Shown: in pieces, positions 1-39,086 of the stretch
Layout of the letters: the number at the start of each line of letters is the position of its first letter
Numbering within the stretch: the first letter of the stretch is position 1
NCBI GenBank assembly: GCA_005878385.1
Contig: VBMN01000055.1
Location: 1 to 39,086, forward strand
DNA from: Methanobacteriota archaeon
GTDB taxonomy: Archaea > Thermoplasmatota > Thermoplasmata > RBG-16-68-12
Direction of reading: 5' to 3'
Length of the DNA: 39,086 nucleotides
Notes under the pieces: generated by a model
Seen by the model: the letters and a program-made list of their open reading frames with translations, nothing else
The model's database searches: none
Told to the model about the DNA's origin: nothing
Position numbers and translations under genes: made by a program

Positions 1-727
1 ATGGGATTCGCGCGCGGGTCCAGCGGAAGTCCCCGCCCCCGAAGGTGCCAATGACGCCGGGTCCTGATGCGGATGGCGAGGCCGGCGGGATTCCCTGATG
101 GCCGAGCCACGCCTCGACCGTCTCCGGAGATTCCCCCGGGAAAACAAGGATACGCACATCCAGGAGGGAGCCCGTCGGGATGTCGGGACGGACCTTCCAC
201 GAAGGCGCGTACGGGCCGAGCCAGTCCACGTAAGGCAAGCTCGAACTCCGATCGAAGGCGGTGGAAGGACCTCGAACGACAAACGCATCCTGCGGGAGGT
301 ACCGTAGGACTTGGAGTCCAAGGGCTTGCAAGGCATCCTTCCATTCCGCCTTGATCGGAGCGTGGAAGTGGACAACGCCGACCGTTTCACCTCGGGAATC
401 GATCGGCCAGTCTGATGCCGGTCGCGGGACAAGAGTCGCGAGGTCCACGATGCCGCCGAGTAGTTGGAGGGTGGAACTGCCCTCGAGAGGATTGGCGTAG
501 CGGCCCTGCGCTTTCACGAGGGCGAGACTCCCTTCCCCGCCGCGGGCCACCGCGAACGCGCCGTATGATTCGAGCAATTCGGCTCCCGCAGCCTGAATCT
601 CCTCCGGAGAAGCGTCCGTGCGGAACGAGATGACCCGGGTGGCCGGCGGGGGGCCGGAAATCGCCGAGCGCGGGTTTGGAGTGGGAACCTGAACGAGGAG
701 AAAGAACACGAGCGCGACCAATGCCAT
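1..727 (-). CDS. Exported protein, probably N-terminal part of an S8 (subtilisin-like) secreted protease; runs off the left edge
   Basis: My own translation of the minus strand gives an open frame from ATG at 727 to the window edge: MALVALVFFLLVQVPTPNPRSAISG...VGVVHFHAPIKAEWKDALQALGLQVLRYLPQDAFVVRGPS...LPYVDWLGPYAPSWKV. Signal-peptide-like start plus propeptide-like pattern. Absent from the ORF track because no stop lies in the window. Confidence 0.6.
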   Translation of the reverse strand, partial: MALVALVFFLLVQVPTPNPRSAISGPPPATRVISFRTDASPEEIQAAGAELLESYGAFAVARGGEGSLALVKAQGRYANPLEGSSTLQLLGGIVDLATLVPRPASDWPIDSRGETVGVVHFHAPIKAEWKDALQALGLQVLRYLPQDAFVVRGPSTAFDRSSSLPYVDWLGPYAPSWKVRPDIPTGSLLDVRILVFPGESPETVEAWLGHQGIPPASPSASGPGVIGTFGGGDFRWTRARIP

Positions 728-875
728 GACTCGAAAAAACCGAAGGGCCGTTCCGCCGTTCCTCCTTCAGATGGCACGGGCGCGGGCCCGCGTCTGAATC
801 GCGGGATGTGGGCCAGCTCACATTAGGTTTTTGGCCAGAATTAGAGGTCGGCACAACTCGCCCACGAGAGGCGAA

Positions 876-1586
876 TCAGTCCGCGATAATGCGGGTCGCC
901 TGCAGGATTCCATTTTGGAACATGAGCGTGAAGTAGTTCGGCGAATGATTCGTCCCGCGCATCTTCACGCAACGGATCCGGCGTTGGATGTTCGCGTCGT
1001 CGACCCGTTCCATCTTCGCGTGGATGATTCCGTCGCACAGGTATTCCTCGCCATGCTTTCCGAAGTCCTCGCTGTTCGGTTTCATCTCACTGATCAGGAT
1101 CGTCGTGACTTGGAGATCGCGGATCCACTCGCACAATTGGAAGAGATCTTCCCGCGGATTCTCGAAGCGCGCCATGACCTCGAGGACCGGCAACGAATCG
1201 ACGACGAGGATCTCGTAGTTCAGGGTCCGCTTCAGGTTCATCGCGTACATCTTGAAGATTTCCAGCCACGTGCGGTCCGCCATTCCGTCCAGGTTGCGAC
1301 GGATCATTCCGAGGTCGACGATGCTCACCTTGCTCTCCACGTCGTGCGGGCTGAGGCTCATCTGTTCCAGATGGCGAGTGAGGTTGTCGCGCCCTTGTTC
1401 CAGAGAGATGTAGGTGCCCGCCCTCCCTTCGCGCAACGCATTCTGATAGAGGACGTTGAACGCGATTGTGGACTTCATCGTCCCGGGCTCTCCCGCGAGG
1501 AGGACGATTTGGCCCTCCGGGATGCCGCCTCCGAGTTTCTCGTCGAAGCCGTGGATGAACGTCTTGATTCGGTCTCCCTGACCCAT
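876..1586 (-). CDS. RecA-superfamily ATPase, KaiC/RAD55-like
   Basis: GFDEKLGGGIPEGQIVLLAGEPGTMKSTIAFNVLYQNA Walker A; ILVVDSLPVLEV Walker B-like. Confidence 0.8.
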   Translation of the reverse strand: MGQGDRIKTFIHGFDEKLGGGIPEGQIVLLAGEPGTMKSTIAFNVLYQNALREGRAGTYISLEQGRDNLTRHLEQMSLSPHDVESKVSIVDLGMIRRNLDGMADRTWLEIFKMYAMNLKRTLNYEILVVDSLPVLEVMARFENPREDLFQLCEWIRDLQVTTILISEMKPNSEDFGKHGEEYLCDGIIHAKMERVDDANIQRRIRCVKMRGTNHSPNYFTLMFQNGILQATRIIAD

Positions 1587-1611
1587 GCAATCGTTTCCAT
1601 TGGAAGGTCCG

Positions 1612-1639
1612 GGTATAACCGTTCCGAGGCGGTTATCAC
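1612..1639. promoter_or_regulatory. Interrupted inverted repeat over the probable TATA box of the RAD55-like gene
   Basis: ggtATAACCGttccgaggCGGTTATcacc; ATAACCG (1615-1621) / CGGTTAT (1630-1636), about 29 nt upstream of ATG 1586. Confidence 0.4.
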
Positions 1640-1819
1640 CGCCGGATAGCGTTTCGCCTCGAGAGGCAAAACGAAAAAGAAAGGGGGAGTAATCGCGAAC
1701 TGAAATGCGAGGGCTCCACTGGCATAAGATGATTTTTGCACTCGATTTGTGAGCAACCTTTCGGCTGGAAACCTTTATTTGTTATCCGGTTTGTTACCAG
1801 ATGGTCGGGTGGGGGCCCG

Positions 1820-2404
1820 GTGTTCGTTCCAGAGCGTAATCTGAAAGACCTTGTCGTGTCGTACCTCCGGGTGCAGGAGCGCTCCATCAGTTCGCTCACA
1901 AAACAGCTGAAGCAGGACGGCTACTCGTTCCATCGTTTGTTCGTCACGGGTTACCTGAAGGCCCTCGCCGACGTAGGCATGCTCCGAGAAAAGGAAATTC
2001 CCCCGGCTAAGGTGTACACGACCTCCGCCCATCGGGAGCCGAACCTCTACGAGGTCGTCGGTTCGCGGTGTCGGGAGGCGGTGAAGGACGAGGCGGATCA
2101 AGCGCGTCTCGCGATCGGAGTCTTGCAGAAACTGTTCCGCCGTCCGATCTTCCTTCGGGAAGTCCGTGAGTGCGGATTCTCCGCCGCGATCGACGCGCCG
2201 CAGGCGCCACGGGAAGAACGGGAAGAGGCGCGGCGCGGCCTGGTGAAACTGGGCCTGCAGCTGCCGACGAACGAGCCCGCGTACGCCGTGCCGGATCGGA
2301 AGAGCGAGGTCCGGGACGAACTCTTGTACAACTTGATCGTCCAGCGCTTCGGAATGGGCGGCATGGTCCTCGAGACAAAGCAGACGAAGCTCACGGAGCG
2401 TTAG
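1820..2404 (+). CDS. Hypothetical protein, possible winged-helix DNA-binding protein
   Basis: GTG at 1820: VFVPERNLKDLVVSYLRVQERSISSLTKQLKQDGYSFHRLFVTGYLKALADVGMLREKEIPP. TATA-like cctttatttg about 45 nt upstream. The upstream ATG at 1736 precedes that TATA. Confidence 0.55.
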   Translation: MFVPERNLKDLVVSYLRVQERSISSLTKQLKQDGYSFHRLFVTGYLKALADVGMLREKEIPPAKVYTTSAHREPNLYEVVGSRCREAVKDEADQARLAIGVLQKLFRRPIFLREVRECGFSAAIDAPQAPREEREEARRGLVKLGLQLPTNEPAYAVPDRKSEVRDELLYNLIVQRFGMGGMVLETKQTKLTER

Positions 2405-2409
2405 ATCGA

Positions 2410-2719
2410 GCTAGGCCATCGGGATGGATGCGCAGCCCGACGCCGGGTGACCCGGATGCTTCCTCGGTCCCGCACCCCCGCGAGCGTTGGTAGTCCGCGG
2501 TGAGGCTGCTCACTTCCGTGCCTGACCCGTTCCCCACGATCGGGACGGAGACCGCCGCTCTCCAGCTGCGTTCTCTGTCGCCTCCAGCCCCGCGGGACAG
2601 AACCTCAACGTCGGCATCCGGACCAGCGCCAAGCTGGGAGCACCGCTCCCGACTGTCACCGCCCCATAAGGACGATTTGGGTCTACAAGGGGACGCCCAG
2701 CCCCCCGGTCGAGCCTAGC
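2410..2719 (-). ncRNA. ffs: Archaeal SRP (7S) RNA
   Basis: Minus strand carries the S-domain helix 8 motif GGTCAGGCACGGAAGTGAGCAGCC (2527..2504), the Alu-like 5' segment CCGGGGGGCTGGGCGTCCCCTTGTAGACCC (2708..2679), and pairing ends GCTAGGC...GCCTAGC (2719..2713 / 2416..2410). TATA-like TTAAATAG lies upstream near 2745. Confidence 0.88.
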
Positions 2720-2819
2720 ATCGTTCTCAACCGCCCTATTCTATTTAATCCTTCGTTGCTCCGCTCGGCAAGCAAAACGATTATCCTCTCCCATTTCAAT
2801 CCTCGTCGCGGGGAGAGGA

Positions 2820-5800
2820 GTGAGAGGCTTCTCGTACGTTCTTGTCGTGCTCGTGCTCGCATCCGTAATCGCGATTTCGGGACCATGGAGTGCGACCGCG
2901 GCGCCGAGCCGTTCTGCGTCCGCCGTCCCGATCGTGCAGCCCCGACCGAATTCGATCACCCCGTTCTTTCCAAACATCAAGATTACGGACGGCACGTCTC
3001 CCTTCGACTATCAAGTCGAGCCCACCATGGTCGTGAATCACTCAGGGACCGTGTTCGTCGGGTGGAAGGAAACGAACGGACCGGATGCCGCCGGCTATCG
3101 CGTCGGTTCCTCGTACTCGACAGACCAGGGACTCACCTGGGCGCCCAACATCTTGATGAACCAAACGCATCCGAACCAAAATTGCCGCGATTCCGATCCT
3201 TGGATGGCCCTCGACCCGAACGATCGGGTGCATTACGCATACTTGGAGTACGATCCGAACGGCGGAAGTTCTCCCCCGTGTTCCTCCGGGCTCGACGTTT
3301 CCAACACCACGAACGGACAGGACTGGGGGAACGTCCACTACATTGTCGGTCAAGGAGGGCTCGTCGACAAGGACTCCATCGCCTTCGACTCCGCGGGTCG
3401 GCTCTACGCCACATGGGACGAGGGCAACATCTTGGCGGTCACATGGAGCGACGACGGGGGCGCGACGTGGGCCCCGGTCATCAACCCCGGGAGCCAGTCG
3501 GCCGTCCTGGGCGCCGTCATTGTCGCCGCTCCCGACGGAACCGTCTACCTGACGTGGTGGGACTTCGGAACGAACAACATCAAGTTCGAATCATCCGCGG
3601 ACCGTGGGCAAACCTGGAGTGCCATCGTCCGCGTCAACGACCTCGCCGGGTCCGCACCGGGCGGCTTCCCGCAGTACCCGCTTCCCGCGATGAACGTCGA
3701 CCCGAACTCTGGCGCGATCTATATCTCCTGGGCCGATGGCCGAAACGGAAATCCGGACATCTATCTCGCGAGCTCCACGGATGGCGGCAAGACGTGGGCA
3801 GCGAACCAACGCATCAACGACAACACGGACAGCTCGATGCAGTACATGGTCGATCTCGCGGTGGACGGAACCGGTAAGGTCCACGCGGCGTGGGAGGACA
3901 AGCGCCTCGGAAATTGGAACATCTTCTACTCGAATTCGACGGACGGCGGACAGACTTGGTCTCCGAACGTCCGCGTTTCGGACCAGGATACGCCCGGCAC
4001 GTTCGACCGGCCCGGCGACTACTTCGCCATCGAGGCGGGCCCTGACAACAAGACATACGTCGTCTGGACCGACGGGCGGGGAACGAATTTCGATATCTAT
4101 TACGCGAGGAGTCCGGGCTTTCCAACGTCCACCGTCACGGTAACAACGAACCCGGCCGGCTTGCCCGTCACGGTGGACGGCGTGACGTCGACCGGTCCCG
4201 TTGCGACCGCGTGGATCGTCGGGTCATCGCACACGGTGAGCGTCGCGTCCCCCATCCCGCTCGGGACGACGGCGCGCTACGTCTGGTCCAACTGGAGCGA
4301 CGGGGGGACTATTTCCCATTCGATCGTCGTCGGCGTTGATGATGCGACGATCACCGCGTCGTTCACGAAGCAATATCAGAGCAGCGTGTCCCTCGGTCCG
4401 GTTGGGCTCGGGCTCAGCGTGTTGGTCGACTCGGTGCCGTACACCGCGACGGCCTCCTTCTGGTGGGATGACGGCTCGGTTCACCAAGTAGAGGCGCCGA
4501 CACCCCAGAACCTGTCCACGGACGTGCGTTACATCTGGTTCTCGTGGAGCGACGGCGGATCGGCCGCACACTCGGTCAGTGCGACCGCCGCTCTCGTCCT
4601 CACCGCGACGTTCACGGAACAAGAAGCGATGCGCGTCTCCACCACGCCTTCCGGCGCCACCTTCGCGGTGGACGGGACCTCCTATTCTTCGGCGACCGCG
4701 TTCTGGTTCGCCCGCGACTCGTATCACACGATTTCCGTTGCGACCCAGCAGTCGAGCACTCCCGGTACGCGATATCAATTCCAACAGTGGAGCGACGGCG
4801 GTGCCGCGGCGCATGTCGTTCACTTCACCGCCGCGGTCTCCTTCGAAGCGACGTTCTCCGCGGAATATTATCTGAATGTCACGTCCCCTGTGTCCGGTGC
4901 AGGCGGCAGCGGTTGGTATCCCGCGGGCGCGACCGTCAACGCAGCCGTCTCGAATCAGTACTTTGCCCAGAATCCGGGTGAGCGGCTTGCGTTCCAGGGT
5001 TGGTCGGGAGATGCGACCGGCACTTCCCTCACGTCCGATCCGATCCTGATGGACGGTCCCAAGACGGCGATCGCGCAATACGGGACTCAATTCTACCTCG
5101 ATGTGTCGAGCGCGTACGGTTCGGTTTCCGGCGCAGGCTGGTACGACCAGGGCACAAGCGCCCATGCCGGCGTCGCCTCGCAGCAGGTCGCCGTGAGTCC
5201 GGGCACGCAAGAGCTCTTCGTGGTCTGGTCCGGCGATGCGACCGGGACCGGGGTCACGTCGAACGGGATCGTGATGGACCGGCCGAAGGTCGCGACGGCG
5301 CAGTGGCGCACCGAGTATTCCCTCACGATTCAAACGCCGTACGGCACGGCCACGACCGCGGGTTGGTACCAGGCCGGATCCTTTGCGACGGCTTCCCTGA
5401 ATGCAAGCGTGATCGGAACGGGCGCAGGCGAACGGGTCGTCTTCAAGGGCTGGACCGGGGACGCGGCGGGCTATGCCGCGTTAGGTTCGAGTCCCATCCT
5501 CATGTCTGGTCCCAGGACCGCACATGCCGAATGGTCGAAGGAGTATTTCCTCCAGGTCATCACGGACGTCGGGACGATCGGCGGGAGCGGATGGTACCGG
5601 GAAGGGACGTCCGTGGAGCTCACCGCCCCTGCGGAGGCGACCTCGGGAGGTCAGACGGTTCGCTTCTCGGGATGGTCCGGCGACGTGACGTCTTCGGACC
5701 TGGTCGTGACGGTCACGATGACGGGACCCAAAGAGGTGAAAGCGACTTGGACCACCACGGGGGCCCTCGGCGGACTGTCGGGAACGCTGATCGGGCTAAT

Positions 5801-5870
5801 CCTTCTGATCGTCGGGATTGCCCTCGTCGTCGGGCTCTTCGTGGCGAGGCGCCGCGGTCGGCGGGAGTGA
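2820..5870 (+). CDS. Large exported surface protein: N-terminal BNR/Asp-box beta-propeller, three PEGA-like repeats, four InlB-B-like repeats, C-terminal TM anchor
   Basis: Signal peptide VRGFSYVLVVLVLASVIAISG; several STDGGxTWxxN Asp-box motifs; repeats ending W/F-SDGG...; repeats GWSGDATGTxxTSxxIxMDxPKxAxAQ; C-terminal LIGLILLIVGIALVVGLFVARRRGRRE. Confidence 0.8.
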   Translation: MRGFSYVLVVLVLASVIAISGPWSATAAPSRSASAVPIVQPRPNSITPFFPNIKITDGTSPFDYQVEPTMVVNHSGTVFVGWKETNGPDAAGYRVGSSYSTDQGLTWAPNILMNQTHPNQNCRDSDPWMALDPNDRVHYAYLEYDPNGGSSPPCSSGLDVSNTTNGQDWGNVHYIVGQGGLVDKDSIAFDSAGRLYATWDEGNILAVTWSDDGGATWAPVINPGSQSAVLGAVIVAAPDGTVYLTWWDFGTNNIKFESSADRGQTWSAIVRVNDLAGSAPGGFPQYPLPAMNVDPNSGAIYISWADGRNGNPDIYLASSTDGGKTWAANQRINDNTDSSMQYMVDLAVDGTGKVHAAWEDKRLGNWNIFYSNSTDGGQTWSPNVRVSDQDTPGTFDRPGDYFAIEAGPDNKTYVVWTDGRGTNFDIYYARSPGFPTSTVTVTTNPAGLPVTVDGVTSTGPVATAWIVGSSHTVSVASPIPLGTTARYVWSNWSDGGTISHSIVVGVDDATITASFTKQYQSSVSLGPVGLGLSVLVDSVPYTATASFWWDDGSVHQVEAPTPQNLSTDVRYIWFSWSDGGSAAHSVSATAALVLTATFTEQEAMRVSTTPSGATFAVDGTSYSSATAFWFARDSYHTISVATQQSSTPGTRYQFQQWSDGGAAAHVVHFTAAVSFEATFSAEYYLNVTSPVSGAGGSGWYPAGATVNAAVSNQYFAQNPGERLAFQGWSGDATGTSLTSDPILMDGPKTAIAQYGTQFYLDVSSAYGSVSGAGWYDQGTSAHAGVASQQVAVSPGTQELFVVWSGDATGTGVTSNGIVMDRPKVATAQWRTEYSLTIQTPYGTATTAGWYQAGSFATASLNASVIGTGAGERVVFKGWTGDAAGYAALGSSPILMSGPRTAHAEWSKEYFLQVITDVGTIGGSGWYREGTSVELTAPAEATSGGQTVRFSGWSGDVTSSDLVVTVTMTGPKEVKATWTTTGALGGLSGTLIGLILLIVGIALVVGLFVARRRGRRE

Positions 5871-6122
5871 CGCTTCGGGAGATCCCTTCCCTCGCCACTC
5901 CTTCGTCTTCGTGTACCGGCCGTACGTCGAAAGGATCAGGAGTCCGCCCACGGAGAACGCGCCCGCCGAGCAGACGAGGCGCCACGAGCCGAGGTCGCCC
6001 GTGCGGATGCCCCCCGCAAGCGTCGCCGTGAAGTAGAAGTTGACTGAGGTGACGATGATGAAGAGACCGATCGCCATCGGCGCCCACACGCCGAGGACGG
6101 ACCGGACCCGCTCCGTATTCAT
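5796..6122 (-). CDS. Small hypothetical membrane protein (about 2 TM) with acidic C-terminal tail
   Basis: 108 aa; two hydrophobic segments; start overlaps the end of the NAC gene by 4 nt. Confidence 0.6.
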   Translation of the reverse strand: MNTERVRSVLGVWAPMAIGLFIIVTSVNFYFTATLAGGIRTGDLGSWRLVCSAGAFSVGGLLILSTYGRYTKTKEWRGKGSPEASLPPTAAPRHEEPDDEGNPDDQKD

Positions 6123-6493
6123 CGGCTCATCAGACGGATGATGGCTTCGGCAGGCTCGCCGCCTGCGTCCTCGAGGGCCTTGCGGGCCTCTTCCTCGGAG
6201 ACGCCGGCCTTCTCGGCGACGAGTTTCACGTCTTCGTCCGGAATTGTGATCGTGGTCGGACCTTGCGTCTTCTTCGCATCGGCTCGATCCCGCACGATCG
6301 GCTCGCCAACCACGGTCCAGATTTTCTGGCCCTGGGCGGTCATCGCGGTCACGTTCGCGTCGCGGATCACGTACTCTTTCGTCGTGGTGCGGATCACGAC
6401 TTCCTCGACCCCATCCAACTGTTCCTGTTCGATGCCGAGACGCTTCATCGCCTGCCGCATCTGCCGAGGATTCGCGCGCCCGCCTGGGATCAT
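6119..6493 (-). CDS. nac: Nascent polypeptide-associated complex protein (archaeal NAC alpha with UBA domain)
   Basis: MIPGGRANPRQMRQAMKRLGIEQEQLDGVEEVVIRTTTKEYVIRDANV...C-terminal UBA VAEKAGVSEEEARKALEDAGGEPAEAIIRLMSR. ATG at 6493 has TATA CTTTATCC about 31 nt upstream on the minus strand, so the track start at 6643 looks too long. Confidence 0.85.
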   Translation of the reverse strand: MIPGGRANPRQMRQAMKRLGIEQEQLDGVEEVVIRTTTKEYVIRDANVTAMTAQGQKIWTVVGEPIVRDRADAKKTQGPTTITIPDEDVKLVAEKAGVSEEEARKALEDAGGEPAEAIIRLMSR

Positions 6494-6562
6494 CGCATCA
6501 CGATTCAACGGATGGGTCGGAATCGGATAAAGGTTCTGCGCTTTTCGTCGCGCCGTCATACG

Positions 6563-6570
6563 TTTAAATA
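6563..6570 (+). promoter_or_regulatory. Archaeal TATA box (TTTAAATA) for ABCE1/RLI
   Basis: TTTAAATA ending 23 nt upstream of the GTG start at 6593, consistent with a leaderless transcript. Confidence 0.6.
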
Positions 6571-6592
6571 GCTCCCGCTTCATGGAATCGCC

Positions 6593-9508
6593 GTGCGCGT
6601 CGCGGTCGTGTTCAAGGACCGGTGCCAGCCTAAGCGCTGCCACCTCGAATGCATCGCCTTCTGCCCTCCCCAGCGCACGGGAACGGAGGTCATCTGGATC
6701 GATCCCGAGACGACCAAGGCGGCGATCAGCGAAGAGACCTGCATCTCATGTGGGATTTGTATCCCGGCGGGTATTCCGATTTCGAGCTTGCACGGCGTCG
6801 TTCCCATTGAGGATGTGAAGGTCGGGGACCGAGTCCTGACGGACAAAGGGCAATATCGCCCCGTGAAGGGCCTTCTACATCGGTGGTACACCGGTCCGCT
6901 ATATCGGATTACGGCCACCGGTCAGCCCGATCCTCTCGAAGTCACCGAAGATCACCCTGTCCTTGCCGTGATTCGTCCACTGACCAAAGGGGGAAGTCGA
7001 CTACTGAAGGGCGTCGGCGTCCTCCGCTGGGTCCTCCCTCCGACTCTCAAGGTGGGAGACTATCTCGTAAAACCCCGAATTGTGGCTCCGGAAAGAGATG
7101 GTGTCTGGGAGGTTCCTATTCCTGTCAGCTACCGGGGAAAGAACCGCCAATCACTTTGGTCGGAGCAACTCGTCCAAGTGCCTTTGACTCCGGAGATCGG
7201 GCGACTCATCGGATATTATCTCGCAGAAGGCTCGGCCGACGATCGGCGTTTGGTTTTCTCATTTCACGTTCGAGAGCAGGCCTATCGGGACGATATACGG
7301 GCCATTGCCGACAAGTACTTCGGAGTTCGAGGAAAGGAGGAACAGAATACCGGAAAGGGGCGCAATGCTCGTTTCGACTCGTACCTCCTAGCACGAGTCT
7401 TCGGCTCGTTGGGTCACCGATGCGACGAGAAACGGATTCCTGGCGAAATCATGACGTCCCGTCGCGAGGTCCGGGCGGAGGTAGTCCGTGGTCTCTGGCG
7501 AGGCGATGGGTATCGCGATCCGAAGCGGAGCTATTTCAGCATCAGCACAACGTCGTCACATCTCGCGTATCAAACGCAGGAACTTTTGGCGAGCCTCGGC
7601 ATAGCGGCAGGAGTCACCAGCACTCGTCCGAAAGGCAAACGACGGGCTTACAACCTAGTCGTGACCGGTGAATTCGTGGCCTCGATGGCTCGACTCCTCG
7701 GACTCTCGTTTTCCGAGAAACGCAATCGGACAGCAAGTCACTATGTCATGGATGACGAATTCAGCTATGCCCCGATCCTGAAGATCAAGAAGAAAACCGT
7801 CCGTGATCTTCCAGTCTTCAACTTGGAAGTCGAGGAAGATGAGACGTACGTTGCCGCAGGCCTCACCGTCCATAATTGTATCAAGAAATGTCCGTTCGAC
7901 GCCATTCGGATCATCGGCCTTCCAGAGGCCCTGAAGGAAGATCTCGTCCACCAGTACGGCAAGAATGCGTTCCGGTTGTTTCGCATCCCGGTCCCGAAGA
8001 AGGGGGAGGTCATCGGTCTTCTCGGGCCGAACGGAATCGGCAAGACCACGTGCGTGAGCATGCTGAGCGGCGAGATCGCGCCGAACCTCGGCCACTATCG
8101 TCGGAAGAAACCGCACTGGGACGACGTGCTCGAATACTTCAAAGGGACCGAGGCGCACGACTATCTCGCGAAAATCGCGAACAAGGAACTGACGACCGCG
8201 ATCAAGCCGCAGTACGTCGACAAGCTGAGCAAGATCTATTCGGGGAAGGTGCGAGATCTCCTCCGCAAGATCGACCGCCAGGGAAAGCTCGGCGAACTGA
8301 CCGCCTCTCTCGAGCTCGGATCCTTCATGGACCGGGACATCGCACAGTTGTCCGGCGGCGAATTGCAGCGGCTCGCGATCGCGGCGACGATGCTCAAGGA
8401 TGCGGATGTGTACTTCTTCGACGAGCCGTCGTCCTATCTCGATATCTATCAGCGCCTGCGGGTCGCGAAGGTGATCCAGTCCCTCTCGAAGGAGAAGTAC
8501 GTCGTCGTGGTGGAACATGATCTGGCCGTGTTGGATTTCCTTGCGGACACGGTCTTCCTCATGTACGGAGAGGAGGGTGCCTATGGCATCATCGCGCAGC
8601 CCCGTCCCGTCCGGACGGCGATCAACGTGTACCTCGGCGGCTATCTGAAGGAAGAGAACATTCGATTCCGGGATCGGGAGATTCGATTCGATGTGCGTCC
8701 TCCTCGGGCGGCTTGGCAGGCCGATGTCCTACTGGAATTCGACGAGCTCACAAAACGGTACGAGGATTTCGAGCTCGTGGTCCACCCCGGCCAGCTTCGC
8801 AAAGGGGAGGTCGTCGGCGTCGTCGGCCCGAACGCGACGGGGAAGACGACGTTCGTGAAAATGCTCGCGGGGCAAGAGACTCCGACGTCCGGGGTCGTCC
8901 AAGGAAAGTGGCAGGTGTCGTACAAACCTCAGTACCTGGAAGCGGTCTACGAGGGGACCGTCGGCAATTTGATCCGGGAGGCCGTCGGCAAGAAAGCGGA
9001 TTCAGGATATTTCGAGACCGAGATCCTCCAGCCACTCAAAGTGAAGGGAATGCTCGAGCGAGACGTGTCCACACTCTCGGGCGGCGAGTTGCAGCGTGTG
9101 GCGATCGCCCTTTGCCTCGGTCGTGACGCGGACATCTATTTGCTCGACGAGCCGTCTGCCTATCTGGACTCGAACCAGAGGATGGAGGCGGCTCGGACGA
9201 TCCGTCGGGTCATGGAGAAAGAGTCTCGGACCGGTCTGATCGTCGACCACGATGTGTATTTCCTCGACATGGTCTCGGATAGCCTGATGGTCTTCTCCGG
9301 CGAGCCCGGCCGGCGCGGGATCGGCGAGGGACCGTTCCCGATGCGGGATGGGATGAATCGATTCTTGCGGATGGTCGGCATCACGTTCCGGCGCGACGCG
9401 GACACGAACCGCCCGCGGATCAACAAGCTCGACTCTCGGTTGGACCGCGAGCAGAAGTCGGCGGGCGAGTACTACTACGCGATCGAAGAAGCGGTGAAGG
9501 CCCAGTAG
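6593..9508 (+). CDS. ABCE1 / RNase L inhibitor (ribosome recycling ATPase) precursor containing an intein
   Basis: N-terminal ferredoxin-like domain DRCQPKRCHLECIAFCP plus split CISCGI^CIKKCP; two ABC domains (GPNGIGKTT, LSGGELQRLAIAATMLKDADVYFFDEPSSYLD; GPNATGKTT, LSGGELQRVAIALCLGRDADIYLLDEPSAYLD). 971 aa minus the 373-aa intein gives a 598-aa host protein. Confidence 0.95.
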   Translation: MRVAVVFKDRCQPKRCHLECIAFCPPQRTGTEVIWIDPETTKAAISEETCISCGICIPAGIPISSLHGVVPIEDVKVGDRVLTDKGQYRPVKGLLHRWYTGPLYRITATGQPDPLEVTEDHPVLAVIRPLTKGGSRLLKGVGVLRWVLPPTLKVGDYLVKPRIVAPERDGVWEVPIPVSYRGKNRQSLWSEQLVQVPLTPEIGRLIGYYLAEGSADDRRLVFSFHVREQAYRDDIRAIADKYFGVRGKEEQNTGKGRNARFDSYLLARVFGSLGHRCDEKRIPGEIMTSRREVRAEVVRGLWRGDGYRDPKRSYFSISTTSSHLAYQTQELLASLGIAAGVTSTRPKGKRRAYNLVVTGEFVASMARLLGLSFSEKRNRTASHYVMDDEFSYAPILKIKKKTVRDLPVFNLEVEEDETYVAAGLTVHNCIKKCPFDAIRIIGLPEALKEDLVHQYGKNAFRLFRIPVPKKGEVIGLLGPNGIGKTTCVSMLSGEIAPNLGHYRRKKPHWDDVLEYFKGTEAHDYLAKIANKELTTAIKPQYVDKLSKIYSGKVRDLLRKIDRQGKLGELTASLELGSFMDRDIAQLSGGELQRLAIAATMLKDADVYFFDEPSSYLDIYQRLRVAKVIQSLSKEKYVVVVEHDLAVLDFLADTVFLMYGEEGAYGIIAQPRPVRTAINVYLGGYLKEENIRFRDREIRFDVRPPRAAWQADVLLEFDELTKRYEDFELVVHPGQLRKGEVVGVVGPNATGKTTFVKMLAGQETPTSGVVQGKWQVSYKPQYLEAVYEGTVGNLIREAVGKKADSGYFETEILQPLKVKGMLERDVSTLSGGELQRVAIALCLGRDADIYLLDEPSAYLDSNQRMEAARTIRRVMEKESRTGLIVDHDVYFLDMVSDSLMVFSGEPGRRGIGEGPFPMRDGMNRFLRMVGITFRRDADTNRPRINKLDSRLDREQKSAGEYYYAIEEAVKAQ
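6758..7876 (+). mobile_element. Intein with LAGLIDADG/DOD homing endonuclease domain, in frame in ABCE1
   Basis: Starts C1 (CIPAGIPISSLHGVVPIEDVKVGDRVLTDKG), block B LEVTEDHPVLAV, DOD motifs LIGYYLAEG and VVRGLWRGDGY, block F/G VFNLEVEEDETYVAAGLTVHN followed by +1 Cys. 1119 nt = 373 codons; removal restores CISCGICIKKCP. Confidence 0.95.
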
Positions 9509-9515
9509 GCTGCAT

Positions 9516-10763
9516 TCACTCGGTCGAGACCAGACGTCCTTGGCCTTCTGCCGCCGGCTCTCCATCTTCGACCACCGATTCCCCGCGGAGGTACACCGTG
9601 TGCGGGAAGCAGGCTTCCATCTCCTCGAAGGGTGTCCACCCGCATTTGTATCGAAGACGTTTCGCGCGGATTCGCTCCGCGGTCCTCGGATCAACCACAA
9701 GGAGGTCGGCATCTCGTCCGACTTCGATGATGCCTTTCGCGATACCCAAGATTTCGGCCGGTCGAGAGGCCGTCGCGGAGACGAGACGTGCGAGGTCGAT
9801 TTCCCCGGCGCGGGTCCGGCGCATGAGAAGGGGGAAGGAGGTCGCGACACCCGGGAGACCGGCCGGAGCCTCGTCGAACGGGACGCCCTTCTCGTCGAGT
9901 GTGTGGGGCGCGTGGTCGCTCGCGATGGCGTCGATTCGGCCGGCTCGGAACGCGTCCCACAGAGCCTCGCGATCCACGGGCAATCGGAGCGGAGGATTCA
10001 CCTTTCCGCGCGCCCCGATCGGCCTAGACGTGTCGAGGAAGAGATGATGGGGAGTCACTTCACACGTGGCTCCCGATGGAACCGCGTCCAGGGCTTCGAC
10101 GCACGTTACGTGCGCGATGTGGATCCTCGCTTCCCCGCGACTCGAAGCGAGCCAATGGAGCGCGCTTGACTCCGCGGCCTTTGGTCGCGCCGCGGAGTAG
10201 TCCTCGAGGCCGCGGACCTTCCCTCTCATGAACTGACGTGGGTCCTCCGCATGGACGACGACGAGCTTCCGCGAGGTCTGCGCCCCGCGCAAAATGCCTT
10301 CCAGCTCCCCTGGTCCGACCTGGAGAGCCCCGGTCGACTCGGCCATGTACGCCTTGAATGCAGCGGCCTCTCCCAGTCGAGTGACCGCCTCCTCGGACCT
10401 CGGCGCCGCGTACAGCACGTAGTCGACTGCACCGCGTCCCCGCAGGGCCGCGACCTTCTCCTCGTAGGCCAGGCGGGACGTGACCGGCGGTGCCGTATTC
10501 GGCATCTCCGCGATCGTGGTCACGCCTCCCATGGCGGCGGACCTCGTGCCGCTTGGGAAGTCCTCTTTGTCCGTGAGGCCCGGATCCCTCATGTGGACGT
10601 GGAGATCCACACATCCTGGCAGTATTAGCGAATCGCCATGGTCGACTTCCTCGTCTCCTCGGAGGGACTTCTTGACCGCGACGATCTTGCCGTTCTCGCC
10701 GATCCCCAGGCTCAATGCGTCCAGCCGGCCTCGGAAGAACACCCGGCCTCTAATGACCCGCAC
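9516..10763 (-). CDS. pyrC: Dihydroorotase
   Basis: LPGCVDLHVHMRDPGLTDKEDFPSGTRSAAMGGVTTIAEMPNT...AIASDHAPHTLDEK. Likely GTG start at 10763 overlapping the upstream gene stop at 10750. Confidence 0.9.
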   Translation of the reverse strand: MRVIRGRVFFRGRLDALSLGIGENGKIVAVKKSLRGDEEVDHGDSLILPGCVDLHVHMRDPGLTDKEDFPSGTRSAAMGGVTTIAEMPNTAPPVTSRLAYEEKVAALRGRGAVDYVLYAAPRSEEAVTRLGEAAAFKAYMAESTGALQVGPGELEGILRGAQTSRKLVVVHAEDPRQFMRGKVRGLEDYSAARPKAAESSALHWLASSRGEARIHIAHVTCVEALDAVPSGATCEVTPHHLFLDTSRPIGARGKVNPPLRLPVDREALWDAFRAGRIDAIASDHAPHTLDEKGVPFDEAPAGLPGVATSFPLLMRRTRAGEIDLARLVSATASRPAEILGIAKGIIEVGRDADLLVVDPRTAERIRAKRLRYKCGWTPFEEMEACFPHTVYLRGESVVEDGEPAAEGQGRLVSTE

Positions 10764-11439
10764 GCGCCGCCTCCATCTTCCGGCGCACGACGGGCCCCCG
10801 CGGATCCACTTCGGCGAAGACCTCCGCCTGGAACGTGTAGACCCGCGTGGTCGGATCGAGCCACGCATCGGCGAGCAAGCCCGCCTTCATGCAGGCCTGG
10901 GAGAGGAAGTCCGCCGGATCGAAGTTCTCTTCGACCGCCACCTGGGGGAGCAGGATCCCGCGATAGGATCCTTGGGCGATGCTCAGGCCGTCCACTCCGA
11001 TCGTGACGTGAGCCGGCATCTCCTTCGGCTTCTTCACCTCAATGAGTCGCGGTGGCGTGAGGATGCTCACCTCGACCGTGACACGGTCCCACTCGTCCGG
11101 TTGCATGGGCGGGAACCGCGGGTCGTCCGTCGCCGCGGCTTCGGCCGCCTTCTCGATCGTCTTTGCCAAGGGGAAGAAGGGCTGCGGATAACCGATGCAT
11201 CCGCGCAGCTCGCCCTCGGGATGGCTGTTGATTGTCACAAACGCGCCCGCTTTTTCCTCGAATCGAGCGGGCACCTCGAAGGGCCTCATCGGTCGTGCCA
11301 GGAGTCGAGCTTCGATTGCTGCGCATGCGATTTGCACGGCGAGCTCGCCTTCCGAATCGGCGTAGCGCATCGCCTCGAGAACTAACGAACGCGCCTTAAC
11401 ATTGTCGGCGCCGTTCTCCTTGGCGGCGAGATGACACAA
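10750..11439 (-). CDS. AMMECR1 family protein
   Basis: GAFVTINSHPEGELRGCIGYPQP...LPQVAVEENFDPADFLSQACMKAGL. Exact start uncertain. Confidence 0.9.
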   Translation of the reverse strand: MCHLAAKENGADNVKARSLVLEAMRYADSEGELAVQIACAAIEARLLARPMRPFEVPARFEEKAGAFVTINSHPEGELRGCIGYPQPFFPLAKTIEKAAEAAATDDPRFPPMQPDEWDRVTVEVSILTPPRLIEVKKPKEMPAHVTIGVDGLSIAQGSYRGILLPQVAVEENFDPADFLSQACMKAGLLADAWLDPTTRVYTFQAEVFAEVDPRGPVVRRKMEAARAGH

Positions 11440-11479
11440 ACCTTTATCGGATTCAACCCCTCATTCAGCGCGGACCGAA

Positions 11480-12013
11480 ATGCGAGCGCGCATCCCTGTC
11501 GTTGAGATTATGACAGCCAAGCCGGTCACGATCGCCGCCGGGGCCACGGCGGCCGAAGCGGCGAAGGTGATGCGGGAGAAGGACATCGGAAGTCTGGTCG
11601 TCGTCGATCGCGGCAACCCGACGGGCATCGTCACGGAGAGAGACCTCGTGACCAAGGTCGCCGCGTCGGACCTCCAACCCAGCCGGGTCTTCGTGAAAGA
11701 CATCATGACTTCGCCCGTGGTCGCGGTCCACCCACACGAGGAGGTAGCGGAAGCCGCGAAGCTGATGTCCCAGCGCAAGATCCGACGGCTGCCCGTCGTC
11801 GAGGAGGGGAAGCTCGTCGGCATGGTCACGGAAAACGACATCATTCGGATTTGGCCGACGCTCATCGAAGTGACGCGGGAATTCGACCGCGCCGGCCTCG
11901 AGTCGCAATTCGCGAAGGGCATCGAAGGCCACTGCGAAGCCTGTGGCGTGTACTCGACGAACTTGATGTGGGACCGCAACTTGCTCGCGTGTCCCGAGTG
12001 CCGCGGCGGTTGA
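11480..12013 (+). CDS. Tandem CBS domain protein with C-terminal zinc-ribbon-like CxxC...CxxC
   Basis: IMTAKPVTIAAGATAAEAAKVMREKDIGSLVVVD...IMTSPVVAVHPHEEVAEAAKLMSQRKIRRLPVV; C-terminal HCEACGVY...LLACPECRGG; TATA ctttatc upstream. Confidence 0.88.
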   Translation: MRARIPVVEIMTAKPVTIAAGATAAEAAKVMREKDIGSLVVVDRGNPTGIVTERDLVTKVAASDLQPSRVFVKDIMTSPVVAVHPHEEVAEAAKLMSQRKIRRLPVVEEGKLVGMVTENDIIRIWPTLIEVTREFDRAGLESQFAKGIEGHCEACGVYSTNLMWDRNLLACPECRGG

Positions 12014-12088
12014 ACCCGCACACCTTCGGATGGCCGAAAATAACCAGCGCGGAACCTTTATAGTCCTTTTCCAGGTTCGTGCGGCCCA

Positions 12089-12496
12089 GTGCCCCGCTCC
12101 GTGAAGGTCTCTCAGCAGGAGCTCGACTCGATCCGGAAGCTGTACGAGAGCGTGATGTCGTATGCCTGCCACGGATTGTTCTTCCGCGAAGGGATGGTCT
12201 TGGCGGAGGACGTGACCCGCAACCTGCCGCTCGGCGAGGATCCGCTCGAGGCCGGGAAGCAGGTGATCCTAGAACGGGGCTGGGCGGAGGATGTGCTCTT
12301 CACCGACTCGGGCGCGCGGGTCCGCGGCTCGATCGAGGCCATGCCCGGGTCCGACATGGAGACGTGCCATCGCCTCCGCGGGATCCTCTCGAAACTTCTC
12401 GAGGCGAAGACGAAGCATCGGGTGCGTCTCGCCGAAGTCGAGTGCGTGAGCACCGGTTCCCGGGAATGCGTGTTCGAACGGGAGGCGGGCGCGTGA
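12089..12496 (+). CDS. Small V4R-like domain protein
   Basis: LYESVMSYACHGLFFREGMVLAEDVTRNLP...VRLAEVECVSTGSRECVFERE; TATA ctttatag about 27 nt upstream. Confidence 0.55.
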   Translation: MPRSVKVSQQELDSIRKLYESVMSYACHGLFFREGMVLAEDVTRNLPLGEDPLEAGKQVILERGWAEDVLFTDSGARVRGSIEAMPGSDMETCHRLRGILSKLLEAKTKHRVRLAEVECVSTGSRECVFEREAGA

Positions 12497-12849
12497 CCGT
12501 CTTGCAGGAGATGATGCATGCGCTTCGGTCCGTGACGAAGGCGGAAGCCGTGGCCGTGATCAACCGAGATGGGGCGGTCGTCGCCACCGAACTGCCGAGC
12601 GGCGTCTCTCAGGAGACCTTCTCGATCATGTGCGCCGCGATCCTTGGCGCCGGAATGACGGCCGCGACGGAACTCCGGCATGCCGCCCCGCATCGCATCG
12701 TGCTCGAATCGGAGGACGCGACCTTCCTTATTCAGGAGGTCGGACGTCGCGCGATGCTCGTGCTCGTCGTCCCTCCGGAACGTCGTCTCTCCGACCTTGA
12801 CGCGGCGGTAGAACGTTTCACACAGGCCGCTGCGAAAGATCTCGGCTGA
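12493..12849 (+). CDS. Roadblock/LC7 domain protein
   Basis: GTG at 12493 overlaps the preceding stop (GTGA): VTVLQEMMHALRSVTKAEAVAVINRDGAVVATELPSGVSQETFSIMCAAILGAGMTAATEL. Confidence 0.75.
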   Translation: MTVLQEMMHALRSVTKAEAVAVINRDGAVVATELPSGVSQETFSIMCAAILGAGMTAATELRHAAPHRIVLESEDATFLIQEVGRRAMLVLVVPPERRLSDLDAAVERFTQAAAKDLG

Positions 12850-12893
12850 TTCATCCGGGAAGTCTTTTTGAGTCCTCGCTCCTTGGCGTGTGC

Positions 12894-12966
12894 GGGCCCG
12901 TGGTCTAGTGGCTATGACGCGACTCTTACAAAGTCGAGATCGTCGGTTCGATTCCGACCGGGCCCA
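12894..12966 (+). tRNA. tRNA-Val (TAC)
   Basis: GGGCCCG acceptor pairs with CGGGCCC; D-arm TGGTCTAGTGGCTATGAC; CGACT-CTTACAA-AGTCG anticodon arm; T-arm CGGTTCGATTCCG; discriminator A. Confidence 0.93.
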
Positions 12967-12989
12967 TGGCGCCATGTATCGGAGGAGGT

Positions 12990-13331
12990 CTACACGTGAC
13001 GTCGAAACACGAGACCGAGGGCACGTCGGTACAGAGGCAGACCGACCGAGCACGCCAAGGTGGACAGGACCGAGCCGAGGCCGAGTGCGAGGGCCGGGGG
13101 CAGATACCGCAAGAAGTAGAGCCCGGATCCCGCGATGCCGACGAGCCATAGGCCCGCAAGTGCGAACAGAGTCGGCCGGAGGACGAGGATCCCCATCAAG
13201 AGGGCCGTAAGGATCGCTGCCAAATATCCGAGCGCTTCCGCCGGAAGCCTCAGTACGATTCCTCCCCATGCGAGGATGGGGCTCTCCATGGCGACCAGGA
13301 GCAGGAATCCCAGTTTCCATTTCCAGCGCAT
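12990..13331 (-). CDS. Small polytopic membrane protein (about 4 TM), unknown function
   Basis: MRWKWKLGFLLLVAMESPILAWGGIVLRLPAEALGYLAAILTALLMGILV... Confidence 0.6.
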   Translation of the reverse strand: MRWKWKLGFLLLVAMESPILAWGGIVLRLPAEALGYLAAILTALLMGILVLRPTLFALAGLWLVGIAGSGLYFLRYLPPALALGLGSVLSTLACSVGLPLYRRALGLVFRRHV

Positions 13332-13340
13332 GGGCCGACC

Positions 13341-14111
13341 TCACTGCCGATAATCTTCGGGGCGGAATCCCAGGTCGACCCGAATGTCCCGGAGACGACC
13401 CAGATGGGTCCCGTCGAGCAAATGGATTGAAGCGTCGTTGACCCGCACGAGTTCTTCGTCGAACAGCGGTCCGAGGAACCGCGCGCGGATGTCGTTTACC
13501 GGCATGCCGCCGCAGAGCTCGTTGAACGCCGGTACGACGATCGCCTCCTTCGGCAGTTTCGGATAACGCCGGTGCTTGCGCAGGAACGGGACGCGCATCC
13601 AGCATGGCACGATCTGTCGGTGGCCCATCGCATCTCGGAACGCGGCCGCGGGATGGTTGTGTCCCATGACAAGGACCTTCGCGTCCATCACTTTCTTGTA
13701 CGGCCATGCGTGCCCATGGCAAAAGCCGGTGTCGTCGAGGCGGAATCCGTATGCCGGTTTGAAGCGGACGTTGCGGGGCACGATGTGTTTCAACAGGCCG
13801 TCATGGTTGCCTTGCGCGATGTAAATTTCCCGGAAGGAGGACGCGAGGTCCCGGAAGAACACATACACGTCCCGCCGCTCCCGGGACGCCATCTTCGGGA
13901 CCAGGTGCTTCACATCGCCGAGGATGATGATGCGACTCGCCCCGCGGCGGGACGCAATCTCCGCGAGTTTGCGCCCCATCGCCTCCGCCCGGCTCGGAAT
14001 GTGGATTCCCTTTTCTCGCAGCTCCTCCTCGAGTCCGATATGGAGGTCCGCGACGACGAGCGCGTCGTCCGCCATGAGGACCGGTTCATCCGGGATCGGT
14101 TCGAGGTCCAC
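13341..14111 (-). CDS. Archaeal metallophosphoesterase (MJ0037-like)
   Basis: LVVADLHIGLEEEL..., IILGDVKHLVP, AQGNHDG, CHGHAWPYKK, VMGHNHPAA. Confidence 0.88.
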   Translation of the reverse strand: MDLEPIPDEPVLMADDALVVADLHIGLEEELREKGIHIPSRAEAMGRKLAEIASRRGASRIIILGDVKHLVPKMASRERRDVYVFFRDLASSFREIYIAQGNHDGLLKHIVPRNVRFKPAYGFRLDDTGFCHGHAWPYKKVMDAKVLVMGHNHPAAAFRDAMGHRQIVPCWMRVPFLRKHRRYPKLPKEAIVVPAFNELCGGMPVNDIRARFLGPLFDEELVRVNDASIHLLDGTHLGRLRDIRVDLGFRPEDYRQ

Positions 14112-14173
14112 GATCGCTCGAAGGGACGGGTTCGCTTAATAACTGTGCGGGCGGACCGAGAATTCGTCGAGGG

Positions 14174-15610
14174 TCAGAGGAACTTTGCGAGGACCCGTCC
14201 GAGCTGGTTCGCAACGTCCACGGAAGTGAGGCCATAACTTTTGTCCTCGAAGGCGAGGTCTCCCGCCATCCCGTTCGTGAACGCCGCGAGCCGCGCCGCA
14301 TCGTACAGCGCCATCCCCTTCGCAATGAGTCCCGCGGTGAGACCGCAGAGGACATCGCCCGTCCCACCCGCCGTCATGCCCGGGTTCCCGGTGTAATTGA
14401 ACTTGAGCCGCGCCCCGTCCGTGACGAGGTCCACATGCCCCTTCAGGAGGATCGTGGCCCCGAGAGCCTTGGCCGTCTCGCGGACGATGTCCGCCCGCTC
14501 CTCCGGGCCGTCCGGTAACGACTTGCCGGAGAGGAGTTGGAACTCGCGGGAGTGCGGAGTGAGGACCGCCTTCTTGCCGGCGAGGCACTTCGGATCCGCG
14601 GCCACCGCCTTGATCGCATCCGCGTCGAGGACCATCGGAAGCTGCAGGCCCCGTACGACCTCTCGGATCGCTTCGAGTGTTCCGCTCGCATCCCCCAGGC
14701 CCGGTCCGATGGCGACGGTGTCCACGCGCGCGGTCAGTTCGAGGATCTGACGGAGGTCCTCGCGCAAGAGGCGATGTCCGACGAGGGGATGCACGATGAA
14801 GGTCGGCGAATACGAGGCGACGACGGTCGCGGCCGACGCCGGTGTCGCGATGTGGACCAGGTCGATGCCGATTCCGAGGGCCCCGAATCCGACGAGGGCA
14901 GGTGCCCCCGTGTACGGACCACCGGCGACGATGAGGAGACGGCCGTTTTCACCTTTGTGGCTCGTGGCCCTCGGGACCGGATAGAGAAGGAACTCGCCGG
15001 GTCCGATCATCGTCGTCACTTTCGATGGGATACCGATATCCACGATGCGAATCCTGCCGCTGTTGTCCGGCGACATCCCTTCCTTCATGTCATGGAGAGC
15101 GACCGTCACGGTCGGCCGGACTATGAGGTCGGTCCCGAATCCGCTCGGGACGTCGACGCTGAGGATCGGCTTGCCGGACCCGTTCAACTGCCGCACCAGG
15201 GAGGCGAACGGCTCCCGGAGGCTCCCTTCGGCCCCGATGCCCAAGAGCGCGTCGACGAGGACATCGGCTTCGGCAATGGCCTGTTCGCTCCGGTCCAGTC
15301 CCGCGAGGATTTGCACATCCCTCACGCGTTCGAAATTCGTTTGCGCTTCCTTCGTGTCGAACTGGTCGGGGGAGCGGGCGAGCAGGACGGTCACGCGCGC
15401 CTCCTTCGACAGATGGCGTGCAGCCACAAGGCCGTCTCCGCCGTTGTTCCCGGTACCGCACAGGACGAGGACGTGTTTCCCCGCCGTACCAAATTCCGTC
15501 CGAGCGACCTCGGCGACGGCCTTCCCCGCGGCCTCCATCAGGTCGAGCGTCGAAATGCCGAAGTATTGGGCGTTCCGATCGAGGACGCGCATCTCCATCG
15601 GAGAGATCAT
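14174..15610 (-). CDS. nnrDE: Bifunctional NAD(P)H-hydrate epimerase / ADP-dependent dehydratase
   Basis: CGTGNNGGDGLVAARHL (NnrE) and AIGPGLG, LDADAIKAV, LTPHSREFQLLSG, NYTGNPGMTAGGTGDVLCGLTAGL (NnrD). Confidence 0.92.
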   Translation of the reverse strand: MISPMEMRVLDRNAQYFGISTLDLMEAAGKAVAEVARTEFGTAGKHVLVLCGTGNNGGDGLVAARHLSKEARVTVLLARSPDQFDTKEAQTNFERVRDVQILAGLDRSEQAIAEADVLVDALLGIGAEGSLREPFASLVRQLNGSGKPILSVDVPSGFGTDLIVRPTVTVALHDMKEGMSPDNSGRIRIVDIGIPSKVTTMIGPGEFLLYPVPRATSHKGENGRLLIVAGGPYTGAPALVGFGALGIGIDLVHIATPASAATVVASYSPTFIVHPLVGHRLLREDLRQILELTARVDTVAIGPGLGDASGTLEAIREVVRGLQLPMVLDADAIKAVAADPKCLAGKKAVLTPHSREFQLLSGKSLPDGPEERADIVRETAKALGATILLKGHVDLVTDGARLKFNYTGNPGMTAGGTGDVLCGLTAGLIAKGMALYDAARLAAFTNGMAGDLAFEDKSYGLTSVDVANQLGRVLAKFL

Positions 15611-15684
15611 CGTTCGCGGATTCGGCCCTCGCTAGTTAAACATTGTCCGCGAGATTAAGAACGGTCCCACGTTTCCCCGGCGCG

Positions 15685-16758
15685 ATGGACCTCGGCCCGC
15701 TCCGCCCTTACACCTGGGCCGTCCTTCTGGGTTTGTTCGTCCCGGCCAGTTGGATCCTCGATCTCGTTCTTGGACACGGGGTCCTTGTGTTCGCCGTTGC
15801 CGGGATTGCGATTGTGCCCCTCGCTTGGTTTCTCGGGCTCGCCACGGAGGAGTTGGGCAAACATGCGGGTCCCGGGGTCGGCGGCCTTCTGAACGCGACG
15901 TTCGGGAATGCGACCGAGCTGATCATCGCGATCTTCGCACTCGCGAGCGGGCTTACGGAAGTCGTGAAGGCGTCCCTGACGGGGTCCATCATCGGGAACG
16001 CCCTCCTCGTCCTGGGCCTCAGCATGCTCGCGGGCGGCCTGCGCCATAAGACCCAATATTTCTCGCGCGAGGCCTCCGGCATGCAGGTCACGATGCTCGT
16101 CGTGGCCGTCATCGGGCTCGTGATGCCGGCTCTCTACGTCCGTTCGACGACCCTTCCCAGTCCGGTCGCGCTCCAAGAGATGAGTCTCGGGATTGGAGGC
16201 ATCCTGCTATTGGCCTACGTGCTCGGCCTCATCTTCTCGTTGCGAACGCACCGGGACATCTTCAATCCGGTCACGGAAGTCGTGGAGAAGCCTCGTTGGG
16301 AACGGCGATTTGCTCTGGGGGTGCTCCTGGTGTCGACCGCCCTCGTCGCGGTGGAGAGCGAGATCCTGGTCGGTTCCCTCGAGGCGGCACGGCAGGGCCT
16401 CGGGCTCACGAATCTATTTGTCGGGGTGATCATCGTGGCGATCGTGGGGAACGCCGCCGAACATGGGAGCGCGGTCCTCATGGCGTGGCGGAACAAGATG
16501 GAGCTCAGCGTCGCCGTGGCGACGACGTCCATGACGCAGGTCGCCCTGTTCGTCGCACCGATTCTCGTGTTCGTCTCCTTGCTCATGCCGCAGATCATGA
16601 CCCTCGACTTCGAGATATTCGAGATCGCCTCCCTGGTGTTGTCGATCGCCATCGTCGGGGCAGTCGTCTCCGACGGTCGGAGCAACTGGTACGAAGGGGC
16701 GCTCCTCGTGATCGTGTACGCGGTGATCGCTGTCGCCTTCCTGTTCCACCCGCCGTGA
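15685..16758 (+). CDS. Calcium/proton (cation) exchanger, CaCA family
   Basis: GPGVGGLLNATFGNATELIIAIFALASG and VAIVGNAAEHGSAVLMAWRNKMELSVAVA alpha repeats; likely start MDLGPLRPYTW. Confidence 0.9.
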   Translation: MDLGPLRPYTWAVLLGLFVPASWILDLVLGHGVLVFAVAGIAIVPLAWFLGLATEELGKHAGPGVGGLLNATFGNATELIIAIFALASGLTEVVKASLTGSIIGNALLVLGLSMLAGGLRHKTQYFSREASGMQVTMLVVAVIGLVMPALYVRSTTLPSPVALQEMSLGIGGILLLAYVLGLIFSLRTHRDIFNPVTEVVEKPRWERRFALGVLLVSTALVAVESEILVGSLEAARQGLGLTNLFVGVIIVAIVGNAAEHGSAVLMAWRNKMELSVAVATTSMTQVALFVAPILVFVSLLMPQIMTLDFEIFEIASLVLSIAIVGAVVSDGRSNWYEGALLVIVYAVIAVAFLFHPP

Positions 16759-16762
16759 GACC

Positions 16763-17673
16763 ATGGTATCCCGCAAGACCCTCGCCTACGGACTCACCGC
16801 GAACGTCGTCGTGCTCGGATTCGTGTCTCTCTTCACCGACGTGAGCAGCGAGATGATTCTGCCGATCCTCCCGTTCTTCCTGACCCAGGTGCTTTTCGCG
16901 AATGCCTTCATCGTTGGACTCGTGGAAGGAATCGCGGAGAGCGTCGGGACGTTCACGAAGATTTTTTCCGGTCGTCTGTCCGACTCCGCCGGGAAGCGAA
17001 AACGGTTCGTGGCCGCGGGATACGGCCTCTCCACCGCGATGAAGGTCCTGTTTCCCTTCGCTCAAAGTTGGCCCGAGTTCCTCGGGATGCGGATTCTCGA
17101 GCGGACGGGAAAGGGGGTACGGGATGCCCCGCGGGATGCCTTGTTGACGGAGTCGACGCCTCCCGAGACCCGCGGCAAGGCGTTCGGCTTCCACCGCAGC
17201 TCCTGCTTCGAGCCGGAATTCTGTACGGGACGACGCAGGCAATCTTGCTCTATGTCCTGTACAACGTGGTCTACGCGGCCCACGCGTTCCCGGCGGGCAT
17301 CCTCTCGGATCGGGTGGGTCGGAAGCCGGTCGTCCTGATCGGCTACGGCGCGTTCATCGCGATGTCGACGTTGCTCGTCCTCTCGGGCGACCTCCTCGTC
17401 TTGGTCGCGGCCTTCATCCTGTACGGCCTGAGTTACGGGATGGCGGAGGGTACGCAGCGCGCCCTCGTCGCGGACTTCGCGCCTCCGGATATCAAAGCGA
17501 CCGTATTGGGCGCCTACCACACCAGCATCGGGATCGTCCGGCTCGCCTCGGGAGTGGTCGCGGGCCTCCTGTGGGTCGTGTTCATGCCGCAGGCCACCTT
17601 TGCGTTCGGTGCCATCGCAGCCACGGTTGCCACGATCGGCCTGTTCCTCTGGAAGCCACCCGCTAAGTCCTGA
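16763..17673 (+). pseudogene. MFS transporter with internal deletion and frame shift
   Basis: Frame 1 (16763 to about 17190) has TM1-4 and loop motif RILERTGKGVRDAPRDALLTESTPPETRGKAFGFHR; frame 2 (about 17205 to 17673) resumes at LLLRAGILYGTTQAILLYVLYNVVYAAHAFPAGILSDRVGRKP. About 300 codons total versus about 400 for a complete MFS. Confidence 0.75.
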
Positions 17674-17992
17674 GCTTGCGGCCGAGCCGACGCTCCACGT
17701 CCTTCACCTTCGCCTCAAGTTGCCCCGCGGTGCCTTTCCTGTCGTCGATTTTTACGATCGTGGAGACTCGATCGCAATCCTCGGCCACGGCCTTGTGGCA
17801 TCGAGCGATGAGCTTGAGGATGTCATCGAATTCGCCTTCGACAACCGTCCCCATCGGATTCAAGCGGTACGGGACGCTGCTCCGATCCACGATGTCCAAG
17901 CAGCGCGCGACGTAGGTCCCAACGCTGGCACCCTTGCCGATCGGCGTGATACTGAATTCCGCGATCGTCATCACGATTCCCGCTAGGCTCAT
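17663..17992 (-). CDS. MTH1187/UPF0045 family thiamine-binding-like protein
   Basis: MTIAEFSITPIGKGASVGTYVARCLDIVDRSSVPYRLNPMGTVVEGEFDDILKLIARCHKAV. Confidence 0.85.
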   Translation of the reverse strand: MSLAGIVMTIAEFSITPIGKGASVGTYVARCLDIVDRSSVPYRLNPMGTVVEGEFDDILKLIARCHKAVAEDCDRVSTIVKIDDRKGTAGQLEAKVKDVERRLGRKLRT

Positions 17993-18017
17993 ATGCCGTC
18001 GGCCATTTGCAAGTTGC

Positions 18018-18749
18018 GTGCCGGTCGACTATTCGCGTCGGTCATCGGACTACGATGCCATCCGCGCGGACGATGCGACGGACCGCGCGTTCTGGCTGCG
18101 CGGACTCGTCGAAGTGGGAAGGATCCGACCGGGGGAACGCGTCCTCGATCTCGGTGCGGGGACGGGTCGCTTCGCGTTTCTCCTCCACGCTTCGAATCCC
18201 GTCGTCGCGCTCGATTCGTCTCGAGAGATGCTCTCGATCGCCCACGCCAAGGCACCGTTCGCATGCGTCCGGGCCGACGGACATCGACTACCGCTCCGGG
18301 CGGATGCGATCGACGTGACGGTCATCGTCATGGTCCTCCAACACCTGGCTGATTACGAGCTCACCCTTCGTGAAGTCGCCCGCGTCTCCCATCGAGTTGT
18401 GATTGCAACCTCGGACCTATCCACGCGCACCCTCGGCATCGTGGAGGAAGCGTTTCCGAGCCTCCTGGACATCGACCGGATCCGGTTCCCGCGCATCGAG
18501 GCGATCGTCGGAGCTCTGGAGCGTGCGGGGTTTGGGGACATTCAGACGAAGAAGCGTCCCTATGTTCGGACGCTGACGGTCACTCAGCAGCTCGACCGAG
18601 TTCGACGGAAATACATTTCCACCTTCGACCTCCTGCCGCCGGGGGAGTACGATAGGGGCGTGCGCTTCCTCGAGCGCGAGTTGCCTCGGCGCTTCGGCGA
18701 TCGTTTCGAGGTGAAGTCGAGCTTCACGTTCCTAAGCGGGACAAGGTGA
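18018..18749 (+). CDS. Class I SAM-dependent methyltransferase
   Basis: VPVDYSRRSSDYDAIRADD...GERVLDLGAGTGRFAFLLHASNPVVALDSSREML; GTG at 18018. Confidence 0.85.
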   Translation: MPVDYSRRSSDYDAIRADDATDRAFWLRGLVEVGRIRPGERVLDLGAGTGRFAFLLHASNPVVALDSSREMLSIAHAKAPFACVRADGHRLPLRADAIDVTVIVMVLQHLADYELTLREVARVSHRVVIATSDLSTRTLGIVEEAFPSLLDIDRIRFPRIEAIVGALERAGFGDIQTKKRPYVRTLTVTQQLDRVRRKYISTFDLLPPGEYDRGVRFLERELPRRFGDRFEVKSSFTFLSGTR

Positions 18750-19245
18750 AGGCCGCGACGGCGTTGCATCGTGTGCAGAATGCCCGGGTCTTGCGGTCCG
18801 TATCTTCCAGCTTCTCGGAGAAATGCATCACGCACTCGAGGTTGGCGTCGTCATGGTACAGACCCAGGGTGTGACCGAGTTCGTGGATCGCGGTCTTGGC
18901 GGATCGCTCCAGAAGCTTCTCGGGCCCGTCGTTCCCGAACCGGGCGATCGAGATCACTGCAAACCGATCTCGGATTGTAGCGTGGCCGAACACGAAGTTC
19001 AATCCGCGTTCGAACAAGTCGACGTCCGTCACCGCAAGGACACGGTCGCCCTTTTCCGGGGCCATGGCTTTCTCGAACTCAGTCGCCAGGTATTGGACCT
19101 GTCCATCCCGGTTCCGCTGGATGAAGGAATCCGGCACCGCCTGCGACGCCGAGAGGGACACTTCGCCCATGTCGTGCAGTTCTTCGCGCAGGTATTCGAG
19201 GACCTTCGAATCGATCCTTCCGAAGGGCTTGATCGTGAGGTTCAT
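18724..19245 (-). CDS. amzA: Archaemetzincin metalloprotease
   Basis: HELGHTLGLYHDDANLECVMHFSEKLEDTDRKTRAFCTRC: HExxHxxGxxH plus CxM...CxxC. Confidence 0.93.
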   Translation of the reverse strand: MNLTIKPFGRIDSKVLEYLREELHDMGEVSLSASQAVPDSFIQRNRDGQVQYLATEFEKAMAPEKGDRVLAVTDVDLFERGLNFVFGHATIRDRFAVISIARFGNDGPEKLLERSAKTAIHELGHTLGLYHDDANLECVMHFSEKLEDTDRKTRAFCTRCNAVAAFTLSRLGT

Positions 19246-20738
19246 CCTTTCACGACTCCGAGCGGGACCATCCGGGCGACGATCTTCGTCAGGCCCGCGC
19301 CTTCCGCGACCCGGACGACATCTTCCACGTTCTTGTATGCGCCGGGGGCTTCCTCGACGATCCCCGCGCGCGACGCCGCCCGCAGGTAGATGCCCCGCTT
19401 GTCGAGGGATCGGACGACCTCGTTCGCATCATACATTCGAGTTGCCGCCTTGCGAGACATCTGGCGGCCGGCGCCGTGGCAGCTCGAACCGAAGGAGCGC
19501 TCCATCGCCGTCGGCTGGCCGACGAGGACGAAGGAGCATGTGCCCATGTCCCCCGGGATCAGGACGGGCTGGCCGACTTCCTTGTACTCGGCGGGCGTCT
19601 CGGGGTGTCCGGGGGGAAACGCCCGCGTCGCGCCCTTCCGGTGCACGACGACCTTCTGTCGCGTCCCATTCACCTGGTGCTCCTCCACCTTCCCGATGTT
19701 GTGACAGACATCGTAGACGATCCCCATCCCGAGGTCCTCGGCGGACCGCCGGAGCACATCGGCGAAGGCGTTGCGCACGCCAAACGTGATCACCTGTCGG
19801 TTGTTCCACGCGAAGTTCGCGCCGCAACACATGGCCCGCCAGTAGTCCTGACCCTCCTTCGAGCCGATCGGAGCGCAGGCGAGCTGGAGGTCCGGTAGCT
19901 CGATCTTCTCGCGCTTCACCACGCGTTCGCAGGCCTCGATGTAGTCGCTTGCAATCTGGTGTCCGAAGCCGCGGGAACCGGTGTGGACCATGACGCACAC
20001 GGTCCCGACCGAGTCAATCCCGAGCGCCTTCGCCGCCCGGGCATCGTACACGCGGTCGACCTTCTGAATTTCCACGAAGTGATTCCCCGCCCCCAAGCTT
20101 CCGACCTGGTCCTTCCCTCGGGTGATCGCCCGCTCCCCCACCCGGGAGAAGTCGGCGTCGGGCAGATGGCCCTCGGCCTCGATATGCGCCGTGTCCTCCG
20201 GCCAGGCGTAGCCCTTCTCGACGGACCACGCGACCCCGTCCGTCGCGAGCTTCGCCAAGTCTTGCCGAGATACCTTTGCGAGGCCGCCTTCCCCGACGCC
20301 GCTCGGCACGTTCTTGAAACAGGCGTCCGTGAGGGCCCGGATGTGCGGACGCACGTCCGCTTCCTTGAGGTCCGTCCGGATCAGTCGCACGCCACAATTG
20401 ATGTCGTATCCGATCCCGCCGGGCGAAATGACGCCCGAATCGTAGTCGAACGCGGCCACACCCCCGATCGGGAATCCGTACCCCCAGTGGATATCCGGCA
20501 TGGCCATCGCCATGCCCACGATACCGGGCATGGTCGCCACGTTCGCGACTTGCTCCGGAGCCCGATCTTGCCGGAGCTGGGGGATCATCGGCTCGTCCAC
20601 AAAGATGAGGCCGCTCGTCCGCATCTGTGGCTTGTAGGAGCGCGGGATCTGGAACCGAAACGGGTCCACCTTTTCCAGGGGGCCGCTCCATCCGTCGACC
20701 ATGGTACCGGGAGGGGCAACTAACGACGGAGCGTTCAT
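19242..20738 (-). CDS. rtcB: tRNA-splicing ligase RtcB
   Basis: MPDIHWGYGFPIGGVAAFD, GGIGYDINCGVRLIRT, GSLGAGNHFVEIQ, SSCHGAGRQMSR. ATG 20738 preceded by TATA CATATAGTTTAC. Confidence 0.95.
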   Translation of the reverse strand: MNAPSLVAPPGTMVDGWSGPLEKVDPFRFQIPRSYKPQMRTSGLIFVDEPMIPQLRQDRAPEQVANVATMPGIVGMAMAMPDIHWGYGFPIGGVAAFDYDSGVISPGGIGYDINCGVRLIRTDLKEADVRPHIRALTDACFKNVPSGVGEGGLAKVSRQDLAKLATDGVAWSVEKGYAWPEDTAHIEAEGHLPDADFSRVGERAITRGKDQVGSLGAGNHFVEIQKVDRVYDARAAKALGIDSVGTVCVMVHTGSRGFGHQIASDYIEACERVVKREKIELPDLQLACAPIGSKEGQDYWRAMCCGANFAWNNRQVITFGVRNAFADVLRRSAEDLGMGIVYDVCHNIGKVEEHQVNGTRQKVVVHRKGATRAFPPGHPETPAEYKEVGQPVLIPGDMGTCSFVLVGQPTAMERSFGSSCHGAGRQMSRKAATRMYDANEVVRSLDKRGIYLRAASRAGIVEEAPGAYKNVEDVVRVAEGAGLTKIVARMVPLGVVKG

Positions 20739-20810
20739 AAACGTTCTTGCGACTTTGACACGCGGTCGTAAACTATATGCCCGGCCGTGACATCGTATGC
20801 CACGGGTTGA

Positions 20811-20942
20811 GACGAGCTCCGGTTTCGCTCCTCTCGCGCCGCCTTCGGGTGGGCATGGACGGCGGGGATTCGAGGGCCGAGGACACCCCGATTGAGGGGG
20901 AGGGATCGGGCCCAGCGGCCCCGCGAGCGCCCGGAGCTCGTC
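20811..20942 (+). ncRNA. Candidate structured RNA of unknown class (strand uncertain)
   Basis: Perfect 12-bp inverted repeat GACGAGCTCCGG (20811-20822) / CCGGAGCTCGTC (20931-20942), nested pairing CGCTC/GAGCG and CTCGCG/CGCGAG, internal hairpins CCCGAT...ATCGGG and GGGCC...GGCCC; T-rich cccttttc follows on + strand; no credible CDS in the gap. Confidence 0.5.
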
Positions 20943-20985
20943 ACTCCCTTTTCTGTCGGATGCGCGCAAGATTACGGTCGAGATC

Positions 20986-21843
20986 TCAGCCGCGGGCCTC
21001 GTCGATGGCCACGATCGCTTCCCGAATCAGACGGGCTCCAAGCAACGCCGTTTGTCCGAAATCCCATGCGGGGCTGACCTCGTTCAGGTCCATGCCGACG
21101 AGGTGCGGCGCAAGGATGCCGATCAGCTTCTTCACCTGTAGGGGCGTCAGCCCAAACGGCTCGGGATTCCCGACCGCCGGCGCGTATGCCGGATCGACGC
21201 CGTCCATGTCGACCGTGAGGTAAATCCGATCCCGGTTGACGGCCTTCAGTGCCCGCTCGACACCCGCCACGATACCATGATCATGGACATCGAAGACGCT
21301 CACGTAGGTGAGACCGAGTCGCTCCAGATCCTCCCGTTCCTCGCGGCTGTACGACCGGACGCCCAGGTAGACGACGTGTTCGACGCCGACATGGTCCGCA
21401 ATCCGACGGGCGCTGCACGCGTGCGACCACGGATCGTCGAGGTACGTCTCTCGGAAGTCCAGATGGGCGTCGATCCCGATCACGCCGACGTCCTTCGGGA
21501 AGGCGCGGACGACCGCGGGCGCGAGGCTGTGCTCCCCGCCAATCACGATCGGTATCTTTCCTGCCCCGACGATGTCGGAGGCCATCTTCGTGACGCCGGC
21601 GACCATCTCCGTCGTGGGTCCGAAGGCGGGCGTATCGCCCAGGTCGGCCACGGGGACCTCGAGCAGGTCCCTCTGGTGGTCCATCATGAAACTCTCGAAA
21701 TTGTACGAGGCCTCACGGATCGCCCGAGGCGCAAACCGGGAGCCACCACGGAAGGAGCACGTGCGATCGTACGGCACGCCGAACACGGCGATGCGGGCTG
21801 CCTCGTACTTCGCGACGGCGTCCGCGAAACAGGGCGCGGCCAT
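20986..21843 (-). CDS. speB: Agmatinase/arginase family ureohydrolase
   Basis: GGEHSLAPAVVRAFP, GIDAHLDFRETY, SHACSARR, DMDGVDPAYAPAVGNPEPFG, MDLNEVSPAWD. Confidence 0.93.
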   Translation of the reverse strand: MAAPCFADAVAKYEAARIAVFGVPYDRTCSFRGGSRFAPRAIREASYNFESFMMDHQRDLLEVPVADLGDTPAFGPTTEMVAGVTKMASDIVGAGKIPIVIGGEHSLAPAVVRAFPKDVGVIGIDAHLDFRETYLDDPWSHACSARRIADHVGVEHVVYLGVRSYSREEREDLERLGLTYVSVFDVHDHGIVAGVERALKAVNRDRIYLTVDMDGVDPAYAPAVGNPEPFGLTPLQVKKLIGILAPHLVGMDLNEVSPAWDFGQTALLGARLIREAIVAIDEARG

Positions 21844-21886
21844 CCGCGAGCCGAAACCGCGTGGGCTTATTTGAGGACGAGCCCGG

Positions 21887-22273
21887 TCATTGCCACGTGA
21901 GCTTCCGGCGCCCCAGGGCTTCCATGTACATGGCTTCCTGGCCGGGTTGGAGTTTGCCCTGCAATTCTTCGGGCACGGGAAGTTCGAACGTCTGATACGT
22001 CGCGAGGTCCATGAGCTGCGCGACGTTCCCGTGCATCGAAAGGACTTGCGCTTTTCCCTTGTCAATCATCGGGACACGGACCTTGTGGGTGACCGGGTGG
22101 ACGACCGATCGCTTCTGACCGTCGAAGAGGCCGACCACCTCGAGTCGGGCTTTTGCTTCGCCGTGTTTCCCCGGCTTCGACATCTGGATGCTGATAATCC
22201 GGCACGGCTCCTCGTCGATGACGACGTACCGGTTCACCTTGAGCTCCCGAATCTCCGCTTGTTCCCACGACAT
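21887..22273 (-). CDS. Translation initiation factor aIF5A
   Basis: ISIQMSKPGKHGEAKARLEVVGLFDGQKRSVVHP; hypusination-loop Lys in SKPGKHGEAK. Confidence 0.95.
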   Translation of the reverse strand: MSWEQAEIRELKVNRYVVIDEEPCRIISIQMSKPGKHGEAKARLEVVGLFDGQKRSVVHPVTHKVRVPMIDKGKAQVLSMHGNVAQLMDLATYQTFELPVPEELQGKLQPGQEAMYMEALGRRKLTWQ

Positions 22274-22318
22274 CGCGATTCTCCCGGAGCGATAATGCCG
22301 GGCCCTTAAAACGTTTCC

Positions 22319-23389
22319 TTACTGGCGTCGACCTCTCCTGGATCGGCGCTTGTTTCGCGGTGGATAACCGGTCGGACGAGCCGGTCGTTTCGACTTTCGA
22401 CGACGGATTTCACTCACCGCGGACTCGAGGCTGCGCAGCAGATCTGGCGCGATTCGTCGTTTCGTGTATGCGTCCGCGCGCGCCGCCATGGCGATACGTC
22501 CGGCGAGGGCTCGGGCGATGGCGCCTCGCTGCCACGTCGGCGCCCGATGGACCAGTGGATGTTGGAACAGGACGCCGTGTTTCGGGGGTCGGGAGCCGGT
22601 CCGGAGATGTCGGAACAATGCGCGCTCCGCCCCGAGAAGCTGCACCGTCCCCGCAGGGGCGCGGGCCAGGTCCTCGACGCTGCCCGCGAGGGTGACGAGT
22701 CGCGCCGCGATGATCGGGCTGGTGAGCTCCGCCACGTTCGGAGCGAGCTCTCGGATGGAGCGCTCCACGTAGGCCTCGACCGACTTCCGCTGGCCTGCGA
22801 CGTGCTTTGCGAGTCCGGCGAACGCCTTCAATTCCTCTTCGTCGCGGTCCTCGAGTTCCGCGCCGACGCTTTGCTTCGGTGCAATCGGCATCCGCTCGCG
22901 GCGTCCGTGGAGGGCGATGAGGTCCACGTACGTCCCGGCGTCCACCATGGGTGCGAGTTCAGGGAAATGGAGACCGTACCATTCGCGCAGGCGTTCGACC
23001 ATCGCGTTCTCCTGTTCCTGTATCTCATCGAGCGCGCCCACCGCTTGACGGAGATGGTCCTCGGGTCCGATCGCCTTGCGCAACCGCCCCTTCGCGAGCT
23101 GGACCATCGCGTCGTGGAGGAGGTCACGGCCATAGCCGAACGCTTCCGGATCGAGGAAGGGAGCGCGCTCCCGAGTAAGGTTTCCGCCCGCGCGTTCGAG
23201 GCGCGGTTCCACGACGAAGACGTCGTCGGCGAGCGACATGAGCTCCCGCTCTTCTGGAAGGACCTTCCAGTCCTCCGCGAGGGCGAGGCGCTCCGCGAGG
23301 GCACCCGCCTCTTTTGGAAAGAGTCGACGCTCCACCACCTTGCCCTCGTCCAGGAGGAAGGACCCGAACCAGGTTGTGAGGAGCAACAC
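22319..23389 (-). CDS. C/D box sRNP protein Nop5 (Nop56/58)
   Basis: DEIQEQENAMVERLREWYGLHFPELAPMV...PNVAELTSPIIAARLVTLAGSVEDLARAPAGTVQLLGAERALFRHLRTGSRPPKHGVLFQHPLV; basic tail. Confidence 0.95.
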   Translation of the reverse strand: MLLLTTWFGSFLLDEGKVVERRLFPKEAGALAERLALAEDWKVLPEERELMSLADDVFVVEPRLERAGGNLTRERAPFLDPEAFGYGRDLLHDAMVQLAKGRLRKAIGPEDHLRQAVGALDEIQEQENAMVERLREWYGLHFPELAPMVDAGTYVDLIALHGRRERMPIAPKQSVGAELEDRDEEELKAFAGLAKHVAGQRKSVEAYVERSIRELAPNVAELTSPIIAARLVTLAGSVEDLARAPAGTVQLLGAERALFRHLRTGSRPPKHGVLFQHPLVHRAPTWQRGAIARALAGRIAMAARADAYTKRRIAPDLLRSLESAVSEIRRRKSKRPARPTGYPPRNKRRSRRGRRQ

Positions 23390-23428
23390 GCGGGCGCGAA
23401 GGGGATGATTCCGTAAAAGCGTATGCGC

Positions 23429-24472
23429 TTAGCGGGACTTCTTGGCCGTCCCTTTCTTCCGCGGTGTCGCCGATTTGTTCGGCGAACGCAACTGGGCAGG
23501 TTTTCGGATTCCCAATTCCGTGATGATGCCGGTGATGTACTTGGCGGGGGTCACGTCGAACGCGGGATTTCTCGCGGGGCTTTCCTTTGGAGCGATGGGA
23601 TGTCCGTCCAAGTGGAGAACTTCCTGGGGCGAACGTTCCTCGATCGGGATTTTCGCTCCGGACGCAACGGTGAAGTCGATGGTGCTCGTCGGTGCCGCGA
23701 CGTAGAATGGGACGTGGTTCTCTCGTGCGACGACCGCCTTGGCGTACGTGCCAATCTTGTTCGCGGTGTCTCCGTTCGCGGCGATGCGATCGGCGCCGAT
23801 CAAGACGAGATCCACCTCCCCCCGTCCGAGGAAATGACCCGCTGCCCCGTCGGTGATGATCGCGTGGTCGATTCCTTCCTGTAGGAGTTCCCACGATGTG
23901 AGCCGCGCCCCTTGCAGGCGGGGACGACTTTCGTCGACGTATACGAAGAAACGACGGCCTTGCTCTTTGGCGGTCCGCATCGGCGCCATGGCCGTCCCGT
24001 AGTCGACCGCGGCCAGGGCTCCCGCATTGCAGTGAGTGAGAATCCGCGTCCCGTCCCGGATTAGCTTGGCCCCGTGCAGTCCGATTTTCCGGCAACGGTC
24101 GATGTCTTCCTGGGCGTACTTCTCGGCCGCGGTGACCAGGTCGGTTCCGTCCGCTGCGGCCTTCATCATGTAGTCGATGGCGACGAACAAGTCATGTCCG
24201 GTCGGCCGTGTTTTCCGGAACCGATCTCCGACCGCCTTCAGGTCGAGTCCTTGAAGGTCCGCCTGGGCCATCCCGTAGGCAGCCGTCGCACCGATGGCGG
24301 GTGCGCCCCGGACCACCATGTCCTCGATGGCGACCGCGACATCCTCGGCGTTCTTTGCTTCATAGATTCGGAGATCGAACGGCAGGTACCGCTGGTCGAT
24401 CAGCTTCACCAAGCCGTCCTCGAGCCAGACCGTCTTCAGCTCCCGCACCGTGCCGTCGAGGGTGACGCGCAC
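23429..24472 (-). CDS. mtnA: S-methyl-5-thioribose-1-phosphate isomerase / aIF2B-like isomerase
   Basis: IEDMVVRGAPAIGATAAYGMA, ILTHCNAGALAAVDYGTAMAP, IGADRIAANGDTANKIGTYAKAV. Confidence 0.93.
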   Translation of the reverse strand: MRVTLDGTVRELKTVWLEDGLVKLIDQRYLPFDLRIYEAKNAEDVAVAIEDMVVRGAPAIGATAAYGMAQADLQGLDLKAVGDRFRKTRPTGHDLFVAIDYMMKAAADGTDLVTAAEKYAQEDIDRCRKIGLHGAKLIRDGTRILTHCNAGALAAVDYGTAMAPMRTAKEQGRRFFVYVDESRPRLQGARLTSWELLQEGIDHAIITDGAAGHFLGRGEVDLVLIGADRIAANGDTANKIGTYAKAVVARENHVPFYVAAPTSTIDFTVASGAKIPIEERSPQEVLHLDGHPIAPKESPARNPAFDVTPAKYITGIITELGIRKPAQLRSPNKSATPRKKGTAKKSR

Positions 24473-24482
24473 GAGGGTCCTC

Positions 24483-24716
24483 CTAGGCCCGCCGGAGTGA
24501 AGAGAGCAGGCTGGAAAGACCCGGTCGTCCCAGTTCCCGCTTCATCTCCCGGGTGAGGGAATCGTAGTAGGCGACCTGTTGTTCGACTTTTAGGAGCTCG
24601 TCGTCCAGGCGGTGGCGTTCGTCGTCCACGCTCTGGAGCGCATCGAGGAGACGCCTTTCGCGTTGTCTCCATCGCTCGATCTCCCGCTCTGTGGCCTGGA
24701 GCCCTCCCGACGTCAT
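24483..24716 (-). CDS. Small coiled-coil protein, unknown
   Basis: MTSGGLQATEREIERWRQRERRLLDALQSVDDERHRLDDELLKVEQQVAYYDSLTREMKRELG...; ATG just after the stop of the next coiled-coil ORF. Confidence 0.55.
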   Translation of the reverse strand: MTSGGLQATEREIERWRQRERRLLDALQSVDDERHRLDDELLKVEQQVAYYDSLTREMKRELGRPGLSSLLSSLRRA

Positions 24717-24717
24717 G

Positions 24718-24945
24718 CTACCGCCCCGGTCCCATCGATGGGATGGTGGTCCCCGCCCGGCTCCCGAGCTGCAGGTCGATGAGGACGCGCCCATATTGAA
24801 GGACCTTGTTCCTCACTCCATCCAGCTCCTTTTTCAACAGCGACCGGCGACGATCGAGTTGCCGGATCCGCTCGCGGATCCGTTTTCGGCGCTCGCGCCA
24901 CTTCTTCTGTTCTTCCAAGGCAAGGAGGACACCGGAGGGGTCCAT
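24718..24945 (-). CDS. Small coiled-coil protein, unknown
   Basis: MDPSGVLLALEEQKKWRERRKRIRERIRQLDRRRSLLKKELDGVRNKVLQYGRVLIDLQLG... Confidence 0.5.
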   Translation of the reverse strand: MDPSGVLLALEEQKKWRERRKRIRERIRQLDRRRSLLKKELDGVRNKVLQYGRVLIDLQLGSRAGTTIPSMGPGR

Positions 24946-24997
24946 GAGACGTTTCTCACCAGATGGTCAGGACTATTTAACCGTGCTGTCCCCGCCG

Positions 24998-25303
24998 TCA
25001 CTCCTCTTTGATCTGGGCGCCAGGAATCACGTACTTGAAGAGATCGAAGAGATTCATCGCCTGGTTCACGAAATCCCGAGCGATGCCGTCGCCGGTGTCC
25101 AATCCGAACACGAGCTCCAAGTCGTCGACCTTCCAGACGCTCACCAAGTTCGCGACGGTGCGCTGCGTCGCCGCCTCGCTCACACGGAGTTTGCCGATCA
25201 GGTTCTCACCCTCCCGGGTCGTGGAGAGAGAGACCAAGAAACCGCGCCCTTGCAGCTGCTTCTTCGCGATTGTCGTCATTTCCGATTTGTCCTCTTTTGC
25301 CAT
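24998..25303 (-). CDS. Hypothetical protein
   Basis: MAKEDKSEMTTIAKKQLQGRGFLVSLSTTREGENLIGKLRVSEAATQRTVANLVSVWKVDDLELVFGLDTG... Confidence 0.6.
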   Translation of the reverse strand: MAKEDKSEMTTIAKKQLQGRGFLVSLSTTREGENLIGKLRVSEAATQRTVANLVSVWKVDDLELVFGLDTGDGIARDFVNQAMNLFDLFKYVIPGAQIKEE

Positions 25304-25418
25304 CGAGGGTGCCTCCCGCGGAGCTATTCCGACCATCCGTAATAAAGGCTGTGAGAAGAGGCCCACAAGAGTCCGCCACGATGGAAATTTATACCGCGGG
25401 GTGCGTTGCGCGGACGTC

Positions 25419-25491
25419 GGGCTCGTGGTCTAGCGGTTATGACATCGCTCTCACACAGCGAAGGTCACCGGTTCGAATCCGGTCGAGCCCA
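25419..25491 (+). tRNA. tRNA-Val (CAC)
   Basis: GGGCTCG/CGAGCCC acceptor; D-arm TGGTCTAGCGGTTATGAC; CGCT-CTCACAC-AGCG anticodon arm; T-arm CCGGTTCGAATCCGG; discriminator A. Confidence 0.95.
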
Positions 25492-25539
25492 TCGCTCTTC
25501 TTGATCGCGGATTCGCGCTGGTTTGCCGATCGGACATGA

Positions 25540-25845
25540 TCAATGTGCGACCGTCGCGGTGAGCGCTGCGACGAGCACCGCGACCAAGGCAAGGCCGGCC
25601 AGCGGAATCAGGGCGAGCCACCGCGGCTCATAACGGAGATGCATGTAATAGGCGACGACGAGGCTCGCTTTGATTGTCGACATGATGACCAGGAGAACGA
25701 TGCGGAAGGTATGTTCGAGGACGGGGAAGTAACCGGGCGTCGTGATCGCGAGTTCGAGTCCGGTCACCACCGCGAGCGTCACGAAGACCGGGATGTACGG
25801 TCGACGCCGAAGCGTCTCGCCGAGCGCCGGAGCTTGCGTCGCCAA
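25540..25845 (-). CDS. Cytochrome c oxidase subunit IV-like (COX4_pro)
   Basis: 101 aa, three hydrophobic segments, EHTFRIVLLVIMSTIKASLVVAYYMHLRYEPR. Confidence 0.8.
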   Translation of the reverse strand: MATQAPALGETLRRRPYIPVFVTLAVVTGLELAITTPGYFPVLEHTFRIVLLVIMSTIKASLVVAYYMHLRYEPRWLALIPLAGLALVAVLVAALTATVAH

Positions 25846-25871
25846 CGCCGTTTCCGCCGTTTGTCACCACC

Positions 25872-26711
25872 TCAGACCAGATAGACGATCGTAAAGAGGA
25901 AGATCCAGACGACGTCCACAAAGTGCCAGTACAGGCCGACGAGTTCGACGGCCTCGTGATTTTGCTTCGTGAATCCACCTTTGAATGCCTTCCTCGTCAC
26001 GTAGGCTAGGGCGAGGACACCCGCGGTCACGTGGGATCCGTGCACCCCTGTCTGTGCATAGAATGTGGGACCGTACAGGGGGTTGACGCCGGAGCCTAGC
26101 GGGGCGTGAGTAAAGGTGAGGCCCTCCCCGAAATACAACTTCTGGTACTCGAAGGCCTGGATGCTCAGGAACGTGATTCCGAGGAGAAGGGTCGCGAGGA
26201 GGAAGAACCGATGCTTCACCTTGTCGTCGCGCTCGATTGCCGCGAGCGCCTCGACCATCGTCAGGCTGCTGCAGATGAGGATGAACGTATTCAATCCGGT
26301 CAGGGGCACGTTCAGGATCTGGTTCGGCGTTGCCCACGGTCCCCCGAACGTCGGCAATCCCGGAGTCCCAGTCCGCAAGCGCAAGGTGAAGGACGAGCCG
26401 ATGATCGCCGAGAAGAACATGATTTCGGTCGCGAGGAACAACCACATGCCCAACTTCCGCGCGCTGACTCGTGGAAACTTGGACTCGACCGCCGTCGCCA
26501 GTCCATAGAAGGCGCTCGACGGCCTTTGCATGTCCTGGTGGATCCATCCCCCCGCCCCGCCCGCGAAGATCACCAGGCCGACGAGGAGCATCGGGACGCT
26601 CGCCGACACGATGCCGACGTAACCAACGCCCATGCCGATCGCGATGATTACCGGCCAGGGGCTGCCGTGGTGTTCCTCCTCTTCTTCCCCGGCGGGCTCC
26701 GAATGCGCCAT
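25872..26711 (-). CDS. Heme-copper oxidase subunit III
   Basis: KLGMWLFLATEIMFFSAIIGSSF..., ACVQTGVHGSHVTAGVLALAYV-like segment QTGVHGSHVTAGV, VGLYWHFVDVVWIFLFTIVYLV. Confidence 0.93.
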   Translation of the reverse strand: MAHSEPAGEEEEEHHGSPWPVIIAIGMGVGYVGIVSASVPMLLVGLVIFAGGAGGWIHQDMQRPSSAFYGLATAVESKFPRVSARKLGMWLFLATEIMFFSAIIGSSFTLRLRTGTPGLPTFGGPWATPNQILNVPLTGLNTFILICSSLTMVEALAAIERDDKVKHRFFLLATLLLGITFLSIQAFEYQKLYFGEGLTFTHAPLGSGVNPLYGPTFYAQTGVHGSHVTAGVLALAYVTRKAFKGGFTKQNHEAVELVGLYWHFVDVVWIFLFTIVYLV

Positions 26712-27115
26712 CCGCCTCGTTCCGCCGTCGTGGATAATCAGGGCCGCTATAACATCTTCGGTATTACGTTTCGAATCTCATCAATTCGGGCGGAACACCC
26801 AGGGATCGTGAGCGAGGCTCAAGAACAAGTCTCGGGATTTCGACCACTCGATGAGCCAGTTCGGGACGGGAATCCGAGGCCCCTCGGGGCGAAATCGCAT
26901 GCGATGTGCGTTCTTCGCGAGGGGGATAAAAGCATCGATGTTCGTGCTGATTCCAATTCCCAGGAGATAGAACGCACCCTCCCGCGGAGCCGATCGCAGC
27001 GATTGCGTCGACGCATTGCTCGGAGGCGGGCGAGGCTACACCCCGAACATTGGATGGTAGCCACCGACGAAACGGCTTATACTCGAGCCTGGAATGAGGA
27101 GTCGTCCGGATTCCG

Positions 27116-27919
27116 ATGCCCGACGTTCGACGGATGAAGACGAAACTAGTCCTCGTGGGTGAGGGCGGAGTAGGCAAGACCTCTCTCGTCCGGCGGTTCG
27201 TCCTCAACGAATACCAAGACACCTACTTGCAGACCGTCGGAACGCGGGTGAGCAAGATTGAGCTCACGATCCCCCACGGGGCGGACACGGAAGTCCAGAT
27301 GGACATGGCGATCTTCGACATCATGGGCCAGAAGGGCTTCCGGGACCTCGTCCGGGAAACGTATTACCACGGGGCGGGTGCCCTCATGGCGGTATGCGAT
27401 CTTACTCAAAAGGACAGCCTCTCCGCCTTGGACGAATGGATCCCCCCCGCCCTCGAGATCACCGGGGACGTGCCGCTGTATCTCGTCGTCAACAAGAAGG
27501 ACATGGAGGTCCAGCGAGCCATCTCGGACGAGGAGATTCATCGGGCCGCGGAAACCTTTGCCGCACCGTACATCCTGACGTCGGCGCTCACCGGTGAATT
27601 CGTCGAGGATGTGTTCAATGCCCTGGCGATCGAAATGGTCAACCGGGCGTTCCGCCAGGAGGACACGCGCGCGGCCGAGCGCAGTTTGCGTGACAAGGCC
27701 CTCGTCCTTCTGGACAAACGCGGTTCCGTGGGCTTGAAGAAACAGCAGTTCTTCCAAATCCTCCGCGGCGTGAAGGTGGACGACCTCCAGGCGGAACTCG
27801 ACCGTCTCGAAAGGGAAGGCCTGGTGACCATTCTCTGGTACGGCGCCTCCGATTTTGCCGTCACCATCACCCCGCGCGGCGTGAAAGCGGTCAAGCAGGC
27901 CTCCACGTGGGAGGGGTAA
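27116..27919 (+). CDS. Ras/Rab-like small GTPase with C-terminal winged-helix-like extension
   Basis: G1 GEGGVGKTS, G3 DIMGQ, G4 NKKD, G5 TSA; C-terminal ALVLLDKRGSVGLKKQQFFQILRGVKVDDLQAELDRLEREGLVTILWYGASDFAVTITPRGVKAV. TATA-like cttatac upstream. Confidence 0.82.
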   Translation: MPDVRRMKTKLVLVGEGGVGKTSLVRRFVLNEYQDTYLQTVGTRVSKIELTIPHGADTEVQMDMAIFDIMGQKGFRDLVRETYYHGAGALMAVCDLTQKDSLSALDEWIPPALEITGDVPLYLVVNKKDMEVQRAISDEEIHRAAETFAAPYILTSALTGEFVEDVFNALAIEMVNRAFRQEDTRAAERSLRDKALVLLDKRGSVGLKKQQFFQILRGVKVDDLQAELDRLEREGLVTILWYGASDFAVTITPRGVKAVKQASTWEG

Positions 27920-27943
27920 CTCGATGGAGAGGGGGGAACGGAC

Positions 27944-28549
27944 ACGAAGAAAGTCCAGCTGGAGCAAATCCTACAATCGCTGGAGTCGGTGAGTACTCCG
28001 TCTCCAGCGACGGAACAATATCCGACGCCTCCCGGGATCGCCGCGGAGGTGATCCACTTCGCCCACGGGCGCGGCGATGTCGCAGGTCGCTCCGTGGTAG
28101 ACTTGGGCTGCGGGAATGGCGTCCTCGCGATTGCCGCGAAATTGTCGGGAGCCGTCCGCGTCCTTGGCGTCGACGTCGATCCGGAGTCCATTGAAGTCGC
28201 TCGTCGCAATGCCGAACACGCGGAGGTCGAAGTCGAATGGATTCTCGCGGATGTGCACAGCGTGCACGAACCATTCGACACGGTGGTGATGAATCCCCCG
28301 TTTGGCGCCCAAACACGCCATGCGGACCGTCCGTTCCTTGATGCGGCGATGGCGGTGGGGCGGGTCGTATACACCTTTCTAAATCCGAAGTCCGAGGAGT
28401 TCGTGCGGCGCCGGATCGAGGCAATCGGAGGCCATGTCACCGACCGTCTCGAATACGGATTCCCGATCTCGCACATGTTCCCGTTTCATCGGCACGAGGT
28501 TCGGGTGCAGGATGCCCTCCTCTACCGCGTGGCGGTGGCGAAGGGCTAA
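27944..28549 (+). CDS. METTL5-like N6-adenine methyltransferase; start codon unclear
   Basis: Family-like N-terminus (ACG)KKVQLEQILQSLESVSTPSPATEQYPTPPGIAAEVIHFAHG, VVDLGCGNGVLAIAA, VVMNPPFGAQTRHADRPFL. The track starts at GTG 27989, which cuts off the family-like N-terminus. Confidence 0.8.
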   Translation, partial: TKKVQLEQILQSLESVSTPSPATEQYPTPPGIAAEVIHFAHGRGDVAGRSVVDLGCGNGVLAIAAKLSGAVRVLGVDVDPESIEVARRNAEHAEVEVEWILADVHSVHEPFDTVVMNPPFGAQTRHADRPFLDAAMAVGRVVYTFLNPKSEEFVRRRIEAIGGHVTDRLEYGFPISHMFPFHRHEVRVQDALLYRVAVAKG

Positions 28550-28597
28550 ATACCGAGGTCCGTTCTTCGTGCGAACGAACGGTGAGGAACGGACCGA

Positions 28598-29362
28598 ATG
28601 GAAGCGAAGATGGTCCTGCCGGGCGATGAGATCGCGACGGCGGAAGAGTTCGAACCCGGCGAGGGGACGTACGAGAAGAACGGGCTCGTGTTCGCGGCGA
28701 CCCCCGGCGTGCTGATCCTGGATCCCGGGAATCGTGTTGCGCGCGTGCGCGCATTCAATCCTCCAGCCGAACTGAGAGTGGGCGACATCGTCTACGGTGT
28801 CATCGACGACATCCGCGGCATGATGGCGACGGCGACGATCCAGGCCATTCACGGTCGCGCCCGCCAGATCAGTGGCGAGTCGGAAGGGACGATCCACATA
28901 TCGAATGTCTCCGAGGACTACACGGAAGACATCCACGACAAATTCCGCCTGGGCGATGTCATCCGTGCCAAGGTCGTTCAGGTGAAACCGTCGGTCCAGT
29001 TGACGACCGCGGAGCCGGACCTCGGTGTCGTAAAGGCCATGTGCTCGGTCTGTCGTGGACCACTGGAACTCCGAGGACGCGACCTGTACTGCCCGCGTGA
29101 CGAGCGGACCGAACAGAGGAAGCTCGCGGCGGACTACGCCGACCTTCGGCTCTTCGTGCCCGCGAGCGAACTGGGCGGCGGGACGATTCCGGAAAAACAT
29201 CGCGGGGGTCGCGGCGAGGGCGCGGACCGCGGGGGTCGAGATCGCGGCGGGCGGGGAGGCGGTCATGATCGGTTCCGCGATCGGGGCGGCGGCGGTCGGG
29301 GGCGCGATGGGCGAAGTCCGCGGGGCGGCGGAAGGGACCGCGATCGCGGTCGGCACCGTTGA
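28598..29362 (+). CDS. Exosome subunit Csl4 with long C-terminal RG/RGG-rich tail
   Basis: MVLPGDEIATAEEFEPGEGTYEKNGLVFAATPGVL..., S1-like VGDIVYGVIDDI, zinc ribbon CSVCRGPLELRGRDLYCPRD, tail GGRGEGADRGGRDRGGRGGGHDRFRDRGGGGRGRDGRSPRGGGRDRDRGRHR. Confidence 0.92.
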   Translation: MEAKMVLPGDEIATAEEFEPGEGTYEKNGLVFAATPGVLILDPGNRVARVRAFNPPAELRVGDIVYGVIDDIRGMMATATIQAIHGRARQISGESEGTIHISNVSEDYTEDIHDKFRLGDVIRAKVVQVKPSVQLTTAEPDLGVVKAMCSVCRGPLELRGRDLYCPRDERTEQRKLAADYADLRLFVPASELGGGTIPEKHRGGRGEGADRGGRDRGGRGGGHDRFRDRGGGGRGRDGRSPRGGGRDRDRGRHR

Positions 29363-29467
29363 TCCGCGCAAAAAATTCCTGACGATTGCGTTCCGAGAAT
29401 TAGCATCAAGAATCGAAGGCAAAAAGATAAGAACCATCTCCGTGATAGCAGCGTAAAGAGGTTGCGA

Positions 29468-29632
29468 ATGCCTCCGTCCAACGAAGAACTCATGCGCGAA
29501 CTGACGCGTCTTCGCACGGAAATCCAGCAGCTCCGTGAGGTCGTGAGTGCCTTGTTCAACGCGGTCTTCGAGGAAGGAGACGAGGATTGGGACACGGTCC
29601 CCGAAAAGGATGAATTCAACCTTTACAACTGA
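29468..29632 (+). CDS. Small acidic coiled-coil protein (54 aa)
   Basis: Own translation: MPPSNEELMRELTRLRTEIQQLREVVSALFNAVFEEGDEDWDTVPEKDEFNLYN; shorter than the supplied ORFs. Confidence 0.55.
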   Translation: MPPSNEELMRELTRLRTEIQQLREVVSALFNAVFEEGDEDWDTVPEKDEFNLYN

Positions 29633-29688
29633 GTCCTCTTCGAACGGTGGGCGTCCGCTGTTTATATTCTCTGTGGCTATGCCTTGGC

Positions 29689-30900
29689 GTGGCCGAGCTC
29701 GGCGACCTCGTGAAGACGCATGAGAATTGGCGGCTTCACCAGGCGATTAATCTCCAGGCATCCGAAAACATCATGAGCGCGGAAGCGCGGTCGTTCCTCA
29801 GCACGGACTTCGCGCACCGGTACACGCTCCCGGAAGATCTGGTCCCCGGTTTGACTGGCCTGAAGAACGCATACCGCGGTACGAAACATACGGACGCGAT
29901 GGAGGCGTTGTCGGAGCGATACGCCCGAGAGCTGTTCCGATCCATGTACGCGTCGCTCAAGCCTCTCTCCGGACACCTCGCGGCATTCATGTTGCTGCAG
30001 GCCTCCTGCAAACGGGGTGACCGCATCTTGGTGATCTCCGCGGCCCACGGCGGATACGACGGCTACATGCCGGGGTTCTTACCTGAGTATCTGGGACTCA
30101 CGGTGGATTTCCTCCCGTTTGACGACCGCTCGTGGAACGTGGATGCGAAAGCGGCCGCGGATGCGATCATCGAGACGAAGCCGCGTCTCGCGCTCGTCGG
30201 CGCCAGCCTGATTCTGTTCCCGTACAACTTGCGCTGGCTCCGCGGCGCATGTGACGACGTCGGAACGGTGCTCGGCTACGACGCGTCCCATGTCCTCGGT
30301 TTGATTGCAGGCGGCGAATTTCAGAAGCCCTTGTTGGAGGGCGTCGACGTGCTGAGTGCCAGCACCCACAAGTCGTTCCCCGGTCCTCAGGGTGGTCTGT
30401 TCCTCTCGAACCGCAAGGACCTGTTCGACCGCGCCATGCAGACGTTCCTCTGGCGGATCCAGGACAACGCCCACTGGAATCGGATCGCCTCGACTGCGCA
30501 GGTGCTCCTCGAGATGAAGGAGTTCGGCGGGGTCTACGCGAGGCAGGTGATCGCCAACTCGAAGGCCCTCGGGAAGCAACTCGACATGTGGGGATTCCCG
30601 GTGAAGTTCGCGTCCCTCGGATATTCCGGGTGTCATCAGATTCACGTGGACCAGACCGCTCTGAGAGATGGGTGGGGTCTCACCTCCGCCCAGTTCGCGG
30701 ATCGTCTGGAGGCGAACAATCTCATTGTCGATGCGGTGGGCCGGATCGGGACGAGCGAGATCACGAGGATGGGGGCGACGGAGGAGGAAATGCAATCGAT
30801 TGCTGGCTTGATCGTCCGCGCCGCCCGGGGCGAGGATGTTCGGAGCGAGGCGGCGGAAGTCCGCTCTCGACTTCGGATGGCCTTCGTGTTCCCTTCGTGA
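29689..30900 (+). CDS. glyA: Serine hydroxymethyltransferase, archaeal type
   Basis: INLQASENIMSAEARSFLSTDFAHRY..., STHKSFPGPQGG PLP-lysine motif. GTG 29689 with TATA tttatattc about 20-28 nt upstream. Confidence 0.92.
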   Translation: MAELGDLVKTHENWRLHQAINLQASENIMSAEARSFLSTDFAHRYTLPEDLVPGLTGLKNAYRGTKHTDAMEALSERYARELFRSMYASLKPLSGHLAAFMLLQASCKRGDRILVISAAHGGYDGYMPGFLPEYLGLTVDFLPFDDRSWNVDAKAAADAIIETKPRLALVGASLILFPYNLRWLRGACDDVGTVLGYDASHVLGLIAGGEFQKPLLEGVDVLSASTHKSFPGPQGGLFLSNRKDLFDRAMQTFLWRIQDNAHWNRIASTAQVLLEMKEFGGVYARQVIANSKALGKQLDMWGFPVKFASLGYSGCHQIHVDQTALRDGWGLTSAQFADRLEANNLIVDAVGRIGTSEITRMGATEEEMQSIAGLIVRAARGEDVRSEAAEVRSRLRMAFVFPS

Positions 30901-30956
30901 CCCATCCCCGCATGTGACTGGATAAAGGCCATAAGCTGTCCCTTCCTTAGCCGGCC

Positions 30957-31967
30957 GTGGCCGGTCCCGACCGCTATCGCCGCCAGACGGTGCTCCCTGA
31001 AATTGGCGCGGAGGGTCAGCGGTCGCTCCGCGAATCGAAGGCGGTGGTCGTGGGTCTCGGCGCCCTCGGGAGTATCTCTTCGGACCTCCTGGTCCGCGCG
31101 GGGGTCGGCAACGTGCGCCTCGTCGACCGCGATGTCGTGGAATTCGTGAACCTGCAGCGTCAAACGCTGTATTCGGAGGCGGACGTGGACAAGCCGAAGG
31201 CAGAAGCCGCGGCAGAACGGCTCCGGCGGGTCAACTCGGAGGTGCGAATCGAGGCAGTTCCGAGAGACGTTCATTCCGCCACGGCGAAGGACATCCTCAA
31301 GGACGCCACCCTCGTCCTGGACGGGACGGACAACCTCGAGACGCGGTTCCTGTTGAACGAGGCCGCCTTGGACCTCGGCATTCCGTTCGTCTACGCGGGG
31401 GCGATCGCCACATACGGGATGGTGTTCTCGATCCGCACTCCCGACACGGCATGCTTTCGTTGTTTCAACCCGACGACGCCCGCCCCCGGCAGCCTGCCGA
31501 CCTGCGAGACCGCCGGCATCTTCAACGCGGTGTCCGCCCAGGTAGGAGCGATCCAAGCGGGCGAAGCCCTCCGGCTCATGGTCGGGGAACCCCCCTCGGG
31601 AGACCTCCTCGTCGTCGACGGTTGGAACCCGGAAATCCAGAAGATCCATCTGACCCGTCGCTCCGATTGCTCCGCCTGCGTTCATGGAAAACGAGAATAT
31701 TTGGGGGTCCGACGGACCCAAGTCTTGGCCTCTCTGTGTGGGAGCGACACGATCTCCCTCGATCCGATCCATGATGGTACGATCGACCTCGACGGATTGA
31801 GGCGTCGACTGGAATCTCTCGGCACCGCCCGTCGGGCCGGCGACGTCCTCGTCGCGGACGTCGAGGGTCGGCGACTCACCGTCTTCCCCGATGGACGCGC
31901 CTTGATTCGGGGCGTGAAGGATGAGAGTGAGGCCCGCGCGGTGTACGCCAAGTATGTTGGGGTCTGA
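30957..31967 (+). CDS. E1-like ThiF/MoeB/HesA adenylyltransferase with C-terminal extension
   Basis: VVVGLGALGSISSDLLVRAGVGNVRLVDRDVVEFVNLQRQTLY; LDGTDNLETRFLLNEA; CFRC...CSAC; PTCETAGIF. Confidence 0.9.
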   Translation: MAGPDRYRRQTVLPEIGAEGQRSLRESKAVVVGLGALGSISSDLLVRAGVGNVRLVDRDVVEFVNLQRQTLYSEADVDKPKAEAAAERLRRVNSEVRIEAVPRDVHSATAKDILKDATLVLDGTDNLETRFLLNEAALDLGIPFVYAGAIATYGMVFSIRTPDTACFRCFNPTTPAPGSLPTCETAGIFNAVSAQVGAIQAGEALRLMVGEPPSGDLLVVDGWNPEIQKIHLTRRSDCSACVHGKREYLGVRRTQVLASLCGSDTISLDPIHDGTIDLDGLRRRLESLGTARRAGDVLVADVEGRRLTVFPDGRALIRGVKDESEARAVYAKYVGV

Positions 31968-31968
31968 C

Positions 31969-32640
31969 ATGACGCGAAAAGGAATTCTGCTCCTGAGCGG
32001 AGGCTTTGACAGTCCCGTCGCGGGCCACTTGATGTCCCGTCAAGGGCTCGAGCTCGTCGCCGCCCACTTCTCGCTGGAGCCGATTACGGATGACGCGGCG
32101 GCGGTCAAGGCACGAACCCTGTGCGACATCCTCGGCCTCGGGTCCTTGTACGTCGTGCGGGTAGGAGAGGCGTTTGCCGAAGTCGCGCACGCCGCGAACC
32201 GGCGGTTCTATTTCGTCCTCACGAAACGCCTGATGGTTCGGCTCGCGGATGAGATCGGCGATCGGGAGGAGGCCGATGTCCTCGTGACGGGCGAGAACCT
32301 GGGACAAGTCTCGAGCCAGACACTCGCGAGCCTTCGTGCGATTGATGCCATCGCCCGACGTCCGGTCCTGCGGCCTTTGATCGGGTTCGACAAGCAGGAG
32401 ATCGTGGACCGGGCGAAGGAGATCGGCACGTACGAGGTCTCGAAGGGTCCGGAGATCTGCGATCTCCTCGGACCGTCACGTCCTTCGACCCACGCACGTC
32501 TCGATCAGATCCTTGGCGAGGAAGCCAAACTTGACCTAGATCGACTGGTGGCCTCCTGCCTGTCGGGCGTCGTGGCGGAAAAGTTCAAGGGGGACGGATC
32601 CGCTCGTCGCGTTCCCACCGGACTGAGGACGGCCGCATGA
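31969..32640 (+). CDS. ThiI-like PP-loop sulfurtransferase, without THUMP region
   Basis: GILLLSGGFDSPVAGHLMSRQGLELVAAHF...VLVTGENLGQVSSQTLASL...RPLIGFDKQEIVDRAKEIGTYEVS; starts directly after the E1 stop. Confidence 0.85.
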   Translation: MTRKGILLLSGGFDSPVAGHLMSRQGLELVAAHFSLEPITDDAAAVKARTLCDILGLGSLYVVRVGEAFAEVAHAANRRFYFVLTKRLMVRLADEIGDREEADVLVTGENLGQVSSQTLASLRAIDAIARRPVLRPLIGFDKQEIVDRAKEIGTYEVSKGPEICDLLGPSRPSTHARLDQILGEEAKLDLDRLVASCLSGVVAEKFKGDGSARRVPTGLRTAA

Positions 32641-32921
32641 CGTACTATTTGCTCAAACCGTGCCGGACCGCGACGGCCTTCATCTCGACCCTGAAGCAGT
32701 CCAGACGCGTCGACCTCACTGCGGCGGCCGAGCGCCTTCGTCTGAGGGGCTGGGTTGTCAGCGATGTGAAGGTGATGTTGATCCTCGAAGGAGACCCCGA
32801 GCTCACCGTGTACGAGAGCGGGAAGATTCTCGTCAAGACGGATGACGAGGGTGCGGCCCGGGCATCGATTGATCGGGTGTACGAGGCCATCGGAATTTCT
32901 ACGCCTCTCGCCGCGCCCTGA
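32637..32921 (+). CDS. Small uncharacterised protein, co-transcribed with ThiI-like gene
   Basis: ATGA overlap with the upstream stop; VDLTAAAERLRLRGWVVSDVKVMLILEGDPELTVYESGKILVKTDDEGAARASIDRVYEAIG. Confidence 0.75.
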   Translation: MTYYLLKPCRTATAFISTLKQSRRVDLTAAAERLRLRGWVVSDVKVMLILEGDPELTVYESGKILVKTDDEGAARASIDRVYEAIGISTPLAAP

Positions 32922-32967
32922 GCCGCACGAATCTTGGGACAAGCGGATGCTTGGGACGGGACCGGGT

Positions 32968-34065
32968 TCAACCTCGGAAGGCGATGAGGATGACGTCGAC
33001 GACGAACAACAAGACGACGAGGGCTTCGAGGAGGAAGAGTCGACGCGCTTCGAGCTCGGCCTGCGCCACTTCGTAGATTTCGCTGAGGTCCTTCATTTTC
33101 TCTTCGACGATCTTCCGCCAGGAGTCGAGCTCGAACTTCCGGACGCAAGCCCGATAGACCTTCCCCAGGAACCAATCTCCCCACAGCTTGGAAATGTTGT
33201 CGACCTGGAACGTCGCCTCTGCGAGGTCCATTCGAACTTCGGCGAGTTCCTTGACCGTTTCGTGTCCGCTCCGGAGGAACGAACTGCGGGCGAAAAGGTC
33301 CTCGAGGTCGTCGTACGCCTTGTCGACGACCTTGTCCAGGAAGGCATCGTACGTTCGCAGCTCAAGCAGCTGAAGATTCGCGAGTTCGAAGACGGTCAGC
33401 GTATCTTCGTACGTCGCACTTGGCTCGACGATGAGGGCCGCGTCCCATTCGAGGACGACCAGGTCGTCCTGATAGTACGAGAACCAATTCCGCCACGTGT
33501 CTTCGACCTCCTCGTCGCTGATCGCCTCGGGTCGCGGGTCGTTCGCGAGGAGGCCGGTGACCTCCCTCCGCCAGGTCGTGGTGAATTCGCGGACCGGCGT
33601 TTCGCTGACCGAGATGCAGTAGACCGTGTAGGGCTCCGGATCGACTTTCGTCTCGTACGCGTCGTGGAGGAACGGGACCAGGTCTTCGATGATCCGCTCG
33701 GCGAGGCGGCCGCAATATTCGTTCAGGTTCTCCTCGCGGGTCGCGTCCTTGATCCTCAGGCTCGCGAAGGGTCGCAGGTCGCGGAGCCCGGCCGCTTGGA
33801 AGGGGACTCGGATGACGACCGCGAGGGCACCGACCCCATACAACTTCACCGCGATTGAGGCGGTGAGAGGTCCGAGGTTCGTCGAGAGACTCCGTTCATC
33901 GAGGAAGACGAGCAGCGGCTGCGCGAATCGGGCATACCGCGGCGCGGCCCGCTCGGACGGGAAGCGGCCCGACAGGAAGGGCATGTCGATCGTCTTCTGG
34001 ATCTCGTCCAGGTCCACCGACGCACCTACGTCGAAGAGTCGGTAGAAGACGACCTCTCCCTTCAT
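32968..34065 (-). CDS. Membrane-anchored protein, possibly DUF155/RMND1-like
   Basis: MKGEVVFYRLFDVGASVDLDEIQ...ALIVEPSATYEDTLTVFELANLQLLELRTYDAFLDKVVDKAYDDLEDL...C-terminal TM LEALVVLLFVVDVILIAF. Likely start at 34065. Confidence 0.55.
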   Translation of the reverse strand: MKGEVVFYRLFDVGASVDLDEIQKTIDMPFLSGRFPSERAAPRYARFAQPLLVFLDERSLSTNLGPLTASIAVKLYGVGALAVVIRVPFQAAGLRDLRPFASLRIKDATREENLNEYCGRLAERIIEDLVPFLHDAYETKVDPEPYTVYCISVSETPVREFTTTWRREVTGLLANDPRPEAISDEEVEDTWRNWFSYYQDDLVVLEWDAALIVEPSATYEDTLTVFELANLQLLELRTYDAFLDKVVDKAYDDLEDLFARSSFLRSGHETVKELAEVRMDLAEATFQVDNISKLWGDWFLGKVYRACVRKFELDSWRKIVEEKMKDLSEIYEVAQAELEARRLFLLEALVVLLFVVDVILIAFRG

Positions 34066-34109
34066 GCGGCCGCGCAAGCTGGCGACGAGACTTAAGGGCT
34101 CCGGTAAGC

Positions 34110-34895
34110 CTATTCTCCGTAGCGTCGCTGGCGCATCTGATACGATCGAAGGGCGCGGAGGAAGTCGATCTTTCGGAAGCCGGGCCAGTAGACGTCGACA
34201 AAGTACAACTCCGAATACGCAAGTTGCCACAGCAAGAAGTTCGAAATGCGCTCCTCCCCGCTCGTTCGCAGGACGAGGTCCGGATCCGGGAGGTCTGCGG
34301 TGTAGAGGCGTTTCGAGAAGAACTTCTCATCCACGTCGTCCGGATTGACCTTCCCGGCTTGGGCGTCCTGGACCACGTCGCGGATCGCCCGCAGGATTTC
34401 CTCCCGGCCGCCGTACGCCACGGCCACATTGAAACGGTACTGGTCATATTGTTCGGTCCGACCTTCCGCGTACTCGATCGCTTCGATCACCTCGGGCGGG
34501 AGCAGTTCCCGGTTGCCGAAGACGCTCACGCGGATCTTGTGGCGGTGGACCCGTTCGTCGTCCCCGACCCGACGAAAGTTCTCCGCGAACAGGTGCATCA
34601 GGTGCTGGACCTCCTCGTTCGCCCGCCGGATGTTCTCCGTCGAGAACGCGAAGACGGTCAGGATGCGGACGCCGACCTCGAGGCACCACTCCAGGACCTC
34701 CTCAAGCTTGTCCCGGCCTTTCACATGCCCATCGAGGACGTTCCCGAGGCCGATCTCACGTGCGAACCGGCGGTTCCCGTCCATGATGATCGCCACATGA
34801 TGCGGCACCGAGGTCTGCTTCACCTGGTGCAGGAGCCGGCGTTCGTACGCCTGGTAGGCGGCGTCACTGATGATCTTCGAGATATCCGTCGGCAC
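34110..34895 (-). CDS. uppS: Cis-prenyltransferase (polycis-polyprenyl diphosphate synthase)
   Basis: HVAIIMDGNRRFAREIGL...GVRILTVFAFSTENIRR...AVAYGGREEI...DLVLRTSGEERISNFLLWQLAYSELYFVDVYWPGF. Confidence 0.95.
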   Translation of the reverse strand: MPTDISKIISDAAYQAYERRLLHQVKQTSVPHHVAIIMDGNRRFAREIGLGNVLDGHVKGRDKLEEVLEWCLEVGVRILTVFAFSTENIRRANEEVQHLMHLFAENFRRVGDDERVHRHKIRVSVFGNRELLPPEVIEAIEYAEGRTEQYDQYRFNVAVAYGGREEILRAIRDVVQDAQAGKVNPDDVDEKFFSKRLYTADLPDPDLVLRTSGEERISNFLLWQLAYSELYFVDVYWPGFRKIDFLRALRSYQMRQRRYGE

Positions 34896-35072
34896 CGAGG
34901 ATGCGACGAATACCGACCTATTTAGCCATTCGCGGGGAGCGCGGACCGCGATGACGGGAGGGAGCGGTTCGCCTGCGGTGCCAGCGCGCTTTCGTGTTCG
35001 CGTTCCCGCGCTTCACCCGCAAACCTTTAAGTACGCTCTTTTGTTGGTGCACCGAGTTCCTTTCATCCCTTC

Positions 35073-35092
35073 AGTGTGGTCTAGTGGCCTTA
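35073..35092 (+). repeat. tRNA 5'-half-like fragment (D-arm sequence), possible tRNA remnant
   Basis: gtgtggtctagtggccttat closely resembles gtggtctagtggctatgac of the tRNA-Val genes at 12894 and 25419; no anticodon or T-arm follows. Confidence 0.35.
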
Positions 35093-35095
35093 TCG

Positions 35096-35932
35096 ATGAA
35101 ATTAGGTGAGTATCAGGACCTTTACCGAAAACTCGGGACGGTCCAAGACATCGACTTCCTCGCCGAGAACCTCGGTTACGACAAGGAGCTCCTCCTGGTC
35201 GTCTACACGCAGCGGGTCGTCCGCGATACGACGAAGAAGTTCTATCGAGTGAAAGCTCAGGCCCGGCGCCTCGCGTTCATGTGGCAGAACGGGACGAGCT
35301 TGCTCGAGATCGCCCGTCGGTTCGATTTCCCAGCAATCCTGACCGCCCTGATGGTCCTCGAACAACGGAGGATCTCCCGCAAGAACTTCTGGAAAATGAT
35401 CAACGACATTGATTCCGTGAAGGACAAGCGCCTGCGACGGGAGCTCGAGGAAGTGAACCGGGCGGACATCGTGTATTCCCCGGAAGGGACCGCCCGCCAA
35501 TACGCCCGCGGTCGTTGGGGCGAAGCCAAGCTTTCCACCTGGCTCAATGCCCGCGGTCTCCAATACGAGACGGAGAAGGAACTCCGCGCGAAGTACGACA
35601 AGACACCAGACATCTTGATGCACAAGCCTCTCGAGATGAACGGCTCCCGCAAGTACTGGATCGAGTCGAAGGCGACCTTCGGTGATCCGTACGAGATTCG
35701 GCGGCACATCAAGAAGCAGCTGCAGCCCTACAGCGACCTGTTCGGTGACGGCGCGGTCGTCTACTGGTTCGGCCACGTGGACGATCAGCCATACGCGCTT
35801 CCGGAAGGGGTCGACATCGTGAGTCCCACGTTCTTCGAGACTCCGCCGGTTCCCTTCCCGTATGCGCCCGTGGGGGAGACGCGCATCGAAGACCGAGCTC
35901 TCGTTCCCGACGCCGTCGATCTCCCGGAGTGA
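35096..35932 (+). CDS. TPD-motif protein, CDIN1 (C15orf41)-like putative nuclease
   Basis: KLGEYQDLYRKLGTVQDIDFLAENLG...RGRWGEAKLSTWLNARGLQYETEKELRAKYDKTPDILMHKPLE...KYWIESKATFGDPYEIRRH: TPDI and ESK motifs. Confidence 0.75.
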   Translation: MKLGEYQDLYRKLGTVQDIDFLAENLGYDKELLLVVYTQRVVRDTTKKFYRVKAQARRLAFMWQNGTSLLEIARRFDFPAILTALMVLEQRRISRKNFWKMINDIDSVKDKRLRRELEEVNRADIVYSPEGTARQYARGRWGEAKLSTWLNARGLQYETEKELRAKYDKTPDILMHKPLEMNGSRKYWIESKATFGDPYEIRRHIKKQLQPYSDLFGDGAVVYWFGHVDDQPYALPEGVDIVSPTFFETPPVPFPYAPVGETRIEDRALVPDAVDLPE

Positions 35933-35977
35933 GTGAACCCGCAAACGTTTAAGCCATCCCTCCCCATCGACACGGAA

Positions 35978-36222
35978 GTGGCCGAAGAAGAGGTCGTCCG
36001 AGTCCGGATGCCGCGCACGAAGGACGGCGAAATCCTCGGTATCGCGGACCAACTGCTCGGGGCGTCTCGCGTCCGTGTGATGTGCGCGGACGGCAAGAGT
36101 CGACTCGGTCGGATCCCGGGCAAGTTGAAGAAACGCATGTGGATCCGCGAGGGCGACCTCCTCGTGGTCAAGGTCTGGCAATTCCAGGATGAAAAGTGCG
36201 ACATCAAGCACCGCTACACGAA
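35978..36222 (+). pseudogene. Translation initiation factor aIF1A, apparently truncated at its C-terminus by a fusion with RIO1 sequence
   Basis: [83 protein letters not shown] then out-of-family sequence read in the wrong RIO1 frame to 36484. TATA cgtttaag about 25 nt upstream of GTG 35978. Confidence 0.7.
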
Positions 36223-36228
36223 GACCCG

Positions 36229-36821
36229 TGAGCACGGGGAAGGAGGCGAACGTCTTCCATGCGACGGACGCCGGAGGTCACGCGAAGGCACTCAAAATCT
36301 ATCGGATCAACACCGCGACCTTTCGAAACATCGCCCTGTACATCGAGGGCGATCCTCGATTCAAGCGCGTAAAGAGGGCGACGAAACCGACTATCTTCGC
36401 GTGGGCCCAGAAGGAATACAAGAACCTGGTGCGGATGGAGGATGCAGGTGTTCGAGTCCCGACGCCGGAGCGGGTCCTCGATAACGTGTTGGTGATGGAG
36501 TACGTCGGGGACGAGACGATGCCCGCTCCCTCCCTCCGTGAGATCGCGTTGGAGTCACCCGCGGCGGTGTACCAGGATGTCGTCGCGAACCTGCGTGCGA
36601 TCCGGAAATCCCGGCTCGTCCATGCGGACATGAGCGAATACAACCTCCTCTGGTGGCAGGATAGGGTCGTCGTGATCGACGTCGGTCAGGCGGTGCCGTT
36701 GGACCATCCCCACGCCGAGGAATGGTTTCGCCGGGACGTGGGCAACATTGCTCGGTTCTTCAAACGCCTCCGGGTCGACGTGACTCCGGCTTCCCTCGAA
36801 CAGGCAATTCTGCGAGACTGA
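36229..36821 (+). CDS. RIO1 family serine kinase, apparently missing N-terminus
   Basis: [27 protein letters not shown]...[42 protein letters not shown]. Begins directly at the STGKEA nucleotide-binding motif; N-terminal winged-helix region absent. Confidence 0.85.
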
Positions 36822-36822
36822 T

Positions 36823-37359
36823 ATGTTGTACGCCCGGATTCCCTCGGAACGGCTCGGCGTCCTCATTGGCCCGGACGGAGTGACGAAGCAGAGGCTCCAG
36901 CAGTCGACCGGCACCCGGATTGCAGTCGACTCCGTGAGCGGCGAGGTCACGATCGACGAAACCGGCGCGTCGGACCCCGTCTTGGCCCTGAAGGCCCGCG
37001 ACATCGTGCAAGCGATGGCCCGCGGATTCTCCGAGGATCGCGCGTTCCGCCTCCTTGACGAGGACGCGTACCTGGAGATCCTGGATATCAAGGACTTCGC
37101 CCATTCGAAGAACCGGGTCGCGCAGATCCGAGCCCGACTCATCGGCACACGGGGGAAGACCCGACGCATCATTGAGGAGCTCACCGGGGTCGACGTGAGC
37201 GTGTGGGGACACACCGTGGCCTTGATCGGAGGCCCCTTCGAAATGGCGATCGCCCGGGACGCGGTCGTCATGCTCCTCCGCGGCAGCGAGCACAAGACCG
37301 TGTACCGGTTCCTCGAACGGAAGCGGGCGGACCTCAAGGCCTACCAGATGGGATTCTAG
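36823..37359 (+). CDS. KH-domain RNA-binding protein, Dim2/Pno1-like
   Basis: LYARIPSERLGVLIGPDGVTKQRLQQSTGTRIAVDSVSGEV...RLIGTRGKTRRIIEELTGVDVSVWGHTVALIGGPFEMAIARDAVVMLLRGSEHKTVYRFLERKR. Confidence 0.92.
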   Translation: MLYARIPSERLGVLIGPDGVTKQRLQQSTGTRIAVDSVSGEVTIDETGASDPVLALKARDIVQAMARGFSEDRAFRLLDEDAYLEILDIKDFAHSKNRVAQIRARLIGTRGKTRRIIEELTGVDVSVWGHTVALIGGPFEMAIARDAVVMLLRGSEHKTVYRFLERKRADLKAYQMGF

Positions 37360-37406
37360 GTTCTCCCGCCAAACCCTTTTAGACCGGACCCTCCCATCTC
37401 TGAGCA

Positions 37407-38078
37407 ATGCCGCCGGAGGATGCGAACGCTCTCGTGGAAAGCTACCGAACGGCCTTTCGGGAGTGCCTTTCCGACTTGAGGCCGGCATCTTTGCTGAAAC
37501 TCCGGGGGGAGCTTCAGGTCGTCATCCGTTGGCTGGATGTGCAGAAGCAGGATTCCCTCCAAGCGACCGGAGAGGCCGCCGTGGATGCCCTGTCCCGCTT
37601 CTACCAGTTCGGACAGGAGATCGGCGGTTTCGCGGCGTCGAGTCGGTCCGCTGGAACGGCGAGTTACTTCGATCTCGCCTCGGTCGGCGTACTCGCGATC
37701 GAGAACATCCTGACCGCGGAACGCCCGAGCCTGATGCGGTTCCTGATGAGCGGTCTGTCGGAGGGACTCATGTTCCTCGGGAGTCGCCAATACATCGCCG
37801 GGAGCGACGCCGTCCTGCTGGCCACGTACCGGGCCCACGCGATCGTGGTCCAAGATGCCTTGTGGTCCCTGGCGGCCGACTTCCGGCGACCGGAGAGCAT
37901 GGATTCGATTCGAGAGGCCCGCGGCGGAATCGACGCGCTGTTCGCCAAGTTCGAAGAACCGGGCGTGCCGCTGGGCACGAAGCTCGTGCTCCTCCACCAG
38001 CTGTACGGCTTGGTGGCGATCGTCCGTTGTGCGAAGTTGCTCGAAGATCTCGGGACCCGCGCGAACGCCTTCGGATAA
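37407..38078 (+). CDS. Hypothetical protein
   Basis: 223 aa largely alpha-helical; MPPEDANALVESYRTAFRECLSDLRPASLLKLRGELQVVIRWLDVQ...; TATA-like upstream. Confidence 0.65.
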   Translation: MPPEDANALVESYRTAFRECLSDLRPASLLKLRGELQVVIRWLDVQKQDSLQATGEAAVDALSRFYQFGQEIGGFAASSRSAGTASYFDLASVGVLAIENILTAERPSLMRFLMSGLSEGLMFLGSRQYIAGSDAVLLATYRAHAIVVQDALWSLAADFRRPESMDSIREARGGIDALFAKFEEPGVPLGTKLVLLHQLYGLVAIVRCAKLLEDLGTRANAFG

Positions 38079-38120
38079 TTGTTAAATAACGCTCGAGACT
38101 ACTGCGATAGGGGTCCTGGC

Positions 38121-39086
38121 CTGGCGAAGCACGTCTACCTGTTCGAAGAGGGGGACGCCTCCATGCGGGACCTGCTTGGCGGTAAAGGCGCCGGGCTCGC
38201 CGAGATGACGCGGCTTGGCCTCCCAGTCCCGCCCGGCTTCACGATCACGACGAAAGCCTGCAACGCGTATGCGCGGAAGGGCCGGTTCCCGCCCGGCCTC
38301 TGGAAGCAGGTGGAGGAAGGGCTCTCGACCGTCGAGGCGAAGATCGGCCGGCGGTTTGGGGATACGGCAAATCCGTTGCTCGTCTCCGTCCGGTCCGGCG
38401 CGAAGTTCTCGATGCCGGGGATGATGGATACGGTTCTCAATTTGGGCCTGAACGACGCGACCGTGGAAACGCTCGCGCGCGTCTCGAACGCCCGGTTCGC
38501 CTGGGACGCATACCGTCGGCTCATCGCGATGTTCGGTCGGATCGTGAAAGACGTCGACGGACGGACCTTCGAGGCGATCCTGGAGGAGCACAAGGCCAAG
38601 GCGGGCGCAAAGAAGGATACGGATCTTTCGGGCGAAGACCTCATCGCGGTTGTGGCGGATTTCAAACGACTGTACCGGGACCGAGTGGCCGAGGACTTTC
38701 CGCAGGATCCGAAGGCACAGATGCAGCAAGCGATCGCGGCCGTCTTCCGATCCTGGGACGGCAAGCGAGCTGTGGACTACCGGAACTTCAACAAGATCCC
38801 GCACGACCTGGGGACCGCCGCGAACGTCCAGACGATGGTCTTCGGGAACATGGGACCCGATTCCGGCACGGGAGTGGCCTTCACCCGGAACCCGTCGACC
38901 GGCGAGAAGCAGCTCTATGGAGAATTTCTCGCGAATGCCCAGGGCGAGGACGTGGTTGCGGGCATTCGCACGCCGATGACGATCGCGCAGCTCCGTGAGA
39001 CCTTCCCGACCGTGTACGGACAATTCGCGGACGTCGCCGAGCTGCTCGAGAAGCACTACCGCGACGTGCAGGATATCGAGTTCACC
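38121..39086 (+). CDS. ppdK: Pyruvate, phosphate dikinase, N-terminal part; runs off the right edge
   Basis: Own translation: AKHVYLFEEGDASMRDLLGGKGAGLAEMTRLGLPVPPGFTITTKACNAYARKGRFPPGLW...VSVRSGAKFSMPGMMDTVLNLGLND...GTGVAFTRNPSTGEKQLYGEFLANAQGEDVVAGIRTP. Missing from the ORF track because no stop lies in the window. Confidence 0.93.
   Translation, partial: MAKHVYLFEEGDASMRDLLGGKGAGLAEMTRLGLPVPPGFTITTKACNAYARKGRFPPGLWKQVEEGLSTVEAKIGRRFGDTANPLLVSVRSGAKFSMPGMMDTVLNLGLNDATVETLARVSNARFAWDAYRRLIAMFGRIVKDVDGRTFEAILEEHKAKAGAKKDTDLSGEDLIAVVADFKRLYRDRVAEDFPQDPKAQMQQAIAAVFRSWDGKRAVDYRNFNKIPHDLGTAANVQTMVFGNMGPDSGTGVAFTRNPSTGEKQLYGEFLANAQGEDVVAGIRTPMTIAQLRETFPTVYGQFADVAELLEKHYRDVQDIEFT

Follow-up and report, generated by a model that had tools for sequence, protein, structure and literature searches.

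The window, i.e. the whole stretch of 39,086 nt analysed here, consists of GC-rich DNA in which an archaeal SRP RNA and tRNAs were detected. Its minus strand carries rtcB, encoding an RNA ligase of 486 aa (19242-20702; probable start MVDGW, with the probable ATG at 20702), whose family assignment was made by Pfam in the relative G021, and an agmatinase-family gene (20986-21840), which was named from its sequence in the earlier note. The gap between both genes had been put at roughly 250 nt; from the ATG at 20702 to the stop at 20986 it is slightly longer, namely 283 nt. This gap beside rtcB appears to hold a small-RNA gene of ~150 nt, probably previously undescribed, with a candidate promoter and terminator. 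The proposed ncRNA gene extends from 20801 to 20953 on the plus strand, with CACGGGTTG as its conserved 5′ end and the T-run CCCTTTTC at the other end, as delimited by covariance-model matches and the alignments A1, A5 and A6, with both transcript ends being estimates. It is oriented divergently from rtcB and is convergent with the agmatinase-family gene. A promoter-like block of rtcB itself (CGCAAGAACGTTTATG, 20736-20751, minus strand), conserved in relatives, is located ~35 nt before the rtcB ATG. Since this block lies nearer to the start codon, the ncRNA falls outside the rtcB leader.

The gap contains an inverted repeat, the closing stem P1, formed on the plus strand by the 5′ arm GACGAGCTCCGG (20811-20822) and its exact complement, the 3′ arm CCGGAGCTCGTC (20931-20942). 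As described in the earlier note, the arms match perfectly over 12 bp and enclose 108 nt. No other perfect 12-bp inverted repeat with a spacing of ≤150 nt occurs in the window. First-order Markov simulations predict 1.3 perfect 12-bp repeats per window, and only 0.4% of simulated gaps of 247 nt contain one. For the 132-nt stretch the folding energy is -77.7 kcal/mol on the plus strand (z -2.8) and -71.1 kcal/mol on the minus strand (z -2.9). The z values are alike on both strands and thus do not tell them apart, and folding energy is no more than moderately unusual; by itself, it proves little in GC-rich DNA.

Conservation within one archaeal genus

A DNA search recovered the gap in most members of a genus of archaea that are uncultured and come from soil and sediment. 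A first covariance model, built from 11 copies, reached homologues more distant than those found by DNA search, and a second one, built from 17 copies, gave matches in 17 of the 19 genus genomes. The element is therefore conserved in relatives and occurs in essentially every genome of the genus, with 16 intact copies, one decayed copy, one copy interrupted by a contig end (G003) and one genome that is not assessable, the rtcB-bearing contig starting within rtcB (G012). Among the Euryarchaeota/Thermoplasmata assemblies matched in a genome-wide pattern scan were RBG_16_67_27, RBG_19FT_COMBO_69_17, UBA8695, DBS2-1.bin2 and a set of EA isolates. Further pattern matches, to bacteria and to one viral contig, were rejected as chance similarity to the stem arms, and four DNA-level side hits (L014-L017) were treated as non-members, their matches covering only 22-37 nt. 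A mobile element was likewise rejected, since the window's own genome contains the element once only and relatives have it at the corresponding position.

None of 281 other genomes of the class gave a covariance-model match (300-genome sample, strict filters). Two sister-genus genomes, G020 and G021, are both assessable and carry rtcB with upstream DNA that lacks the element, and a pattern search for fragments of the RNA in the sister genus, allowing 3 mismatches, returned scattered chance-like matches only. Within the genus the RNA adjoins rtcB in nearly all genomes where both are visible. An exception is L034/L052 (UBA8695), in which rtcB and the RNA lie ~1.7 kb apart with other sequence between them, and the promoter-like element of the RNA is retained. 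The intervening stretch may hold a minus-strand gene. On the other side, the agmatinase gene is replaced or displaced in relatives, with a permease-like gene at this place in L031 and L035. In the alignment of homologues, close relatives are separated by indels of 1-2 nt, which argues against a coding role for the element.

Promoter- and terminator-like signals, strand and fold

Upstream of the element, a BRE/TATA-like promoter element of the TCGTAAACTATATG type is located at 20766-20779 on the plus strand, with TATATG at 20774-20779. In 17 of 17 homologues the TATA-like box starts 27-28 nt upstream of the conserved CACGGG / CACGGGTTGGG block. A distance of 27-28 nt is usual in archaea between the TATA element and the transcription start. 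A similar promoter spacing and layout precedes the SRP RNA of this window. The box itself is weak in several relatives (TTCATG, or TTCTTG in L035, where it is altered) and in the decayed copy L032. Directly after the closing stem follows the terminator-like CCCTTTTC (20946-20953, plus strand); a CCYTTTTC-like run is found at this position in all 16 intact copies, slightly varied in a few of them and reading CCTTTTTC in one subclade, and is missing in L032. Thus, the TATA-like site and the 3′ T-rich run pointed out in the earlier note are both present and conserved, and their distances match those of an archaeal stand-alone small RNA. In L032 (G017:C17:8000-8143) TATA element, closing stem and T-run have decayed jointly, which would be expected of parts of a single unit, and parts of the interior are still recognisable; this species seems to have lost the element.

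Comparison of the homologues also bears on the strand. Within the helices, deviating pairs read on the plus strand comprise 54 G-U cells versus 17 A-C cells, counted over sequences and not as independent events, in an alignment that was fitted to the plus-strand model and favours G-U somewhat. On the minus strand those G-U cells would become A-C mismatches. A sequence-only alignment of 11 close relatives contains the same kind of wobble change. Taken together, the G-U asymmetry, the T-run and the promoter point to an RNA from the plus strand. Both flanking genes in the window lie on the minus strand, as would suit a cis element there, either a terminator of the agmatinase gene or a leader of rtcB. 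We consider this most improbable, since the minus side has no T-run, the promoter-like block of rtcB sits between element and start codon, the element stays when the downstream gene changes, and the helix changes disrupt minus-strand pairing. A function at the DNA level, in which the inverted repeat and its flanks would serve the rtcB region as an operator or as part of its promoter architecture instead of encoding an RNA, would account for P1 arms whose conservation lies more in the sequence itself than in compensatory change and for the adjoining promoter-like blocks. However, G-U prevails over A-C among the deviating pairs on only one of the strands, the T-run and the promoter spacing agree with plus-strand transcription, and the element survives 1.7 kb away from rtcB, so that this explanation is also unlikely. 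A stand-alone structured RNA gene on the plus strand is the likely identity of the element.

In such a plus-strand RNA the closing stem is firm: it is present in all 16 intact copies, 97% of the P1 cells are paired in the sequence-only alignment, and one position occurs as U-A, U-G and C-G. According to the consensus fold, P1 is probably extended by pairing of the ends, i.e. of the GGG in the 5′ tail (20804-20806) with the CCC at 20946-20948. Inside P1, three plus-strand hairpins are supported in aggregate. P3 (20832-20868) has 97% of its cells paired, including wobbles, and recurs in wider sets; its G-rich loop GGGTGGGCAT (20847-20856) is, together with the loop of P4, the best conserved of the segments predicted to be unpaired. 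P4 (20887-20910) is found in the alignments including the wider sets, and a motif like its predicted unpaired loop GGGGGAGG (20896-20903) is present in 17 of 17 homologues. P5 (20915-20924) is a small GCG/CGC hairpin. Of the nested pairings listed in the earlier note, CGCTC/GAGCG forms inside the closing stem and the CCCGAT/ATCGGG hairpin is conserved with a G-rich loop, whereas CTCGCG/CGCGAG and GGGCC/GGCCC compete with conserved helices and are unsupported as drawn.

The covariation analysis proposed in that note gave a divided result. In the model-fitted alignment, which leans towards the model, changes in both partners were seen at 23 of 37 pairs compared to 9.4 in shuffles, and slid controls were also exceeded; the excess was weaker in the sequence-only alignment (12 versus 6.9). 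With a phylogeny-aware null, 0 of 37 pairs reached E<0.05 in either alignment, the aggregate measures being above controls. Folded singly, several homologues have only modest energies (z ~0 to -3), and the inner helices vary between subclades, with competing pairings present. Since no pair is individually significant and the inner folds vary by subclade, we treat the inner fold as a working model.

Known RNA families and possible modes of action

A search against 4227 Rfam models, as suggested in the earlier note, gave no match to the element, either at gathering score or with E relaxed to 10, which covers Box C/D, H/ACA and the remaining described families, and four distant homologues had no match at E up to 1. 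In the literature, no published description of the element was found. SRP RNA and RNase P RNA, of which the earlier note saw no hallmarks, are both encoded by separate genes. The SRP RNA, encoded at 2409-2720, was thereby ruled out. It resembles the element in being TATA-driven and rod-like with its ends joined by a long stem, and differs in being a gene of its own. RNase P RNA was ruled out as well, with no Rfam hit at the element and with genes elsewhere in 9 genus genomes above the cut-off. The window's own genome has one RNase P RNA match only (G000:C158:2126-2395), which is below the family cut-off, and in G002 three RNase P RNA-like matches share a contig (L094, G002:C33:1-3200), with a fourth elsewhere.

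Archaeal intergenic small RNAs have their own promoter, end in a U-run, are structured and are narrowly distributed. The element shares with them the intergenic site, the upstream promoter-like element, the U-run end, the structure and the narrow distribution, but differs in sequence and fold, and no Rfam family matches it. The earlier proposal of a stand-alone ncRNA is supported by conservation in the genus, the fixed promoter spacing, the T-run at the 3′ end, the asymmetry of the wobble pairs and the lack of an Rfam match, and we regard the element as a probable new family of an otherwise ordinary kind. Structured RNAs are also known beside rtcB in bacteria, where Y-RNA-like RNAs occur in rsr-yrl-rtcBA operons. 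These have in common with the element the position next to rtcB and a terminal stem joining the ends. In contrast, the element is divergent and not in an operon, has no Rfam match, and belongs to a genus without TROVE protein (Ro60; 0 of 19 genomes, several of them incomplete, versus 1 of 14 in the control). A Y RNA bound to Ro60 was therefore rejected.

The proximity to rtcB had led to the speculation that the RNA is a ligation or circularisation substrate of RtcB. An intron-like or circular RNA arising through cleavage by the tRNA splicing endonuclease and RtcB ligation, or an RNA that serves this ligase as substrate or regulator, would be in line with the near-constant adjacency of both genes and with a closing stem that holds the 5′ and 3′ ends together. 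Yet a bulge-helix-bulge motif is not conserved, no position being common to more than 4 of 17 homologues and counts being mostly near shuffled levels. Moreover, both sister-genus genomes carry rtcB without the element, the adjacency is broken in L034/L052, and divergent neighbours often remain together without a functional link. The speculation is not supported by these data, and we judge an RtcB-linked RNA to be quite improbable. Slightly less probable still is that in this genus the RNA is dedicated to RtcB as its partner, e.g. as ligation substrate, RNA-damage sensor or regulator of the ligase.

For the stand-alone RNA we propose the following mode of action. Transcription would start near 20801, ~27 nt past the BRE/TATA element of the gene, and the transcript would end near 20953, in the U-run that follows the closing stem. 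The RNA would adopt the shape of a rod, in which a long terminal stem joins the 5′ and 3′ ends, thereby possibly protecting the molecule, and about three hairpins lie inside. Two G-rich apical segments, GGGUGGGCAU and GGGGGAGG, are the best conserved among the parts predicted to be unpaired. The likeliest action would be in trans, with the G-rich segments pairing with C-rich mRNA stretches or forming a protein-binding site; a trans action through these loops is a tentative suggestion and rather doubtful. Some copies may possibly form a G-quadruplex. Shine-Dalgarno mimicry by GGGGGAGG was discounted, since conservation concerns the G run and not the GGAGGUGAU extension, an argument based on known 16S ends.

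Origin of the locus

The element is a probable structured RNA family that Rfam does not list; it is kept in essentially all assessable members of the genus and was undetected elsewhere in the sampled class. The covariance models allow others to find and annotate the RNA. The site appears to be empty in the sister-genus genomes, and the element may thus be a young, lineage-specific RNA gene with a traceable origin. Outside the genus, in L073, L076 and L078, a gene ending with TCAGTACTC (reverse strand), which its translation context marks as permease-like, is often located directly upstream of rtcB. Since L031 and L035 keep this gene beyond the RNA, the RNA gene may have arisen or inserted between this gene and rtcB. 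The sister-genus rtcB at L093 (G021:C61:5290-8235) is interrupted after about residue 103 by several hundred additional residues in frame, with a match to the Pfam model Intein_splicing.
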